This document shows, one piece after another, positions 1 to 64,000 of a stretch of 64,000 bases of DNA; the stretch's first letter is position 1; each line of letters starts with the position of its first letter. Under the pieces are notes generated by a model, which had not been told where the DNA came from, ran no database searches, and saw nothing but the letters and a program-made list of their open reading frames with translations. The translations under genes and the position numbers were made by a program. This DNA comes from Methylocystis echinoides (GTDB lineage: Bacteria; Pseudomonadota; Alphaproteobacteria; Rhizobiales; Beijerinckiaceae): assembly GCF_040687965.1 (NCBI RefSeq), contig NZ_CP156085.1, positions 62,001 through 126,000 on the forward strand, read 5' to 3'.

Positions 1-274
1 CCGGCAGAATGCGAAAGCAGTGCTCGTGGAGCGGCTGGCGTAAAGACCTATAAAATTAGAGACCGCCATCAAGGGCCCGCGCCGAAGCGGTCTGGGCTTT
101 TGATTTGTGCGCCTATGATAGGCAAGCGGCTTGAGATCGCGAAGTCAGGGTCTGCAAATGGCGCATTGCTGCCTTCGACATTTCCACGTTCTCCACTTAG
201 AGCGTAGATAGAACTGGCTTCGGGCGTTTCACACCGCTTCTCAGCCGCGAGCCGATTTAAGCCGGCGCATGATC
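1..274. other. No gene recognised at left edge
   Basis: Reading both strands I see no ORF with convincing start, ribosome binding site or family resemblance. The stretch lies downstream of the short minus-strand gene that ends at 275. Confidence 0.4.
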
Positions 275-577
275 CTAATAGTCCTCCGCCTGGCAGCGCG
301 CAGCGCGTTCCCGCATACCGACTGGGACCCGCGCTTCGCACGCCTCTCGCGCCTGCTTCCCGGTGGGCGCCGTGCCGGCTCCCCCGTTGAAGGGCGTTCC
401 GTCCGGCGCGATATGGACAAACCACGACCAGCACCCGGCATTCGATCCGTAAAGGTAGCGGTAGATGCGCGCGAGCGGCTTGCCGTCGTCGTCGAGCAGG
501 GTCCAGTCGTCGGGCGCGAATTCAACGGAGCCATCGAGGCGGCGGAATGAGGTTCGGCGCCAGTTACGGTTGGTCAT
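275..577 (-). CDS. Hypothetical protein, 100 aa
   Basis: Small Trp/Tyr/Arg-rich protein of unknown function starting MTNRNWRRTSF. The middle part reads like a compact beta-rich domain (DDWTLLDDDGKPLARIY, then a Gly-rich loop and a charged tail rich in Cys and Glu). The ATG at 577 was chosen because the upstream in-frame extension to 712 runs into the left end of an ISL3-derived repeat and is compositionally different. No clear Shine-Dalgarno is visible. It contains no signal peptide or membrane segment. I do not recognise the family; coding is inferred from regular codon use and absence of competing frames with better composition. Confidence 0.5.
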   Translation of the reverse strand: MTNRNWRRTSFRRLDGSVEFAPDDWTLLDDDGKPLARIYRYLYGSNAGCWSWFVHIAPDGTPFNGGAGTAPTGKQAREACEARVPVGMRERAARCQAEDY

Positions 578-664
578 GGACGAAGCCGGTCGCGCGAAGA
601 CAAAAGCAAACGCCCCGCCGATACATCCACGGTCGAGGCGTTTCGTGCCGGGGCCTGGCTCTCG

Positions 665-958
665 GGAGCCATCTTGGCTTGAGAATATCCGATTTCGAAT
701 CGAAAAAGCCATGAAACGTGATAATATCAGGCAACGATATTCTCACGTTTGATGGCTTCTCACGTCGCTTTAGCCGCAAAAACTGGCCGGCATCGTCCGT
801 CGCTGTTCCCAGTTCTATAAAAAGGTTGGAACAACAAAATCTCGAATTAGCTGGCTTCGGCAAGCCAAATTGTCGAATTAGATGGATATTCTCAAGCACC
901 GGCTTTCCATTAAGCCATTGAGTTTCTTCATATCAAATTCTCACGCCAAAATGGCTCC
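665..958. mobile_element. ISL3-derived MITE (non-autonomous, about 294 bp)
   Basis: The left end (from 665, GGAGCCATCTTGGCTTGAG) matches the left end of the ISL3 element at 3072, and the right end (to 958, CACGCCAAAATGGCTCC) matches the right end of that element at 4739. Left-end identity extends for about 50 bp and right-end similarity for about 85 bp, including a shared ATGGATATTC stretch. The two ends are inverted repeats of each other. No transposase fragment lies between them, so this is a deletion derivative mobilisable in trans. No clear 8-bp target duplication was found. It abuts the DUF1403 remnant. Confidence 0.7.
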
Positions 959-1547
959 TGACACCCAGGGCGCCGATCCGGGTGCGGCCGCCTTTTCCGC
1001 CGGCGCCGGCCTGGCGCTGTTTGATCAGATTCTGCGGGGCGCCGACGGGGGCGAGCCGGTCTATGCCGGTTGCCTGCGCCAGCGCCTTGCGCTGCGCGCC
1101 GCCGATTCCTGCGCGACGCTTTGCCGGCTGCGCGAGGATGCGGCCGCGCTGCGCGACGCCGAACATCTGGCCACGGAAGGCGAGACCAGTCCCGCCGGCC
1201 GTCTTCATCGCGCCTTTCGCCTCTCAGCGGCGCAGCCCGCGCGCCGCGACGCAGGGCTCCTGCGCGCAGCGGAGTTTCTCGGCCTCGAGGCGGCGATCGA
1301 CGCCGGCGCGCTCGCGGAAGTCGCGGCTGCGGCGCCCGATCCGATCAGCGCGGCGGCGCAGGCGAGCGCTGCGGCGGCGAAACTCTGTCCGCGCGCCGAC
1401 GTCGCCGAATTCTTCGCCTTCGTCGTCGCCGATCTCGTGCTGGCGCGCCGTCTCGACTGTGAATCGGCGTCAGCGAGTGACCCCTCTGGAACATGCGCTT
1501 TCAGCTACTTGCCGTGCCGATCGGCGTCGAGACCCCACGCCGAATGA
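882..1547 (+). pseudogene. DUF1403 family protein, truncated at both ends
   Basis: Residues about 30-195 carry the Ala/Arg/Leu-rich DUF1403 pattern (AGAGLALFDQILR, CLRQRLALRAADSCA, LREDAAALRDAEHL, FFAFVVADLVLARRLD). The family is mostly found in alphaproteobacteria and often on plasmids; function unknown. The reading frame starts inside the MITE right end, so the native N-terminus is replaced. After LARRLD the sequence diverges into unrelated residues and stops; roughly 130 C-terminal residues, including the usual Arg-rich helical end, are missing. I therefore treat it as a non-functional remnant although the ORF is open for 221 codons. Confidence 0.65.
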
Positions 1548-1696
1548 CAGCTTGTGCTGCGACAAGCTCAATCATCTCTTTCGTCGGCTCCGCAAGCGAT
1601 TCGCGAGTCATCCCATGCTTGAATCGCGAAACCCTGGAAGCGTCCAGAAAAAACCCAGCTTAATCCTAGCCTATGACCCTAAGGGGACCTGGGCAG

Positions 1697-1762
1697 TTAC
1701 TTCTGGTAGCTGAAATCGGCGCCGTTTCGTGCCCATTTCACAGTGGCGTTGTGTTCGGACAT
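1697..1762 (-). pseudogene. OsmC-like protein, 5' stub
   Basis: A 21-codon ORF starting at an ATG (1762) behind a good AGGAG ribosome site reads MSEHNATVKWARNGADFSYQ and then stops. This is the characteristic N-terminus of OsmC/Ohr-like peroxidase proteins, which should continue with a Tyr-Ser-Arg-x-His stretch and about 130 more residues. Only the beginning is left, so the gene was cut by a deletion or rearrangement. Identification rests on the short N-terminal match and good start context only. Confidence 0.5.
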
Positions 1763-2000
1763 GATGCGTTGCTCCTTGCAGGGCGTCGGCAGGAAATTGG
1801 ATTCCCTGGCTTCGAAATTACAGACGCTAAGGCCGATCTGCATAAACGATTTGCCGACTTCCAGACATGGGACAACCCCGCGAACCGGGACATGACGACG
1901 CGCAAGATGCACCGTTTGGAGATTTACGGCCCGCCGTGAGTTCGCGGAATTTTCGCGCGAAATGAGCGCCTTCGCAGCGCGGACGCCCGGGCCCAATACG

Positions 2001-2660
2001 TCAGGCTAGGAAAGTAAGGCGAACTCGGGAGCCCAGCTGGAGCCTTTCGAACTTTAGCTCGCCGCCCAATTGCTTCGCCAGTTCACTCATATAGCCAAGG
2101 CCATGCCCGGACACAGACGCAGGCGGGTCGAAGCCAACGCCATTATCATCGACGACCATCTCACAATGATTGTTTAGCCTTCGAAACGTTGTCCGCAGCC
2201 TTCCGGAAGGCAAGTCACGGAAGCCATGCTTCAAGGCGTTCATCGCGGCTTCCGAATAAATGAGACCAAGGCACCTGGCTCGGCGATGATCGAGACGAAC
2301 ATCATTCTCTACCTGTGTGTCAAAGCTAACCTTGTCTCCGAAGGCCTGCTGTATCGAGTGGGTTAAGACAGGCAAAAACTCAGCGACGGAAATGTCCTTT
2401 TCATTCCCGCATAGGGCCTCGTTCAATTCGCACACGCTGGCGAGCCTTGTGATGCAGCGCATACAAAGTTCGGGCTGCTGAGCAGTTCGAGCCTGAGCCG
2501 ATAAGAGCAGTGAGAGGGCTTGCAACGCATTGCGAACCCGGTGCTGCTGTTCAGCACACTGATTTGCGTATTCCTGGACTTGTTGCTCCGCGTCGGCAAG
2601 CTTAAGCTCAAGCTCGGTTATATGCGCTCGCAGATCATCAACTCGCGCCTCTCCCGACAT
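2001..2660 (-). CDS. HisKA_2 (HWE-type) sensor histidine kinase without sensor domain
   Basis: A 219-residue soluble kinase. An N-terminal coiled coil (residues about 1-35, heptad Leu/Glu/Gln) leads into the phospho-acceptor helix QHRVRNALQALSLLL (His about residue 40), typical of the HisKA_2 subfamily. The ATPase half has the N box SEAAMNALKHGF, the G1 box DDNGVGFDP and the G2 box GHGLGYMSELAKQLGG, so ATP-binding residues look intact. There is no membrane segment or sensory PAS/GAF domain, so it presumably acts with a separate receptor or as a phosphotransfer component in general stress signalling, the usual role of this subfamily in alphaproteobacteria. No response regulator lies nearby. 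Start chosen at the first ATG preceding the coiled coil. Confidence 0.85.
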   Translation of the reverse strand: MSGEARVDDLRAHITELELKLADAEQQVQEYANQCAEQQHRVRNALQALSLLLSAQARTAQQPELCMRCITRLASVCELNEALCGNEKDISVAEFLPVLTHSIQQAFGDKVSFDTQVENDVRLDHRRARCLGLIYSEAAMNALKHGFRDLPSGRLRTTFRRLNNHCEMVVDDNGVGFDPPASVSGHGLGYMSELAKQLGGELKFERLQLGSRVRLTFLA

Positions 2661-3064
2661 CAGCTAAATTCTCCTCAAATCGATAGCTAGCAGCATAGGA
2701 GTTCCAGTCAATGACGAATGCTTTGCGGATGGCGCGCAAGGTTCGACCAGCGGTGCTTCAGGAGCTTGGCGCAAGGGCCGCAGGCAACCGCCGCGACACT
2801 TCCTCCTTGACCGAGCCGCTGAAGCAGCTCATCGCCTGATGAGTTTATTCGAGCCAATGCCCGAGGGGCATGTTATGTGCAGCTATTGGCCTGCGCGGAT
2901 CCAAACAGCCTTTTGGCTTAATGGGCGTCAGGCATTTGCGCGATCGCGTTCTCGCAAGCCCAGCAGGCTTACTTGTATCCAGCAACGCTCCGAGATATTC
3001 CCGCTATTATGAGCAACCAAAATTAATCCCAGCTTCGTCTATTATTTTCGGCGCAGAAAATACC
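2661..3064. other. Intergenic; only a 42-aa candidate ORF
   Basis: The only candidate is an ORF at 2711-2839 on the plus strand (42 aa, begins MTNALRMARKVRPAVLQELG) without a recognisable family or strong ribosome site. The remainder up to the ISL3 left end has no supported gene. Confidence 0.35.
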
Positions 3065-4746
3065 CGTGTCAGGAGCCATCTTGGCTTGAGAATTTCCGAT
3101 TCCAAATCAAAAAAGCCACGATACGGGGTCTGCCTCACTTTTCGTGCTTTTTACCGGTTGGTGACTTTGTGGCCGCTATTGAGCCATATGCAAGCAAAAT
3201 CAACGTGGACGCTTGGGTCAGGCGTTAGAATTATGGCCGTGGAACGCGAGGGCGATCGCTGGGTGATTTCAGCCACCGCACGGGAGATCGGCTCTTGTCC
3301 GGCATGCGCGATCACGACGGCGGCACAGTCGATATTCGCGCTGTCTACAGGACCTACCGGCGCAAGGCGCGATCGTCGCATTGAGAATCCTGATGACGCG
3401 TTGGCGTTGTTCGAACGGGTCGTGCGCGCGAAAGACATTTTCCGATCAGCTTCCCGGCGTCGCCGTCCGACATGCGCGTCGGACATTGCGCGTTAGCCGG
3501 CTTCTTCAGCTATTTGCGCATGGTGCGGGAGGTAAGCCGAGCGAGCGGCTGATAAACCGTCTCGGCATGCCAGCAAGCGACGACACCCTCCTCCGGCACT
3601 TGAAGAAAGGCGCGACCCGCGGCGCCGGCGACGTTCGTGTGTTGGGCATTGACGATTGGAGCTGGCGGAAAGGAGAGAGTTATGGAACTGTGATGGTGGA
3701 TCTAGAACGACGTGAGGTTGTCGACGTCCTGCCCGGACGCTCAGCGGATGAAACCGCGGCTTGGCTGAGCCGGCATCCAAATATAGAGGTCGTCAGCCGG
3801 GATCGCTGCGGACTTTATGCGCAGGGAATACGCCACGGGGCGCCACAAGCGCGCCAGGTGGCTGATCGGTTTCATCTACTGCAGAATTTGCGAGAGCGGA
3901 TTGAGCACCAGTTGAGCCGCTCCGACAAAGTGCACGCGAACGAAATCCCGGATCGCCGCGAGCGCGCGCCGACGCCAACATCTCCCCGCTATTTCCGGGA
4001 TTATCTCGCGGACCGTTGGGCGAACGGATGCAGAGGTGGTAGACAACTCTTCGAGGAAATTCGGCAACGTGGCTATCGGGGCAGCCGCTCCAATATGGAG
4101 CGCCTTTTAGGAAAATGGCGAGGTGCGGAGCGCACAGCGCTCGCCCCAATCACCGCTCCCACGCCGACAGATTCACCTGTGACGACGACGGCTCCTCCAC
4201 TTCGCGCTGTCGATCCCGCGACGGGTTGGGCCATTTCGCCGATCGTTGGCGCAGCGCTTTGCATAAGGCCGCGCGGGATGCTGACGACGCGGCAAGCAGT
4301 CAAAGTCGCAGCTCTGAAGAACGCCTCACCAGATTTTGTCGCTATGCGCGCGCTCGCGATGCGATTTCGAGGCGTCCTTCATAGCAAAGATGTAAAGCGA
4401 CTCGACGAATGGCCTCACGACGTTCAGCGATCGGGAATTTACGCCATGCAACGCTTCGCTTGTAAGTTGCGCGGCGACATGTACGCGGTCCGCAATGCAG
4501 TGGCGGAGCCTTGGAGCAATGGTCAAACCGAGGGACAGATCAATCGCTTAAAAACGCTCAAGCGGGCCATGTATGGTCGCGCAAGCGCGGAACTGCTGCG
4601 AGCGCGTATGATACCGCTATCGGCGTTTCCGGAGCACGAAAAGTGAGGCAGACCCAATTAAATGGATATTCCCAACCATGATGGCTATGACTAAGCACTT
4701 GTTTTTCTTAAACACAAATTGTCACGCCAAAATGGCTCCCGACACC
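3065..4746 (+). mobile_element. ISL3-family insertion sequence
   Basis: About 1.68 kb bounded by inverted ends: left GTGTCAGGAGCCATCTTGGC (3067 onward) and right end whose reverse complement begins GTGTCGGGAGCCATTTTGGC (to about 4745). The only gene is an ISL3-type transposase. No matching 8-bp direct repeats flank it, so the original target duplication has been lost or rearranged. It lies against a broken STAS-like gene at 4740-4979. The same ends delimit the MITE at 665-958, and a transposase 3' scrap is found at 7459-7556. Confidence 0.75.
3233..4646 (+). pseudogene. ISL3-family transposase, 1-nt frameshift
   Basis: Strong ISL3 features: N-terminal zinc-binding pairs (CPAC, then CSNGSC), the motif RLGMPASDDTLLRHL, the catalytic segment GIDDWSWRKG, VVSRDRCGLYAQGIRHGAPQA and VADRFHLLQNL, and the C-terminal NGQTEGQINRLKTLKRAMYGR. 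The N-terminal zinc finger starts at ATG 3233 but the frame changes near 3333-3335: one base appears missing between the residues CPACAITTAAQSI and RCLQDLP, which continue in the next frame. The rest (from about 3336 to 4646) is open. Without the finger the enzyme is unlikely to recognise its ends, unless translation slips at this point. Confidence 0.75.
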
Positions 4747-4979
4747 GTCACAGAAGCTCAACACTCTCCGCGACCCGACCATGACGGGCGCGTCAACCCA
4801 AAAATCCTTCCACATTTCAAAGCGATCCCCCTGAAATCTGGTGCGATTTCGTGATAAACGCGTACGCGATCGTAATGCCTCAGCGTTCGCTCAACGGCCG
4901 GTACAGGGACCGTATCATAGTCTGCTCCGCTTACGAAGCCGTTCCCCTTAATCTTCCGTTCTCTCAGCGTCTCAATCAT
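4740..4979 (-). pseudogene. STAS/SpoIIAA-like protein, frameshifted and cut by ISL3
   Basis: The ORF begins MIETLRERKIKGNGFVSGAD and continues with PVPAVERTLRHYDRVRVYHEIAPDF, the pattern of the small SpoIIAA-like STAS/SEC14 proteins (about 120 aa) common in proteobacteria. After APDF the expected Trp-x-Asp-Phe helix (MWKDFWVDAPVM) is found in the next frame, so there is a frameshift around 4835, and homology ends at the ISL3 right end. The product would lack the C-terminal half of the fold. Confidence 0.55.
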
Positions 4980-5045
4980 TGCTTCATTCCTTCCAACATC
5001 CGACGCTGAATTCTTGCTACTGACCGGCTGAATCCCCGACCAGCA

Positions 5046-5369
5046 TTATTTCTGTCTGCTGATAGCCGTGACCACGTAGCGACCTTTGTCGTCCCGTGTC
5101 ACCGTGAATTTGACGCTCTGGCCTTTCTCCAAGCTCGAAAGATCGACGCTGGGCGCGACTTGGAAGGCCATTGTCATCGCAGGCATGTCGATTCCTCCAG
5201 AAATTGGCCCATGCGTGATCATGAGCTTATGCTCCTGAGCATCGACGCCTCGGATGACGCCTTCGGCCTCCCCGACAGGCCGTTCCTTGTCCCGCGCGAC
5301 CGCCCCCGCCGCGAGGCCGACGGCCAGAGCGATCGACGCCGTCATTTGCCGACGCCTATAAGTTTTCAT
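5046..5369 (-). CDS. CusF-like periplasmic copper-binding protein
   Basis: A 107-residue protein with an N-terminal Arg-rich leader and hydrophobic stretch (TASIALAVGLAAGAVA), so exported. The mature part is a small OB-fold of the Cu_effusion type: HGPISGGIDMPAMTMAFQV supplies the copper-site residues His, Met and Met. The Trp that caps Cu(I) in Escherichia coli CusF is replaced by a Met in the IDMPAMTM segment, a variant common in CusF homologues. CusF proteins carry Cu(I)/Ag(I) in the periplasm to efflux pumps or other acceptors. It starts 30 bp after the Csp gene on the same strand, so the two are probably cotranscribed. ATG at 5369 was chosen because the longer frame overlaps Csp coding sequence. 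No CusCBA pump is in the window. Confidence 0.85.
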   Translation of the reverse strand: MKTYRRRQMTASIALAVGLAAGAVARDKERPVGEAEGVIRGVDAQEHKLMITHGPISGGIDMPAMTMAFQVAPSVDLSSLEKGQSVKFTVTRDDKGRYVVTAISRQK

Positions 5370-5398
5370 GAGCTTCCGCCTACTTCCCGTCCGCCCGC

Positions 5399-5833
5399 TT
5401 AAACCTTGCGACACTCTTCGGCGCATTTTTGGCAGGCGTCGCCGCAGGCCTTGCATTCGGCCACCTTTGGAAACTTGTCGCACTCTTTTTTACAGTCGTC
5501 GCAGACCTTCTCGACAGTCTTTGCAAGCGAATGCGCGTGCGGCGAGTTCACAGAGGTGAGCGCGGCGAGCGCGCCACATGCGGCGACGAGCTGGTATGTC
5601 GCGTTGGCGCAGGCGGCCATGCTCGTATCCTTCATCGAGAACATGCCAAAACAGTGCCTGAGACAATCATTACCCGTCGCCACGCAATCGATGCTGGTTT
5701 TTTCCAGGGCCTTGTAAAGCGGAGGGTGCATATCCTCCATCCCGCCGCCTTCTCCGGCGGCTTGGGCGAATGACTGAGAAGCGGATGCGGCGGCGACCCC
5801 GCCCATGGCGACGATAAATGCGCGGCGTTGCAT
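5399..5833 (-). CDS. csp1: Csp-type four-helix copper storage protein with Tat leader
   Basis: A 144-residue protein. The leader MQRRAFIVAMGGVAAASA has the twin Arg and Phe of a Tat signal. The mature part contains 13 Cys, arranged CxxxxNDCLRHC, then single Cys in helix 2, CxxCxxxC and a C-terminal CxxCxxxCxxCxxxC cluster, the layout of the methanotroph Csp1 proteins that form tetrameric bundles filled with many Cu(I) ions. It therefore probably stores copper outside the cytoplasm (for particulate methane monooxygenase in methanotrophs; inference here). Downstream CusF-like gene is in the same operon. A second, related gene lies at 6837-7271. The symbol is by family resemblance only. Confidence 0.88.
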   Translation of the reverse strand: MQRRAFIVAMGGVAAASASQSFAQAAGEGGGMEDMHPPLYKALEKTSIDCVATGNDCLRHCFGMFSMKDTSMAACANATYQLVAACGALAALTSVNSPHAHSLAKTVEKVCDDCKKECDKFPKVAECKACGDACQKCAEECRKV

Positions 5834-6188
5834 AGCTCTTCTCCTTGAAATCGACGCTAAAGAGCCAAACGCCCGCTCTTCATTCTGGGTTCCCTATCGG
5901 GGTTTGGAGCTTGTCCATCCATGCGCGGATAAAAAAGACCCGCGCGGTGGTTTTCTCGCTTAACGGCGCTAATGCGAAGATATTGCTCGGGACAATTTGA
6001 TCACCTGACCGAGCCGCAAGCGGCGAGGAGAAAGTCCAGGATTGGCTTTTGTGATTCTACGCCACTGCCGCGTATTTCCGTAGCGACGGCCCGCGATTGC
6101 GCGAAGCGTGTCGCTCGCCCGATCTTATCGCGTAGCTCTCGGCCTTCGCCGCTGCTTTAGGCGCGCCCGCGCGAAGTGTGGGCGCAGG
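5834..6188. promoter_or_regulatory. Upstream region of the csp-cusF operon
   Basis: No gene is visible. The first 150 bp must hold the promoter of the minus-strand csp-cusF unit. A short imperfect dyad around 5890-5915 (CCCTATCGGGG core) could be an operator, but I cannot assign it to a known copper regulator. Confidence 0.3.
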
Positions 6189-6709
6189 TCACGGTTCTCC
6201 TCGTCCGGTACGCCTGATTCGAAATTTTGCGTTGGCGTGCTGATGCGCGGTCGGCACGTGGGGCTGAGTGGGCGTGGACATCATCAGCTGCATGCCGGCG
6301 ACCATATAGGCCATAAAACCGGCCATGATGTCAGATGGTCCCCGAAGACTGACTGAGGCATCGGAGCAACCGCCAGCGCCCCTGTCCCCTGAACAGCGAC
6401 GCTGATGCAAGCCTTCCGTAAGCAACTGATCAGCCAGCCAGCCGCCTCCATGATGAAGTAAAGGACAAAACCGTAGGAAAGCTGCAGAATCCAGTGCTTC
6501 ATCGGCGCCCACACATAAATCATTGCGAGCTGTTGAGCCAAAGCGAGCGGCCAGAGGTTGCCGAGCGAACGCCGCTGTAAGAATCGGTTCAGCATCTAGG
6601 CAATGATCGTGGCGGATGTCACCACGTAGAGGATCATCCACTCCTGAGTTGGCAGGCAGTCCAAGCCGACGGCGACGGACGAATACATGTAGAGCATTCC
6701 GACCAACAT
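6189..6709 (-). pseudogene. Multi-pass membrane protein (DUF5134-like), stop codon and frameshift
   Basis: The first part, MLVGMLYMYSSVAVGLDCL to ILYVVTSATIIA, ends at an in-frame TAG (6596-6598) and continues directly in the same frame with MLNRFLQRRSLGNLWPLAL and several hydrophobic helices (WILQLSYGFVLYFIMEAAGW). The likely C-terminus MAGFMAYMVAGMQLMMS plus a His-containing tail lies in another frame. The arrangement of Met-rich helices is reminiscent of DUF5134-type membrane proteins. It sits between the two csp genes, on the same strand, so it may once have been part of the copper operon. Two lesions make it a pseudogene. Confidence 0.5.
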
Positions 6710-6779
6710 CGTCACGTGAGCGGAATCGTAACACCGCTTGTGAGCCTGTGTCGGGGGCTCCGCCCGCCACCTCGAGAAG

Positions 6780-6811
6780 AGGGCCCGACCAATCGACGGC
6801 CGGGCCCCCGT
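6780..6811 (-). terminator. Probable terminator after second csp gene
   Basis: Inverted repeat GGGCCCG/CGGGCCC (6781-6787 and 6803-6809) about 25 bp past the csp stop; read on the minus strand it is followed by a pyrimidine-rich TCTTCT tract rather than a pure U run. Confidence 0.5.
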
Positions 6812-6836
6812 TTCGTAGCGTGGAATCGCTGAAAGT

Positions 6837-7271
6837 TTAAGCGGCCGCCTTATGGCATTCCTCAGCGCAGGTCTTACAGGCCGCGCCCATCGCGTTGCAC
6901 TCGGCGACGTCCGGGAACTTGTCGCATTCCTTTTTACATGCCTCACAGATGGCCGCCACGGTCTTGGCCGTTGCCGGCGTAAAGCTCGAATTCACGGAAG
7001 CGAGGCTATTCAACGCCGCACAAGCGGCGATCGTGTCGTAGGTCGCGGTGGTGCAGTCGGCCATGCTGGAGTCGCCCATGGACAGCATGCCGAAGCAATG
7101 GCGCAAGCAGTTGTTGCCTTCCGCCACGCATTTGGCGGCGGCGTCGGCGACGCCCTTGTATTTCGCTGGGTGATGGTGAGCGAGGGGCTTCTTATCCTCG
7201 GCGCGCGCCGAAGACACAGAAGCGGCGGCGGCAACCACGCCAAGCGTAGCAATAAAGTCGCGACGTTCCAT
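6837..7271 (-). CDS. Second Csp-type copper storage protein with Tat leader
   Basis: A 144-residue paralogue of the protein at 5399-5833. The leader MERRDFIATLGVVAAAASV has the Tat Arg-Arg-x-Phe motif with an Ala-rich core. A short His-rich linker (HHHPAKY) follows, then the four-helix core with 12 Cys: CVAEGNNCLRHC, single Cys in ADC and AAC, CEACKKEC and CNAMGAACKTCAEEC. One Cys of the C-terminal cluster seen in the neighbour is Met/Ala here, so its copper capacity may differ. The ATG at 7271 gives the Tat leader directly; the longer frame has no leader. It is preceded by its own intergenic region and followed by a hairpin, so it is likely monocistronic. Confidence 0.87.
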   Translation of the reverse strand: MERRDFIATLGVVAAAASVSSARAEDKKPLAHHHPAKYKGVADAAAKCVAEGNNCLRHCFGMLSMGDSSMADCTTATYDTIAACAALNSLASVNSSFTPATAKTVAAICEACKKECDKFPDVAECNAMGAACKTCAEECHKAAA

Positions 7272-7458
7272 CAGTGATATCCTTCGTCCTTTGTTTACCG
7301 TTTCCGCAGCGGAAAGCTCCGCCAGTCTGAACGTTGCTCCAAATCTCTGCAAATCTGCGGCCAACACGAGCGTGCAACAGGGTTCGTCCCCTGGAGCCTG
7401 TCCGCTTTCGTCCAACCAGGGAGCAGTGGCCAGGCTGAAAGCCAATCAATAGAGTATA

Positions 7459-7556
7459 GTGAAAGCACTCAAGCGGGGCCATGTGCGGCCGCGCGGGCAT
7501 CGAATTGCTCCGGGCACGAATGCTGCCAATCCACCTCCACGGACGTGACGAAGCCC
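7459..7556 (+). pseudogene. ISL3 transposase 3' fragment
   Basis: This stretch matches the 3' end of the ISL3 transposase gene at 4548-4645 (KALKR, then MCGRAG.ELLRARML in shifted frames, versus LKTLKRAMYGRASAELLRARM). One extra base breaks the frame. It is a leftover of a different ISL3 copy and marks a former insertion between the csp and TonB blocks. Confidence 0.6.
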
Positions 7557-7696
7557 CCCGGAAAACGACAAGAACTCGCTGATCTATTGATAGAATCTGC
7601 GGCCTTGTGACGCGATCTTCGCAAAGGCCGCGAGCGCGGTCTTGACCCCCTGTCAGATCAAACCTAGCGTTCGGCTGGTTGGGAGGGCCTCTCGCA

Positions 7697-8077
7697 GTGG
7701 CGCGATTTCGAACATTGCTGAATGGTGAAGCGGGGCGCATCGGCGCGCTTATCGCCATGTTGGCCGTGTTTCATCTGACGTTCGCCGCCTTCGCGCCCCT
7801 CCCCGCTGTGACGCCCGCAGAGGCGGGTCTTTCCTGTCTGCATGGCAAGACATCGGGATCGCCCGCTCCGACGCTTCCCCAGCATCACATGAACGCCTGC
7901 TGCGTGACGCATTGCGCAGAGCTCGGCGCGATTGTTCTCAAGGGCGTCGATGGCTGCGCAGGGCCTCGCCTCGCTGCGCCCGATACATACGAATGGACGG
8001 GCGTCGCGGCGCTTATCGCGCCCGTGCCGAGAAACCCTGCAAACGCGGCGAGAGCGCCCCCGTCGCTCGTTTCCTAG
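7697..8077 (+). CDS. DUF2946-like exported Cys/His protein
   Basis: A 126-residue protein. GTG 7697 is preferred because GGGAGG lies at the right distance upstream. An N-terminal hydrophobic segment (IGALIAMLAVFHLTFAAFA) is followed by CLHG, HH, and ACCVTHCAE, a Cys/His pattern resembling DUF2946 proteins, which are small exported or membrane-anchored proteins often found beside copper or TonB genes. Metal binding is plausible from the CC-x3-C cluster but not shown. It precedes the TonB-like gene by 170 bp on the same strand, and a promoter may lie in that gap. Confidence 0.55.
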   Translation: MARFRTLLNGEAGRIGALIAMLAVFHLTFAAFAPLPAVTPAEAGLSCLHGKTSGSPAPTLPQHHMNACCVTHCAELGAIVLKGVDGCAGPRLAAPDTYEWTGVAALIAPVPRNPANAARAPPSLVS

Positions 8078-8247
8078 CGCCTTTTCGAATCGTAGCGCGA
8101 CGAGCGGCGAAAAGGCGGTGCTGGCGATAGCGACGTATGTCGGGCGGCGATCGAATCCCCTTTCTTAGCGGGCAGGCGATGACGCGCGGCTGAAGGTCCA
8201 TAGCGCGCGCGAAGGCCACATGCGCGGCGCGGACAGAGGCTTCAAGA

Positions 8248-9060
8248 ATGGTTGACTTGGCTACAAGCGTGAGGTCGGAAAAGGAGCAAAGCCCCTTTCC
8301 GCAACGGCCGCCGCTGAGACCTGCATGGCTGCACCCGGTCCTCGCAGGGGCGATCGTCTTCGTGCACATCGCGTTCTTCGCATCCGGAATTTATTGGCCT
8401 GCGCCCCAGGTGGCGGATCTCGCGACGATCGACGCCGAGCTCATCCCGGAGGGGGACTCGCTCGACGCGGGCGACCCCGCGCCAGAGGGCGACACGCTCG
8501 ACGTCAGCGCGCTGGAAAACGGGCCCGCCGTCGCCGTCGAAGAGCCGGAAGCGGCGCTTCCGCCGCCGCCCATCATGCAGCCGGAAGCGGCGGCCGAGCC
8601 GTCTCCGGACGCGCCCGCGCGGAAGGAAGAGAAGCCCAAGGCGCCGGAAAAGAAGCGCGCCTCGCGCGCCGCTTCTGCAGACGCCAAATCGCGGGAGGCG
8701 TCACTGGACAAGCGTCGGTATGGCGTTCCTGGCGGCGCGGGACAGGGAGCCGGAACGGCGCGGGTCGCCGGCCGCTTCGGATTGCCGGGCGGACGGGCTC
8801 AGGGCTCGGCCGCGACGCAGGCGGCGTGCCTCGTACAGGTCGCGACTTCCATCCGCCGGCATCTGCCGGGCGCGACGAGCCTGGGTCCCGGAACCGCTTA
8901 TGTGACCTTCTACGTCAATCCCGGCGGCGGCATCTCGGGCATTTCCGTCTCCGCCTCGTCCCCGGCCCACGAGGCGCTCGCGCGTCGAATCGTCGGGGCC
9001 TCTCGCGGCCCGGGCAATTGCGCCTCCGCCTATGCGAGCCAGCACATCACCTTCCAGTAA
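8248..9060 (+). CDS. TonB-family energy transducer
   Basis: A 270-residue protein with a short cytoplasmic N-terminus, one membrane anchor (residues about 28-50, LHPVLAGAIVFVHIAFFASG), a long Pro/Glu/Ala-rich spacer (about 65-150, e.g. EEPEAALPPPPIMQPEAAAE and a Lys/Glu stretch) that can span the periplasm, and a C-terminal TonB-like domain (about 190-270, VQVATSIRRHLPG, GTAYVTFYVNPGGGISG, ending ASQHITFQ). TonB proteins transmit proton-motive force from ExbB/ExbD to outer-membrane receptors. exbB follows 23 bp downstream. No receptor is nearby, so the substrate is unknown; copper or iron chelates fit the neighbourhood. GAGG lies upstream of the ATG. Confidence 0.85.
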   Translation: MVDLATSVRSEKEQSPFPQRPPLRPAWLHPVLAGAIVFVHIAFFASGIYWPAPQVADLATIDAELIPEGDSLDAGDPAPEGDTLDVSALENGPAVAVEEPEAALPPPPIMQPEAAAEPSPDAPARKEEKPKAPEKKRASRAASADAKSREASLDKRRYGVPGGAGQGAGTARVAGRFGLPGGRAQGSAATQAACLVQVATSIRRHLPGATSLGPGTAYVTFYVNPGGGISGISVSASSPAHEALARRIVGASRGPGNCASAYASQHITFQ

Positions 9061-9083
9061 TCGCTCGGAAGAAAGAGACTTCG

Positions 9084-9734
9084 ATGGACCATTCGCTTTC
9101 GCCGCTGATCGTCAATTCGCTTTCGCCGACGGTCATGTTCCTGAACGCCGGGCCCGTGAGCAAGGTCGTGATGGCCGTGCTGGTCATGGCCTCGGTATGG
9201 ACCTGGTTTCTGATCATCGACGGCGTCTTCGTGCTCGTTCGCCTTTCGCGATCTTTGAAGTCCGCCGACGCCGGAGGGCCGATCGGGGTCTTATGGCCGA
9301 TCGCCGTCGAAGGCGAAGCCGCCCTGCGCGTCTCTTTGCCGGGCGAAACCGAAGTTCAGAAGCGAGAACGCATTTCCAAGCAAATGAACCGGGCGGCGCG
9401 CGAATTCCTCGCCGCCGCGAGGGGCGGGCTGTCGAATCTGGCGATCGTCTCTTCCGTGGGACCTTTTGTCGGCCTCTTCGGCACAGTCTGGGGAATCATG
9501 TCCAGCTTCTCGAACATCGCGCACACGCAGGAAACCGGCCTGACGGTCGTCGCGCCGGGCATTGCGGAGGCGCTGGCGGCGACAGCCTACGGGCTTGCGG
9601 CGGCCATTCCGGCGGCGATCGGCTACAACCGGATCGGCGCGGCTTTCGCCGAAGCCGGCGAGGGGATCACGAAGTTCGCGACAACCGACGCGATTGCTCT
9701 TGCCAAAAAGGCAATCGCCAAGGGGGCCGCCTGA
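9084..9734 (+). CDS. exbB: ExbB/TolQ/MotA-type proton channel protein
   Basis: 216 residues with three membrane helices: VVMAVLVMASVWTWFLIIDG (about 28-48), GLSNLAIVSSVGPFVGLFGTV (about 119-140) and EALAATAYGLAAAIPAAIGY (about 160-182). The second and third carry the family signature VGPFVGLFGTVWGI and the conserved polar/Thr positions of ExbB. It would form the inner-membrane motor with ExbD and TonB. Start ATG 9084 lies just after the TonB gene. Oddly, no exbD follows: the next sequence is an opposite-strand fragment and then a regulator, so ExbD must be supplied from elsewhere or has been deleted. Confidence 0.9.
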   Translation: MDHSLSPLIVNSLSPTVMFLNAGPVSKVVMAVLVMASVWTWFLIIDGVFVLVRLSRSLKSADAGGPIGVLWPIAVEGEAALRVSLPGETEVQKRERISKQMNRAAREFLAAARGGLSNLAIVSSVGPFVGLFGTVWGIMSSFSNIAHTQETGLTVVAPGIAEALAATAYGLAAAIPAAIGYNRIGAAFAEAGEGITKFATTDAIALAKKAIAKGAA

Positions 9735-9738
9735 AGGC

Positions 9739-10110
9739 TTAGAGCGCGCAGAAGGCGGCGAGCCGAGCGGGCTCGTCGAAATTCAGTCTGCCGTTGACGA
9801 TGGCGTTCACCACGCCCGAGGACGACAGGAGATAATGCAAGGGCGTCGAGACGCCGCCGTCCGCGGTCGTCCCATAGAAGGCCCTTGCGGCTTTCGCCTG
9901 CGCCGGGCTGGACTTCGCAGCGTCGCCGACGCGGTGGATCGGCCAGGGGAGCCGGTAACGGTTGAATTTGGCCAGATCCTTCGCGTAATCGGCGGGGCGC
10001 GCCGAAACGAAGACAATATTCCAGCGCTGCGGACAGGTCGCCGCGATCGCCTCGACAAACCTATGTTGCAGCCCGGCCACGCTTTCTCTAAGCTGCAGCT
10101 TCCTACGTGG
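9739..10110 (-). pseudogene. Thioredoxin-like (TlpA-type) protein, N-terminally truncated
   Basis: The frame reads NIVFVSARPADYAKDLAKF, RYRLPWPIHRVGD, AFYGTTADGGVSTPLHYLLSSSG and ends NFDEPARLAAFCAL, matching the C-terminal half of TlpA-like thioredoxin-fold proteins (cis-Pro segment TPLHYL). The region that should contain the CxxC active site is missing: upstream coding potential ends near 10110 and the longer open frame lies antisense to the regulator gene. A GTG near 10078 could in theory start a short protein, but without the active site. Probably the residue of a rearrangement that also removed exbD. Confidence 0.5.
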
Positions 10111-10192
10111 GCGGCGTAGGCCTAGCGCCTGCCCCTTGCGAGCCGCCGCCGTTACAGCGTGGGGCGGCGCGGCGGTTTGACGCGACAAGAAG

Positions 10193-11332
10193 ATGATCGA
10201 GAGCAGGCGCGACGAGGACGCAGTTATCGCATCCATTGACGCCGCCGGTCGCGATCCCCGTCGGTGGCCGGAAGCTCTGGCTGACATCGCTCGCCGGCTC
10301 GACATGACGTTCGCGGCGCTCATCTTCGACGGCCGCGCATCGACTCTCCCCGAGTTGAGATATTCCACCGACGCGAATGGCGCATGGCTCGTCGAGTATC
10401 TTCGCAATCATCCGAAGCTCGCCCCTCTTCGGGCGCGCGTGTTGTGCAAGACGGGCGTCGGCCGCGTTTACTCTTCGGCCGACTTCGTCTCCCCGGAGCG
10501 ATTCCGCAACAGCGCGTTCTTTCAGCGCTGGATGGAGCCCTACGGGCTCGCTGACATCGTCGGAGCGGTGATCGATCAATCGCGCAGGGGCGCCTGCATC
10601 TTCGTCGCGCTGCGCGCCGCTCGAGCCGGACCGGTCGACGCGCAGACAAAGGAAACCTTGTCCAAATTCCTGCCGTACCTCGCCCGCGCCGCGCACCCGA
10701 ACCCGGACGAGTCGGATCTCGTTCGCCGACTGACCGATCTTTTCAATTGCCTTGCGACGCCCATCATCCTCCTCGACCGGGACATGGGCGTTTCCTATCT
10801 CAATCAGGGCGCGCAGCGCATGCTGGAGCGTCATCCGGCGCTGTCGGTTTCCAACGGCGCGCTGGCCGTGACCGATCCCCGCGCGCGCGAGGCTCTGCAG
10901 GCGGCGTTGAGCGCCGGCGCGAACGCTCGGGCGGAGAGTCTGGCCATTATGCTCAAGAGCGGCGAGGAGCGCTGCTGCGTCGTTCATGTGCTGCCTTTTC
11001 CGCAAGGCGGCGGCGCCCTCTTCGTGCGAAGCCTTTCCCTCGGCGTCGACGCCGACGCCGGCGTCGCCTCCGCATTGTACGGACTGACGGCGCGCGAGAC
11101 CTCCGTCCTGCTGTCGATCACCGAGGTCGGCGGGGTGCCGGCGACGGCGCGGGCGCTCGGGTTGAGCGAAGGCACGGTCAAAGGCTATCTCAAGAGCATC
11201 TTCCAGAAGACAGGCGCCACCCGGCAGGCGGATCTCGTCAAGCTGGTCATGGCGCTGGAGTCCCCCTTCTCGCCGCCCTTCGAGCCCGCGTCGCTCGAGG
11301 CTCCGTCGCGCAAGGCCAGCGGCCGGCGGTAG
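10193..11332 (+). CDS. LuxR-type (PAS plus HTH) transcriptional regulator
   Basis: 379 residues. An N-terminal sensory region (about 1-180, resembling the helical/GAF-like input of orphan LuxR regulators), a PAS-like segment (about 185-270, ATPIILLDRDMGVSYLNQGAQRML) and a C-terminal LuxR HTH (about 300-365: LTARETSVLLSITEVGGVPATAR, LSEGTVKGYLKSIFQKTGA, RQADLVKLVM). Lacks the acyl-homoserine-lactone pocket pattern and the receiver Asp, so it is a PAS-type regulator with an unknown signal. It follows the tonB-exbB pair on the same strand and may control it; this is inferred from position only. The C-terminal tail is Pro/Ser-rich. Confidence 0.8.
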   Translation: MIESRRDEDAVIASIDAAGRDPRRWPEALADIARRLDMTFAALIFDGRASTLPELRYSTDANGAWLVEYLRNHPKLAPLRARVLCKTGVGRVYSSADFVSPERFRNSAFFQRWMEPYGLADIVGAVIDQSRRGACIFVALRAARAGPVDAQTKETLSKFLPYLARAAHPNPDESDLVRRLTDLFNCLATPIILLDRDMGVSYLNQGAQRMLERHPALSVSNGALAVTDPRAREALQAALSAGANARAESLAIMLKSGEERCCVVHVLPFPQGGGALFVRSLSLGVDADAGVASALYGLTARETSVLLSITEVGGVPATARALGLSEGTVKGYLKSIFQKTGATRQADLVKLVMALESPFSPPFEPASLEAPSRKASGRR

Positions 11333-11731
11333 CTGGGCCCCGCTGGGGCGATAGCGCTGGGATCGAGAGACGTGCGACCGCTGCGCTGGTCGTCTGCCCG
11401 CCAGGTTCTACATTTCGAAGCGAATTGATCCTAAGCGGTCCCTGCCGCGCGGGTCCGCGACGCGTGTCTGAGTTGGCGGCGCCGGAGGCTGTCATTTCCG
11501 TTGCCCCGTTCGTGGCGACGCTGGCGATTTGCTTCGTCAGCGCGACGTTGCCCGCCAACGCGGTTGGCAGAAAAGCTTGATCCACAAGCTCTTGTTACGC
11601 TCCTCTCGCAGAGCGTTCGTTCTTGTAGGCGAGAGCCTCAGTCACCTGCTAACACAACGTCTGCGCTCAACGCCTACCTTGTGACTACCCAGCGCCTTCT
11701 GCATCAATGGCCTCTTCGGGCCGTCATACAG
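11333..11731. other. No supported gene
   Basis: Short ORFs on both strands lack starts, ribosome sites and recognisable families. The stretch ends at the first tni remnant. Confidence 0.4.
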
Positions 11732-12335
11732 CTACCGCGACATTTTCAACATGCGGCGGGGTTTAATCCGACCTTCACCCGAAGGCCCTTTGAAAAGACC
11801 CTCGTCACGCTCAGCTACGAGCATTATTTCAAGATATCGCAATAGCTGCAGGATTACACGTTGCTCTCTGGGATTGCCCGCGAGCAGGTTATGGACCTCG
11901 TCAAAGACCAAGACACGAACATAGCTGTTCTTCAGCAGAAGCATGGTCCTGATTTCCAGGTCCATGAGTGTGGCGCGCTCAACGACGCTGGCGCGAAGAG
12001 CCATGAGCAGCTGACCGTATATCCGACGCTCGGTCGGCGCGAGGTCAGTATGATAACAAGAACGGGAACTGCTTCGCAGCCAGTATTCCGGTCGACGATC
12101 GGAGGGTGATGCCGGCGAAACTTTTCGCCTTGCCCATCCCGCTATGACCGTAAATTGCCAGTCTCGGCGGTCGGGTTGATAGCGGATGATCACACAGTGC
12201 ATCAAGATAATGCAAAACACGTCGGGCGCGACCGAACCCAACCCAGCGGTCTGCTCGGATGGCGCGAATGCCCACGTGATCTGGCGCGCTAATAAAAGCG
12301 GTCGCGCCTGGCGCCAAATGGGAGGGCTCGATCAT
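11732..12335 (-). pseudogene. TniB-like transposition ATPase, frameshifted (module 1)
   Basis: The N-terminal part reads DRWVGFGRARRVLHYLDAL and the Walker A YGHSGMGK (frame ending 12045). The Walker B region VLVFDEVHNLLAG and LQLLRYL are in a different frame (ending 11732). This is the AAA+ target-selection ATPase of Tn552/Tn5053-type transposons. The N-terminus is intact near 12335, but at least one frameshift separates Walker A from Walker B and the C-terminus degenerates. Confidence 0.6.
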
Positions 12336-12508
12336 TGGTCCCAGAATTCCATATGATCGTTAGAATAGCCGGGTTTCGCCAAATCAGCGCGTCACATTCC
12401 GGCGCGCTGTTGCGCTCACCTGCGCGGCGGAATCCTCGATTGTCGTTGCTGCGCAATAGAAGCAAAAATAGTCTCTTCATTCAATTCTCGTTTCCCCTGT
12501 GCCGTCCT

Positions 12509-12785
12509 TCAAGAGGCGCCGTCGTTCCTCCGGCAAGAAACTCGTCCAGAAAGCCATTCGGTCGGGCGGAAGGTGGAATCGACATCACCCTGAAGATCGC
12601 GCCAGATCGCCACTGGGGGGCGCAGGAGCGCGGAATGGACCTCCGAAACGCGGAGTCGCTGGCGGTCTGAATTGAAGTTTGATTCCATATTCACGACAAG
12701 CGCTCGCAAGAGCGCGCGAGCGAAACTCGGCGCCATTGTCGGGTGCTTCTGAGCGGCGCCAGCTCAAGATCAGCAAGAGGCGCAT
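12509..12785 (-). pseudogene. TniA-like transposase fragment with internal deletion (module 1)
   Basis: One frame contains DNGAEFRSRALASACREYGI followed by a TPRFGG motif, the second catalytic Asp region of a Mu/TniA-type integrase core. The next frame gives HSALLRPPVAIWRDL and FRPTEWLSGRVS, the later part. The normally intervening 40 or so residues are missing, so this fragment carries an internal deletion plus a frameshift. Confidence 0.55.
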
Positions 12786-12869
12786 GATCGCGGGGGTGAG
12801 TGGCGTCGGCTCGCGGTTCAGTTGCCGGCTGATTAAATCCTCTTCGCAAGAGACGAAGTGTCGCTTGGA

Positions 12870-13175
12870 TTATGAGGCGCGCCGAGCGCGGGAAGGATCT
12901 GCGCGTAGACGTCGTTCGCCCGGTCCACTGGAAAGTTCGACGACGAGAAACTTATTTTGCTTTCCTGGCGGGGTCTGGGTTTGCGAGAGATATGACGTTG
13001 GGTTTGAAGCGCCGACGATCATGGAATTCCCCATTCCGCTGTCGCCGTAAACAGCGATCGAGGCCATCCGCGTCGTACGAGGGCGGCTTCCCAGGCCATG
13101 CATCAAGTCGATGATTTGCTTTGCCAGCCGGAGGGGCGCTCCACGAAAACCCTGGAAATTTCCCGCGGACCGCAT
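12870..13175 (-). pseudogene. TniB-like ATPase fragment (module 2)
   Basis: Contains RLAKQIIDLMHGLGSRPRTT and a Walker A-like YGDSGMGNS (the usual Lys is Asn), so it is a second, different tniB copy. It follows the 3' end of a tniA remnant in the normal tniA-tniB order. Sequence after Walker A loses similarity. Confidence 0.5.
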
Positions 13176-13775
13176 TTAACCAGAAGGTCGCGTTTAGGTC
13201 CACCGAGAGCGGCACTGAGAACGGTCGACCAATACGGCAAAGCCGTGCAGCCACACGCCGTCGGGCCGGAGCTTTCGGCTCCCTTAGGGCAGAAAGGGAA
13301 CCCAGAATGCCATGCGGTCGTGTGGCATACGAAATTGGACGCGATCCTCGTGGTCGCGCCAGATCGCAGCCGGGGAGCGCATCAAGGCGCTGTGAATGCG
13401 TTCGTGGTAGCCGCCAGCTATTTCCCAGCCCAGATAACACTCGAGCTCTCGCAATGACATCGCAGGATGCTTCTTTGAATCATGGGAGCCGCGCTCAATG
13501 GGGTTTCCGAAAGAAGTGCCGGGTAAGAGATGCATCTCACCCATCATCGTACCGATCAGACGCTCGATGTGGCCCCCATAATGTGGTTCACCGGGCGAAG
13601 GCCAAATGATGTTGATCCCTTCGTTGCGGCAGCCGTGAATGAATGCATTGCTCCTGAAATCCGAGCCGCTGTCGACGTGAATTGTTTCGGGAAGGCCGAC
13701 GATCGGCCAAGAGGCCTCAATCTCGCGTTCTTTCAGCTGAAGCGCTTGGGAATGGTGGTCCAGGGTCAGTGTTAG
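13176..13775 (-). pseudogene. TniA-like transposase 3' portion (module 2)
   Basis: The frame contains GLPETIHVDSGSDFRSNAF, PHYGGHIERLIGTMMGEMH, LPGTSFGNP, HSALMRSPAAIWRDH and FRMPHDRMAFWV, the second half of the TniA integrase core and its C-terminal domain. A frameshift near 13290 moves the rest (YWSTVLSAALGGPKRDLLV, REISRVFVERPSG) into another frame. The N-terminal half is missing at the boundary with the IS3 remnant. Confidence 0.65.
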
Positions 13776-13797
13776 TCTCCGACGGGTTTTTCGCCCT

Positions 13798-14619
13798 TTA
13801 AGTTGCCGAACCGACTGCCCGCAAAGCGTATTCGCTCGGCGGGATATTTCCAAGAGCCATGCGAGGACGGCTCTCGTTGTATTCGATTTGGCCGACTTCA
13901 ATCGCCAGCGCCTCGCGGCTGAAGACGTCGACGATCGTCAACGCGCGGAACTTGTCGGCATTGCTGAGCTGGTCATGGATGAAGTCCAGGCTCCAGATCT
14001 CGTTCGGGCGCTTCGGCTTGAACCGCTCCTCCCGATGAAGGACCATCTTACGCCGGCGCGGACGCTTGCTGCGCAAAACAAGGCCTTCTTCGCGATACAG
14101 CCGGTAGACCAGGTTCTTGCCGACCACCCAGCCTTCCCGGCGCCAGCATGATCTGGACACGTTGATAGCCGTAACGGATACGTGTCTGAACGATCTCCCG
14201 CATGCGCTGGCGGAGTTCGAGGCGCGGGTCTCAAATGCTCGGCTTCCGTTGAGTTGAGCGGTGCTGGCGCGTCAAGGCGCAGGCCCGTCGCTCGCTGTAG
14301 CCGTAATGCGCGGTCACGTAGGCGACAACTTGTTTCATGAGCGCTGGCCTGGGAGTTTTTTTGACAAGACATCCTGAAGAACGGCTTTGTCCAAGCTGCC
14401 ACCAGCTTCTTCAGCCGCGCATTCTCTTCCGAGAGCTGCTTGAACTCCCTGACCTGCGTCGCTTCCAGTCCGGCATACTGCTTCTTCCACCAATAGAACG
14501 TCTGCTCGGAAATCCCTGTCTGGCGAACCAGCGACAATCTGCTCAACCGAAAACCGCTTCCTCTTCATGGCCAATCTCCCCTTCCGTCTTCGGGAAATCC
14601 GCCAGAAAGCTAACATCAA
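13798..14619 (-). pseudogene. IS3-family transposase (OrfA/OrfB), frameshifts and internal deletion
   Basis: OrfA start MKRKRFSVEQIV (near 14567) and TGISEQTFYWWKKQYAGLE are in different frames. OrfB shows LVYRLYREEGLVLRSKRPRR, NEIWSLDFIHDQLSNADKFR and FSREALAIEVGQ, then jumps directly to YNESRPRMALGNIPPSEYA. About 80 residues containing the other two catalytic acids are deleted between these. The element is inactive. Confidence 0.75.
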
Positions 14620-15432
14620 TCATGGACCATTTTATCGGGGGCACCTCACAGCCAGCTCGTCTTGTCGTAGACCGCGTGTAAGAGGCAGAGGCTGACAGAA
14701 AGCCGGGAAGGGGGGTCCATTGAAAGGTGAAAGCCGGTGATCATCCGCGTGAATACGTCTATAGCCAACGTAAGCCAAGGTCGCTTCAGCGGAGCCCGCG
14801 TTTCCTCTGCACGACGACCAGATCCAGAGAGTGATCAATCAGAATTATCTCAAGCGGTCGCGAGGCTTTGTATTGGCCCCGAATGGGAGTGGTCGCCTTG
14901 ATCGCGACGACGTCGTCGCGCTTGCGCGCAGCAGGGATTCAAACCGCCGAGTGGCTCGCAAAGGCAAAGGTCGATCGGGTCTTCGTGCTCGACAGTCTCG
15001 ATGGCAAGGGACCCGGTTACGTATTTCGGGATGCCGGCGTCGATGTGCAACGCACGACCAAAAGCACGGTGAGCGCGCTTATGGAACACACTTTCCCACC
15101 GAGCCAGCCAGAGGTTTGATTGAGCGGGGCGTTACAGGTGTATTCGTGTGGAACTCCATCGACGGCGATTCCGAGATAGGCGCCTGTCTTGCGGACAAGA
15201 TGATTGTAGAGCCGTGATCGCCACGATGTGTGTAATGGCCGAGATGACGAGGTCGGGCAGACGAAAAGGCGGCCGCGCGCGCCGCTCCTGCGGGCCGCCG
15301 GGCGCTTGACCTCGATCCCGGCTTCGGTTGAAAATTTCGTTCGCCAATTGACGCCTTTGCCGAGTGTGTCAGAAGCGAGCGCCTTGGCGCAGGATCGATT
15401 TCAACGCAGTCGCCGGAAGGGAAACCAGGACA
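14620..15432. other. Degenerate intergenic region with one possible fragment
   Basis: No intact gene. The only candidate is the frame described at 14868-15119. Remaining ORFs lack recognisable features. Confidence 0.35.
14868..15119 (+). pseudogene. Possible NifX/NifB-type (dinitrogenase cofactor fold) C-terminal fragment
   Basis: The frame contains AAGIQTAEWLAKAKVDRVFV, LDGKGPGYVFRDAGVDVQ and ends PPSQPEV. The order of helix, Val-rich strand, Gly-x-Gly-Pro turn and Asp-Ala-Gly-Val strand is reminiscent of the small ribonuclease-H-like domain that binds iron-molybdenum cofactor precursors. The N-terminal strand is missing and there is no ribosome site. Identification is weak. Confidence 0.3.
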
Positions 15433-16569
15433 TTGACGCCTTCACGTTTTCGCCTTGGGCTTGTCATCGCGATGAGCATGATCTTCGCCTGGCTCCATTT
15501 TGGCGAAAGGATCGCGCCGCGCCCGGCCTCCGATCTCGATTGGCGGCAGGATGGGCGGTTGCACGTGTTTTTTTCGCAGGACTGCCCTCATTGCCACGAA
15601 GCCATTCAATACCTCAAAAGCCAGCCTCGTATCGATTATGTCCTGCACGACGTCTCGAAACCGACAAGCGAAGCGCTGTTGCGTCGGGTAGCGAAGCACT
15701 TCAGCCTCACGAAAATCGGCGTGCCGCTCTTCGTCTATGGTTCCCGCTATCTGATGGGCTTTGAGTCGGCGGAGACCACGGGGCGCGAACTGCGAGAGCT
15801 GATGAGCGACAAATCCGCAGTCGGGCGTCAGGCGGCTGAAAGCGCGCCGATTACGCTGCCCTTCATCGGCGAAATCGACCCCACGCATCATTCGCTGCTT
15901 GCGCTCACAGCGCTGATGGGACTTGCCGACGGCTTCAATCCTTGCGCCATGTGGGTGCTGATTTATCTGATTTCGCTGATCGTCGCCATCCAGGACCGCC
16001 GTAAGATCTGGTGGCTCGTCGGCACATTCGTGCTCGCTTCAGGGATACTCTATTTTCTGTTCATGACTGCGTGGCTGAACACCTTCCTCTTCATCGGATA
16101 CGTCAAGCCGCTCACGCAGCTGATCGCCTTGCTTGCGATCGCCTTCGGTCTGGATCACCTATTCGCCCTCGCCGTCAACCGCGGCGAGGTTGCCTGTGAG
16201 GTAGGGGATGTCGCGCAACGGCGGCGAACCATGCGATGGGAACGCGAAGTGGTCGCCGCCCCGGTCGGAATCGTCAGTCTGCTCCTCATCATCGGTCTTG
16301 CCTTTACGGTCAATGCGATCGAGTTCGTGTGCTCCGCGGCGTTGCCGGCAATCTACACACACCTGCTTTCCCTGACCGATTTGCCGACTGGCCTGCACTA
16401 TGCGTACATCGCTCTTTACGTGACCTTTTTCATGCTGGACGATCTTGTCATCTTCGGCTTTGCGGCCTTTGCCGTGCAGAAAATCATCGACACCCGCTAC
16501 GCGGCGATCAGCCGCGCCATTGGCGGCCTTGTATTGATAGGCCTGGGGGGCTGGATGCTCGCGCGCTGA
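15433..16569 (+). CDS. Thioredoxin-like (CPHC) plus CcdA/DsbD-type membrane protein
   Basis: About 378 residues. After a membrane anchor (residues about 7-23) comes a glutaredoxin/thioredoxin-like domain with LHVFFSQDCPHCHEA (CPHC at about 51-54) and the cis-Pro strand GVPLFVYG. Six or so membrane helices follow (LTALMGLADGFNPCAMWVL, WWLVGTFVLASGILYFLFM, LTQLIALLAIAFGLDHLF, IVSLLLIIGLAFTVNAIEFV, and a C-terminal pair), with Cys in FNPCAMW and IEFVCSA at the positions where CcdA/DsbD shuttle electrons. It probably moves reducing equivalents across the inner membrane to its own thioredoxin domain, for disulfide reduction or cytochrome c assembly. TTG 15433 is the suggested start, giving the anchor; ATG 15472 is the alternative. 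Confidence 0.75.
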   Translation: MTPSRFRLGLVIAMSMIFAWLHFGERIAPRPASDLDWRQDGRLHVFFSQDCPHCHEAIQYLKSQPRIDYVLHDVSKPTSEALLRRVAKHFSLTKIGVPLFVYGSRYLMGFESAETTGRELRELMSDKSAVGRQAAESAPITLPFIGEIDPTHHSLLALTALMGLADGFNPCAMWVLIYLISLIVAIQDRRKIWWLVGTFVLASGILYFLFMTAWLNTFLFIGYVKPLTQLIALLAIAFGLDHLFALAVNRGEVACEVGDVAQRRRTMRWEREVVAAPVGIVSLLLIIGLAFTVNAIEFVCSAALPAIYTHLLSLTDLPTGLHYAYIALYVTFFMLDDLVIFGFAAFAVQKIIDTRYAAISRAIGGLVLIGLGGWMLAR

Positions 16570-17164
16570 AGTTGGGAGGCGGACAGGCCTCTTTTTGCAA
16601 TTTAACCTGCAAGCGCAGTCGTCTCCGGTGGAGCGGTTCACGTCGCGCCGCGGCGGTCACCAGAAATCGTTTGCTTCGTAAGGCGATGGCCGGCAGGGCG
16701 ATCGCGAACTCCTCGGGTAGATTATGCAAGGCGATTGAGACAGCGACCAGAACTCCAAGCCCGGGAGAAGCGATATAGGCGTTTGCCATCGCGAAGCCTT
16801 CGCCGACATCGTGAAGGATGAGGCCGGTCGCCACCAGGGACGCGGAGCTTGCAAGACGAGCGTCAGCCTCCCCGTGCTCGGGTCCGAGGTGAATGTGTCG
16901 CAGGATCGAGTTGGCGAGCCAAAGGACCGCGCCCCCGGACAACGTGGCCCAGGCGACCTGCGATTTGCCGAGCTTCAGATAAGCTTCCGATATCAAGTCC
17001 ACGCCAGAGATGAGGAGCATGATGCCGGTCGAAAAGCCGACCCCAATGGCGATTGCCCGGTCGTTGGCGTGAATAAGCGAGGCCAGGGCGACGCCCAAGA
17101 CGGTCGTCATTACCGAGAGCGATGACAAGGCGAGCACGGCGCCATAGGGCAATTCCACTGTCAC
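16508..17164 (-). pseudogene. ZIP-family metal transporter, C-terminally truncated
   Basis: The frame starts at GTG 17164, one base after the ferritin-like stop, and encodes the first five or so helices of a ZIP transporter: GAVLALSSLSVMTTVLGVAL, AIAIGVGFSTGIMLLISGVD, and the metal-site helices LVATGLILHDVGEGFAMA and VSIALHNLPEEFAIALPAI. After LRSKRFLVTAAA it turns into an Arg-rich, non-membrane tail that overlaps the 3' end of the convergent CcdA-like gene. About 80 residues (three helices) of a normal ZIP are lost. Both metal-site motifs are present but the protein is probably non-functional. Confidence 0.65.
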
Positions 17165-17165
17165 T

Positions 17166-17579
17166 TCAGGACCGAGACTCGCGCTCTAAACACCTCTGAA
17201 ACGCCGGAAGGTGACGCTCCTGTGACGCAGTTTGCAGACGACGCATGACCTCGCGCGCCCGCGGGTCAGTGATCTGCGCGAGCAATCGGTCGTACATGGC
17301 GGCGTTCTCGATCTCACCCTTGACGCCCGCACGGCAGGCTTCGAGCAGAGTGGCCGGCGCCGGAACGCGTCCCGCCCAATTGTCCTTGGGCGGCTCCACG
17401 CCGAAAAATTCCAACAGATTGACGAGGGCGCCCGCATGGCGCTCTTCCGCTTCGACGATGTTGATGAAGGGACGGACCGGACCGAACGCCTCGATGACGC
17501 TGCGATAAGCGGCGCGGGAGCGGTATTCTTCATCGAGCGCCTCGCACAACGCCTGAATGGTTTTTTCATCTGCGAGCAT
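17166..17579 (-). CDS. Ferritin-like four-helix protein
   Basis: 137 residues, starting at ATG 17579 behind GGAG. Two helix pairs carry Glu and His in ferritin-like spacing: ALDEEYRSRAAYRSVIEAF, NIVEAEERHAGALVNLLEFF, GVKGEIENAAMYDRLLAQI and TASQERHLPAFQRCL. The E-x2-H in EAEERH and the ERH near the C-terminus are typical di-metal ligands. The family (ferritin-like, sometimes annotated DUF2202) is thought to bind or oxidise iron, but many members are uncharacterised. The truncated ZIP gene follows with translational coupling, linking it to divalent metal handling. Confidence 0.75.
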   Translation of the reverse strand: MLADEKTIQALCEALDEEYRSRAAYRSVIEAFGPVRPFINIVEAEERHAGALVNLLEFFGVEPPKDNWAGRVPAPATLLEACRAGVKGEIENAAMYDRLLAQITDPRAREVMRRLQTASQERHLPAFQRCLERESRS

Positions 17580-17952
17580 GGCGACACTCCAATTTGGCGA
17601 CCTCTTTTTAGCCGCATTGCGAAAGACCTGGTAGATGGGCAATCTCCAGATAGGAAGCATTGCGAGGAGGCTCAAGGAATGCGGTTAGCCGGCCTTGAAA
17701 CGGACAAGAATACAGCTTGGAAAATCGGAAGCGCCATTTTTAGCGACCATCCGCCGCACCCTGTGCGAGATCATCTGAAACCCTTCAGAAAATCGCCCCG
17801 ACTGGCTGTTTTTTCAGTCGTTGACGCACGCCTTCTATCGAAGGCGTCAGGTCCCTCCAATTCGGCGCGGTCTTGAAAAGCATGGCGCCGCCAGCTTAAT
17901 CTCACGCGATGAATGGCTGAGAAACCAAAAAGGACATTTAACGGGGAGCGTC

Positions 17953-18510
17953 ATGGTCACTGACGAAGAACGAGCCAAGGTTCGCGAAGTCGTAGGAGTA
18001 TTCACCAACGCGGACACGCTTCAGGAGGCCATCGACGAATTGATGTCTTCGGGATTCGACCGCGCCGAAATCAGCCTGCTCGCGAGCGAAGAGACGGTCG
18101 ACCAGAAACTGGGTCACAAATACAAGAAAGTCGCGGAGCTCGAAGACGACGACAATGTGCCGCGCACCGAATATGTCTCGCTGGAGTCGATCGGCGCGGC
18201 GGAAGGCGCGGTGATCGGAACGCTGGTTTATGTCGGCGCGGGGGTGGCGATCAGCGCGATCTTTGCTTCGGGCGGCGCCTTGGCTTCGGTTATTGCCGGC
18301 GCGACTCTGGCCGGAGGCGCGGGAGGGTTGATCGGGGCCGCGCTTGCCAGATTGATTGGCGAGCACCATGCAAAATACCTGCAGGAACAGCTTCAGCATG
18401 GCGGCCTGCTGCTTTGGGTCCGCACCTGGGACGCCGAGCGCGAGAAGAAGGCGACCGAGATCCTGAAGCGGCACTCTGGACGAGATGTCCATGCCCATAC
18501 AGCCGCCTGA
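17953..18510 (+). CDS. General-stress-protein-like membrane protein with Gly-zipper segment
   Basis: 185 residues. The start ATG 17953 has GGGAGCG just upstream. The first 60 residues resemble the 17M-type general stress domain (VGVFTNADTLQEAIDELMSSGFDRAEISLLA), a ferredoxin-like fold seen in many proteobacterial stress proteins. Two Gly/Ala-rich membrane segments follow (AAEGAVIGTLVYVGAGVAIS and IAGATLAGGAGGLIGAALAR), then a soluble C-terminus (LWVRTWDAEREKKATEIL). Function is unknown; homologues are often induced by cold, salt or stationary phase. It converges with feoB, with a small inverted repeat in the 100-bp gap. Confidence 0.65.
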   Translation: MVTDEERAKVREVVGVFTNADTLQEAIDELMSSGFDRAEISLLASEETVDQKLGHKYKKVAELEDDDNVPRTEYVSLESIGAAEGAVIGTLVYVGAGVAISAIFASGGALASVIAGATLAGGAGGLIGAALARLIGEHHAKYLQEQLQHGGLLLWVRTWDAEREKKATEILKRHSGRDVHAHTAA

Positions 18511-18610
18511 GAGCTCTCGCGATTGGAACGCTTGTTTTTGCAAGCAAGACAACGAGGGCGAGCAGCTCTCGTCGTCTTCTTCGGCCTCGGCTGTTCGGTT
18601 CACCGCGGAG

Positions 18611-21600
18611 TCATTTTGAAGACTTCGGCGCACGAATGATCCCCAGGGAGATCGTCGGGTTAGCCAGTGTTCCCCCCGCGCGTCCATCCGAAGCGCGCCT
18701 GCTGGAGCCTTTCGCCTCGAGGCGTGCGGCGGCAATTCCCATCTTTTCAAGCTCACGCTTGACTGTCTCAGCTCGCATCCTCCCGAGAGTCCGGCTCGCC
18801 CTCGTGTCGCGCGTGTCATCCGGGAAGCCAACGATCAACGTCCTGGCTTTCGGATAGGCTGCGAGAATTCTTGCGATGTTGTGCAGTTGCTCCCGTGACT
18901 GCAAAGTTGGCGCGCCGTCGCCGGGCGAGAACTGAACGCGGTCGAGATCAAACCAGACAATCCGGTTTGATGGCTCGGCCGTCTCGCCAAGGAGCTCCAT
19001 CAATCTGGCTTCAACGCTGAGCTTCGGAAAGGCGAGGTCAGAGCCATATGGCGGGTGCTGCGGCGGTTTATCCTCAATCACTCCGGGCGCGGGGATCTCT
19101 GGTTGACGCCGATCCCCCGGCCTTTCAGCTTTCATTTTTGGAGATATTGGCGCAGCCGGCTCGGCTGATTGCTCCTCCTGCGCCGGAGCCGGCCGAAGTC
19201 GCTCCTCCGACCGTTCAGCGACTTCTTTTGAATCGCGCTCTTTGAGGCCGTAGCTAACCGCGATCGCGCCGAGTCCGACCGTTAACAATGCGGCGGAAAA
19301 GGCCAATGCGACGCGGCTGCGGTTTGGGGCGCGCGCCGCCGTTTCTCGACCGTCGGCAGGGTTGATCGGTGCTGATGGCGTTGCGTTCGAATCGAACGGA
19401 GAGAAAGCCATCGCCGTGACGCCCAGAAGGGAAAAATACAGCAGGATTCCCAGCACCCATGCTGCGGATGAGATGGGATGGGCGGCGAATGTTCCAATCT
19501 GGTAAAACAGCACCGCCATCCCATAGCCGAGACTGATCGTCCAGAACACCATGAAGCCAGTCCATCGTTGGTTGGTCTCACGCGCCGTCGCCGCTGTGGT
19601 GGCGATGCATGGATAACACAGCAGCAGAATCAGATAGGCGAGCGCTGAAACCCTCCCTTCGAAATGTTCGGCGAGGGCAGGGACGAGATCGCTGCGAGTG
19701 GCATGTCCGCGCGCGCGCTCACGCGTTTCCGCGGCGCCGACGAGCTTATCGGCGGTCGAATGGGCCTGATCCCCTCGCCCGAGCCCTACGAGAGCCATCA
19801 AGTTTTGAGGAATGGTCAGAGCCGCCCTCTTGATCCTTTCCACTGGGTCGAAGGCTTGCGCCGGCGCTGTCGGTTTTGCCTCCAGGTAAATCGATTCCAG
19901 CGTGCTGACGATGACGACCTTGTGCAAGACGCCGGTCAATAGCGCGACTGCAGCCGGCCATTGATCCTGCGCCACGCCCATCGGCGCCAGAATCGGCGTG
20001 ATCGCCCGCCCGCCCGCCGCAAGCACAGACTTATCGATCGGCTTTTTGTCGAAAGATCCGTCTGTCCCCCAAACGCCCAGCACCTTGACGATGAGCACCA
20101 GGGGAATGATGAACTTGCCGACCCGGAACACGAAAACTTTGACACGTATCCAGGCGTTAATCAGGACATTCCGCAGCTTCGGCAGGTGGTAGGGCGGCAG
20201 CTCCAGCGCAAACAGCGAGCGCTCTTGCGGGAGCAGGCTGTTCTTCATGATGAGCGCGGAGATCATCGCGAAGACGACCCCAAGCAGGTAAACGCTGAAG
20301 ATCACAAAATGCCCCGTCTCCGGGAAAAAGGCTGCGGCGAAGACCGTGTAGACCGCGAGCCGCCCGCCGCAGCTCATGAATGGGCTCATCAACACAGCCA
20401 CAATGCGGTCTCGTGGCCTCTCCAGGGTCCGCGTCGCCATGATCGCCGGCACGTTGCAACCGAATCCGACCATCATCGGCACGAATGCATTTCCCGGAAG
20501 CCCCAAAGACTGCATCAGTCGGTCCATGACGAAATTGGCTCTCGCCATGTAGCCGGATTCCTCGAGGACCGACAGAAATAGGTAAAGAAACCCGATGATC
20601 GGAATAAAATTTATGACCTGCAACACGCCGTTGCCGAGGCCGTCAGCGAGAAACGCGACGAACCAGGAGGGAGCGTCAAGCATTGTCAGGACATGCCTGA
20701 ACCCTTCGACAAAAAGCGTGTCCGAAACCTGATTGAAAAATGGCTTGAACGCGCGGCTGAACTGTATGGTCAACCAGAACAGGCAGTACATGACCGCGAG
20801 AAAGATGGGAACGCCAAGCGCACGATTCAGGACGATGCGATCAATCGCAGTTGTTGAGCGCCCCTCTGCCTTTACATGCTTGGTCGCAGCCTTGGCCGCT
20901 ACTGTTCGGATGAAGCTGTAACGAGCATTGGCGATAACGATGTCGGGCTCGTCCAATTCCAGGGCGATTTGACGGACGCGCTCCTCTGCGGCTTCCCTTA
21001 TTGCAGGGTCGGCCGCGTGCGCGGCGAAAGCGTCGCTTTCCAACAATCGAATCGCCAGCCAACGGTTATCGAAGTGGCGCGCATACGAAATATCGCTCAT
21101 CGATTTAGACAGCTCCGAGATGGCCATTTCGACTGGAGGAGGATATGTAATTGTGAAGCTTGCTTCCGGCCGCGTCTCGATCAGTCTCAGCAACTCCGCC
21201 TTCAATAGCTCTGCGTCACGTTTCCTCGTGGCCACGAGCGCCACGACGGGACAACCGAGCAGGCGCGCAATCTCATCCAGGTCAAATCTGGCGTGAGCTT
21301 CGGCGTCTTCCATAACATTGAGAACGACGACCAAAGGGACCCGCATTTCCAGCAGTTGAGTCGTCAAATAAAGGTTTCGCTCAAGATGACCGGCGTCGAC
21401 GATGTTGACGACGCAATCCGCTTCGCCCGACAGGATGTACTCTTGCGCAATGCGTTCATCGACGGCGGCCGCCTCCTCGTAGGAGTCGAGTGAGTAGATC
21501 CCGGGCAAGTCGACAAGCTCGACCTTTTGCCCCGCGAGGTCGAAGACGCCGACCTTTTTCTCGACTGTGACGCCGGGCCAGTTTCCGACACGCTGCTGAA

Positions 21601-21937
21601 CGCCCGTCACGGTATTGAACAGGGTGCTCTTGCCGGTGTTGGGATTCCCGATAATCGCGAATTTGAATGCCCGATTTTGAGCGTCCCCAGTTTCGGCCTC
21701 GCCGCTTATCCTTTCGATCAGTAAGGCGGACGCCTCGTTCCTGCGCATGCTGAGAAACGTGTCCCGCACGCGGATTTCGACCGGGTCGCCGAGAGGCGCA
21801 AAACGCACGACGGTAAATTCGGCGCCGGGCGTCAGGCCGAGCGACAGCAACTTTTGCCGGTGGGCGATGCCGCCTTTCCGGAAACCCGAGACGCGAGCTC
21901 GATCGCCCGCTTTGAGATCGCCAAAGCCGAGTGTCAT
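18611..21937 (-). CDS. feoB: FeoA-FeoB-OmpA fusion: ferrous iron transporter with periplasmic OmpA-like tail
   Basis: 1108 residues, clearly longer than usual FeoB (about 770). Domains in order: FeoA SH3-like domain (about 1-78, LKAGDRARVSGF, RQKLLSLGLTPGAEF); FeoB G domain (about 90-260) with G1 GNPNTGKST (97-105), G2 VGNWPGVTVEKK, G3 DLPGIYSL and G4-like NVMED; a GDI-like helical region; the membrane core with both Gate motifs, including GFGCNVPAIMATRTLE and PFMSCGGRLAVY, and the late helix LLLCYPCIATTAATARE; then an extra single helix (ALAFSAALLTVGLGAIAVSY, about 870-890), a Pro/Glu-rich linker and an OmpA-like domain (about 1000-1108: VWFDLDRVQFSPG, TLIVGFPDDTRDTRAS, MRAETVKRELEKMG). The tail should lie in the periplasm, where OmpA domains bind peptidoglycan. 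All GTPase residues look intact. Start ATG 21937 sits 360 bp from the divergent partner genes. Confidence 0.9.
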   Translation of the reverse strand: MTLGFGDLKAGDRARVSGFRKGGIAHRQKLLSLGLTPGAEFTVVRFAPLGDPVEIRVRDTFLSMRRNEASALLIERISGEAETGDAQNRAFKFAIIGNPNTGKSTLFNTVTGVQQRVGNWPGVTVEKKVGVFDLAGQKVELVDLPGIYSLDSYEEAAAVDERIAQEYILSGEADCVVNIVDAGHLERNLYLTTQLLEMRVPLVVVLNVMEDAEAHARFDLDEIARLLGCPVVALVATRKRDAELLKAELLRLIETRPEASFTITYPPPVEMAISELSKSMSDISYARHFDNRWLAIRLLESDAFAAHAADPAIREAAEERVRQIALELDEPDIVIANARYSFIRTVAAKAATKHVKAEGRSTTAIDRIVLNRALGVPIFLAVMYCLFWLTIQFSRAFKPFFNQVSDTLFVEGFRHVLTMLDAPSWFVAFLADGLGNGVLQVINFIPIIGFLYLFLSVLEESGYMARANFVMDRLMQSLGLPGNAFVPMMVGFGCNVPAIMATRTLERPRDRIVAVLMSPFMSCGGRLAVYTVFAAAFFPETGHFVIFSVYLLGVVFAMISALIMKNSLLPQERSLFALELPPYHLPKLRNVLINAWIRVKVFVFRVGKFIIPLVLIVKVLGVWGTDGSFDKKPIDKSVLAAGGRAITPILAPMGVAQDQWPAAVALLTGVLHKVVIVSTLESIYLEAKPTAPAQAFDPVERIKRAALTIPQNLMALVGLGRGDQAHSTADKLVGAAETRERARGHATRSDLVPALAEHFEGRVSALAYLILLLCYPCIATTAATARETNQRWTGFMVFWTISLGYGMAVLFYQIGTFAAHPISSAAWVLGILLYFSLLGVTAMAFSPFDSNATPSAPINPADGRETAARAPNRSRVALAFSAALLTVGLGAIAVSYGLKERDSKEVAERSEERLRPAPAQEEQSAEPAAPISPKMKAERPGDRRQPEIPAPGVIEDKPPQHPPYGSDLAFPKLSVEARLMELLGETAEPSNRIVWFDLDRVQFSPGDGAPTLQSREQLHNIARILAAYPKARTLIVGFPDDTRDTRASRTLGRMRAETVKRELEKMGIAAARLEAKGSSRRASDGRAGGTLANPTISLGIIRAPKSSK

Positions 21938-22298
21938 TTCTTGCCCTGTTGTTCTTGCTTGCGCCGCGGATCAGCGACTCCGGCACCCTCGTGGAGACCG
22001 TGACGGGACTCGCTTCCGCTATTATATGCGCCGCGACAGGCTCTAGCGTAGAGGGCGTGTCGCGCCCGCAGCGATAGGCCGCACGCACTATCTCCCTGCA
22101 GGCTTGGCCGCCACCTTAAGGCGCGCGGACAAGGCGGAGGCACCGCCTTATTTACGCGCAAGGCTGAAGCACCTATCTTGCCGCGTGCGCGCATTCTGGA
22201 GCACCTCCAGGCGAGCGAAGCGTCCCCAACTTCCGTCCGTCGATCCATCCGATCCGCGGCGCGTCTGGGGTCGCCAAAGCGTGCCGGAATCGAAGGCG
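21938..22298. promoter_or_regulatory. Divergent promoter region between feoAB-ompA and the CPVC gene
   Basis: No gene is visible here. It must hold both promoters. A perfect 7-bp inverted repeat AAGGCGG/CCGCCTT with a 5-bp loop (22131-22149), followed on the plus strand by ATTT, could be an operator or a short leader hairpin. I do not see an obvious Fur or Irr box. Confidence 0.45.
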
Positions 22299-22304
22299 AT
22301 GCGA

Positions 22305-22805
22305 ATGAACTTCTTGGTTTTGATCGCGACAGCCCTACAGTTCGCATTGATTGGAGCGGCGCAGGCGGTATGCCCCGTGTGCACGGTCGCCGTGAGCACG
22401 GGCGTCGGCCTCTCGCGCTGGCTCGGAGTCGATGACACGATTACGGGCCTCTGGCTGGGTGGCCTGATCGTTTCACTCATCATATGGTCGATCAACTGGA
22501 TGGAGGAGCGACACATCCTCTTTCCGGGAAGAAATCTTTTCACGATCTTCGTTTATTATCTGCTGGCCGTCGTCCCCCTCCACCTCGCAGGCGTCACAGG
22601 TCACCCGGATAATACGCTTTTCGGGATCGACAAGCTTGTCCTCGGGACGGTGCTGGGGAGCGGCGCATTTTACGCGGGAGCTGTATGGTATGAGCGCATC
22701 AAGCAGAGCAATCTCGGACACGCCAATTTCCCGTTTCAGAAAGTCGTCATGCCAATCGCTCCTCTGATCCTTCTGACCTTCCTTTTTTATCTTGCGACAA
22801 AGTGA
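22305..22805 (+). CDS. Membrane protein with CPVC motif, Feo partner
   Basis: About 166 residues, with an N-terminal signal-like helix (FLVLIATALQFALIGAAQA) followed immediately by CPVCTVAVSTGVGLSRWLG and the acidic DDTITGLW. Three more hydrophobic helices (LWLGGLIVSLIIWSINWM, LFTIFVYYLLAVVPLHLAG, VVMPIAPLILLTFLFYLATK) complete a four-helix membrane protein; a loop contains HPDNTLFGIDK. The CPVC placed at the periplasmic face could be a redox or metal site. ATG 22305 has AAGG at a good distance; ATG 22299 is the alternative. It faces feoAB-ompA divergently and precedes the helical protein by 7 bp, so a role in ferrous iron uptake is inferred from context only. Confidence 0.7.
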   Translation: MNFLVLIATALQFALIGAAQAVCPVCTVAVSTGVGLSRWLGVDDTITGLWLGGLIVSLIIWSINWMEERHILFPGRNLFTIFVYYLLAVVPLHLAGVTGHPDNTLFGIDKLVLGTVLGSGAFYAGAVWYERIKQSNLGHANFPFQKVVMPIAPLILLTFLFYLATK

Positions 22806-22812
22806 GGCGAAG

Positions 22813-23343
22813 ATGGACAAGGATATCCTCTCCCTCGAGGAATTGATTCAAAAAGTCGATGATATGAAAAAGAAGGACAAGCTCGATTTGTCTTCGGATC
22901 AGGATCTGACGATCGCCTTGATGAACCTGATAAGCATCGAGGAGCACTTCTTTTTTACCGGGGCCAAAACCGGCAAGGACAAATATTATGACATGCTCAA
23001 TGAAATAAGGGGCATAAGGAAGGAGCTTTTGAAGAAGATCATCAAGGATTACGAAGGCGAGGTATGGTGCATTTCCAAGCACCTTCTGACGGCGTCGATG
23101 CGGCTTATGGAGGTGGGCACGAAGCAGCTGTCGCTTGGACGGAAGGATGAGGCAAAGGATCTGTTCGAAAAAGCCTATGCCTTGTATTGCATGTTCTGGG
23201 GCGTGAACATGAAGATTATCGATGCGAGCGAGATCAAAAAGATCGACGAGCAGGCGCTCAACAAGCATGACGAGACGAGAGCCGGTTTTCTGGGCAGACT
23301 CGGTGACCTCATCAAAAGAGCTGTAGATTGTTGCATCGAATAA
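22813..23343 (+). CDS. Lys/Asp-rich helical protein of unknown function in Feo cluster
   Basis: 176 residues, soluble and almost entirely helical. Rich in Lys, Asp, Glu and Leu (MDKDILSLEELIQKVDDMKK, EDYEGEVWCISKHLL-type helices), with a conserved-looking EEHFFFTGAKTGKDKYYDML and AKDLFEKAYALYCMFWGVN. Four Cys, including a terminal CC, and a His in the EEH segment could bind metal, but no known motif is complete. Codon use differs from neighbours: AAG, GAT and AAA are frequent and local GC is lower, suggesting transfer from another lineage. The GAGG ribosome site overlaps the end of the CPVC gene, so the pair is cotranscribed. Confidence 0.75.
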   Translation: MDKDILSLEELIQKVDDMKKKDKLDLSSDQDLTIALMNLISIEEHFFFTGAKTGKDKYYDMLNEIRGIRKELLKKIIKDYEGEVWCISKHLLTASMRLMEVGTKQLSLGRKDEAKDLFEKAYALYCMFWGVNMKIIDASEIKKIDEQALNKHDETRAGFLGRLGDLIKRAVDCCIE

Positions 23344-23824
23344 AGACGCATGGATTTCGAGGAATCTCGGATATGCTTAGAGCAAGACAGAGCGCCCTAA
23401 GCGCGACGACGCGCCGCAGTTGAAAAGATTCTACAAAAGGGGCCCTGCTGATGGCTCGGATTGATAGACGCCTCCGTGCGGTCCCCGCATTTTCGGCTGC
23501 TCCCTGCGGAATGAGCCGCCCGCGTAGTCACTTTCTCTTCGTTCCCCTGACGCTCGGGCTTTTAGTTTGATCACCATTGTGAAAAGCTTACGAGCGAGAT
23601 TGCGGCCTAAGCGCCGCCGAATCCGCTGTGAAGACGGTCGAGGTCGCGTCGGGCGCCTGGATGCGGAACGATGATCGCATCCATGCTCCGCAGCCGCTCC
23701 CGTCCTCGGTCTCGCGGGTTGCGCGGTCGCGGCTGTCATTGTTTCCCTCCGCGCCAAGAAAAAAGCTCACTCTCATCGCGAGCGCCTTGGCGGTCGCGGG
23801 CATTGTGGCCACGGCCGGGCTCGC
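23344..23824. other. Degenerate region, possible cydB 3' remnant
   Basis: No intact gene. Just before the CydX-like ORF, overlapping frames show APVLGLAGCAVAAVIVSLRA and LTLIASALAVAGIVATAGLA, which could be a frameshifted end of a cytochrome bd subunit II, but this is speculative. Confidence 0.25.
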
Positions 23825-23920
23825 ATGTGGTATTTCGTCTGGTTTTGGGCCTCGGCCTTCGCCATCCTCAACGCCACGTGGCTTGAGCTCGATCCGGAGC
23901 GCAAAAAAGATGTGAAATGA
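23825..23920 (+). CDS. CydX/YbgT-like membrane microprotein
   Basis: A 31-residue ORF: one membrane helix starting MWYFVWFWASAFAILNATWL and a charged end (ELDPERKKDVK). The MWYFxW start and the Ile-Leu-Asn-Ala-x-Trp-Leu-Glu end are the hallmarks of CydX, the small third subunit that stabilises cytochrome bd oxidases. Usual CydX proteins have a few more residues after the first Trp (LG-containing), so the helix is slightly shorter. No intact cydA or cydB is upstream, only possible degenerate traces. It may therefore be an orphan left after loss of the oxidase genes. Confidence 0.45.
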   Translation: MWYFVWFWASAFAILNATWLELDPERKKDVK

Positions 23921-23948
23921 GGCTCGCATGCTTGGGACAACGCGTGCT

Positions 23949-24506
23949 TCATCGCACCCAGTTCACGGCGACCGGCTTGCGCGGCGACGGCGGGGATTCA
24001 CTGCGGGGCGCGCCGACGACGATGGGGGCGATCGGATGATCGCTTGCGGGTATTTGCAAGGCCTCGTGTCCTTCCGCCGTGGCGAGAAAAGGTTGGGATA
24101 GGCCGATCCAGCAGGAGCCAAGACCTTTGGCGTGGGCGGCGAGCATGAGATTTTGCGCGGCTGAGGCGCAATCGGCTTCGATCCAGGGGCCCTGCTGATC
24201 GGCGGAGATCACGATCAGCACGGGCGCATGATAGAAGACGTGGAATTGCGGGTCCGCGAGCTTTTCGTAGAGAGTCTGCGGAAGATCGAGTGGCCGCGTC
24301 TGCGTCATGTAGGCCTTGGCGCGCTCAGAGACGTCGTCGAGCCAGGGACGGTTCGTCACGACGGTGAAGCGCCAGGGCTGGCGATTGACCGCGCAGGGCG
24401 CCCGTATCGCCGCGTCCAGAAGGCTGGCGATGATGGCGTCGGAAGGCGCCTCGGCGAGATATTCCCGCGTCGAATGACGGGAGTGGATAGCGTCGAAGAT
24501 ATCCAT
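23949..24506 (-). CDS. Nitroreductase-family FMN oxidoreductase
   Basis: 185 residues of the nitroreductase fold: the N-terminal FMN-phosphate motif IHSRHSTREYL, then LLDAAIRAPCAVNRQPWRF (the Pro-x-Asn-x-Gln-Pro-Trp-type motif), central ADQQGPWIEADCASAAQNLML and the C-terminal GLGSCWIGL with IVVGAPRSE. These proteins bind FMN as dimers and reduce nitroaromatics, quinones or flavins with NAD(P)H. The substrate cannot be told from the sequence. It is monocistronic on the minus strand and converges with the CydX-like gene. Start ATG 24506 gives the standard N-terminus MDIFDAIHSR. Confidence 0.88.
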   Translation of the reverse strand: MDIFDAIHSRHSTREYLAEAPSDAIIASLLDAAIRAPCAVNRQPWRFTVVTNRPWLDDVSERAKAYMTQTRPLDLPQTLYEKLADPQFHVFYHAPVLIVISADQQGPWIEADCASAAQNLMLAAHAKGLGSCWIGLSQPFLATAEGHEALQIPASDHPIAPIVVGAPRSESPPSPRKPVAVNWVR

Positions 24507-24737
24507 GAGAGGCTTTCCTTTACGTGGAGCCGCCGACTCGCGAGACTTGTGATTTTGTCACACGCGGGCTTGCATTAAATTATCTCCATAAAGCGCATTC
24601 CAAGGACAAAGTCACATATCTCGGCGCAGGCGGGTGAAATGATCTCTCCAACCTCAGGTCGATGTCCCGATCGGAGATGGACGAAAAGGCGCGGGTTTTT
24701 ACTCAGCGCCGATTTTACCCCCGCTTGGAGATAGAAA

Positions 24738-25199
24738 ATGACTCCGGAATTATCCGCTTTGGTGATGGTCGTGTTGTTCATGCTGGGATTTGTCATGGTT
24801 GTTGTGGGGGGCGTCGGCTTCATGCGCAGCAATCTTGTCCTGATGGACAACCGCTCGTGGCTTGCGCAAGGCAGCGTCTTTGCTGTCGCCGCATCGATGT
24901 TCGTGCTGGGCATCGGCGTGCATTTCACGGGAAGCAGCAATACTGCCTTCCTGAAAGGCCAGATGGCGCAAACCTCACGTTGTGAACTGGAGGGGGAGAG
25001 CGCCTATCCCGACGCGCGGCGCAGCCGATCCGGCGTCATCGGCAAATATATCGTGTCCTGTATGGCGTCGTCGGGCTTCGACTGGAGCGATCAGTCGCCG
25101 CTCTGCCGGGAGGCCCCCGTCGCGACGAACGGTTACTGCTACGAGCCGACGGCATGGTTCGACCGCCTCGTGACGCAGGCGCAACTCACCTTCAACTAA
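24738..25199 (+). CDS. Hypothetical protein with two N-terminal membrane helices
   Basis: 153 residues. Two hydrophobic helices, ALVMVVLFMLGFVMVVVGGVGF and GSVFAVAASMFVLGIGVHFTG, are joined by a short polar loop (MRSNLVLMDNRSW). The remaining 80 residues are polar with four Cys (RCELEGES, IVSCMASSGFDW, LCREAP, GYCYEP) that could pair as disulfides if periplasmic. The C-terminus ends WFDRLVTQAQLTFN. I do not recognise the family. A strong hairpin follows 5 bp after the stop. Preceded by GGAGATAG near the start codon. Confidence 0.6.
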   Translation: MTPELSALVMVVLFMLGFVMVVVGGVGFMRSNLVLMDNRSWLAQGSVFAVAASMFVLGIGVHFTGSSNTAFLKGQMAQTSRCELEGESAYPDARRSRSGVIGKYIVSCMASSGFDWSDQSPLCREAPVATNGYCYEPTAWFDRLVTQAQLTFN

Positions 25200-25204
25200 G
25201 GATG

Positions 25205-25235
25205 GAAAGGCCGCCGGATCGTCCTGCGGCCTTTC
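25205..25235 (+). terminator. Terminator hairpin after the 153-aa membrane protein
   Basis: Perfect 10-bp inverted repeat GAAAGGCCGC/GCGGCCTTTC (25205-25214, 25226-25235) with an 11-nt loop. The A/T-rich arm ends give partial U-tract character in either direction. Confidence 0.6.
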
Positions 25236-25405
25236 ATGGCGCTCGGCTTCAACGCTACGCCTTGACTAATTGCCGCAAGGGGTGTGAACAGGCCGCGCAG
25301 TGCGTATTCTGCAAGAATCCGCCGATTGGGTGCAACCGTTGAATTTGAGGAGAAATCAATCGATTACTAGGATGCGCGGGTTTTCACATGAAGGAGGCAA
25401 AGGGA

Positions 25406-26140
25406 ATGAAGAACATAACTGCCGGCGTCGCCGCCGCCCTGCTTTTGGGCGGTTTTTCGGCCATTGCCCAGGTTCCAGCGGACTCGCCGCCTGCGAAGAT
25501 GATGGAGCATGGCGCTGGCCACAAGATGGGCGATCACAAGGGTATGAGCGGCGACGGCGCCTATCACCATCGCTTCGAGGACGCCGAAAAATGGGCCAAG
25601 CAATTCGACAAACCCGAGCGCGACGAATGGCAGAAGCCTGATCAGCTTCTCGACGCTTTGAAGCTTCCGGCGAACGCTTCGGTCGCCGACATCGGAGCCG
25701 GCACGGGCTATTTCTCGGTGCGCATCGCCAAGCGAGCGCCGCAGGGCAAGGTCTTTGCGGCGGATGTTGAGAAAGATATGGTGCGTTATCTCGGCGAACG
25801 CGCGAAGAGGGAAGGACTGAGCAATGTCACGCCGGTCCAGGCCGCGCCGGATACCGCCAATTTGCCCGAGCCGGTTGACGTGATCCTGCTCGTTGACACC
25901 TATCACCACATCGGAAATCGCGTCGATTATTTCAAAATGCTGCAGTCGTCCCTGAAGCCCGGAGGAAAGCTCGTGATCGTCGACTTCCGCATGGACAGCC
26001 CCGAGGGCCCGCCGAAGGAGCATCGCGTCTCCATCGAGACGACGACCGAGGAACTGAAGTCGGCAGGATATACGCTGGTCGAGACGCAGGACTTCCTGCC
26101 GCGGCAGTATTTTGCGGTCTTCAAGAAAAGCGGCGCCTAA
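25406..26140 (+). CDS. Exported class I SAM-dependent methyltransferase
   Basis: 244 residues from ATG 25406, which has AAGGAGG eight bases upstream. Residues 1-22 form a signal peptide (ITAGVAAALLLGGFSAIAQ). A His/Met-rich stretch follows (MMEHGAGHKMGDHKGMSG). The rest is a Rossmann methyltransferase: motif I VADIGAGTGYFSV, motif II VFAADVEKDM, NVTPVQAAPDTANLP, the post-I DVILLVDTYHHI and LKPGGKLVIVDF. Cytosolic homologues of this UbiE/arsM-like group are common; leader peptides are also known in proteobacteria. How SAM would be available outside the cytoplasm is unclear, so it may be retained by an uncleaved leader. The His/Met segment suggests metal contact (inference). Confidence 0.8.
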   Translation: MKNITAGVAAALLLGGFSAIAQVPADSPPAKMMEHGAGHKMGDHKGMSGDGAYHHRFEDAEKWAKQFDKPERDEWQKPDQLLDALKLPANASVADIGAGTGYFSVRIAKRAPQGKVFAADVEKDMVRYLGERAKREGLSNVTPVQAAPDTANLPEPVDVILLVDTYHHIGNRVDYFKMLQSSLKPGGKLVIVDFRMDSPEGPPKEHRVSIETTTEELKSAGYTLVETQDFLPRQYFAVFKKSGA

Positions 26141-26220
26141 GCCCAGGCGAGGCGCGTGACGATTTGGATTGCCCGCCGTCGCGACGCGCCGGTTCTTGCA
26201 GTCTTCAAACAGAGCGGGCA

Positions 26221-27564
26221 ATGACGGACGCGCGCGCGCCAGGTTCACGTCTTCTTGATTATCGTGGCGCAGTCGCGCTGGTCGTGGCCAACACCATTGG
26301 AACTGGGGTCTTCACGACCTCGGGCTTCGCGCTCGCGGACCTGGGGTCGCCGGAGCGGGTCCTGCTGGCGTGGCTACTTGGGGGAATTTACGCCCTTGCC
26401 GGCGTGGCGATCTATGCCGACCTGGCGATGCGCTTTCCGAGATCGGGCGGCGAATACGAATTCCTGCGACAGACCCTGCATCCCGCTCTTGGAACGGTCG
26501 CCGGCTGGATTTCGCTCGTCGCCGGCTTTTCCTCTCCGATCGCGGCCGCGGCGCTCGGGGCTCAGCTTTATATAGCCAGGGCATTTTCGCTTGAGCTGGC
26601 TCTGCCCTGGATCGCGACCGCCCTGACGCTGGTCCTTGGGCTCATGCACGCTTTCGCGCCGCGAGCGGGGGTGCGTTTCCAGAACGCCGCGGTGCTCATC
26701 AAGATCGTCGCGATCCTGATTTTCATCGGCTTCGGCGCCGTGCATACCGGCGACGGGTCCTTCCCGGAGGCGCCCTCGGAGGCGGCGCCCTTCTCGATTC
26801 TGGCGCTCGGCGGCGCGCTAGTCTGGATTACCTACGCCTATTCCGGCTGGAATGCGGCCGTTTACGTCACGGGCGAGGTGGAGGGCGGCGGCGGCGCCGT
26901 CCGACGCGCCCTCTATTCGGGGACGCTGCTGGTCACGGCGCTCTATCTCGGCGTCAGCGCTGTGATCCTTTTCAGCGCGCCGCCTTCGGCGCTCTCCGGC
27001 GTCGCGGAATCCGGAGCGGTCGCCGCGCGGGCCTTCGGCGGCCCACGCGCCGAGCAGGCGCTCAGCTCCCTCATCGCCCTCGCGCTGCTGACCTCCGCCT
27101 CATCCATGCTGTTGAGCGGGCCGCGCGTCTATGCGCAAATGGCGCGCGACGGCGCGCTGCCGGCCGTTTTCGGTCGCCTCCAGGGAGAGCATCCGCGCAT
27201 GGCCGTCCTGGCGCAGACGGCGATATGCCTCGTCATCATTTCGAGCGCCGGCCTGAGGTCGCTCCTGGAGTTTGCCGGCGTCTCTCTGAGCCTGTCGGCC
27301 GGCGCGGTGGTGGTCGGCTGGCTGCGGCAGGAGTTTTCTAAAAGGAGCCGCCCGAGGCCGCTGCTGCTCGCCGCCGCCGTCTTGTTCCTTGTCGCGACCA
27401 TGGGGATCGCCTGCGCGGGCGTCGTCCTGCGACCGCTTTCCGTCGCCGCGGCGATCCTTCTGATCTGTTTTGGACTGGCCGCGCATTATGGCGCAGCGAT
27501 GAGGAAATCAAAGGCTCGATCGGCGAGCGATACCCAGCAATCCGATCAGTCATGGACTTTTTGA
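26221..27564 (+). CDS. APC-family amino acid permease
   Basis: 447 residues with about 12 membrane helices. The N-terminal helix contains the APC signature VALVVANTIGTGVFTTSGF (helix 1 unwound Gly-Thr-Gly), followed by LLAWLLGGIYALAGVAIYAD and the PRSGGEYEF loop, which is typical for amino acid/polyamine/organocation exchangers. WITYAYSGWNAAVYVTGEV corresponds to helix 6. The substrate cannot be deduced. The start ATG 26221 follows GAGCGGGCA; the frame upstream is not membrane-like. It lies 80 bp after the methyltransferase gene on the same strand. No catabolic partner genes are adjacent. Confidence 0.85.
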   Translation: MTDARAPGSRLLDYRGAVALVVANTIGTGVFTTSGFALADLGSPERVLLAWLLGGIYALAGVAIYADLAMRFPRSGGEYEFLRQTLHPALGTVAGWISLVAGFSSPIAAAALGAQLYIARAFSLELALPWIATALTLVLGLMHAFAPRAGVRFQNAAVLIKIVAILIFIGFGAVHTGDGSFPEAPSEAAPFSILALGGALVWITYAYSGWNAAVYVTGEVEGGGGAVRRALYSGTLLVTALYLGVSAVILFSAPPSALSGVAESGAVAARAFGGPRAEQALSSLIALALLTSASSMLLSGPRVYAQMARDGALPAVFGRLQGEHPRMAVLAQTAICLVIISSAGLRSLLEFAGVSLSLSAGAVVVGWLRQEFSKRSRPRPLLLAAAVLFLVATMGIACAGVVLRPLSVAAAILLICFGLAAHYGAAMRKSKARSASDTQQSDQSWTF

Positions 27565-27957
27565 TGGGCCGTCGTTACGCCTCATCAAATACGCGGGCGG
27601 TCTCGCGAATTTCTTCTTGGCCATCTTGGGGATCGCATGTCGAGCTCGGCAAAACCGACGATGCGCGAGAGCGGGCGCCACGAAAGCGAATGGGGCTCAA
27701 GAGCCGTTCCCCGGATGTCTCGGCGCGGAGTAGCGGTCATGCGCTCATTTTGTCATTGTCGGTTCTTTATGTGTTCTGAGGTCCGAGCCGTTTATTTGTA
27801 GCAGCTAAATTAGAAAGGCGTGAACTGGAACAAAGAGCGGCCGCATGCAGGATCAGGTCACCTTCTTTTTCATTAATTGATCGATCACTCGACAAAATTT
27901 TTGCGGAATGCGGCAGAGTAGCGTCAGATCCGACGACCGGTCCCTCCACCGGCGTGC
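27565..27957. other. No supported gene
   Basis: Region between the convergent APC permease and DUF2182 genes. ORFs on both strands are low quality. A small ACCGGT-centred dyad at about 27940 may help end transcription. Confidence 0.4.
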
Positions 27958-28737
27958 TCAGCTTTGGAAGATCTGCACCGTCGTCGGCGACATCATAACG
28001 AGGAACCCATAGGCAAGGAGGAGGACGCCGGCGGCCTGTGCGATCCAAGCGCCCCACGGCAGGGTTTTCTCGACGAAAACGATGAGTGTTATGCTCGCCA
28101 GCGCGGCGACATTCATCATGCCGAGCGGAAACATCACAGCGCACAGCAACCAGCAGCAGCCCACGCACCAGGCGCCATGGATGGCGCCCATTTGCAGCGC
28201 GCCGAAGGTTCCTTCCCGCCAGGAGGTCATGATGAAAGTCAGCGGCGAGCGGCACTTGGTGAGGCAAAGGTCCTTGAGCGGCGTGAGCTGATAGAGCCCT
28301 GCGGCGATGAGAACGGCGCCGCCGATCCGCGCCGTGGCCTGCGCCGAAAGTTCGAGACGCTGCGCCGCGCTCTCTGCGGCGACCGCGCCGAGATAGGCGA
28401 CGGCGCCAGAAGCCACCCAGACGAGCAGATAGCCTGCGAGAAAGGTCCATGTGGAGACGAAGGCCTGCTCCCGCCTGCGCCGCGCGGCCTGGAGCCTGTG
28501 GAAGGTAAGCGCCATCGGCGCGGCGGTGGGAAACATCATGGCGACGGTCATCGCCAGCCAGGCCAGGACGAAGGCCGGCGCGCCGAGGCCCATGGTTGGC
28601 GAAGCCATCCGCATATGCGCGTCGTGACCCGCGCCGTGCCATATCATCAGCGCCCAGGCCGCCGCCGACAGGCCGATCAGCAAGGCGAGGATCACATTCC
28701 GTTGAAATGCGATCGGGTCTGTGCGGGTCTGCTCCAT
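27958..28737 (-). CDS. DUF2182 multi-pass membrane protein
   Basis: About 259 residues with seven or so helices. DUF2182 hallmarks are seen: MTVAMMFPTAAPMALTFHR (a Met-rich helix after LAWLA), LAGYLLVWVASGAVAYLG, GAVLIAAGLYQLTPLKDLCL, KCRSPLTFIM, the GAIHGAWCVGCCWLL segment with three Cys, and MNVAALASITLIVFVEK. Function is not established; the family commonly pairs with DUF1326, as here, and its Met/Cys/His-lined helices suggest a metal or thiol role (inference). ATG 28737 lies 18 bp after the DUF1326 stop; a GTG at 28767 would overlap that gene. It is the last gene of a four-gene operon. Confidence 0.85.
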   Translation of the reverse strand: MEQTRTDPIAFQRNVILALLIGLSAAAWALMIWHGAGHDAHMRMASPTMGLGAPAFVLAWLAMTVAMMFPTAAPMALTFHRLQAARRRREQAFVSTWTFLAGYLLVWVASGAVAYLGAVAAESAAQRLELSAQATARIGGAVLIAAGLYQLTPLKDLCLTKCRSPLTFIMTSWREGTFGALQMGAIHGAWCVGCCWLLCAVMFPLGMMNVAALASITLIVFVEKTLPWGAWIAQAAGVLLLAYGFLVMMSPTTVQIFQS

Positions 28738-28754
28738 GCCGCCTGCGCCGCCTT

Positions 28755-29372
28755 TCAGTTCGACCACTCGATCGGCGCATAATGACCGTTACGCCCCGAA
28801 TTGTTCCAGTCGACGCCATGGTCGTTGAAGCGGTTGCCCTCGCGGCCAATACCGAAGGCGATCTTCTCCGGCGCGAGCGGATGTCCGGTCATGCCCCAGA
28901 TTTCCCCGCTCGGATGCATGCTCGCGAGCGGATCGACCGCGACCGCGAGAACGCCCGGTATCTCGACCGAGCGCGACTTGCCGTCGATCCGGTAAAGGAT
29001 TTGCGCCTTCTTCATCCCCAGATGCGTGCTGACGAGCGGCGCGAAGGCCGACATCGGCCCGCCCTCGGCGCCACCGAAAATGGCGCAGAGCGCGTCCGTC
29101 TGTTCCGGCGTCGCGCGCTCGTCGATATAGACGGCGAGAGACCAGTCGCCTTCGGCCATCGGACCCGGCGCGTGAGCCGCCAGCGCGACGTTCAGTCCGT
29201 CGAGCGCGACCTCGCCATAATTTCCCGTGTCAATATGAAAAGCGAGGATATTGTAGCAAACGCCCTGCGTCGGCTCCGCCATCATCGCCTTGGTGGAGAC
29301 GAGACAGGGGCAAACGACGTCGCAACTGCAATTTTCGAGATAGTCGCCGACAAGGCGCCATTTCGTCGTCAT
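28755..29372 (-). CDS. DUF1326 protein
   Basis: 205 residues, soluble. The N-terminus KWRLVGDYLENCSCDVVCPC is the DUF1326 signature, with four Cys in CSCDVVCPC that could bind a metal. VLAVAVDPLASMHPSGEIW, GMTGHPLAPEKIAFGIG and the C-terminal NGHYAPIEWSN are further family landmarks. No biochemical function is known. It is translationally close to DUF2182 downstream and follows an SDR gene by 27 bp. The stable pairing of DUF1326 with DUF2182 suggests a soluble/membrane complex. Confidence 0.88.
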   Translation of the reverse strand: MTTKWRLVGDYLENCSCDVVCPCLVSTKAMMAEPTQGVCYNILAFHIDTGNYGEVALDGLNVALAAHAPGPMAEGDWSLAVYIDERATPEQTDALCAIFGGAEGGPMSAFAPLVSTHLGMKKAQILYRIDGKSRSVEIPGVLAVAVDPLASMHPSGEIWGMTGHPLAPEKIAFGIGREGNRFNDHGVDWNNSGRNGHYAPIEWSN

Positions 29373-29399
29373 TTTTCAGCACTCCCGCGCGAATCGCAT

Positions 29400-30146
29400 T
29401 CAGAAGGGCTCCTTGAAGGGCCTCAGATCTATTTCATGCGTCCAGGCGCTGCGCTTCTGGCGATGCAGCGCCCAATAGACCTCGGCGACGTCATCGACGG
29501 CGAGAACCCCGTCGGCGCCTTTCGAGCGGGCGTATTCCGCAAAATTCGTCGCCGCATATTCGCCTGCGATCACGCCGTCGACAACGACATGGGCGACGTG
29601 GACGCCTTTGGGACCAAATTCGCGCGCCAGCCCTTGCGCCGTCGCCCGGAGCGCCGCCTTGGCGGCGGCGAAAGCCAGGAACGGCGGGCGCGCGCGCAGC
29701 GAGGCCGTCGCCCCCGTGAAGACGAGCGTGCCCCCGCCCCGCGCCGCGAGGCGCCGCACTGCCTCCACGCCGACGATGAAGCCCCCGAAGGCGTTCTGCC
29801 GCCAAAGGCGCTCGAAGAGTTCCGGCGTGGTCTCGAGCGCCGGCGCCGGGACATTGGCGCCGACATTGTAGGCGACAAGCTCGAGCGCACGGTCGCGCTC
29901 GGCCTCGTCGAAGAGCGCCGCGACGTCTTCGGCGCTCGTCGCGTCGGCGGCTTTAACCGAGACCGATCCCCCCGCTGCCCTGATCTCGGCCGCGACGCGC
30001 TCTAAGCGCTCGGGCGTCCGGCCCGCGATCGTCACCCGCAGCCCTTCCCGGGCGAAACGGCGCGCCAGAGCGGCGCCGAGACCCGTTTCGGGGCCGACGC
30101 CGATCACGATCGCCGCGCCTACGTGGTCGGTCTTCGCCTGCGCCAT
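29400..30146 (-). CDS. SDR-family oxidoreductase with atypical active site
   Basis: 248 residues with a Rossmann fold: the cofactor loop IVIGVGPETGLGAALARRF (Gly-x3-Gly-x-Gly variant), AGRTPERLERVAAEI (Arg favouring NADP), NVGANVPAP (the NNAG equivalent) and GTLVFTGATASLRARPP. The catalytic Tyr-x3-Lys appears as FLAFAAAKAAL, so the Tyr is Phe while the Lys is kept; many divergent SDRs show this and may be non-canonical or regulatory. The C-terminus HEIDLRPFKEPF is typical of a group of small SDRs annotated as glucose-dehydrogenase-like. It is second in the LysR-linked operon, 22 bp after the DUF938 gene. Confidence 0.85.
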   Translation of the reverse strand: MAQAKTDHVGAAIVIGVGPETGLGAALARRFAREGLRVTIAGRTPERLERVAAEIRAAGGSVSVKAADATSAEDVAALFDEAERDRALELVAYNVGANVPAPALETTPELFERLWRQNAFGGFIVGVEAVRRLAARGGGTLVFTGATASLRARPPFLAFAAAKAALRATAQGLAREFGPKGVHVAHVVVDGVIAGEYAATNFAEYARSKGADGVLAVDDVAEVYWALHRQKRSAWTHEIDLRPFKEPF

Positions 30147-30168
30147 GCTTCGTCTCCTCTCGGCCGCG

Positions 30169-30828
30169 TCACGCGCGCCCGAAAAGGAGCATGAAGTTAT
30201 TGGCCGGCATGTCCACTATTCGCTTGAGCGCGATCTTGTGGGTGTTGGCGGCGCGTTCGAGGTCGCGGACATCCTTGAGACCCCATTCTGCGACCTTGGG
30301 CGCCAGAATCTCCTGATCGAAGGCGGCATTTGACTCGGTCGTATAATCGCCGTCGACCTTGAACGGGCCGTAAATGGCGACGAAGCCGTCCTTTGTCAGC
30401 ACGCGGTCGGCGACTTGCGCAATGCCGTCGCAAATCGACACGGGCGCAACCTGAAACAGGTTCACGACGAAGATCGCGTCATAGAGCCGGTCGCTCGCCG
30501 AGGGCCAGGTTCCGGGCGCAGTCAAATCGATTTTGATTGGGTCAAACACGTTGGAATTGCCGGCTTCCGCGCGCTTTTTCTTGATCGTCTCGAATACCTC
30601 GCCGTCATAGTCGGAGGGCTGGAACGACAGGCTCGGAAAATGCGGAGCGAAATAATTGACATGGTTGCCGGCGCCGCTCGCAAGCTCCAGCACCACTCCG
30701 CTTTTCGGGAAAATCTCCTTGAATACGGTCAGGATTGGATCGCGGTTGCGGTTCCCGGCCCATGCGACATATGGGCTGAGCGGATGCGGGTCGATCTGCG
30801 GGCGGTCTGGCGGCACATTGACGGACAT
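30169..30828 (-). CDS. DUF938 SAM-dependent methyltransferase-like protein
   Basis: 219 residues from ATG 30828, behind a perfect AGGAGG. Family landmarks: HPLSPYVAWAGNRNRDPIL, the SAM motif VVLELASGAGNHVNYFAPHF, FQPSDYDGEVFETI, then AIFVVNLFQVAPV, YGPFKVDGDYTTESNAAFD and the C-terminal MPANNFMLLFGRA. DUF938 proteins are methyltransferase-fold proteins of unknown substrate. It is the first gene of a unit with SDR, DUF1326 and DUF2182 genes and is divergent from a LysR gene 254 bp away, which probably controls it. Confidence 0.88.
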   Translation of the reverse strand: MSVNVPPDRPQIDPHPLSPYVAWAGNRNRDPILTVFKEIFPKSGVVLELASGAGNHVNYFAPHFPSLSFQPSDYDGEVFETIKKKRAEAGNSNVFDPIKIDLTAPGTWPSASDRLYDAIFVVNLFQVAPVSICDGIAQVADRVLTKDGFVAIYGPFKVDGDYTTESNAAFDQEILAPKVAEWGLKDVRDLERAANTHKIALKRIVDMPANNFMLLFGRA

Positions 30829-31082
30829 GGCGATCCTCCTCGACTTTTCTTCGAAGCTTGCGCCGCCCGCCGGTCTCGTGGAGATAGGCCTCTGCGCGCC
30901 CTCCCGAACGAGTCTTCTTCGATCTTTTTCTGGCGAACGAGGCCCTGCAGCTTTATCGGCTGCCGCCGGCACGGTAAAATTCTAAAAATGCATGGGCGCA
31001 TTCAAGGAATTAAAGCCCTAGAGAATATGAGGTTCGCAACGGCGCGCCGGCGCGCCGGTCGCCTATTCAAAGAGGCCGCCCA
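30829..31082. promoter_or_regulatory. Divergent LysR/DUF938 promoter region with candidate operator
   Basis: 254 bp between divergent genes. A perfect dyad AATGC-N6-GCATT (30987-31002), about 80 bp before the LysR start and 160 bp from the DUF938 start, fits a LysR-type T-N11-A site. A second palindrome of GGCGCGCC type lies closer to the LysR gene. These are visual candidates only. Confidence 0.5.
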
Positions 31083-32018
31083 TTGACCAATCTCAGGTCT
31101 TTCGACCTCAACCTCCTGCTCGCGCTCAAGGCGCTGGTTGAGGAGAGGAGCGTGTCACGCGCGGCCGAGAAGCTGTGCGTCAGCCAGCCGGCGATGAGTC
31201 ACATCCTGCGCAGGCTGCGCTGCAAGCTCGACGATCCTATTCTCGTGAAATCCCACGCCGGCATGGAGCCGACAGCGCGGGCGCTGGCCTTGCTGGAGCC
31301 GACGGCCGCGGTGCTGCGCGAGATCGAGAGGATCGTCGAGCCGCCGCCGGCCTTCGATCCCGCCACGAGCCGGCGGCGCTTCGTGATCGCGACGAGCGAT
31401 TACGTCGCCGTCACCCTGCTGCCGGGGATTGCGGAAACGATGTCGCGCGTCGCGCCTGACATCGAGCTGCATGTTCGCCAGCCGATCGCCGGAGCGCCGC
31501 ATATCGCGATGGAGAAGGAAAGCATCGACCTCGCCATCGGCTACAATGCCATGTTCGGCAGCACGGCTCATCTTTGTTCGCAGCAGCTGATGTCGGAGAG
31601 CATCGTTTGCCTCACGCGGCGTAGCGACGCCGCGGTTCCGGGGAACGAGATCACATTGGCGAGATTTCTGGAATGCAAACACATTCTGATAACATGGCGA
31701 GAAGCCGGGACGGGGCTCGTCGACGATTGTCTCGCCAAACAGGGACTGCGTCGCGACGCCTCCCTCGTCCTGCCGAATTTTCTGGCGGCGCCATGGGTGC
31801 TCGAGAAGACGGACTTGTTGCTCTGTCTACCCAAAAGGATGGCAGAAAGATTCGTGCAGCTCGCGCCGCTCAAAATTCTTCCTGTACCGCTCGACCTACC
31901 ACAGTATGAACTCATGATGCTCTGGCATCCCCGCTACGAAAGGGATCAAGCTCATAAGTGGCTACGTGATCTGCTGGTGGATGCTAGTCGAATTTTCCTC
32001 GAGCGCTTGCCTGCTTGA
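31083..32018 (+). CDS. LysR-family (NodD-like) transcriptional regulator
   Basis: 311 residues, probably starting at TTG 31083. N-terminal winged HTH (about 5-65): FDLNLLLALKALVEERSVSR, AAEKLCVSQPAMSHILRRL, with NodD-type spacing. The effector domain (about 95-305) shows RRRFVIATSDYVAVTLLPGI, PHIAMEKESIDLAIGY and CLPKRMAERFVQLAPLKI. NodD-type LysR proteins respond to aromatic or organic ligands, but the ligand here is unknown. It is divergent from the DUF938-SDR-DUF1326-DUF2182 operon, and autoregulated divergent control of such neighbours is the rule for LysR proteins. Confidence 0.85.
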   Translation: MTNLRSFDLNLLLALKALVEERSVSRAAEKLCVSQPAMSHILRRLRCKLDDPILVKSHAGMEPTARALALLEPTAAVLREIERIVEPPPAFDPATSRRRFVIATSDYVAVTLLPGIAETMSRVAPDIELHVRQPIAGAPHIAMEKESIDLAIGYNAMFGSTAHLCSQQLMSESIVCLTRRSDAAVPGNEITLARFLECKHILITWREAGTGLVDDCLAKQGLRRDASLVLPNFLAAPWVLEKTDLLLCLPKRMAERFVQLAPLKILPVPLDLPQYELMMLWHPRYERDQAHKWLRDLLVDASRIFLERLPA

Positions 32019-32498
32019 CTCGCTAATTGGACCCCGAGCGCCATTCTCCGCTGATGCGACACCAAGGCCGCGCTACCTACTCTTAAGTCGAAAGATAGGC
32101 AGCGATATCTCGGCTCTGACTTTCGGAAATCCCCATGTCGGGCATGGCTATGGGCGCAAATATGTGGGACGGCGCAGCAGGCAAGTGCTCTTTTCAGACG
32201 TTTCCCGAGCGGGATCGGAGTAATATTGCAAGGTGACAGCAAATCTTTCAATTGTGTCTAACGTAGTTGATCTTCACGAACGCGGAGGGGCGCATTGTGG
32301 AGGCTCTGGCTCGCTTGGCTACGGTTAAATTATGCGTCTTTCAGTTGGTGCTGCGAGCGACTCTTTTCCAAGATCTGCTTACCTCGTCCAAAATAGACGT
32401 CTGCTGCCGTGAGGTTGTTCAGGCTCTAGTTCGGCCGGCGATGATTGTAATTTTCCACGAAGACGGGGCGCCCACGATCGAGCACGAGGTTTTCGAAA
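32019..32498. other. No supported gene
   Basis: No recognisable coding region; the ORF starting 32267 is open through into the rhodanese remnant but its first 75 codons do not resemble a rhodanese domain. Confidence 0.4.
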
Positions 32499-32650
32499 AT
32501 GCCGCGGGGCCAGTGCGTCCTCATTTGCCAAGCGGGCGGGCGTTCCGCCAAGGCGCTGGAGCAGGCCATGGCGGCCGGCGCACGGATGTGCGCCATTACG
32601 CCGCTGGCACCGCCGGCTGGCGCGCGCGTGGCGGCGCGGTTTCGGCGTAA
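32499..32650 (+). pseudogene. Rhodanese-like protein, C-terminal fragment with frameshift
   Basis: The frame opens with CVLICQAGGRSAKALEQAMA, where the active-site Cys loop CQAGGRS matches the rhodanese C-x3-G-x-R-S pattern. The ending appears in a second frame as VRHYAAGTAGWRARGGAV, the usual Gly-Gly-x-x-x-Trp end of a rhodanese domain. A frameshift lies at about 32590. The N-terminal half of the domain is missing. Confidence 0.5.
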
Positions 32651-32675
32651 AGCGACCCTCTCTTGCCCCGGCCCC

Positions 32676-32714
32676 TCACCTTCCCCTCTCCCCGCAAACG
32701 GAGAGAGGGTAGGC
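32676..32714. repeat. Intergenic hairpin repeat CCCTCTCC/GGAGAGAGGG
   Basis: Short inverted repeat of pyrimidine- and purine-rich arms around GCAAAC, of the sort found scattered between genes in alphaproteobacteria. It lies between the convergent rhodanese and carbonic-anhydrase remnants and could terminate transcription. Confidence 0.45.
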
Positions 32715-32733
32715 TCGCGGCTCTACTTGTTCT

Positions 32734-33075
<342 letters not shown>

Positions 33076-33440
33076 AGCATGCTCGGCGTTCGTTGGCTGG
33101 CACGCCGGACACGGACCCCACGCTGCAATTCAGCCAACCATCGCGCTTAAAGCCCGCCCGCGCGCGAGCACGGCCGACTCGTGCACGCAGGGGTCCTTAT
33201 CGCCACAGGCGGCTCCGCGCCAAAGATCTCAGAAGTCCCGCGAAAGGATGCAGATTCCCTCCGGCCGGGAAACCCGGCCGTGGGGCGTTGGCTACGGAAG
33301 CCGTGGTCGATCGTCGCAGACCTTGCCGGAAACATTGTGGTTGAGCCGCAGGTTACATATTTAAGAAATCGCAGCTCAGCTAGCAAACTGGCACAGGCGA
33401 AGGCGCGGAGCGCAACGAAGCTTGAAAGAGGAATAGTTTG
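33076..33440. promoter_or_regulatory. Upstream region of the LTXXQ protein gene
   Basis: No supported gene. AT-rich promoter-like sequence (CATATTTAAGAAAT, 33356-33370) lies about 80 bp before the start of the following gene, and AGAGGAA precedes its ATG. Confidence 0.4.
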
Positions 33441-34235
33441 ATGAAACACAGTGAAAACTTCAAGACAATAATCAGAAGCGCCGCTGCGGTCTTGTTCATC
33501 GCGAGTGCGCCCGCCGCCATCCAAGCTCAAACAGCAGCGCCACCGCCTGGCCCCGCTCAGTCACAGCAAGGCGACACGGGTCGAGGCGCCATGGACCACG
33601 GCGACATACGTCATGGCGGCATGGACGGCATGGGCCGTGGTAGCGGCAGGGATGGAATGGGTGGAATGGACGGCAAGGGCCACGGCGGCGGAATGATGAA
33701 AGAGATGATGTGCGGCTTCACGGAGCATCTCGACGCGGGGCTCGCTTATCTCAAAACCGAACTGAAAATCACCGAGCAACAGACACCGCAGTGGAACGCC
33801 TTCGCCGATGCTTGGCGAGCAGTCGCTCAGAAGGCGTCAGCGAAATGCACTTTAGCTGGTGAGCATCAGATGGATGCGAAACAGGGCGTTCCTGGCAAGC
33901 TCTCGATGATGGAGACGCACATGGCGGACCACCTTGAAATCGTACGCGCCCAGAAAGCCGCGCTGGAGCCTTTGTACAACGTCCTAACTGATGAACAAAA
34001 AAAGGCGGCGAACGAGACGCTGACGCGCGTTATGAAGGTCGGGATGTCAATGGGCGGAGGCGGCATGGGCGGCATGCAGCACGATGGCGACGGCGGCAAG
34101 GGCCGCGGGGAAATGGGTCGTGGCGGCAAGGGCGGAATGGGTCATGGAGGCATGGGAATGGGCGGAATGGGAATGGGCGGTATGGGACACGGAGGAATGG
34201 GCCAGGGTGGCAGCATGGGCGGCATGCACCACTGA
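33441..34235 (+). CDS. Exported LTXXQ/Spy-like protein with Met/His/Gly-rich arms
   Basis: 264 residues from ATG 33441. A signal peptide (AAAVLFIASAPAAIQAQ, about 12-30) is followed by a Gly/Met/His-rich arm (DHGDIRHGGMDGMGRG, HGGGMMKEMM), then a helical core (about 90-200) of the Spy/CpxP type with AYLKTELKITEQQTPQWNAF and VLTDEQKKAANETLTRVMK, the LTxxQ motif. The C-terminal 55 residues are a low-complexity repeat of GMGHGGMGMGG units ending in His-His. Spy-like proteins are periplasmic chaperones; Met/His-rich arms are usual copper or silver ligands, so metal-responsive chaperone or sequestration is plausible. It is intact although surrounded by broken genes. Confidence 0.8.
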   Translation: MKHSENFKTIIRSAAAVLFIASAPAAIQAQTAAPPPGPAQSQQGDTGRGAMDHGDIRHGGMDGMGRGSGRDGMGGMDGKGHGGGMMKEMMCGFTEHLDAGLAYLKTELKITEQQTPQWNAFADAWRAVAQKASAKCTLAGEHQMDAKQGVPGKLSMMETHMADHLEIVRAQKAALEPLYNVLTDEQKKAANETLTRVMKVGMSMGGGGMGGMQHDGDGGKGRGEMGRGGKGGMGHGGMGMGGMGMGGMGHGGMGQGGSMGGMHH

Positions 34236-34261
34236 GCACTATGGCGTTCGCTTCCCGTTCC

Positions 34262-34589
34262 GACGGGAGGCAGTTACGCGCGCGGCGGAGTTCTTTCCTG
34301 GCCTTATCGTACTCAAAATGAGATCGACTTTCACGAGCGCTATGTCGGAACGCTTTTGAAGAACTGGCTTCTCCGACATCAGCGCGCGGCCGCGCCATCC
34401 GGCGCAAGACGAGAGGGTCGTCGAAGCCATAAAAAAGACTTCGAAGCGACACTGAGCGCACATGTGGCTCATTTGCCGCCGCACACGCCCATTAAAATCT
34501 GGTTTCAGGACGAAGCGCGCATCGGGAGAAGAACGGCCTCGTTCGACAATGGGCGAGGCGTGGAACGCGGCCTCTGCCAATTCCCCTAA
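34262..34589 (+). pseudogene. IS630-family transposase fragment
   Basis: Frames show FHERYVGTLLKNW, RHPAQDERVVEA (in a shifted frame), KKDFEATLSAHVAHLPPHTP and IKIWFQDEARIG, the second half of the IS630 HTH/DDE region with the Asp of the catalytic core. At least two frame changes are needed. It is truncated on both sides and abuts the PepSY remnant. Confidence 0.6.
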
Positions 34590-34634
34590 CGCACACTCGC
34601 TCGGAAAGAGCATCACGACCTCGGCGTCGACAAT

Positions 34635-35135
34635 GTGACGAACGCTCTCTACTCGCTGCCGATGGGTGGCTTCGATCTGGACTCTCAGAATCGCCCGCTG
34701 CGGACCACGCTGGAATTCGATCCGACCAGTTTTGAACAGGTAAAAGAGGAGCGATTTTCAGATCGCGCTCTGATCGATCGCATTGTTGGCGTCGGCGTGG
34801 CCGCGCATGAAGGGCAACTGTTCGGCTGGGTCAATCAATTGCTCGGATTGTTGACGGCGATCGGCTACCTGACCCTCGTCGTAACTTCGGCGCTGATGTG
34901 GTGGCGACGCAGGCCACAGGGGGCGCTCGGCGCTCCTCCTGCGCTTGCAAACGGGCCGAGGCTTGCATCCTTCGTCATCGGCCTTGTCGTCATCCTCGGA
35001 ATATTGCTGCCAACACTCGGCTTGTCGCTTGTCTTTGTATTGCTCGCGGAACAAGCGCTGCGGAGGCTTGCGCCTGAAGCCAGCCGCTGGCTCGGGCTCG
35101 CCCCTACGGCCTCTCCCAGGGCTGCCCTTAGATGA
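34635..35135 (+). pseudogene. PepSY-associated membrane protein, C-terminal part
   Basis: The frame encodes FDPTSFEQVKEERFSDRALI, GVGVAAHEGQLFGWVNQLLG and the helices LLTAIGYLTLVVTSALMWW and ASFVIGLVVILGILLPTLGL. This is the C-terminal third of a PepSY-TM (iron-regulated) membrane protein, whose GHEGQLFG loop and final helices are diagnostic. The first two-thirds, with the other helices and PepSY domains, are missing behind the IS630 fragment. PepSY-TM proteins are often part of siderophore/iron uptake loci, so this fits the metal theme of the region. Confidence 0.6.
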
Positions 35136-35290
35136 ATTTGGGGAGGGATGCTCTCAGCGCGTAATGATGATTTCAAGGCGAAGCAAATGGCGGCGGCCGA
35201 ACGACGGTGGGCCTGTTCCTAAACGATCCTCGTACTCGTTGCGAGGCCCGAAACAAATTTTAGTCAACGAAAAATGGATCGCATATGTCG

Positions 35291-35387
35291 ATTTCGGTTT
35301 CAAAGTGAGACTAAAGGGTATCCGGCGCGTTTTTTTCGGTTTCATTTGAGACTAGATAACGATCCGAGTCTCAAATGAAACCGAAAA
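35291..35387. repeat. Cluster of 21-bp palindromic repeats
   Basis: Two exact inverted 21-bp arms (35333-35353 and 35367-35387; right arm begins AGTCTCAAATGAAACC) are separated by 13 bp. A third, imperfect copy in the orientation of the left arm lies at about 35291-35312 (TTTCGGTTTCAAAGTGAG). Related AAAGTCTCATATGAA motifs recur near 43350. Such clusters resemble multiple transposase-binding sites at an IS end. Confidence 0.6.
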
Positions 35388-35611
35388 TCGGACGTATTCA
35401 GGCAAAGACCGCTTCACGTTCAAGCGCTGGCTTCCAGCGCTCAACAGTAAGCGATGTCCTGACCTCACCTTCAAAACGGGAGCGACAGCTGCGAGTCTTA
35501 TCCCTGCAGGAGGTAAGACTTGTGTCCAGACTTGATGATGTGGACGGCCTCGCTCCAACGGCATCAAACTGTCGAAGCATCGTTGAACAGGGCGTAACCA
35601 GGGAAACCGCC

Positions 35612-36634
35612 ATGCAAAAATTTGCAAGAATTGGCGTCGATCTAGCCAAAAACTATTTTCAAGTGCACGCCTTATCGGCAGAAGGCGAACCCGCCGTCAA
35701 GCGCAAACTGACGCGGTCAAAAATGCGCGAGTTCTTTGCAAACACTGATCCGTCTCAAATCGGCATGGAGGCCTGCGGCTCAGCGCATTACTGGGCACGT
35801 GAACTCGCGGCGATGGGCCATAAGGTGGTGTTGATCGCGCCGTCGTACACCAAGCCATACGTCAAGCGGGGCAAGAATGACGCAGTTGACGCGGAAGCAA
35901 TCTGCGAGGCGATGTCGCGCCCCGATATGCGCTTCGTGCCCATCAAGAGCGCCGAGCAGCAGGCTGCTTTGGCGCTGCACAAGGCCCGGGAGCTACTGGT
36001 GAAACAGCAAACGATGAGCGTCAACGCCCTTCGTGGCCATCTCGCGGAGTTCGGCGTCGTCGTCGCCAAAGGCGTCGGACGCGTAGAGGAGTTGCTCGCC
36101 GAGGCTGAAGACACGTCGCTTCCTGCCGCGCTCAAGGCAACGGTAAAGGTTCTGGCGCAGACGCTTGATGGTATCGAAAAGGCAATCAACGCGTTGGATA
36201 AGGAAATCGCTGGACTCCATTCGCAAAGCGAAACAAGTCGCTTGCTCGACGGCGTGCCGGGCATCGGCAAACTCATTGCTTCAATGATCACGGCCTCTGT
36301 GCCCGATCCGGGGGCGTTCAAATCGGCACGTGACTTCGCCGCCTGGCTTGGCCTCACGCCGCGACAGAACTCAAGCGGCGGGAAACAGACGCTTGGGGGT
36401 ATAACCAAACAAGGCAACCGCCATATGAGAAAGCTGCTGGTTTTGTCGGCAACATCGTTGTTGCGTCGAGCTGGCCAACACAAGGGCGGGCTTGCCGAAT
36501 GGATCGTGGCGCTGCGATTGAAGAAACCTGCGCGACTTGTCACCGTAGCGCTGGCGAACAAGCTTGCACGAACGATTTGGGCAATTATGAAGACCGGCGA
36601 ATGTTTCCGAACAGAACTTTACACGAGATGCTGA
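35612..36634 (+). CDS. IS110-family (IS1111-type) transposase
   Basis: 340 residues from ATG 35612 with the RuvC-like DEDD N-terminus IGVDLAKNYFQVHAL, GMEACGSAHYWARELAA, KPYVKRGKNDAVDAEAICEA, and the C-terminal Transposase_20 part with LLDGVPGIGKLIASMI, FAAWLGLTPRQNSSGGK and the Ser nucleophile region GNRHMRKLLV. It looks intact. The upstream in-frame extension is not part of the family. It lies inside the IS66 element, so transposition by the circular IS110 route is plausible. Confidence 0.9.
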   Translation: MQKFARIGVDLAKNYFQVHALSAEGEPAVKRKLTRSKMREFFANTDPSQIGMEACGSAHYWARELAAMGHKVVLIAPSYTKPYVKRGKNDAVDAEAICEAMSRPDMRFVPIKSAEQQAALALHKARELLVKQQTMSVNALRGHLAEFGVVVAKGVGRVEELLAEAEDTSLPAALKATVKVLAQTLDGIEKAINALDKEIAGLHSQSETSRLLDGVPGIGKLIASMITASVPDPGAFKSARDFAAWLGLTPRQNSSGGKQTLGGITKQGNRHMRKLLVLSATSLLRRAGQHKGGLAEWIVALRLKKPARLVTVALANKLARTIWAIMKTGECFRTELYTRC

Positions 36635-36871
36635 GCAAAGCAGAAAAGCATACCTCTGCTAAGCTCGAGTTTGGCAAGCGCACTGAGGCGTGATGAGCGA
36701 CACGGTCGTGACCGAAAACCAAGAACAACCCGCGGGATGACAGGAGCACAAAGCTCGAAGACTTGAAAGGGATCTTGGTTGTCGGACCTCATCAGGGCCA
36801 GCGGGGATAAGTCCCGCATTAACAGGCCGGACATATGACCGCAGCCGACCAAATCGTTCAAAGCGAAAAGA

Positions 36872-37312
36872 GTGCTTGTCAGGGGGCCGTCCACATATGA
36901 TCATCCGCTTGACCCTAAGGGCGAGGCTGTCCAGCGCATTGAAGTCATCATGGGCGGCGGGGAACGCCGGCGCCGATGGTCGGATGACGAGAAGGCGGAA
37001 GCGGCGGAGGAATCGTTTCGGCCCGGCGTAGTTGTCTCGCAGATTGCGCGGCGTCGGGGATTGACCCCGCAGCAATTGTTCACCTGGCGGCGCGAAGCAC
37101 GCCAAAAGGCAGCGGCTTCCGATGGGGTTCCCTTCGCGCCGGTAGTTGTTGAGCCGCGAGGGCATACGGTGCTACCGGCGGAGAGCAAGGCGATTACCGC
37201 CCGGCCGCATGTGATCGAACTCGACGTCGATGGCGCGAGCGTCTGGATCTGGCGCGACGCCGATCTCGGCATGGTTACGGCCATTATCGACGCATTGAAG
37301 TCCCGGCCATGA
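36872..37312 (+). CDS. tnpA: IS66 TnpA (OrfA)
   Basis: 146 codons from the first start; the family region begins at GEAVQRIEVIMGGGERRRRW. HTH signature WSDDEKAEAAEESFRPGVVV and SQIARRRGLTPQQLFTWRRE is clear. It is an accessory protein of IS66. The ATGA overlap with tnpB is the usual coupling. The exact start is uncertain because the upstream codons may belong to the IS110 boundary. Confidence 0.85.
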   Translation: MLVRGPSTYDHPLDPKGEAVQRIEVIMGGGERRRRWSDDEKAEAAEESFRPGVVVSQIARRRGLTPQQLFTWRREARQKAAASDGVPFAPVVVEPRGHTVLPAESKAITARPHVIELDVDGASVWIWRDADLGMVTAIIDALKSRP

Positions 37313-37665
37313 TCGGCCCGACTGGCGCGGTGCGTGTAATGGTGGCGACGAAGCCCGTGGACTTTCGCAAGGGCGCCGAAGGTCTCGCCGCCCTGGTGCG
37401 TGAAACGATAGGAGCGGACCCTTTCGACGGGGCCATCTACGTTTTCCGAGCCAAGCGCGCGGATCGGATCAAGTTGGTCTACTGGGACGGCACAGGCGTC
37501 TGTCTCTTCGCCAAGCGGCTCGAGGATGGCGAGTTTCGCTGGCCGAAGATCGAAGACGGAACGATGCGGCTTTCCGCGACGCAATTTTCGGCGCTGCTCG
37601 AGGGGCTCGATTGGCGGCGCGTCCAATGCGCGAAAGAGACGCCGGCGCCGGCATTGTCGGGATGA
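37309..37665 (+). CDS. tnpB: IS66 TnpB (OrfB)
   Basis: 118 residues with the full TnpB pattern: VRVMVATKPVDFRKGAEGLA, FDGAIYVFRAKRADRIKLVY, WDGTGVCLFAKRLEDGEFRW. It is required together with TnpA and TnpC for IS66 transposition, though its biochemical role is unknown. ATG overlaps the tnpA stop. It looks intact. Confidence 0.92.
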   Translation: MIGPTGAVRVMVATKPVDFRKGAEGLAALVRETIGADPFDGAIYVFRAKRADRIKLVYWDGTGVCLFAKRLEDGEFRWPKIEDGTMRLSATQFSALLEGLDWRRVQCAKETPAPALSG

Positions 37666-37734
37666 GCCGCGACACAGTGAATCAGGGCGACTAAGATCGT
37701 CGAAAGCCGGCGTGAAATATGGTCTTCTGCCCAC

Positions 37735-39267
37735 ATGGCGCAGGCGATCGAGAAACTTCCCGACGACCCCAACGAGCTGAAGGCGATGCTTCTCGCCGAG
37801 CGGGCGCGCAACGAGCGCCTCGTTCAAATCATCAAGGAGATGCAGCGCCATCGATTTGGGCGTCGCGCCGAGACGCTCCCCGAAGACCAGATGCTGCTCG
37901 CGCTCGAAGAGGTCGAGCAGACGGAAGCCGTCGCGGCCGCGGAAGTAGAAGCCAGCTCTGCCCCTGAGCGTGAGAAGGCGGCCAGAAAGCGCCGCACGAA
38001 CCGGGGCGCATTGCCCGGACATCTCCCGCGCGTCGAGAGCGTCGTCGATATCGAGGACAAGGCCTGCCCCTGCTGCAAGGGCCTGCTGCACTAGATCGGC
38101 GAAGATGTTTCCGAGCGGCTCGATGTCGTTCCGGCGCAGTTCCGGGTGCTCGTGACGCGCCGACCCAAATACGCCTGCCGGGCCTGCGAGGGCGCGGTGG
38201 TGCAGGCGCCTGCTCCGGCGCGGCTGATCGAGGGCGGCCTGCCGACCGAGGCGACGGTCGCCCATGTGCTCGTTTCCAAATATGCCGACCACCTTCCTCT
38301 CTATCGCCAGGCCCAGATCTACGCCCGGCAGAGGATTGCGCTCGATCGTTCGACGCTCGCCGACTGGGTCGGACGAGCCGCTTGGCATTTGCGGCCCCTG
38401 CACGAGCGCCTCCTGGAACACATCAGGTCCTCCACGAAAATCTTCGCCGACGAGACGAGGGCGCCGGTGCTCGACCCCGGACGGGGGCGCACCAAGACCG
38501 GTCAACTCTGGGCTTACGCAAGAGACGATCGGCCCTGGGGCGGCGCCGATCCGCCACTCGCCGTCTATGTCTATGCGCAAAACCGCAAATCCGAGCAGCC
38601 GCTCGCCCATCTCGCCGGCTTCGCGGGCATCGTCCAAGTTGATGGCTACGCCGGCTATCGGGCGCTGGCGCAGAAGAACAGCGTGTCACTCGCCTTCTGT
38701 TGGTCGCATGTCCGCCGGCGCTTTTACGAGCTGGCCGCAGCGGGGCCCGCGCCGATCGCCAGCGAGGCGCTGGCGCGCATTGGCGCCCTCTACGCCATCG
38801 AGAGCGACATCAGGGGTCAGAACCAAGGTGACCGGCGCGCGGCGCGGCAGGAAAAATCCCGCGCCATCCTGGACGTCCTCGAGCCATGGCTGCGTGAAAA
38901 GCTCGCGCTCATCAGCCAAAAGACGAAACTTGCCGAAGCGATCCGCTATGCCCTGTCGCGCTGGGACGGTCTGACGCGCTTCCTCGATGACGGGCGCATC
39001 GAGATCGACTCCAATATCGTCGAGCGCGCGATCCGCCCAATCGCGCTCAATCGCAAGAATGCGCTCTTCGCTGGCTCAGACGGCGGGGCAGAGAATTGGG
39101 CGATCGTCGCCTCGCTCATCGAGACCTGCAAACTCAATGGCGTCGACCCGCAGGCTTACCTGAGCGATGTCCTCGCGAAGATCGTCAATGGCCATCTCGC
39201 CAGCAAACTCGACGATCTCATCCCCTGGGCATATGCGCAGCCGGTTGCGCTCAAAGACGTGGCCTGA
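37735..39267 (+). pseudogene. tnpC: IS66 TnpC transposase with amber stop
   Basis: The N-terminal 119 codons (LPDDPNELKAMLLAERARNE coiled coil, HRFGRRAETLPEDQ, zinc-finger half CPCCKG) end at TAG 38092-38094. The same frame then continues IGEDVSERLDVVPAQFRVLV, TRRPKYACRACEG (second zinc-finger half) and the DDE domain with DETRAPVLDPGRGRTKTGQL, VDGYAGYRAL and EIDSNIVERAIRPIALNRKN. Apart from this nonsense codon (likely CAG or CGG originally) the gene is complete. Without suppression the enzyme is not made. Confidence 0.85.
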
Positions 39268-39280
39268 AGACAGCGCTTAC

Positions 39281-39661
39281 CTTGAACCTACGCGTCGAGA
39301 CATTGATCAGCATCTGGTTCATCGCCCATTTGCCAAGCCAATCCTCGGCTTGCGCCGCCTCCCAACTGGGTAGCGCCAACTCCTTGCCGTCAAATCCGCG
39401 CAGACGCGGACGGTCGATCTCCACCTTGCCGCCATGGAAACCGATCTGGCCCCTCGTCTTGCCCCAGCGATGCGCCCGTCGCCCTTTGCCGCGCCCATGC
39501 CGAGGGCCGCAGGCCGCCGTCGCGTCGCTCTCCATCATCTCGGCCAGCGCCTCCATGCCCGAGACAAGGCAGAAGCTCTCGAAACTCGCCGTCATGTTGG
39601 CCAGCGCCTGCGCCTTCCAGGCGCTCGCGGGAATCGCCGTCGATGTGATAGCTTTGTTCAT
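39281..39661 (-). pseudogene. IS256-family (Mutator) transposase 5' portion
   Basis: The frame from ATG 39661 reads AMNKAITS, MEALAEMMESDATAACGPRH, HRWGKTRGQIGFHGGKVEID, RPRLRGFDGKEL and ends LGKWAMNQMLINVSTRRF exactly at the right end of IS66. About 300 C-terminal residues, including the catalytic acids, are missing, so IS66 inserted into or deleted this element. Confidence 0.7.
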
Positions 39662-40517
39662 GGCGTTGCTTTCCTTCTGTGGAATCAGCACCCCGAGCCT
39701 ACAAGCTCAAGGTGAGCAACGCCGCTCCCCCTATTCCAACATCGTTCGGGACATCGCCCTTGACGAGCACTCTGGCATTTAAAATGGCGTGGATGGCTAG
39801 CGTTCTTCTCGCTCTGACTGCCTGGTTTTTCTCAATGCTTCTTATTCCACTCTTATGTATCTCCGGTGAAATAAAGGACGATGAGGAAATGCAACCACCC
39901 TGACCGCGGCGTCCCAAGAAGGCCTGCCTAACGGCTCCTGCGCGTAAAACCGGCGCCAAACCGGAGAAGGACCGACGAGAGCGATACCTACCGCAAAAGA
40001 GGCCAGCCGCTTTCCGATGAACTCTTCGATCCACTCGTCGGGAATGATCGCCAAGAGCAGCCGGGCAAGGGAAGCAGGATTTCAGCCATAAGCGTTGTTA
40101 ATAGAGATTAGATAACTTTCGAACGATTGCGGGCACAACATTTTTGTGACACGCCGGCGTATGTGTGTAGTGACGTAATCTCGAGCGAATATTTAGTGGC
40201 GCGGGGATCATGGCGTGCTTTCCCCAGCGAGCTCCCGCCCCCTGACGGCGCAAGTGACATTCACGAGCTGATGCCGTGCAGCTTCGTCGCCGCTCAAGCC
40301 CCGCCGTATGGGTTGTCGGAAAGGCGCTTATACGCTCACCTATTTCTCTTATGGGCTGTTTCTGATGCGGGAATAATCACAAGCAGGGCTTTCCGGGCCA
40401 CAACCACGTTGATTGGGGTTTGTATTCTCACGAATCCCCTCATTTTGGCGGACTCATATTGGCCTGATTTTCTCAAGATATCGTGGGGATAGCGAATTGC
40501 ATTTATGAGGCGCGGCC
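39662..40517. other. No well supported gene
   Basis: Contains an unsupported 39-codon candidate at 39784 (MAWMASVLLALTAWFFSMLL, one membrane helix, no ribosome site) and an open frame at 40127-40492 of unknown nature. I see no family resemblance in either. Confidence 0.35.
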
Positions 40518-40811
40518 ATGAACCGTCCCAACGAGCGCGTTGAGTTTGTTCATGACTTTTTCGCTGGCATCGAGACACGCGCGGCCGCTGAGTGGGTCGG
40601 CAAGGACGGACGAGCGCGAAAGCTCCGCGATGCCGAGGTAACTGCGGCCCGGCACAAAGTTGGGGCAGTCGTCTATGTGCACCGGCAAGGATGCATGCTC
40701 TACGAACTGATCCCCAACATGCCGGAGGTGCGCTTGCGCCCGCTTGTCGAGAAATTCGGCTTATACATCAATCAACATCCTTCTTTAAATCAGACCTTCT
40801 CATGCGTCTGA
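40518..40811 (+). CDS. Hypothetical protein, 97 aa
   Basis: Starts MNRPNERVEFVHDFFAGI behind TGAGGCG at normal spacing. It is acidic to neutral, without membrane segments, with HKVGAVVYVHRQGCMLYELI in the middle and a degenerate-looking end, so the C-terminus may have been altered. The last 44 bp overlap the 3' end of the convergent DAG-kinase-like gene. Family not recognised; coding is inferred from the start context and even composition. Confidence 0.45.
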   Translation: MNRPNERVEFVHDFFAGIETRAAAEWVGKDGRARKLRDAEVTAARHKVGAVVYVHRQGCMLYELIPNMPEVRLRPLVEKFGLYINQHPSLNQTFSCV

Positions 40812-41691
40812 AAAATGAGGGGATGCCTGAGGTTTGTATTAGAACGTCCCCGTCAATTGAAACGTCTTGTTTTGGACTGGCGTCCATCACAAAGCTATCG
40901 GCGTGAAGTACTTCTCGCTCCGAAGGAGGGAATACAAACGCCAATGCTGTTTTTGCCCACTCTTTGAGCAAATTCCATTTTGATTTGCCTTCGAGAATGG
41001 AGAGGGTTAGTTCGCCGCTGTCCAGTTTCGCCTCTGGCGCAACCAGGACGCCCCCCTCATAGCCGCCTTTTGCAATCCAGATATCCAGGGCTTCGAAGGT
41101 GCGGGCTCCATTCGCAGTGCTTATTCTGACGGCGAAGGGCTTGTACCCAATAAATCGCCCAGCTGCGACAACTGCATAAGCCAATCTGCCAAACCAGGAC
41201 TTCATAATCCTGGCCGTGGCTTTTGCAATCGCTGCCGGTAGGCCTACCGATGCTCCATTTACGAAACAATGGCCGTTGATCTGGCCCATGTCGACCTCTG
41301 AGACCTTGCCCGAGACGAGCACATCGACGGCGCCGGCTAGATTCAAAGGGAGCCCCAATTGCCGTGCATAATTGTTCGCCGTTCCTAGCGGCAGAATCCC
41401 AAGCGCAACGTCGGCGTAGGCAAAAAGATGGGCGACAGAATGAATGGTTCCATCTCCGCCGCCGACAATAACAAGATTATGTCCTCGCCGGATGGCTTGC
41501 TGGACAAGGTCGGGGAGCCGCTGCGCTTCTCCGACCGGATCGGCGGCATCCAAGGCAAAGCCGCTATCGACCACCTTTTGCTTGGCCTCGCGGTAGTATT
41601 CAGCGCCTTGACTTGACCGCGTGTTAACGATGAAGGCAGCACGTTTTTTGCTTTTGATGGCTCTTTCGACCCGTTCGCGCCGATCATTCAT
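40768..41691 (-). CDS. Diacylglycerol-kinase-family lipid kinase (YegS/DgkB-like)
   Basis: About 307 residues from ATG 41691 (an upstream ATG at 41739 is also possible). The N-terminal catalytic part contains AAFIVNTRSSQGA, the nucleotide motif VIVGGGDGTIHSVAHLF and GILPLGTANNYARQLGLPLN, all diagnostic for DAGK/YegS/sphingosine kinase-like enzymes. The second domain has FVNGASVGLPAAI, KGGYEGGVLVAPEAKLDSG and the C-terminal ASPKQDVSIDGDVLIQTS. These enzymes phosphorylate diacylglycerol or related lipids at the membrane. No pathway partners are adjacent; flanking genes are IS remnants. Confidence 0.88.
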   Translation of the reverse strand: MNDRRERVERAIKSKKRAAFIVNTRSSQGAEYYREAKQKVVDSGFALDAADPVGEAQRLPDLVQQAIRRGHNLVIVGGGDGTIHSVAHLFAYADVALGILPLGTANNYARQLGLPLNLAGAVDVLVSGKVSEVDMGQINGHCFVNGASVGLPAAIAKATARIMKSWFGRLAYAVVAAGRFIGYKPFAVRISTANGARTFEALDIWIAKGGYEGGVLVAPEAKLDSGELTLSILEGKSKWNLLKEWAKTALAFVFPPSEREVLHADSFVMDASPKQDVSIDGDVLIQTSGIPSFFRRMRRSDLKKDVD

Positions 41692-41910
41692 CGCCGACCC
41701 CGCCTTCTGCATTTGCCGGCGCCAGTAGAGAGAATCCAATCGTCCATAGGCGCGCTTTCCCTGTCTTCGACCGAATGCTGGGCTCCTTTCCTGCTATAAA
41801 TAGGCTTTCGGAAAAAGTTGACTAGGATTTCGAGTTCAGGATCGGGATCGCGCTGCCAGCGATTGTACTGCGGCCCGGTTTTGAGACAACCGACTGCGCT
41901 TATTTAGGCG

Positions 41911-42563
41911 GCCAAGGGCCGCTCTGCGATGTTTGCCTTGGCAACCGAAAGCTGTTCGGCTCTCACCTGATGGGGCGCTTTGTAGCCGTGACGGGGTACG
42001 AAGCCAGGTTCTGTTAATGCTCGGCGAATTCGACGAGCGCCACCCTTCGTTCCTCAATCGTGCGGGTTCTCCTTCAGCGTGCGGATGAAGCGCTCGGCGA
42101 CGCCATTGCCTTCGGGGCTCGCGCACGAAAGAGGGCGACGCTTCGATTCCCAGGCATTTGACCTTGGATTGAAAAATCTTCCTACGACTGGACCCGTGAT
42201 CGTGACGCAGTCTCAATCCGCGGGCTATTTCTGGAGCGATCGCGCCGAAGCAGCGTTTGACCCCCTGCCGAACCGGCTCCAGCGCGCCTCGAACCGATTG
42301 GCTGATTTTGCGGCACGAACGCCAACGACCTCTGAGTTGGCGTGTTCGACGGCGGCGAACACATAGGCCTTGCCTTCGTCGGTCGTGACCGTTTGCCTCA
42401 TGTCCGTTCCCCATATTTCGTTGACGCGATCGGTGACGATCGCACTGTAGCTCCGATCAGCATTTTCAGACAGCAGTGTTGTTGAGATTAGTAACAAGTG
42501 GAACATTCTGCAGCCGCCAAACTGAGACCCCAGTCGGTCTCTTCGCTTCGACCAGATAGACAT
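41911..42563 (-). pseudogene. Integrase-core (IS3-like) transposase fragments
   Basis: Several frames in order show VNEIWGTDMRQTVTTDEGKA, YVFAAVEHANSEVVGVRAAK, then LEPVRQGVKRCFGAIAPEIA and RHDHGS, then LGIEASPSFVREP and NRTWLRTPSRLQ. These are the rve-domain Asp-Thr segment, the later Asp-x-Gly-Ser motif and the C-terminus of an IS3/IS481-type transposase. At least two frameshifts; the N-terminal OrfA is missing. Confidence 0.55.
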
Positions 42564-42587
42564 CGCTATAGGAAAGGCCTATAGGAT

Positions 42588-42685
42588 CAATCTTATCTCA
42601 TCTTCGTCACTCAGTGTCCCGCCATTGCGCTGCTTTTTCGCCCGCAACTCCGCCTCCCTGCTTTCCAGGTGGTCCGTAAGATCCT
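42588..42685. repeat. 98-bp duplicate of the 60.7-kb gene segment
   Basis: This 98-bp segment is identical except for two bases to 60718-60815. In the other copy it is the central part of a small gene (encoding DLTDHLESRAAELRAKKQR). Here both ends are cut and the frame stops soon after, directly next to the AI-2E remnant. Confidence 0.75.
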
Positions 42686-42743
42686 GAGCACCACAGGCAG
42701 ATGCCCGGGATTCCGATAAGGGAATCCTGACGCCGCCCAGGGC

Positions 42744-43136
42744 GTGATCAGGCTGCAAAGCGAATTTGCGGAAGCTTACCGCGACATATCGACGAAATTC
42801 GCCGATCAGCCGCTTGTCTTGCCGAAAGCAGTCGCGAGCATTCCTGTCTTTGGTCCAATTCTGGACGAGGCGGTGACCCAGGTATGGAACGATCCCGAGC
42901 TGCGCAAAGAACAACTAAAAGATTGGTTGGAGCCGTGGGTGCGTGAGCTTGCCGGGATAGTCGGACGGATTGGGCGGACAGCCGTGCAACTTGCCGTAAC
43001 CACCATAACGCTCTTTTTCTTCTATCGGGACGGCGAGCTGGTGTTGGAGCAGGCTCGCAGAGGACTCCGCAAAGTAGCTGGCGAGCCGGCGGACCATTAC
43101 TTGAAAGCCGTAGGAGATGTCGATCGGCAATTCAAT
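42744..43136 (+). pseudogene. AI-2E/PerM-family transporter, internal fragment
   Basis: The frame reads FAEAYRDISTKFADQP, VASIPVFGPILDEAVTQVW, DWLEPWVRELAGIVGRIGRT and the helix VQLAVTTITLFFFYRDGELV, typical of the middle of AI-2E transporter (UPF0118) proteins. The first two or three helices are replaced by the duplicated 98-bp segment and the later five helices are missing after ADHYLKAVGDVDR. Not functional. Confidence 0.6.
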
Positions 43137-43319
43137 ATGGACTCGCCTCTCATTGACATCCAAAGACTTAGCTGAGACCGAAGTGCCACTCTTGGCATTT
43201 CAATCGAGACTGGCGCAGACGTTTTATGCACTGAAAGCGGAATTCGTCGACCGGTCGATCGACAAAGGCATTCTCGAGCGTGATGCCAGTTTCACCCAAC
43301 AAAAACCACGCACTACCTT

Positions 43320-43400
43320 ACCCTTTCAATCGAAACTCAGCCTGCTAAAGTCTCATATGAAAGGCTCGAAATCGCCGCCGTATCCCAAAGTCTCATATTG
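43320..43400. repeat. Direct repeats of AAAGTCTCATAT motif
   Basis: Two copies (AAAGTCTCATATGAAAGG and AAAGTCTCATATTGAAC) about 45 bp apart, related to the 21-bp palindrome arms near 35340. A partly similar TTTCAATCGA motif occurs twice upstream (43198, 43325). Probably the remains of an IS end with repeated transposase sites. Confidence 0.45.
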
Positions 43401-44342
43401 AACTGCCGATGTATCCTGACAGCGCCCTTCTTCGCGAATCTTCCGCCCTGCATTGTTGGAATGGAAGCCTCGAACGGCGCGCATTATTGGGCCAAGACGT
43501 TCTCCGAGCTTGGGCATGACGTTCGATTGATCAGCCAGCAGTTCGTCACGCCATACGTAAAATCCAACAAGAATGATCGGAATGACGCCGAGGCGATCTG
43601 TGAAGCAGTCGGCCGTCCGAACATGCGGTTCGTTCCGGTCAAATCCGCCGAACAGCTGGCGATCCAGGCTATTCATCGGATTCGCAGTCGTCTAGTCGCC
43701 AATAGGGTTAGACCTGTGAACCAGATCCGCGGCCTACTCGGCGAGCACGGCGTCGTTATTGCGCAGGCCATCGGCAATCTTCGGCGCGCTTTGCCGCGGA
43801 TCGTCGACGAGGAAAGCAACGGTCTGAACAGCATTGTTCGGGAGTTGATCGGCGAATTGCGGGAGGAATTGATCGACCTTGATAAGCGGGTCGCAATTTA
43901 CGATCGCAAAATCCGGGAATTGTATCGAACAAGCGAAGCATGTCAGCGCCTCGGCATGGTCGAAGGAATTGGACCTATTACTGCGACAGCGCTGGTCGCA
44001 GCGGCTGGCGATGCAAAATGCTTCAAGAATGGACGACAGTTCGCGGCATGGATCGGACTTGTCCCGAGACAACGATCGAGTGGCGGCCGATCGCGGCTGC
44101 TCGGCATCAGCAAACGCGGCGACCGATATCTTCGCACCTTGCTTATCCACGGCGCACGCGCCGCCTTGGGCCGGATACGAGGGAAGCAGGATCCGAGAAG
44201 CCTTTGGCTGCTCAAAGCGCGCGAACGCCATCATCCAAATGTCGTCGCCGTCGCGCTCGCCAACAAGAACGCTCGGATCGCATGGAGCTTGATCGCCAGC
44301 GGCATGAACTACGATCAGCGTCTAACCGTCAGCTCGGCCTAA
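43398..44342 (+). pseudogene. IS110-family transposase, N-terminally truncated
   Basis: From CIVGMEASNGAHYWAKTF onward the IS110 pattern is complete: KSNKNDRNDAEAICEAVGRP, RLGMVEGIGPITATALVAAA, FAAWIGLVPRQRSSGGR and GDRYLRTLLIHGARAAL. The first DEDD motif (Val-Asp-x-Ala/Ser-Lys, about 50 residues in the intact copy at 35612) is lacking, because the frame begins after the repeat cluster. It is divergent from the other copy (different subgroup), so this is an independent insertion. Likely inactive. Confidence 0.75.
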
Positions 44343-44714
44343 CCGCAGCTAAGCATCCGGGAAACAGACAACCAAGGAGATTCCCACCAGCAATTGCAAC
44401 GATTGGCAGTGATGGCGAAACGGTCACTCCGTCGCTTCCCGAACCTGATGTGTGGACCGGCATGGCGAGAGCCAATGCCTTGGGGGCATTGAGGTGGAAG
44501 CGCGCGAAAATCCATCGAGGCTCGCGGCAAGAACTTTTTCGGCCGCATCATGAAGCCGGATATACGTCAGCAGTTGTGACCGAAAGTCGGAACTGTCAAA
44601 GCCGTTGCAATCGGGCGGGGTCCATATACATCCATACATGGACACGATCATCGAGCCACTCCTCCGAGACCTATCCTCGAATATCGAGATCAATGCCAGG
44701 CGGCCGCCGGCGTA
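44343..44714. other. IS110 3' flank, no gene
   Basis: Presumably includes the right end of the truncated IS110 (no terminal repeats are expected in this family) and unassigned sequence up to the TA target of the IS5 element. Confidence 0.35.
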
Positions 44715-45579
44715 GAGGGTGTTATGTACTTTGGTGATTGATTGTCTTAGTAGAATCGGATGTCTCCGACTCGTAAACCTTATCCTTCTGATGTCAGCGA
44801 CGAAGAGTGGTCGCTGGTTGCGCCTTATCTGACGCTCATGGACGAAGGCGCGCCTCAGCGTCAACATTCGCTGCGCGAGCTGTTCAACGGCCTGCGTTAT
44901 GTGCTGCGCTACGGCATCGCATGGCGCGCCATGCCTAACGATCTACCACCGTGGTTCGCCGTTTATCAGCAATCCCAGCGCTGGCTGGCGGCGGGCGTGT
45001 TCGAGGCGCTGGCACAGGATCTGCGCGCCCTTTTGCGCGTCGCGTCCGGTCGCGCCACGGAGCCGACGGCGGCGATAATCGACAGCCGGACCTTGCGCTC
45101 GACCCCGGAGAGCGGCCCGCGGGCGGGCTACGACGGCGCCAAGCGAAAGCGGGGTTCGAAGCTGCACATGGCGGTTGACACTTTGGGCCATTTGCTGGCG
45201 CTGCATGTCACGCGGGCAAATGTCGACGACCGCGCCGAGGTCGGCAAGCTCGCCGCCGCCGTGCAGGAAGCGACGAGCGAGAGCGTCGAACTCATTTATG
45301 TTGATCAGGGCTACACCGGCGAGAACGCTGCCGAGGCGGCAAAGGCGCAGGGCGCCGAACTTTGCGTCGTCAAACTGGCCGAAGCGAAGAAAGGCTTCGT
45401 GTTGCTGCCCAAGCGATGGGTGGTCGAGCGTTCATTCGCCTGGGCGACACGATGCAGGCGGCTCGTCAAAGATTACGAGCGCTATGCCCAAACCCTCGCA
45501 GGCCTCCACGTCGTCGCCTTCGCATGTCTCATGCTCAAACGCGCCGCAGAATTCATGCTCCAAGGTGCATAACACCCTC
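44715..45579 (+). mobile_element. IS5-family insertion sequence, apparently intact (865 bp)
   Basis: Terminal inverted repeats GAGGGTGTTATG at the left (44715) and its complement CATAACACCCTC at the right (to 45579), flanked on both sides by TA (44713-44714 and 45580-45581), the expected short target duplication. One intact transposase ORF lies inside. It is the only IS here with matching ends and an uninterrupted gene, so probably a recent arrival. Confidence 0.85.
44760..45572 (+). CDS. IS5-family transposase
   Basis: 270 residues. N-terminal DUF4096-type domain (YPSDVSDEEWSLVAPYL, RELFNGLRYVLRYGIAWRAM), first catalytic Asp in AAIIDSRTLRSTPESG, the KRKRGSKLHMAVDTLGHLL strand, second Asp in LIYVDQGYTGENAAEAA and the Glu in KRWVVERSFAWATRCRRLVK. 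All DDE residues appear present and the frame is uninterrupted. ATG 44760 is close to the left terminal repeat, as is normal for this compact family. Confidence 0.92.
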   Translation: MSPTRKPYPSDVSDEEWSLVAPYLTLMDEGAPQRQHSLRELFNGLRYVLRYGIAWRAMPNDLPPWFAVYQQSQRWLAAGVFEALAQDLRALLRVASGRATEPTAAIIDSRTLRSTPESGPRAGYDGAKRKRGSKLHMAVDTLGHLLALHVTRANVDDRAEVGKLAAAVQEATSESVELIYVDQGYTGENAAEAAKAQGAELCVVKLAEAKKGFVLLPKRWVVERSFAWATRCRRLVKDYERYAQTLAGLHVVAFACLMLKRAAEFMLQGA

Positions 45580-45585
45580 TAGGAA

Positions 45586-45650
45586 TACGCTGTTCCCGGC
45601 GGAGCAGGCCCGGATCGTGCGGCTGCTCGTCGGCAGGGTCACGGTGGGCG
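45586..45650 (+). pseudogene. Large serine recombinase C-terminal scrap
   Basis: The frame right after the IS5 end reads LFPAEQARIVRLLVGRVTVG, the well conserved C-terminal helix of large serine recombinases found in alphaproteobacterial prophage-like elements. About 20 codons remain. It may belong with the HTH gene at 47239, whose relatives sit beside such recombinases. Confidence 0.5.
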
Positions 45651-45761
45651 GGAGATTCCATCCGACCGAGACATTTGGCCTCTCGAGTGAATGGCTTCTC
45701 AGGTGAAAAAGAGGGAGGGACATTGTCGCCCGTCTTTGACAGTGTCCCGAAGCCTGTCTCC

Positions 45762-46427
45762 CTACCCTTTAGCCCACCAAGTCCCAATGCGCGACGACTC
45801 GTTAGTTCCAACATCGCTCGGCCATCCACGAAACGCAAAAAAAAGCGCCAATAAGAGACACATCGTCACGCTCCCCATCTCCGTGATGAAAGACGTTCCG
45901 AACGCGCCAAAATAGAGGATAGGGCCAAGCCTGTAGTGGCTGGTGATGCGCATTGCGTTCTCGTGCTCCGAAGTGGTTGCGTCTATCGCCAGCAGCTTTC
46001 CCTGCTTTGACGCGTGAAGCCACAACCCGTGAAATACAAGCGAAATCGCCAGAAACGTTCCCGTGTATAAGCTCGCTGCAACTTTAGCGTCCGGATGTAA
46101 GAGATATTCCGCGAGTAACCCAGTAGGGAATGGAACAAACGTGACAAAAAGCAGCAGCAAGCCGTTCCAATAAACCAGAACAAGATCCGCCCGTCGGATT
46201 GCAGCAAATATCCAGTGATGGTGAGACCAAATGACGAGAATCGTGATAAAGGAGATCAAAAAGGCGAGATAACTAGGCCAGAGCTCAAGGAGCGCGACCG
46301 TCATACCGTGCGATAATACTGTGTCCCGACTTGGAACTTTTATTTCCAGAACGAGGAGTGTAACGGCGATTGCGAATACTCCATCACTAAACGCCTCGAT
46401 CCGGTGGGTTTCCCTATCTTGTGACAT
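45762..46427 (-). CDS. TMEM175-family (DUF1211) potassium channel-like protein
   Basis: 221 residues from ATG 46427. The first helix holds the family signature RIEAFSDGVFAIAVTLLVLE (Phe-Ser-Asp pore motif). Further helices: LWPSYLAFLISFITILVIWS with HHHW, LVLVYWNGLLLLFVTFVPF, SLYTGTFLAISLVFHGLWL and two at the C-terminus. Prokaryotic TMEM175 proteins are tetrameric K+-permeable channels. The second repeat common in animal proteins is absent, as expected for bacteria. It lies 32 bp after the FYDLN-type gene on the same strand, but operon membership is uncertain. Confidence 0.85.
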   Translation of the reverse strand: MSQDRETHRIEAFSDGVFAIAVTLLVLEIKVPSRDTVLSHGMTVALLELWPSYLAFLISFITILVIWSHHHWIFAAIRRADLVLVYWNGLLLLFVTFVPFPTGLLAEYLLHPDAKVAASLYTGTFLAISLVFHGLWLHASKQGKLLAIDATTSEHENAMRITSHYRLGPILYFGAFGTSFITEMGSVTMCLLLALFFAFRGWPSDVGTNESSRIGTWWAKG

Positions 46428-46459
46428 TTTGTCCTTTGCCGAAGTGCACGGCAATGCCC

Positions 46460-46759
46460 TCAGGCCGGAACTTCGGATTTGTCGGTCTCATCATGCTGCT
46501 CTGTTGGCCGGATGGTGCTCTCTCCATCTTCTCTCTCGTCGTCTAACAAGACCGCATCAGCCGGGCATGCGCCCGCCAAGGCACCGCCACTGAATTCGGC
46601 AGGGTGCGGCCGCGCGTATTTGGACGACGAGCGCACAATCTCCACGACATGAAAGACCGCTTTGCATTTTGGGCAGACGATCGGGTTGCGATTGAGGTCA
46701 AAAAAAGGAGTGCTACAATTCAAACATCGACGCTTTTCGCCGAGTTCCGATTTGGCCAT
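46460..46759 (-). CDS. FYDLN-type zinc-ribbon protein (TIGR02300-like)
   Basis: 99 residues from ATG 46759. N-terminus MAKSELGEKRRCLNCSTPFF then DLNRNPIVCPKCKAVF: two CxxC pairs around the Asp-Leu-Asn motif form a zinc ribbon as in the alphaproteobacterial FYDLN_acid family. The usual long acidic C-terminus is shorter here (DDEREDGEST). Function unknown; relatives are usually chromosomal and single-copy, so this could be a second copy. It precedes the TMEM175 gene. Confidence 0.75.
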   Translation of the reverse strand: MAKSELGEKRRCLNCSTPFFDLNRNPIVCPKCKAVFHVVEIVRSSSKYARPHPAEFSGGALAGACPADAVLLDDEREDGESTIRPTEQHDETDKSEVPA

Positions 46760-47238
46760 TCGCTTTATTCCTGAGTGGGTCGCGGAGTGCGATGTTTTCA
46801 CGGGCCCCGCTTGTTGGGGGACATTAAGCAAAGGCAGTGATCGCAACGGTCACGGCAGCCACAATCGTGAAAATCGAAAGAATCGCGGTCACTGTATCTA
46901 GCCGAAATGCTCCTGAGCTTTCCTCTGCTTCGAACCACTTTGTGAGTAGGTTTGCATGGTATGTCCTTCCACAGAACTCGTGAGAACAGCGCTCGCAAGA
47001 TGCAGCGCCACGTGATCGATGTTCTGCAAGAAGGTCGCGCGCTTAAGCGCAAGCTTTGCCGCTTTTCAAGAGTCACTCGGCGGGAACCCGATCTATACAA
47101 CCTGGTAGATGATTTGCAAAATACAAGGGACGCTGCGGACTTTGCTCTGACGCAAGTTCACGAAGATCGACACCTTTGTGCAGACGGGTGCGAGCTAGGA
47201 CAGGCGCAGCGGAGGGAGCCGGCGTTGAATTTTGAGTA
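46760..47238. other. Intergenic; possible remnant of a small membrane protein
   Basis: On the minus strand around 46829-46930 an open frame without a start codon reads WFEAEESSGAFRLDTVTAIL then a membrane helix SIFTIVAAVTVAITAFA and stop. Nothing else is supported. Confidence 0.35.
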
Positions 47239-47682
47239 CTAACGCACTTTGGACTGGACATGGCGATAGTCTACCGCGCGACGCTTCGCGTGCGCCGCTC
47301 CGTCATCAGACACCTGCCCCATCTGCTCCACCCATGGCAGGTAGCTCGCCTTCATCAAGTCGTTGATCGAGACGGCCGGCGGGACACGCCAAAGCAGCAA
47401 GCGTTCGAGAACATCTGGCGAGAGATACGCCAGCCGCATGATCCGGCTGACATACCGATCGGTTACCCTCTCGGCGAGAGCGATGTCCTGGATCGTCGCT
47501 GCCTCGCCATTCTCCAGTCGCCGCCACGCCCACGCGCGGCCGAGGGCGCGCAGAATATGCGGATCCTGTAACCGGGCCTGAAAGCCCGGCTCGCGCTCGG
47601 GCGGCAGGATTTTGGGCCGGCCATTACGGCGCCTGAACGTCAGCGGGATGAAGACCCGGATGGCGTCGTCTGTGTCGGTCAT
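47239..47682 (-). CDS. HTH protein of recombinase-associated phage/ICE type
   Basis: 147 residues. The N-terminus IRVFIPLTFRRRNGRPKILP followed by ILRALGRAWAWRRLENGEAA and TIQDIALAERVTDRYVSRIM (HTH) and LSPDVLERLLLWRVPPAVSI is a small family usually encoded next to large serine recombinases in alphaproteobacterial mobile elements. Its role (possibly regulation or recombination directionality) is not established. ATG overlaps the TGA of an upstream frame (GIAVDLLNNGLATLVKDLS, 47686-47776), which is the 3' end of another, truncated gene. It suggests a former integrative element here. Confidence 0.65.
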   Translation of the reverse strand: MTDTDDAIRVFIPLTFRRRNGRPKILPPEREPGFQARLQDPHILRALGRAWAWRRLENGEAATIQDIALAERVTDRYVSRIMRLAYLSPDVLERLLLWRVPPAVSINDLMKASYLPWVEQMGQVSDDGAAHAKRRAVDYRHVQSKVR

Positions 47683-47794
47683 TCAGCAGCTACCTTATAG
47701 TCGTTGGCGGAGAGGTCTTTGACGAGGGTGGCGAGGCCATTGTTGAGCAGATCGACGGCGATACCGGCGGCTCCCTACTAAAATCGGTGCGGTA

Positions 47795-48138
47795 GTGGCT
47801 GACATCGCAGAGCAAATCCAATCATCAACTGCAGGCCTGGCAAATACAGAGAACTGCGAGGATCCCGGAGCAGGCGCAACAAGTTATCATCGCAGCGGTG
47901 AGCGTGATCGGCTATGATCCTCACCCCGGCTGGCGCCTGCCCAGCGGAACGGACTTTTGGATATCCATGGAGGATGGACTTCGAGAGGTTCAGCTTAGAC
48001 GCGATCAACAAGCTTCCAGGTCTCCTGGACGAGATAGAGAAGAACTCTCCGGACGGGAAAAACATTGACACGTTAACACTGTTACACAGGGTGAGCGGAA
48101 TTCTTGATAGGATCTGCCCATTCGAAAAGCTGCGATAG
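47795..48138 (+). pseudogene. Degenerate paralogue of the 49566-49904 gene
   Basis: Frames together give a protein similar to the minus-strand gene at 49566: VADIAEQIQSS at GTG 47795, then VIIAAVSVIGYDPHPGWRLP and SGTDFWISMEDGLREVQ in a second frame, then INKLPGLLDEIEKNSPDGK and TLLHRVSGILDR in a third. Two frameshifts (about 47890 and 47990) break it. It lies in inverted orientation to the intact copy and the two flank the zinc-ribbon and protease genes. Confidence 0.65.
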
Positions 48139-48191
48139 CGCTCCGCCAAAATCGCAATTCAGACCATTGACGCCACGTAGAGGAATATCTC

Positions 48192-48425
48192 ATGGAAGCT
48201 CACGCAAATAGCAATAGAGATACCGGTATTGTTGCATTCCAATGTCCAAAGTGCGGGCACGGCCTCGAACAAACGATTGAGATGCTGAAAATGCAAACTC
48301 GGATGCATTGTTCTGGCTGCGGTGTCGCGATAAATATTGATACAGACAGATTGTCGGATGCGATCGAAGAGATTCGTGCCGCTGCTGAGCTGGTTCCGCC
48401 GGAGATCACGATTAAGTTTTTCTAA
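48192..48425 (+). CDS. Small zinc-ribbon protein
   Basis: 77 residues. CPKCGHGLEQTIEMLKMQ and MHCSGCGVAINIDTD form two CxxC knuckles about 20 residues apart, a treble-clef/zinc-ribbon pattern. The rest is a helix (RLSDAIEEIRAAAEL) and a short strand IKFF. No further motif. It precedes the serine-protease gene by 71 bp on the same strand, suggesting joint expression. Such single zinc-ribbon proteins are often adaptors in protein complexes, but no specific function can be given. Confidence 0.65.
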   Translation: MEAHANSNRDTGIVAFQCPKCGHGLEQTIEMLKMQTRMHCSGCGVAINIDTDRLSDAIEEIRAAAELVPPEITIKFF

Positions 48426-48496
48426 GCCGTCCTTGAAGGTCTATAGCACGCGCCCGCTTCACATGTCAGGAATGCCGCTTTGGTCAGTGAACGCGC

Positions 48497-49246
48497 ATGA
48501 TGATAATCGACTCACTTCTGCTCACAGCAGTAAGGATCTGCACTTTCCGACAACGGCAATTGCTGACGAATGCAACCAGCTTTTTTTTCGAACGTGATCA
48601 ACGCTTGTTCCTGGTAACAAGCCGGCACGTATTATGCGACGAACTAAGCAATCACTTCCCGGATCGGATCGAGATTGAACTGCACGTCGACCAAGAAAAT
48701 ATGGTCAAATCGACCGGGTTCTCAATTCTGCTGTATCGCGATGGCCGAGCTGTTTGGCGTCAGGGAAAGGATGCCGCTGGCGCGATAGACGTGGCGGTGA
48801 TTGAGATTGAGCGGCAGTCATTGCCCCCGTCATTAGTGTACCGTGCTTTCACGCCCGACCACCTGCTCAACCCGCTGCACCATGTCGACGTCGGAACCTC
48901 GCTGCTCGTCGTCGGATTTCCGCTTGGTTTCCATGATACGCTCCACCACCTGCCGATCGTGCGTCAAGGCGTGATCGCTTCGTCATTCGGACTGCGTTTC
49001 GAGGGGCGTGGGTATTTCTTGACCGATGCACGCACCCATCGAGGCACGAGTGGCGCGCCCGTTGCAATGCGGGCATCGGATCAGACGGCGGCGCAAGACG
49101 TGCTGCCCTGGCGACTGCTCGGGGTTCATTCGTCTCGACTCGATATCGGCAACCGTGACCTTAACCTTGACGAGGCGCTGGGGCTCAATTGCGTCTGGTA
49201 CCCCGACATCCTGCTCACGCTAACCGAAAACGTCCACGAGTACTAA
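48497..49246 (+). CDS. Trypsin-like serine protease domain protein
   Basis: 249 residues with a complete catalytic triad: His in LFLVTSRHVLCDE (about H44), Asp in AGAIDVAVIEIE (about D98) and Ser in RTHRGTSGAPV (about S185). VGTSLLVVGFPLGFHDTLHH is the usual Gly-Phe-Pro strand before it. There is no signal peptide, so it is probably cytosolic, like stand-alone trypsin-like domains of regulatory or defence systems. The start ATG could be 48497 or 48500. Neighbours are the zinc-ribbon gene and the inverted DUF pair. Substrate unknown. Confidence 0.8.
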   Translation: MMIIDSLLLTAVRICTFRQRQLLTNATSFFFERDQRLFLVTSRHVLCDELSNHFPDRIEIELHVDQENMVKSTGFSILLYRDGRAVWRQGKDAAGAIDVAVIEIERQSLPPSLVYRAFTPDHLLNPLHHVDVGTSLLVVGFPLGFHDTLHHLPIVRQGVIASSFGLRFEGRGYFLTDARTHRGTSGAPVAMRASDQTAAQDVLPWRLLGVHSSRLDIGNRDLNLDEALGLNCVWYPDILLTLTENVHEY

Positions 49247-49565
49247 GAATGCGACGCTTACGGCACCGGAGGTCTAGGAACCCACGTGTCATTCCAGCGT
49301 AGTTCTGCGCTTCGCCGAAACACTGACGAGTATGCCCCCCGCCGGTTTTAACGAAATCGAGGGCGGACGGAGCAACTCAAACCAAATGGCTACGCAGCTT
49401 TTTCAGGTCGCCATATCGGAGGAGGGCATTTGCGTGTGTCGAGGGTGGCGCTCGCCATGCATCTCGACGGGGACGAAGAGGCGTTGCGGCTGTATCTGAG
49501 CGGCGACCGTGTAAGCGCGCGGGTCGCAGGGTATTTCCGCCGCGCCGGGCTATAGCGGCGTCGCG
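49247..49565. other. No supported gene
   Basis: Only a 45-codon plus-strand frame (ends RVSARVAGYFRRAGL before 49556) without start context. Nothing recognised. Confidence 0.35.
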
Positions 49566-49904
49566 TCAGTCTTTCCGGAACCGGCACCAGACCTGAAATA
49601 TCTCGTGCAAGGAATGGAGCATCTCAAAGGTATTGACGGTCTTGCCGTCCGGAGACTTGGCTGCGATCTGATCTAGGGCCGGCCCTATTTTGCTGATGGC
49701 GTCTCGCTGCACCTCGGCCAAGGCTTCTTCCATGGTCGGCCATGGCTCCATGCCTGAGGGCAGACGCCATCCCGGATGCGGATCGTAGACAATCGCGCGC
49801 ACGGCGGAGACTATTATCTGCTTGCCTTGTTCAGATATCGTCCCACCCGTGCAAGACTCCCAGCTTGTGATCGCTGCGTGAATTTTTTCTGCGATATCGG
49901 CCAC
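49566..49904 (-). CDS. Hypothetical protein, 112 aa, paralogue flanking protease module
   Basis: Starts at GTG 49904: an N-terminal helix (ADIAEKIHAAITSWES), then IISAVRAIVY-like strand followed by DPHPGWRLPSGMEPWPTMEE, a Pro/Trp-rich turn, and helices LDQIAAKSPDGKTVNTFEML. No signal peptide or membrane segment. A broken homologue is at 47795-48138, so the family is mobile or duplicated in this genome. Function not recognised. It converges toward the protease gene. Confidence 0.6.
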   Translation of the reverse strand: MADIAEKIHAAITSWESCTGGTISEQGKQIIVSAVRAIVYDPHPGWRLPSGMEPWPTMEEALAEVQRDAISKIGPALDQIAAKSPDGKTVNTFEMLHSLHEIFQVWCRFRKD

Positions 49905-50650
49905 GGAACCCAGCTGTCGGTCTAAGCGGATTTTCGAAGTGCGAACTTACCTGAAGCCCCCAGATAAGTCAGCGAGGGAGTCATGGACGCATGGCCTAAA
50001 CCATTTGAGGGGAGCCACAACCTATGCAGGGTGGACCCTACCTGAGCCTTCCCATAGCTCGATAAGAACAAACCCGCGTGAATGCAGCTTTGTTTCGTGT
50101 CCGCGCGTAAATATCGGGCTATCAGACAACGCCAGCAAGGAGGGCACAGGCTCGGATGGCTGATCAGCGATGATGTTTCCGACTTTCTTCGCCCTTGCAC
50201 CTTTGGGGCCCCGATTGAAGCGGGCAATGACCCAGGAGCCTCTTGCGATGACGGTCGCGTTTGGCGAGCGGCTTGTCGCGAGCAAAGACAGCCGTCGCGG
50301 AACTGGAGCTGGAGGCGCAGAGAATGATTTCTCTGCGCCTTATGTCGCGCGTTATCGTGCGTTTACGGGCGCGCTGATTGGCGGCCAAGGCCGGGAGGAA
50401 GGGCGGGCAATCCGTCGATCCTGCAAAGCGGTCGTTCTCAAGAGACCACACGCTGGCGTCGCAAGCAGGCTTAAAAGGCGGTCACTCCTCACATGGAGGC
50501 AAGGGCAGCAAAAAAGCTATCGAGCAGCCCTGACGCCACTAACCAAGGTGAACCGGCTGGGGCCATGTGCGCCGACACACCTACACCCGCCTTTTCATGA
50601 GCTACCGTCAGACCATCGAGAGCACAGACAAGACCTGACGGGAGCCAATC
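49905..50650. other. Long intergenic region with a perfect inverted repeat
   Basis: No supported gene; open frames on both strands lack features. It contains the 12-bp-arm hairpin at 50313-50340 and the promoter of the small secreted peptide. Confidence 0.4.
50313..50340. repeat. Perfect 12-bp inverted repeat
   Basis: AGGCGCAGAGAA, 4-nt loop TGAT, TTCTCTGCGCCT. No U tract on either side, so it could be a regulatory or protein-binding dyad, or an RNA hairpin rather than a standard terminator. Confidence 0.6.
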
Positions 50651-50782
50651 ATGACCAAGCTAATCACCAATTTCGCCGCCATCGCTCTGACCCTGAGCAT
50701 CGGCTTCGCCAGCACGGCTTCCGCGGCCCCCGAAGGCTTCAACAACTTTGACGGCAGCGCTTGCTACTGCATGGACCCGTAA
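50651..50782 (+). CDS. Small secreted peptide, 43 aa
   Basis: ATG 50651 preceded by GGGAGCC at ideal spacing. Residues 1-25 form a clear signal peptide (MTKLITNFAAIALTLSIGFA, cleavage after ASAA). The mature product would be only about 17 residues, ending FDGSACYCMDP with a Cys-Tyr-Cys motif. A strong terminator follows 30 bp after the stop, so it is a monocistronic transcript. I do not recognise the family. Two nearby Cys plus Met and Asp could bind a metal or form a disulfide, but this is conjecture. Confidence 0.6.
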   Translation: MTKLITNFAAIALTLSIGFASTASAAPEGFNNFDGSACYCMDP

Positions 50783-50810
50783 TTTCTCATTTTGTGGGGG
50801 CGGAAACGGC

Positions 50811-50839
50811 AAGGGGGCATCTTGGTGCGCCCCCTTTTT
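50811..50839 (+). terminator. Rho-independent terminator
   Basis: Arms AAGGGGGC (50811-50818) and GCCCCCTT (50829-50836) with a 10-nt loop and a T-rich tail TTTTT directly after. Ends the small-peptide transcript. Confidence 0.85.
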
Positions 50840-50924
50840 CATGGGCTTGGCCCAGTGGTGACGCATCAATGTCATATCGGCGTCTCCTTTTCGGCTTTCA
50901 TCGGGGGCGGGGGCGGTATAGGAA

Positions 50925-51428
50925 TCACCGCCCGCCCCGCTCCCGCAAACTGCGGCGCCAAATATGCGCTGTCGTTTTCGGCGGCCGCCATCCTTCCCAT
51001 TCCATCGCGCACCTGGCCCGCGCTCGCGCCTGTTCTTCAGAGACACCCGGGATAGCCGCGTATTCGGCAATGAGCTCGCGTTCTCTTGCTTGCCAGTCGC
51101 GCGTCCATAGGATTGCTCCGCACCATTCAGCGAGCGTCTCTATCATCAGACCATGCGCCGCAGCGAATTGCTGGCAATGTAGATGATCGACCTCACGGAC
51201 ATATAGCGCCAAAATCGCAGCGCCAAAGCCATCCCTGCTGCGGAAGAACACCGGTCGCGAGCAAAACGGGGGCAGCTCCGGCTCGCCGTCCCGCGCGTCG
51301 ATGCGTTCGCCCCTAGCTAGGGTGCGCCAGGAGAAAGGCTTTCGGCAGATTAGCCAACCTCTCGGCTTGGCGAACTCGCGGGCCTGGACGACGGTGGCGC
51401 GGTCGAGGTGGTCAATCACCAACGTCAT
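50925..51428 (-). CDS. Hypothetical protein, 167 aa
   Basis: Soluble, Arg/Trp-rich: VIDHLDRATVVQAREFAKPR, GWLICRKPFSWRTLARGER, LALYVREVDHLHCQQFAAA, WCGAILWTRDWQARERELIA, EEQARARARCAMEWEGW. No known motif. The start ATG directly follows the TAA stop of the small membrane gene 51429-51617, so it is translationally coupled. Composition and the regular amphipathic segments support coding. It is the last gene of a three-gene minus-strand unit. Confidence 0.55.
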   Translation of the reverse strand: MTLVIDHLDRATVVQAREFAKPRGWLICRKPFSWRTLARGERIDARDGEPELPPFCSRPVFFRSRDGFGAAILALYVREVDHLHCQQFAAAHGLMIETLAEWCGAILWTRDWQARERELIAEYAAIPGVSEEQARARARCAMEWEGWRPPKTTAHIWRRSLRERGGR

Positions 51429-51617
51429 TTATAACAACGCAGAGATGAGCCTGGCTGCTGCGAACATGAAAGCACAGATAAAGGCCAAAGCGATTCCGAA
51501 CCCCGCCCAGTCGCGAGCTTGCGCGGCCTTGTAGGTGGAGAGGGCGAGGGAAAGGCTAAGAAGCGCCCCGGCAAAGCCAAGCGCCACGGTGGAGAGCTGG
51601 GTGAAGGTGAGGGTCAC
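51429..51617 (-). CDS. Two-helix membrane microprotein
   Basis: 62 residues: helix LSTVALGFAGALLSLSLALS, polar loop TYKAAQARDWAGF, helix GIALAFICAFMFAAARLISA. The loop sequence Tyr/Trp-Lys-Ala-Ala-x-Ala-Arg-Asp-Trp is repeated in the gene immediately upstream, so the two are tandem paralogues. No known family. Between that gene and the 167-aa gene, in a compact unit with overlapping or adjacent start/stop codons. Confidence 0.55.
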   Translation of the reverse strand: MTLTFTQLSTVALGFAGALLSLSLALSTYKAAQARDWAGFGIALAFICAFMFAAARLISALL

Positions 51618-51897
51618 GGCTGCGCCTGCGAGGGCGATAAGCCCCTATCGAGGTTGATGACCGCCGTCGTTTCCGACGGCCTTGAATCGCCCGAATGAAG
51701 GCTCGCGAACTCGCCGCCAAGATGATTGGCGTCACGCCCAGCCCACCTGCGAAAATCAGACAGATGAGGGTGAGCGCTAGGCCAATCTTCGCGGCCTCCC
51801 AGTCGCGAGCTTTCGCGGCCTTCCAGGTCGCTATGGCGAGGACTAGACCGGAGACGGAGCATGCGAGAGCGCCGAGGAGCAGCAGGGCCGACATCAA
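51556..51897 (-). CDS. Membrane microprotein, paralogue of its downstream neighbour
   Basis: 113 codons. The first 70 residues hold two or three helices (LLLLGALACSVSGLVLAIAT, WKAAKARDWEAAKIGLAL, ICLIFAGGLGVTPIILAA) that align with the 62-aa protein, including the WKAAKARDWE loop. The C-terminal 35 residues are Arg-rich and overlap the start of the downstream gene, so the frame may extend past an original stop. First gene of the small unit. Function unknown; holin-like or toxin-like roles cannot be excluded. Confidence 0.5.
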   Translation of the reverse strand: MMSALLLLGALACSVSGLVLAIATWKAAKARDWEAAKIGLALTLICLIFAGGLGVTPIILAASSRAFIRAIQGRRKRRRSSTSIGAYRPRRRSRDPHLHPALHRGAWLCRGAS

Positions 51898-52126
51898 AAC
51901 TCTCTAGCCCTCCACCGACTGCCGCTGATCAAACCCGACCAGAGAAGCAGCCTGTTGAGTAGTTGTGGCTTCTACTTAAGGTTGTTTCGCCGGTTAGCGG
52001 ACTGTGCCCACTTGGCCCTCCGCATTCTAGGCGCGTCAAAACAAAATCTGTCAAATCCTTCTAAGCCTTGACCATTCTTGCATTAATGCTATCAGCCGTC
52101 GAAACGCGGCAAGAAATTGCACGGGC

Positions 52127-52381
52127 TTGCAGATGATCATTCGTTCTCGTAAAAGAACCTTGTTTTGGTTTGCGTTCACTACGGCACCGCTGCTCGGTTT
52201 GGCGATCGAGCCTGGCCAGGATTCGGCGATCGTGCTCGCGCTCATTGCTCTTTTTGGACTGCAAGCCTTCGCCGCCGAATTCTTGGGGTTGCAAAGCAGG
52301 CCACGATGGGATTTCCTTGCCACGTCGGGTGTTCCCGCGCTTTTGGTTCCCGGTGCTATGGGGTCGAAAAATAGCGCGTGA
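52127..52381 (+). CDS. Hypothetical membrane protein, 84 aa
   Basis: A basic N-terminus (MQMIIRSRKR) followed by TLFWFAFTTAPLLGLAI and, after a short acidic loop, IVLALIALFGLQAFAAEFLG and a third hydrophobic stretch ALLVPGAMG. No family recognised and no clear ribosome site, so the assignment is tentative. Confidence 0.4.
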   Translation: MQMIIRSRKRTLFWFAFTTAPLLGLAIEPGQDSAIVLALIALFGLQAFAAEFLGLQSRPRWDFLATSGVPALLVPGAMGSKNSA

Positions 52382-52604
52382 GAATATATCGCGCGTCGAC
52401 TCGCTGGGGAACGATACGCTTCGATTTTACCTAACAAATGCTGAGATTTTTGACGTGGCGTTGCCCAGAAGACGAGAGATGTTGGGGCTTCTGCAACTTG
52501 TCAACAGAGCCTATCTCAGCCGGTCACAGACTTGCTCTCCCCGACGTTGAGACCGGTCACTGATAGACGACATAGTAGATCCGGCGTCGAAAGCGTCCGT
52601 CCCG

Positions 52605-53035
52605 TTGGCGGTCAAGATCACCCTATCGAGCACCCCGGCGAGCGATAATGAGGAGCGCGTCAGTCTGGCGACGATCATCGACGATGCGCTACGTTCGATC
52701 AGCGTGCATCAGCTCCGTGTTGTCTTGGTCCCTCGATTCAAATCGACCACGCCTGCGTTCGCCCTGCTTCGCATGATCCTCCACGCATTGACGACGAACG
52801 CGCTTAGATACGGAGATTTGTCCAGGGCGAACGGGGTCGTGCTTTTGAGCGGCAGCACCGTAGGCGATGGCAATGTCAAAAGCCTTCATCTGGATTGGCA
52901 GGAAGAGAAGGGCCCCCGGTTCAGCCCGATCGTCTGGGGTTTGGCACGAAAATGATGAAAGCAGCGCAAGAGCCGTCGGGGGGCAGACTGAACTGCGTTT
53001 TGAGCCTGAGGGACTGCGCGCCGATAGCGTAGTAG
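52605..53035 (+). pseudogene. HWE/HisKA_2 histidine kinase ATPase region, frameshifted
   Basis: The frame reads LATIIDDALRS, LRMILHALTTNALRYGDLSR (N box) and KSLHLDWQEEKGP. After this the expected Arg-Gly-Phe-Gly loop appears in the next frame as DRLGFGTKMM, and FEPEGLRADSVVA in a third. So the ATPase domain of an HWE-type kinase has two frameshifts. The phospho-acceptor helix is not found upstream. Confidence 0.55.
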
Positions 53036-53117
53036 CAACCGGGCGCTCTGAAGCCGTTCAGCAGAAGGCCTTTTGCAAAGCTGGGGCGCTCCTTTAGGGC
53101 GGGCCCGCTAGAAAGAA

Positions 53118-53823
53118 TTACCGTGTTGGCTTTGAGGCGGCTGCCGCCCGCACCAGTGTTGCTCCGACGTCCTGGGGGTCGGCCTGAATGGCTTCGAAAC
53201 GCGCGGGAATATCGCGATGATTCAGAGCGCGGCAAACCGCCTCTCCTGATTCCTCTGGCCTCAGCTCCTTCTCGCCGAGAACCGTGACGGCGACGACCTT
53301 GGTCGCCGTAGTCAGCAGCGGGATCGCATCGTGCAAAGCACGGCTCGCTGCCCGTGTCGCATCCCAGGCGACCACCACTGTTTGAGCGCGAGAAGGTTCA
53401 GCTTGCCATGGAATCAGCATTAAGGGGCGTCCGCTGCCGAAAAGAACTGCCTGCACCAAAGCCAGACGCGGATACTCGAGCGGGCCATAAACGCTCACCG
53501 CAACAAGATCCCGGATTCGCGCATGCCTTGCGAGTTCGGCGCCCGCGGCCTCCCCTTCCAAATTGCTCACAAGAATTCGACGCCTTGCTCAGCCCCGTTG
53601 CACGAACCAGAGATCCAATGCGTTGTGCCTCCTCTGCAACACGCTTCCGGATCCCACCCTGCATTTTGTATCCTGGAGAAAACGGCGCGGCGCAAGGCTC
53701 TACCTCGGACAGGAAAGCCGTCACGCGGCCACCTTGAGACGCAGCGAGCGCGAGCGCATATCGCGTTCCGCTCTCGAGATCGGAGCGTGCGCTGATGGTC
53801 ACATGAACAAGCAAATCCTTCAC
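53118..53823 (-). pseudogene. Universal stress protein-like, frameshifted
   Basis: GTG 53823 (after GGAGAG) begins VKDLLVHVTISARSDLESGT and continues with RYALALAASQGGRVTAFLSE, a Usp fold. Near 53570 the frame changes: VSNLEGEAAGAELARHARIR, DLVAVSVYGPLEYPRLALVQ and VVVAWDATRAASRALHDAIP follow in a second frame, a tandem second Usp half. The C-terminus, which should contain a Gly-x2-Gly-x9-Gly-Ser loop, is cut at AAAASKPTR. So at least one frameshift and a truncated end. Confidence 0.6.
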
Positions 53824-54941
53824 GGTCTTCTCTCCATCATGATCGCTTATAGTCGTATCGGGCGGCTCGCAATGCGATAACATACCAGCACGGGCGGATC
53901 AGAAGTCGCTTTCTGTTTGGTAACTGAAATGCGCGCGCTCGCAATTCGGTTCCTTTGCTGGGTCATCTTCTGGCACGTAAGGCGCGCTTGCTATGCTCGA
54001 AAGCAAGCGCGCCCCTTGCACCAAAGCATCCGGGTCGTTGGGCCCTCCAGCGTCCAGGTTGGAGCGGCGCGCCCGTCATGCGACCGCATTGACGTTTTGG
54101 CGTTGATGCGCGGGCTTATCGGATACCAGGCCGGAGACGCAGGGTCTGGCGCGTCGTTTCGGAACCCGATGCAAGCGCCAGTCAACGCCGCGTTTTGATT
54201 GATGGATAGGTTGCCGCAGCGGATCAACCATCCCCGCTCGTCCGTCGAATAGAGTGGGTGCCGTTGAAGCGCGTCGTCGAAACATGTGAGTTCGGGGCCC
54301 TCCTGACAGGAGGTAAGAGGGATACGGCTCGCCTGCATTTTCAGAACGCTCCCGCGCTTGTCCTGGCGCCGTATTGACGCGGCCGTTCTCACGCAAGGGT
54401 TGGATAGTGGCGCGATCTGCGACGGCACGTCCAGGAATGCAGCCGCGATGCCAAACTTCCCACCCAGGACCGCAACCCGAAAGCTACCCGGAGCGCATGT
54501 TCTGCCGTTGAAGGATTCCGGCGCGTCGTAACCCGGTATGATCGAAGCGCGGTTAACCCCGCAGCTGTCCGCATCGCCGCCACCGTCGGCTATTGGTCAC
54601 GAATTAGGACGCTACTCTAGGCAGCGCTGAATGTGATCCGGCGTACGAGCGCCTCGCTAACTGGGCGTCGCCCTCTCCGCCATAAGGGTCCCGATCAGGT
54701 TAATAGTACAGCCGAAATGATAACGCACTGCTTCTGCAGAGAGGCGCGCACCGAGCCGGGCACGTTAGTTGCGCCTGTGATTTGCTCTCGTCTGTCGGAA
54801 CTAATAGAAAGTCGTGTCTCCTCCGCCGGGCAGGTGAAAATCTCGACTTTAACGACGTGCAGCAAGGTTCACGGCACGCTTGAACGACGAGCTCGACGCT
54901 CAACAAAACGCCCCTGCTGCGCACATGCGCATGGTGACCCG
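53824..54941. other. Long region without supported gene
   Basis: About 1.1 kb. Several medium ORFs on both strands overlap but none has a start context or recognisable pattern. Probably non-coding or heavily decayed. Confidence 0.4.
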
Positions 54942-55472
54942 ATGGACGATCCTAGATTCCTTAGATGTGCAACCGAGGCGGCGAACGAGGAAAGCTTTGC
55001 CGCCACATAGGAACGCGCCACATGCGTCCTTATTGCGCACGCCCTCAACGCAGAGCTACAAGAGCTTGGATGGCGTTCCTACCTCCTGCGCGTTGAGACC
55101 ACGGTCCGGCATCGAACCGACAGCGCATTTGCCGGTTGCGTTTTGGGGCGCGGCCCCTGGGAGCGGCGCGCTACGGCGCCGGGCATGTGGCGGGGCCATC
55201 TGGTCGTTGCGATCGAGACCGCCTGGCTGCTCGATCCGACGCTCGACCAAGCCAATAGGCCGGAATGGGGGCCGCATCGGGTCGGGCCGTTGGTGGTTCG
55301 CCTGCCGCGAACATTTTGGATTGGTCCTCGGGGACATCGCCTCGTCGTTGGCGAGTTGGAGGTCAGCTACCGCCCTTATTGCCGCCCCCAGAGCGGCTTC
55401 GCAAATAAGCGGGACGCGCGCCCACCTCACTGGCGGCCCATAGCCGAGCGTGTGCTTGAGCGTATTAGATAG
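54942..55472 (+). pseudogene. Transglutaminase-like (papain-fold) hypothetical protein with TAG
   Basis: ATG 54942 frame reads MDDPRFLRCATEAANEESFA and stops at TAG 55008-55010. The same frame then continues ERATCVLIAHALNAELQELG, WRSYLLRVETTVRHRTDSAF, GMWRGHLVVAIETAWLLDPT and LDQANRPEWGPHRVGPLVVR to 55472. The order Cys (in ATCVLI), His (WRGHLVV) and Asp (LLDPT) resembles a transglutaminase-like catalytic triad. The single in-frame stop suggests a recent nonsense mutation; internal initiation would lack the N-terminal helix but could keep the triad. Confidence 0.45.
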
Positions 55473-55689
55473 GCTGCCGCGAAGTCGCAAGATCTCTACG
55501 CCCCAGGAGGGATCTCCCTGGTGGCGCTGTAACGGCTCAACCCCGAACGGGTGGGAACTGGCTGCCCGTCCGGCGCCAAGCTTGCCGCCTTCACAAGAGA
55601 CCGAGCGGCTCGATGTCCCGCCGCTCGCGCATGCCGAGGGCTGGCGGTCTTGCAATCCGCTAGGTCTCCAAGGCTCTGGATCGGCTGCG

Positions 55690-57283
55690 TCACAACTCCT
55701 CCTCGGGCGCTACGGCGCGCTCAAACAACGACCGAACCCTGGCGGCCAATTCGTCGAGCCTGAAGGGCTTGCGCAGAACCTCCATGTTTGCCGCCAGTTG
55801 CAATGTTCCCGCGGACTTGCCGGCGTAGCCGGTGATAAGCAAGATAGGCAAGTCAGGGTACGCGGCGCGCGCGGCGTGTGCTAGTTGCAGACCATTCAAC
55901 CCGGGGAGGCCTATGTCGCTGACGAGGAGGTCAAACGGCTCGCCGCTCTCGACCAGTTTAAGTCCAGTCGAGCCATCGCCGGCTTCAACCGTCTTGCAGC
56001 CAATGCCCTGAAGCGTGGTGACGATTTGGCGACGTACCTCCTCTTGATCCTCGACAACCAGGATTTTGCCTCCCTGCTTTGAGCATGGAGAATAAACCCT
56101 GTCGCTGGCCGGCGGGTGTTGGGCGGCCACGGAGGGAAGCTGGGCGCGTCCCGGCAAGTAGATATGAACGCTAGTTCCTTTCTGGGGGGCGCTTTCGATT
56201 CGCACAAACCCACCTGATTGTTTGACGAAGCCGTAAACCTGCGACAAGCCCAAACCCGTCCCGTGGCCTGTCGGCTTCGTCGTGAAGAACGGCTCGAAGA
56301 CGCGGCTGATCACATTGGCTGATGCCCACGCCGCTGTCCGTCACCTCGATCTCGACATAGTCCCCAGGCTCCATGTCGGGCTCTGAAAGCTCGGTCGTCA
56401 ACGTCCGATCAGCCGTCGTAATCCTCAGCACGCCCCCCTGCGGCATGGCGTCTCGCGCGTTGATCGCCAAGTTCAACAAGGAACTCTCGAGTTGGGATGG
56501 GTCGCACGAAACACAGCAGCGGCAGGGCCCGAAGCGAAGCTGTAGCTCGATCTCTGGTCCCAGCGCACGCCGCAACATCTCCTCCATGCCTGCGACGAGC
56601 TTGTCGGGCTCGATGATCTTCGGCATTAAAGTTTGTCGGCGCGAGAACGCCAGCATGCGGTTGGTGAGACTGGAGGCGGAGTTCGACGCTTTTCTTATCG
56701 CCGCCAGGGGGCGCTCTATCGCGCTGACCCGCCCAGCCGCAATCTGGCGCTGGATGACGTCGAGAGAACCAACGATGACCTGAAGCACATTATTGAAGTC
56801 GTGGGCTATGCCGCCCGTCAATTGACCGAGCGCTTCCATTTTTTGTGCGTGCGCGAGCCTCTCCTCGCTCGCGACCAGCGCTGCATTCGCTCGGCGTAAT
56901 TGTTCCGCCGAAGGAAGCGCGAGAAAGCTGGGTAAAACCCACCATAACGCGACCGCCGTCGCGATGGAGGCGATAGCAGTCGCCGCTTTGACAAGGCCCT
57001 GCAGGCCATAGAGCGGGGTCCACAGCGTGAATAGATCGAGCCAATGCGTCGTGCCGCAGAGCAGGATAAAGGCGGCGAACAGCCACAGCATCGGCCGAAA
57101 GACCAGGTCGCGGCGTCGCCTTCCGACGATCACAAGCGCCAGGGGAATGGAAAAATACGCCATCGCGATGGTGGCGTCGGACACCGCATAGAGCCAGATC
57201 AGTCCCGGCTCCCAAAGCAGGCAGTATCCGTGTGGCGCTAGGCCAGAGTCGCCAAAGAGCCACTCGCTCAGTGCGGAGAGCAT
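55690..57283 (-). pseudogene. Hybrid histidine kinase with ethylene-receptor-type copper-binding membrane domain, frameshifted
   Basis: From ATG 57283: a three-helix membrane domain nearly identical in pattern to plant ETR1, SDATIAMAYFSIPLALVIVG and FAAFILLCGTTHWLDLF. Asp36, Tyr43, Ile73, Cys76 and His80 match ETR1 Asp25, Tyr32, Ile62, Cys65 and His69 with the same spacing; Cys and His are the Cu(I) ligands. Then a coiled coil, HisKA (GQLTGGIAHDFNNVL, H161), HATPase with N box LNLAINARDAMP and G1 VTDSGVGIS. There one base is lacking (near 56315): the rest, SRVFEPFFTTKPTGHGTGLG, LSQVYGFVKQSGG and a receiver domain (ILVVEDQEEVRRQI, VSDIGLPG, RKPF), is in the next frame. Either a real frameshift or a sequencing error; otherwise complete. 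Confidence 0.85.
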
Positions 57284-57579
57284 GTAAAACCTCCCTGGGA
57301 AGGATTGCGGGAGCCGTAGTCCATGACGTCGTGCGGCGCGACGGCTGAATGCCTCAGCCTATGCTTCCCTCTGACTAGGGCGGTCCCTGCTTTCCATTTT
57401 GCTTTTCGAAGAACCCTAGCGACACGCGTCTTTTAGCACGATGAATGTTGCCTTGACGCGGGCTTTTCAAGAGGCCTCGAACCAGCTCTTCCTGCAGGGG
57501 ACGCTCAAATTTTTTAGCCACACCGGATTTCATGGTATAACCCTCGGGCCCATCGCCGGCCTGAGGAAGGCCAAATTCC
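57284..57579. promoter_or_regulatory. Divergent promoter region of two hybrid kinases
   Basis: About 300 bp between the kinase genes on opposite strands. No gene supported. It must contain both start regions; GAGGAAGG precedes the GTG start at 57580. Confidence 0.45.
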
Positions 57580-60081
57580 GTGGACGAGATTCAGAAATCC
57601 CAAGACTGCGAGCGCTGCGAAGCTGACCTCTTCTTAGAGTCGGAGGCGCTCAGGCGACTCAATGACGCCAGTTCGCGTCTTTGGCGGACAAACAGCCTGC
57701 GAGCAGGATTGGAAGAGATGCTCGTCGCGACGATCGAGCTACTCGGGGCTCGCTTAGGCAACGTGCAGCTCGTCGACTGCGCCACAGGAAAACTGACAAT
57801 CGCCGCGCAACGCGGGTTTAACCCAGATTTTCTGGACTTCTTCAGAGAGGTTTGCGTTGATGACGGCTCCGCCTGCGGGCGGGCGCTTAAGTTGGGGCAA
57901 CGTGTCGTCATTGAGGACGTTGAGCTTGACCCTCTGTTTGCCCCCTACCGGGCCATTGCGCGACAGGCGGGGTTCCGCGCCGTCCTGTCGACGCCGCTCA
58001 TGGGTCGGACGGCAGAAGTGCTCGGGATGATCTCAGCGCATTTTAAAGGGCCCCACCGTCCCACCCAGATAGATTTGGAATGCCTTGACCTTTACGTCCT
58101 CCAAGCATCAGGCTTTATTGAGCGGTGCCGCCGCGAAGAAGAACTCCGACGGCGCGCTGAAGAGCGCGAGGCGCTTCTGGACGCATTGCCAGCGTTCATC
58201 TGGTTGGGGGAAGTCGAGAGCGGCGTTATCCGCGGCAATCGAGCAGCTAACCAGATTTTGACTGGGGCGCTGGAGGCGCCGCCGGCCGTAAGCGTTTCTG
58301 AAAATGTTGCTGCGACTGGACAACCGCCTGACCGGCGACAACTCAAGCAAGACGGAGCGGAACACCAACCTGAGAAATCACCCATCCAGAAAGCCATGGC
58401 GAGCGGGAGGCCCGTGCATGACGCCTATATTGACTTCCGGCTCCCAGACGGTCGTCACATCGAAGCCATCGGCAACGCCGCGCCACTGTTTGACGCAAGC
58501 GGCGCCGTCAGGGGCGGCGTCGCCGCCTTCGTTGACGTCACCCAACGAAACCAAGCAGAACGAGCGCTGAGGGAAACGGAAGAGTTCAACCGGACGATCA
58601 TCGACTGTAGTCCTGATTGCATTAAGGTGCTTGATCTAGACGGCCGCCTGCTGATGATCAACGAGGCGGGCCGCCGGCTCCTAGAGATCGACGATGCTGC
58701 CTCGCTCTACGGCCAGGATTGGCGCTCCATTTGGCCGCGATTTGCGACGAATGAAGCCGGCGACGTTCTGGCGCAGGCGAAGGCTGGACGCTCCCTCCGT
58801 TTTGAGGAGTTGCACACGACCCTCAAGGGAACGCAGAAATGGTGGGACGTCATCATGACGCCTGTGCGCGGGGGCGACGGGGACGTTGTCCGGATCTTGT
58901 CGGTTTCCCGCGACATCAGCGACCGCAAGCAGACCGAGGACGCGCTGCGCGACGCTGATCGCCGCAAAGACGAATTCCTCGCGACCCTTGCGCATGAACT
59001 GCGCAACCCGCTCGCCGCCATCGCCAATGCTGTCTACTTGCTCAAGAAATCGGCGGGCGGCAGCGGCAGTAATACAGCGCAGACGCCTAAGCTTCTGGCC
59101 ATGGCGGAAAATCAGGTCGGCCACCTCGTCCGGCTCGTCGATGACCTCTTGGAGGTCTCGCGCATCACCTCGGGGAAAATCCAACTCAAGAAGCAGCCGG
59201 TAGATCTCGCGGAGGTTCTTCGGCAATCAGTCGATGCGAGCCACGCGATGGCTGAATCCCTCCGCCACAAGATCAGTCTCGCGCTCCCCGACGAGCCGCT
59301 GATGGTCGACGGAGACCCGGTGCGGCTTACGCAAATCTTCACAAACATCTTAAACAACGCCGTGAAGTACACGCCTTTAGGGGGCGATATCGTCGTTTCG
59401 ACGCAGCGTACCCAAAGCGCATGTTCTGTTCGAATCAAGGACACAGGCGCGGGAATCCCCGCGGACATGTTGTCCCGCATCTTTGACCTTTTCACGCAGG
59501 TTGATCGCACCCTGGTCCGCTCTCAGGGAGGCATTGGGCTCGGTCTCAACCTGGCCCGACGCCTCTGCGAGTTGCATGGCGGAGATATCGAAGCGCATAG
59601 CGAAGGGGTGGGGCGGGGAAGTGAATTCATCGTACGGCTGCCTTTGATGGCTCCCCTGCTACGGCGTAAGGTTCAATTAGACACGCTAAAGTCGAAAGAA
59701 TTCCTTTTGAAGAGAGTGATGGTTGTGGACGACGATTCGACCGTGGCGGAATCCTTGGCAATGATTTTGAAGGACTTGGGTGTCGTGGTGAAGACCGCAA
59801 CCAGCGGCGCCGAAGCTTTGAATTTGCTTTCCCAATTCTGGCCCGAGCTTGCGCTTATCGACATCGGCATGCCGGGAATCGATGGTTATGAAACGGCGCG
59901 TCGCATCCGTCGACTGCCCGATGGGAAGAACTTGGTCCTGGCGGCGCTGAGCGGGTGGGGCCGGAGCGAAGATCGCAAGAGAGGGGTCGAAGCGGGATTC
60001 GATCGCCATTTTGTCAAGCCGATTGACCTTACGGAGCTTCACGAGCTCCTGTTATTTGGAACCAGAGAAGCACACGGTTGA
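57580..60081 (+). CDS. GAF/PAS hybrid sensor histidine kinase with receiver domain
   Basis: 833 residues, probably from GTG 57580 (GAGGAAGG upstream). Soluble: a GAF domain (about 35-180, RAVLSTPLMGRTAEVLGMIS), two PAS domains (about 190-325, and about 335-450 with TIIDCSPDCIKVLDLDGRLL), HisKA (FLATLAHELRNPLAAIANAV, His near 472), HATPase (N box FTNILNNAVKYTP, G1 IKDTGAGIP, G2 GGIGLGLNLARR) and a C-terminal receiver (VMVVDDDSTVAESL, phospho-Asp near 763 in LALIDIGMPG, Lys in HFVKPIDL). All catalytic residues are present. Divergent from the ethylene-receptor-type kinase, with which it may share inputs or phosphorelay partners; the output is unknown. Confidence 0.9.
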   Translation: MDEIQKSQDCERCEADLFLESEALRRLNDASSRLWRTNSLRAGLEEMLVATIELLGARLGNVQLVDCATGKLTIAAQRGFNPDFLDFFREVCVDDGSACGRALKLGQRVVIEDVELDPLFAPYRAIARQAGFRAVLSTPLMGRTAEVLGMISAHFKGPHRPTQIDLECLDLYVLQASGFIERCRREEELRRRAEEREALLDALPAFIWLGEVESGVIRGNRAANQILTGALEAPPAVSVSENVAATGQPPDRRQLKQDGAEHQPEKSPIQKAMASGRPVHDAYIDFRLPDGRHIEAIGNAAPLFDASGAVRGGVAAFVDVTQRNQAERALRETEEFNRTIIDCSPDCIKVLDLDGRLLMINEAGRRLLEIDDAASLYGQDWRSIWPRFATNEAGDVLAQAKAGRSLRFEELHTTLKGTQKWWDVIMTPVRGGDGDVVRILSVSRDISDRKQTEDALRDADRRKDEFLATLAHELRNPLAAIANAVYLLKKSAGGSGSNTAQTPKLLAMAENQVGHLVRLVDDLLEVSRITSGKIQLKKQPVDLAEVLRQSVDASHAMAESLRHKISLALPDEPLMVDGDPVRLTQIFTNILNNAVKYTPLGGDIVVSTQRTQSACSVRIKDTGAGIPADMLSRIFDLFTQVDRTLVRSQGGIGLGLNLARRLCELHGGDIEAHSEGVGRGSEFIVRLPLMAPLLRRKVQLDTLKSKEFLLKRVMVVDDDSTVAESLAMILKDLGVVVKTATSGAEALNLLSQFWPELALIDIGMPGIDGYETARRIRRLPDGKNLVLAALSGWGRSEDRKRGVEAGFDRHFVKPIDLTELHELLLFGTREAHG

Positions 60082-60206
60082 CCCTGAGAGGCCTTCAAGG
60101 GGAGATCGCGCGCAATAAGTCTGTTGCCGCCGCGAGTCGGCGAGCCCGCGTTTCCAACCCTGCAATCCTAAACGCCAGCATCAACTAGAAACAGTCACCG
60201 CGGGAA

Positions 60207-60471
60207 GCGCAGGCGCAGAACTTCCTCAGCGTCAAACCAAGCTTCATTGCCGTCAACACTAACAATCCGCTGCTGAGCGCCACGGCTGGGATCTAAGCTC
60301 GACGCCCAGCACGATAGCCACGCTAACTCCGTCGGCGTTCAAGTTGCGATCGGGAAACCTGGAAGCTCGCTTTCCAACACGGCCACGGTCGGACAATCAG
60401 GAAATCAAACTTACACTGGCCCTCGCCAGCACATAGAAACCCTGTCGCCTCTGCCGCTGGGTCATCCCTGA
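60207..60471 (+). pseudogene. Degenerate curlin-like gene (copy of 63214-63558)
   Basis: Aligned to the intact gene: FLSVKPSFIAVNTNNPLLSA, then a stop TAA in GI(TAA), an internal gap of about 40 bp, SVGVQVAIGKPGSSLSNTAT, VGQSGNQTYTGPRQHIETLS and the same end near a Pro-Leu-Pro-Leu stretch. DNA similarity is high over most of the length. The stop and deletion make it a pseudogene. Confidence 0.7.
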
Positions 60472-60642
60472 CCATCAAAGAACCGCAGCAAGGGCTGCTC
60501 GAGGAGCCATTGCTCCCCGCCTTCCGAAAAGAGAGCGGCCCGGCGGAGTTTGCGCCGCTCGCGCACGACTTCCTCCCGCCACCGACTGAACTCCGCTTTA
60601 GGGCCACAGCGGGCAGCCCGACGGCCGGCGCCGCCCCCCACC

Positions 60643-60840
60643 TCAATGTCGAGTGCGACTTGGCGTTGGGGCGTTGTTTTGCTGTGAAAAACGCGCAAGT
60701 AGCCTTTCGATAACCTGCAATCTTATCTCATCTTCGTCACTCAGTGTCCCGCCATCGCGCTGCTTTTTCGCCCGCAACTCCGCCGCCCTGCTTTCCAGGT
60801 GGTCCGTAAGATCCTTCCGCCACTCGTCCTCGGCGTACAT
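60643..60840 (-). CDS. Small charged hypothetical protein, 65 aa
   Basis: From ATG 60840: MYAEDEWRKDLTDHLESRAA then ELRAKKQRDGGTLSDEDEIR and LQVIERLLARFSQQ, an alternation of acidic and basic helices without membrane segments. Part of it (98 bp) is duplicated as a fragment at 42588-42685, so the gene or its neighbourhood has been moved around. Weak ribosome site. Family not recognised; a DNA- or RNA-binding role is possible but not shown. Confidence 0.5.
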   Translation of the reverse strand: MYAEDEWRKDLTDHLESRAAELRAKKQRDGGTLSDEDEIRLQVIERLLARFSQQNNAPTPSRTRH

Positions 60841-61751
60841 TGCCTCTCTGCGCCGCCTGTGCGGCCTGAGCTGTTTTTGCTGAAACCCCAACGGGTTATG
60901 CGCGCCTACGCTCTTTGTGGTAGTATGGGGCGGCCTTCCTCTAGGGCAAGGTTGTAACCTTAAACGCCGCGCATCGCTATGGCGCCGTCTCCAACAAATC
61001 AAGATTGCCTAACCAATCGTCGCCTAGGCGTAATGTTCCCAAACATGCAGGCGGTCGGCCTAAGTGGTTGCGCAGGCATCGGGCAGTCGTGGCGTAGCTC
61101 GAGGTAAGGGCCGGTGAGATCACGAGCCGATTCGCGTGTCCCTGCAGAGCATCCAGCGCCTTGATCGCAGCTGAGAGACCCGCTCGGCGAAGTCGCAGCA
61201 AAAGGGAATTGCAATTCCACGGTCTAACAGGGAAGCGGCCTGTCAACCGGGATCCTGTTTTCTTCCCTAATTCGCTCAGTAGGGAAACGCGCGCCAGTCG
61301 ATGCCAGCGTTCGCCGCACGAATGTGCCGCATTGGCAGGAGGATTGGTCCAGCCGCTACCCCAGCTGGCGGTCGGACAGAAAAGCGAGCGAACCGTGCGA
61401 AAGCTTAGCGCCGCTTTTTCCCCTGGGGCTTTCTGACCTGTGCGAAGGCGCCGCAGAACCCCCTTCGGTGCGGCCAACTCCGCTAGGGCGAGCGAGAGGC
61501 CGCGGTATTCCTGCACACTGGGTCGAAATGAACTAGGGGATAAAGCGTCTACGGTTTCACATCCACATGTTGAGTGCTTCTGGCGCTCCTCGATGATAAG
61601 CGGCGGGCGAGAAGCCGACTCGAACTCCTCATAGCCTAATTTAAAAGCGCTCCCCTCAGATCGGCGACATAGCCTTCTGAGTCCATTTCGGAAAACCTGA
61701 GCAGGGGGCGGCCGGGTGCGCACGCCCTTTTGACGGTGTCGACGGCGTTTA
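60841..61751. other. No supported gene
   Basis: About 0.9 kb up to the IS630 left end. A long minus-strand open frame (60977-61723) is Arg/Leu/Ser-biased without motifs and looks like a chance ORF in GC-rich DNA. Confidence 0.4.
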
Positions 61752-62512
61752 GAGCGGGTTCATGATTTTCCGATTCAGGAGGGGATTCCCGAATCGGGGA
61801 GAGGCTGATTCCTTACGTCATGCGCATGACGGAGGAGCAAGATGGCTCGGGCCTACAGCCAGGATTTGCGTGACCGGGTGATTGACGCCGCATTGAAGGG
61901 CCTTTCGGCGCGTCAGGCTGCGGCGCGTTTCGAGGTCGGCGACGCGACGGCAATTGTCTGGGTGCGCCGCGCCCGTCAGACCGGCGAGCGCGGGGCGCGC
62001 AAACAAGCACAACCGCGGCGCTGCAAGCTCGACCCGCACCGCGATTCCTGCTTTCTCTGATCGAGACGACGCCGGACCTGACCATCAGCGAGCTGTTGGA
62101 GCGGCTCCTCGCCGAGCGCGGGATAAAGGCCTGCCGAGCGACGTTGTGGGGTTTTCTCGACCGCTGCGGTCTGACCTACAAAAAAAGACCGCCCATGCGA
62201 GCGAGCAGGACTGGGCGGACATAAAGGAACGGCGCGATGGCTTGGTTTGACAGTCAGCTTAATCTCGATCCCGAAAAGCTCGTCTTCATCGACGAGACCT
62301 GGACCACGACCAATATGGCGCGCAAAAACGGGCGCGCGTCTCAAAGGAGAGCGTCTGCGCGCCGGCGTTCCACACGGTCATTGGAAGACGACGACCTTCG
62401 TCGCCGGTCTACGCCTGACCGGCATGACGGCGCCGATGGTTCTCGACCGCCCGATCAACGGCCTATGCTTTCAGGCCTATGTCGATGAGCCGGTTTAAGC
62501 CGAATCCGCTCT
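61752..62512 (+). mobile_element. IS630-family element, internally deleted (about 761 bp)
   Basis: Ends GAGCGGGTTC (61752) and the inverted GAATCCGCTC (to 62512), each flanked by TA (61750-61751 and 62513-62514), the target duplication of IS630. The transposase inside lacks its C-terminal third, so the element is a deletion derivative that kept both ends. Confidence 0.7.
61842..62498 (+). pseudogene. IS630-family transposase, frameshifted and 3'-deleted
   Basis: N-terminal HTH ARAYSQDLRDRVIDAALKGL and SARQAAARFEVGDATAIVWV; next frame ETTPDLTISELLERLLAERG and LWGFLDRCGLTYKKRP; then KLVFIDETWTTTNMAR (first catalytic Asp-Glu), FVAGLRLTGMTAPMVLDRPI and NGLCFQAYVDEPV, where it stops. Normally Val-x-Asp-Asn and the final Glu follow. 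At least two frameshifts plus the deletion. Confidence 0.75.
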
Positions 62513-62795
62513 AGTGCTGCCGATCGACGGTTTGGCTCAGTTTCGGACTTCAGTTCGTCGAACCAGCGCTCGACGGAGGCGATCAACAGGTCACGCGCCA
62601 TCTCGCCCGACGTGACTGGCGGTCGATAGCTCGCGTGGCGAATCAAAAAAGTTGAGGTTAGCAAACTCCCAGCTACCAGGCCTTTCACCCATTTGGACAG
62701 CGTCGATAACCAAACTGGCGCCTATTCCAAATGCAGCTCTCGAAGATAGACAGTTTTCGAAGCTCAAATCAACGCTTCACTTTCGGAGAATAGAT

Positions 62796-63098
62796 ATGAA
62801 GAAGCTGCTTCTCGTTTCGGCCGCTCTGGCCCTTTCCACCACCTACGCCCTGGCTGGCGGCCTCGATATCGCCCAGTCGCTGAAGCTCAACCAAACGATC
62901 GGCGACACCTCCAAGGGCGGCTTCGCTCTCAACAAGGCGTTCGTCCTGCAGGCGCAGGTTCCGGTCAACGCCAACGGCGACGTTTCGCAGAAGTTGGAGC
63001 TCGGGCAGTCGATCGGCGACACCTCGAAGGGTGGCGCGGCCATCAACAAGGCGACCGTGATCCAGGCTCAGGTTCCGCTGAACTTCGGCGCTCCGTGA
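62796..63098 (+). CDS. Secreted protein with two internal repeats
   Basis: 100 residues from ATG 62796 behind CGGAG. Signal peptide KKLLLVSAALALSTTYALAG. The mature part consists of two about 35-residue repeats: SLKLNQTIGDTSKGGFALNK then AFVLQAQVPVNANG, and KLELGQSIGDTSKGGAAINK then ATVIQAQVPLNFGAP. Regular Gln/Asn and Gly with alternating hydrophobic residues suggests a beta-solenoid or amyloid-like fold, like a curlin. A strong terminator hairpin follows. The next gene encodes a related, more curlin-like secreted protein. Function not known; adhesin or matrix protein is a guess. Confidence 0.7.
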   Translation: MKKLLLVSAALALSTTYALAGGLDIAQSLKLNQTIGDTSKGGFALNKAFVLQAQVPVNANGDVSQKLELGQSIGDTSKGGAAINKATVIQAQVPLNFGAP

Positions 63099-63126
63099 GC
63101 CTTGCTCTAAGCCGGGTGGTTTAGAG

Positions 63127-63155
63127 AGATCGCGGCCGACCCTCGGCCGCGATCT
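63127..63155 (+). terminator. Terminator between the two secreted-protein genes
   Basis: Perfect 13-bp inverted repeat AGATCGCGGCCGA/TCGGCCGCGATCT (63127-63139, 63143-63155) with a 3-nt loop. The right arm is followed by TATCT. Confidence 0.75.
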
Positions 63156-63213
63156 TATCTCGGGGCCTTAGCGTCCCTTGTTGACAAGCGCCTCTCAAGA
63201 TCGGAGCCGACAA

Positions 63214-63558
63214 ATGAAATATTGGCTTATCCCAGTTCTGGTCTGCATTAGCGGCGCTCAGGCGCAGGCGCAAGCGCTCGGAAGCTTCATCAGCGTCAGT
63301 CCGAGCTTTATCGGCGTCAACATCAACAACCCGCTGCTGAGCGCCGTCGCGGGCGTGCAGTTCGGCCAGCACAACGATCTCGACGTCGCGCAGAACAGCC
63401 TGACCAATTTTGTCGGCGTGCAGCAGGTCTCCATCGGCAAAGCCGGCAGCTCGCAGTCGAACAACGCCGGCGTTACCCAGGTCGGCAATCAAAGCTACAC
63501 GGGTCTCGGCCAGCACATCGAATCCTTGCCCCCGCTGCCGGGCTTGGGCCAGCCCTGA
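63214..63558 (+). CDS. Curlin-like secreted protein
   Basis: 114 residues from ATG 63214, preceded by CGGAG. A signal peptide (MKYWLIPVLVCISGAQAQAQ) leads to PSFIGVNINNPLLSAVAG and then QFGQHNDLDVAQNSLTNFVG, VQQVSIGKAGSSQSNNAG and VTQVGNQSYTGLGQHIES. The Gln-x-Gly-x2-Asn-x5-Gln and Val-x-Gln-x-Gly-Asn spacing resembles CsgA/CsgB curlin repeats, which stack into amyloid fibres. The end is Pro/Leu-rich. No csgG/E/F genes are in the window. A degenerate copy is at 60207-60471. A role in surface fibres is inferred from the repeat pattern only. Confidence 0.65.
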   Translation: MKYWLIPVLVCISGAQAQAQALGSFISVSPSFIGVNINNPLLSAVAGVQFGQHNDLDVAQNSLTNFVGVQQVSIGKAGSSQSNNAGVTQVGNQSYTGLGQHIESLPPLPGLGQP

Positions 63559-63622
63559 CGGGCTGAACACGGGCGGTCGACGCCACGACAAAACCGCGTG
63601 ATGACGGCGTGTGGGATGAGCC

Positions 63623-64000
63623 GTGTTTAGATCTTACTGGGGTCGCAACGACCGAGAATGGCGCAGTTCCAAGCACGCCATTTTGGCCTACCACGTTGGG
63701 GGCTGGCGCAAGGGCGAGTCGCCGCTTGACGCCCTTGCCAGAGCGCTCGGCGTAGAATCAGAAAAAACTCTGTTGGAAGACGGCGTCGCTGAGCGGGACG
63801 AACTCGATCAGCTTTCAGCCTGTCTGGACGCAGACTGGTTTAACCGGCCCGGGCTGAACATAGAGGAAAGCGTCGCGCTCGCCATTTCGCTGCTCAGCGA
63901 AAAACTCGCGGAAGTGCCGCCAGAAGTTCGCGCTTTCTTTGACGCGCCGCGCAAGCTGGAAATTCTGCGTAGCGCCCGCTCCGCCGAGGCGCAGAACGAT
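63623..64000 (+). CDS. Hypothetical protein, partial at window end
   Basis: An open frame from GTG 63623 runs to the last base without a stop (126 codons visible): VFRSYWGRNDREWRSSKHA, LAYHVGGWRKGESPLDALA, then an acidic helical stretch (DELDQLSACLDADWFNRPG, NIEESVALAISLLSEKLAEV) and PEVRAFFDAPRKLEILRS. No signal peptide or membrane helix. I do not recognise the family. The start is weakly supported; the real start could be upstream of a different frame. Truncated by the window edge. Confidence 0.5.
   Translation, partial: MFRSYWGRNDREWRSSKHAILAYHVGGWRKGESPLDALARALGVESEKTLLEDGVAERDELDQLSACLDADWFNRPGLNIEESVALAISLLSEKLAEVPPEVRAFFDAPRKLEILRSARSAEAQND

Follow-up and report, generated by a model that had tools for sequence, protein, structure and literature searches.

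An OmpA-like tail on a predicted FeoAB ferrous iron transporter of Methylocystis echinoides and related tails on other inner-membrane pumps

Introduction

Transporters are normally thought to be free in the plane of the membrane. In the 64,000-nucleotide stretch of Methylocystis echinoides DNA analysed here (the window), a sequence-only reading had recognised one frame in which a FeoA-FeoB iron transporter is followed by an additional helix, a proline-rich linker and an OmpA-like domain, and had proposed that the transporter could be anchored to the cell wall or to an outer-membrane partner. The locus raises the questions of whether this fusion is genuine, whether its tail is peculiar to FeoB, and what such a tail may do. 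OmpA, LysM and SPOR are peptidoglycan-binding domain families.

Organization of the fused gene

The three-part fusion was borne out by the ORF reading and by the domain profiles. The gene is a single uninterrupted frame of 1108 aa that starts with an ATG at 21937, and was intact as had been claimed, but it is encoded by the minus strand, and stops abound on the plus strand of the same interval. The domain order is FeoA, FeoB, added membrane helix, Pro/Ala/Glu-rich linker and OmpA-like domain, as summarized in Table 1, and all the Pfam domains (FeoA, FeoB_N, FeoB_Cyto, two Gate domains, FeoB_C, and OmpA) exceeded their gathering cut-offs. The membrane core consisted of a Gate region, FeoB_C (residues 546-598) and a second Gate region. 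Past the last core helix, the extra hydrophobic helix and the linker were found as described, residues 895-1000 being rich in P, E, and A, and the linker overlaps the first helix of the predicted OmpA domain. One such FeoAB-OmpA gene was present in the assembly of the window (299-kb contig; 4.35 Mb in four contigs).

Table 1. Features of the fused gene, with positions in the window and residues of the encoded protein
Feature	Residues	Position	Strand	Evidence
FeoA-FeoB-TM-linker-OmpA CDS	1108 aa + stop	18611..21937	-	ORF, Pfam, NCBIfam
FeoA domain	7-75	21713..21919	-	Pfam PF04023, 67.1 bits (cut-off 23)
FeoB G domain	92-247	21197..21664	-	Pfam PF02421, 192.7 bits; motif alignment
G-domain motifs G1, G3, G4 (NVME)	97-105, 143-150, 207-210			Motif alignment
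FeoB cytosolic helical domain	265-350	20888..21145	-	Pfam PF17910 (FeoB_Cyto)
FeoB membrane core	373-846	19400..20821	-	Pfam PF07670, PF07664; hydropathy scan
Added transmembrane helix	876-894	19256..19312	-	Hydropathy 2.29; alignment with P-type ATPase tails
Pro/Glu/Ala-rich linker	about 895-995	18953..19255	-	Composition; mostly pLDDT <50
OmpA-like domain	975-1102	18632..19015	-	Pfam core 1011-1085 = 18683-18907

FeoAB part and census of FeoB

The full-length protein matched the NCBIfam profile feoB TIGR00437 with 564 bits (cut-off 315.65) and PRK09554 with 739.2 bits (cut-off 683), and FeoA stands N-terminal to the G domain within one frame, as in FeoAB fusions. By profile, the protein is thus a ferrous-type FeoAB transporter, with Fe(II) uptake as its predicted activity. 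FeoA had been regarded as normally separate; however, its place in front of FeoB is not unusual, as an InterPro survey reported in a section of PMC8980893 counted 2421 FeoAB fusions.

The claim that all GTPase motifs are present held in part. In the motif alignment, G1, switch I, and G3 were found, but G4 reads NVME instead of NxxD; the residue at this position was D in 25 of the 29 aligned FeoB proteins and E in four. The first-gate Cys was kept in GFGCNVP. At the second gate, the E was replaced (LHK) in 8 of the 29 proteins, while the other 21 kept AKE or ARE. Seven of the LHK-type proteins came from pmoA-bearing genera and one from a gammaproteobacterial methanotroph.

The frequency of tails among FeoB proteins was determined independently of the tail profile, using the FeoB_C model as a query on 298 genomes of the family. 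FeoB_C was present in 26 genomes, with frames of 611-869 aa in 21 cases and at least 1000 aa in five, all five in genera g1 and g42. Genus g42 is probably Methylosinus, as the G174 FeoB has the same position as the one on the plasmid of Methylosinus sp. C49. Two of the 26 carried a tail, namely the window protein (OmpA) and the FeoAB of genome G023 (LysM), and three (G016, G004, and G174, the last by length and position only) had a long insert in place of the tail. Pfam gave no match for the insert in the FeoAB of G016. The insert of the G016, G004, G032, and C49 proteins may resemble relaxase C-terminal parts, but this possible likeness was not adopted as an identification.

OmpA-like domain and its ligand residues

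The Pfam OmpA profile PF00691 scored 31.7 bits on the tail, little above the cut-off of 27.2. That the tail might lack an OmpA fold was also considered; structure prediction gave an OmpA fold in which local confidence was mostly good, and the model matched solved OmpA domains, including peptidoglycan-binding ones. The added helix also appears in the model, but with pLDDT <50.

According to a passage in PMC6572160, D271 and R286 of Acinetobacter baumannii OmpA are the diaminopimelate ligands. In an alignment including 3td3, D181 and R196 of the window tail correspond to these residues, and both are invariant, with a spacing of 15, in six aligned sequences (the window, four P-type ATPase tails, and one standalone protein). 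Among these six sequences, the P-type tails retain the GYG...P...N and NRR stretches (one as NNR), but the window domain has lost both; at the C-terminal motif it reads ANPTISLG, compared with KNRRISLG or KNNRISLG in the P-type tails. In the tails of Methylosinus CopA-type ATPases these stretches are also lost, and the loop between the two ligand residues is shorter. On the basis of the modelled fold and the retained residues, the window domain putatively binds the diaminopimelate of peptidoglycan.

Topology of the tail

If the window FeoB has a cytoplasmic C-terminus, as is described for that of E. coli (PMC10647171), one added helix would place the OmpA domain in the periplasm. The content of K and R was compared on the two sides of the helix. 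Among 15 wall-binding tails, a set that contains near-copies, 12 had more K+R before the helix than after it, as expected if the N side is cytoplasmic; the window helix was among the three exceptions, with four K/R before and five after, and a net charge of +2 before and -1 after. The comparison was first made on 24 rows, with the N side higher in 20, and nine HlyD-type rows were then dropped, as several of these had a wrongly placed helix. A periplasmic OmpA domain, with the added helix crossing the inner membrane once, is the topology we infer.

The same tail on other pumps

The sequence-only reading had suggested searching for the same domain order elsewhere. Accordingly, 39 Methylocystis genomes were searched with a tail profile (E <= 1e-12), the frames were read, and one protein of each tailed pump type was analysed with Pfam and NCBIfam. 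Ten of the 39 genomes had pumps that end in the module, a count that includes the genome of the window and a truncated remnant in G031. It followed P1B heavy-metal ATPases in G016, G026, and G028, a P2-like cation ATPase in G004, G006 (twice), G016, G017, and G019, and a second type of cation ATPase in two copies in G023, one of which is a 723-aa frame without the N-terminal half. Both tailed types other than P1B in Methylocystis were P2/P3-like. The G031 remnant is a truncated P1B ATPase with a decayed tail. The P1B tail was also present on the complete plasmid NZ_CP044329.1 of Methylocystis rosea BRCS1, where the tailed protein is annotated just as a heavy metal translocating P-type ATPase.

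Methylosinus CopA-type ATPases in the family sample had a comparable but more divergent tail, as did a further P1B ATPase. In the third genus with pmoA, a TauE/SafE exporter carries the OmpA part only; the stretch that aligned to the added helix is the TauE family's own last helix. The added helix of the window protein aligns with that of the P-type ATPase tails.

For the OmpA-domain tree, 44 rows were prepared, and two OmpA proteins of the window's own genome, included as controls, were dropped since they gave no full match. In the resulting 42-row tree, the tails fell inside one 27-row part (support 97/95), with BON-type and other OmpA domains outside it, and the branch of the window was not fixed within this part. 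The 22 rows labelled as fused in it include three non-transporters (own_solo, G018_solo, and Bin682_lipo) and the G031 remnant. The other five rows are non-transporter proteins, four with a likely membrane helix as judged by eye. Judged by these sequences, Methylocystis and its relatives add a common tail module to several unrelated inner-membrane metal or ion pumps, and the window tail is an example of it.

LysM, SPOR, and adaptor tails

The survey of LysM and SPOR tails covered the genus Methylocystis. Genome G023 encodes a FeoAB orthologue that shares 68% identity with the window protein across residues 1-944 and has the same helix and linker, followed by LysM (23.0 bits; cut-off 20.9). Contig C3 of the window's own genome encodes a P-type ATPase whose tail consists of a helix, an Ala/Pro linker, and SPOR (31.2 bits; cut-off 21), and two further Methylocystis genomes contain a P-type ATPase with the same SPOR arrangement (26.0 and 23.3 bits); the margin over the cut-off is small for LysM and for two of the SPOR matches. 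Plasmid-borne homologues of the SPOR-tailed ATPase are annotated as proton-efflux ATPases. In the plasmid collection, none of the 292 records matched by the SPOR-tailed ATPase covered at least 80% of the query, and one of the 538 matched by an adaptor-tailed ATPase did so, that of Methylocystis rosea itself.

P-type ATPase tails beyond OmpA were read at 30 loci among the matches listed in the genus census, chosen mostly for long frames. Many of these selected ATPases end in an added helix and a HlyD/CusB-like adaptor, which was above the Pfam cut-off in eight of the nine tested. Two adaptor-type frames belong to the window's genome, L277 (confirmed by Pfam) and L279 (assigned by eye and below the cut-off).

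Distribution and pmoA

The family sample comprised 298 genomes of 43 genera and was searched with a query from Methylocystis; at most nine candidates per genome were scored, so that weaker tails could escape. The pmoA gene was found in 41 of the genomes, in three of the 43 genera. Within this sample, OmpA-tailed transporters occurred only in the same three genera, which are related (14 genomes and the G031 remnant). One carrier, G017, is a MAG in which pmoA itself was not seen.

The possibility that ordinary OmpA proteins had been mistaken for fusions was rejected. A further 58 OmpA loci of the family search were read, and none resembles a known transporter; their frames had at most four hydrophobic helices (none or one in 51 of the 58), well below the six to nine of four fused loci used as a yardstick. 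Three small frames with three or four helices, L300 and L316 from a genus without pmoA and L319 from g42, are membrane proteins with an OmpA tail in which Pfam shows no known transporter domain. Therefore, because of L300 and L316, an OmpA tail with an added helix is not as such confined to pmoA genera.

At the level of the order, 297 genomes were searched (E <= 1e-20), again with at most nine candidates scored per genome and with long frames examined across approximately 500 residues ahead of the OmpA domain; 23 genomes including that of the window had a match, and no transporter fusion was found outside the window's genome. In 100 genomes of a family with ammonia/methane monooxygenase (probably Nitrosomonadaceae; E <= 1e-18), matches occurred in 26 genomes, every frame was at most 316 aa, and no OmpA-tailed transporter was found. 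The FeoB of Methylotuvimicrobium alcaliphilum, a gammaproteobacterial methanotroph, has 843 aa and no room for a tail.

Proposed role of the tail

The most likely role of the tail is wall tethering, which we consider probable. An added helix past the transporter core, followed by a wall-binding domain, is seen in the window and in other transporters with OmpA, LysM, or SPOR. Wall binding is argued for chiefly by the exchange of these three different domains in equivalent positions, which makes tethering the best explanation. The anchoring suggested by the sequence-only reading thereby gains support as a likely role, as the same tail ends other pumps and LysM or SPOR may replace OmpA. Architecture, fold, ligand residues, recurrence, and swaps are the observations from which we infer peptidoglycan binding. 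In the proposed mechanism, the FeoB core would end in the cytoplasm, and the added helix would recross the inner membrane, from which the flexible linker and the OmpA-like domain would emerge in the periplasm. There, the domain may grip the diaminopimelate stem peptide of peptidoglycan and would in this way hold the transporter to the wall; LysM or SPOR could stand in for OmpA in the module. Several observations weigh against this role: the stretches lost from the OmpA domains of the window and of the Methylosinus CopA tails, the scores of the window OmpA, the LysM, and two SPOR domains close to their cut-offs, the K/R count around the window helix, and the presence of a tail on only 2 of the 26 FeoB proteins of the family.

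An unlikely alternative sees the tail as a passenger, a module that recombination has carried between pump genes of plasmids and chromosomes under little functional constraint and that is already decaying in the window protein. The loss of the GYG...P...N and NRR stretches in the window and Methylosinus CopA tails, the decayed G031 remnant, the 723-aa ATPase copy of G023, and the fact that most FeoB proteins are tail-less and some orthologues bear an unrelated insert are consistent with this view. However, three different wall-binding domains follow the added helix in equivalent positions, the OmpA motifs are retained in the P1B and P2/P3-like tails, and the tailed frames remain open in several species.

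It is distinctly improbable that the OmpA-like domain instead binds an outer-membrane protein or lipoprotein, forming a trans-envelope complex that passes iron to FeoB. OmpA-like domains also act in protein complexes, as in the PDB entry YfiB-YfiR, and an added helix with a HlyD/CusB-like adaptor forms the tail of several P-type ATPases in Methylocystis. Such adaptors reach the outer membrane in other systems. Nevertheless, the window tail retains the diaminopimelate ligands, and this reading is less favoured than wall tethering because the LysM and SPOR domains found in equivalent positions bind the wall.

A tail that senses the wall or the periplasm and gates the transporter, rather than merely holding it, appears highly doubtful. 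A long flexible linker and a domain that binds a ligand would suit such a role in a transporter that also has a GTPase domain, and MotB, which couples wall binding to channel opening, was among the structural matches; the occurrence of the same tail on mechanistically unrelated pumps argues against specific gating contacts.

Finally, the prospect that assembly or annotation joined two genes is negligible, since the frame is uninterrupted and the helix-linker-OmpA module, helix included, ends unrelated inner-membrane pumps in other Methylocystis genomes, in independent assemblies and on the complete plasmid; the fusion is thus neither chance nor, very probably, an assembly join.

Comparison with known systems

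The fusion of FeoA and FeoB is known, and MotB and PsaB are precedents for an OmpA-like tail on an inner-membrane complex; the tail on FeoB and other pumps appears new, as no report of a FeoB or P-type ATPase with an OmpA, SPOR, or peptidoglycan-binding tail was found in the openly licensed papers searched. Like the window protein, the FeoAB of Bacteroides fragilis has FeoA joined ahead of a complete FeoB (PMC8980893). The sole extra FeoAB partner named in that survey is a Cys-rich membrane protein (10 of 2421), unlike the OmpA tail of the window; its InterPro survey section mentions no OmpA, LysM, or added-helix tail, and approximately 45 of the 2421 fusions are in no numbered class.

Among the structures matched, the stator subunits MotB and PomB share with the window protein an inner-membrane helix, a linker, and a C-terminal OmpA-like domain. 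Their OmpA-like domain binds peptidoglycan and anchors an ion-conducting complex; however, this anchor is a separate motor subunit, whereas that of the window is the tail of the transporter polypeptide. PsaB of photosystem I (PDB 7f4v chain aB), too, is a large protein of the inner membrane and has an OmpA-like stretch at its C-terminus, matched at E 6.9e-12 with the tail profile and only 0.083 with the window tail alone. It is a photosynthetic reaction centre from an unrelated lineage, presumably Gloeobacter, and a literature search on its OmpA-like tail found nothing. The C-terminal domain of OmpA, Pal, and YiaD share the fold and the two diaminopimelate ligands with the window tail, but these proteins are outer-membrane or lipid-anchored, whereas the window domain sits on an inner-membrane transporter.

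Implications for methanotrophs

PMC9445010, on Methylococcus, describes the internal membranes of methanotrophs as continuous with the inner membrane and as packed with arrays of pMMO; its authors suggest that these arrays might keep other enzymes out. Attachment to the wall could stop a pump from drifting into the internal membranes, and a possible though rather doubtful benefit in methanotrophs would be that pumps stay in the peripheral inner membrane. Since the OmpA-tailed transporters of the family sample occur only in pmoA genera, their distribution suggests such retention at the cell periphery, away from the intracytoplasmic membranes. As a general law for cells with intracytoplasmic membranes, this rule was weakened by the 100 genomes of the AMO-bearing family, in which OmpA-tailed transporters were not found at the threshold applied, and by the tail-less FeoB of Methylotuvimicrobium alcaliphilum. 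A likewise rather doubtful extension is that alphaproteobacterial methanotrophs with pMMO sort their inner-membrane ion pumps by a general tag. The tag would consist of an added C-terminal helix and an exchangeable periplasmic domain (OmpA, LysM, SPOR, or perhaps HlyD/CusB-like adaptors) that binds something present only at the cell perimeter, so that pumps are kept out of the intracytoplasmic membranes housing pMMO.

If the recurring tails do bind the wall, some bacteria would fix ion pumps in place, among them FeoB, several classes of P-type ATPase, and a TauE exporter, and a testable answer would be given to how pumps stay at the true surface of cells rich in internal membranes. The FeoB of the window would then be a natural tethered variant for comparison with its tail-free and LysM-tailed orthologues.

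FeoB sequence features and orthologues

Of the 29 aligned FeoB sequences, 8 lacked the Glu of the second gate and read LHK in place of AKE/ARE, namely, those of the window, Methylosinus sp. C49, M. alcaliphilum, and the genomes G023, G016, G004, G310, and G317. Moreover, G4 read NxxE in 4 of the 29. A Pro/Ala-rich insert near window residue 690 was found in four FeoAB orthologues without the tail, three from Methylocystis (L009, L010, and L008 in genomes G016, G004, and G032, respectively) and one from the Methylosinus C49 plasmid (L170). The insert size was estimated from the reading frames as approximately 200–260 aa, and the search of the G016 insert against Pfam returned no matches.

Coordinates of features in the window
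Feature	Residues of FeoAB	Window positions
FeoB second-gate region	666-686	19880-19942
G4	207-210	
ZIP-like and DUF2202-like genes, downstream of FeoAB		16508-17675
Methyltransferase and amino-acid permease genes, near FeoAB		25388-27564

Gene neighbourhood

On the M. alcaliphilum 20Z plasmid (L226), DUF2202, FeoB, P-type ATPase, and ZIP genes were consecutive. As ZIP and DUF2202 genes accompany FeoB both there and in the window, where the DUF2202-like match scored under its cut-off, a shared metal island is suggested. Methyltransferase and amino acid permease genes, both present near FeoAB in the window, were likewise located after FeoB and a FeoC-like gene on the plasmid of Methylosinus C49.

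Other OmpA-domain proteins and adaptor-tailed P-type ATPases

In two standalone proteins, L002 (G000:C1, the window's own genome) and L147, a soluble N-terminal region was followed by a single helix and an OmpA domain related to that of the tail; both are possible donors of the tail module (added helix, linker, and OmpA domain). Three small proteins (L300 and L316 from genus g33; L319 from g42, taken as Methylosinus) had 3–4 hydrophobic helices and ended in an OmpA domain preceded by an Ala-rich linker, and no Pfam domain besides OmpA exceeded its cut-off in them.

In Methylocystis genomes, P-type ATPases carried an HlyD/CusB-like adaptor domain after an added C-terminal helix (loci L272, L273, L275-L277, L279-L281, L283-L290, L294, and L295; L277 and L279 both at G000:C1). 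The adaptor domain exceeded the Pfam cut-off in 8 of the 9 ATPases tested, the remaining tails being assigned by eye. L272, L273, and L275 additionally had a long N-terminal stretch, which was identified in L273 as an AI-2E transporter domain. These ATPases are possibly trans-envelope ion pumps.

Judged by sequence, the FeoB of methanotroph genomes forms a subtype, whose metal specificity may differ from that of canonical FeoB.
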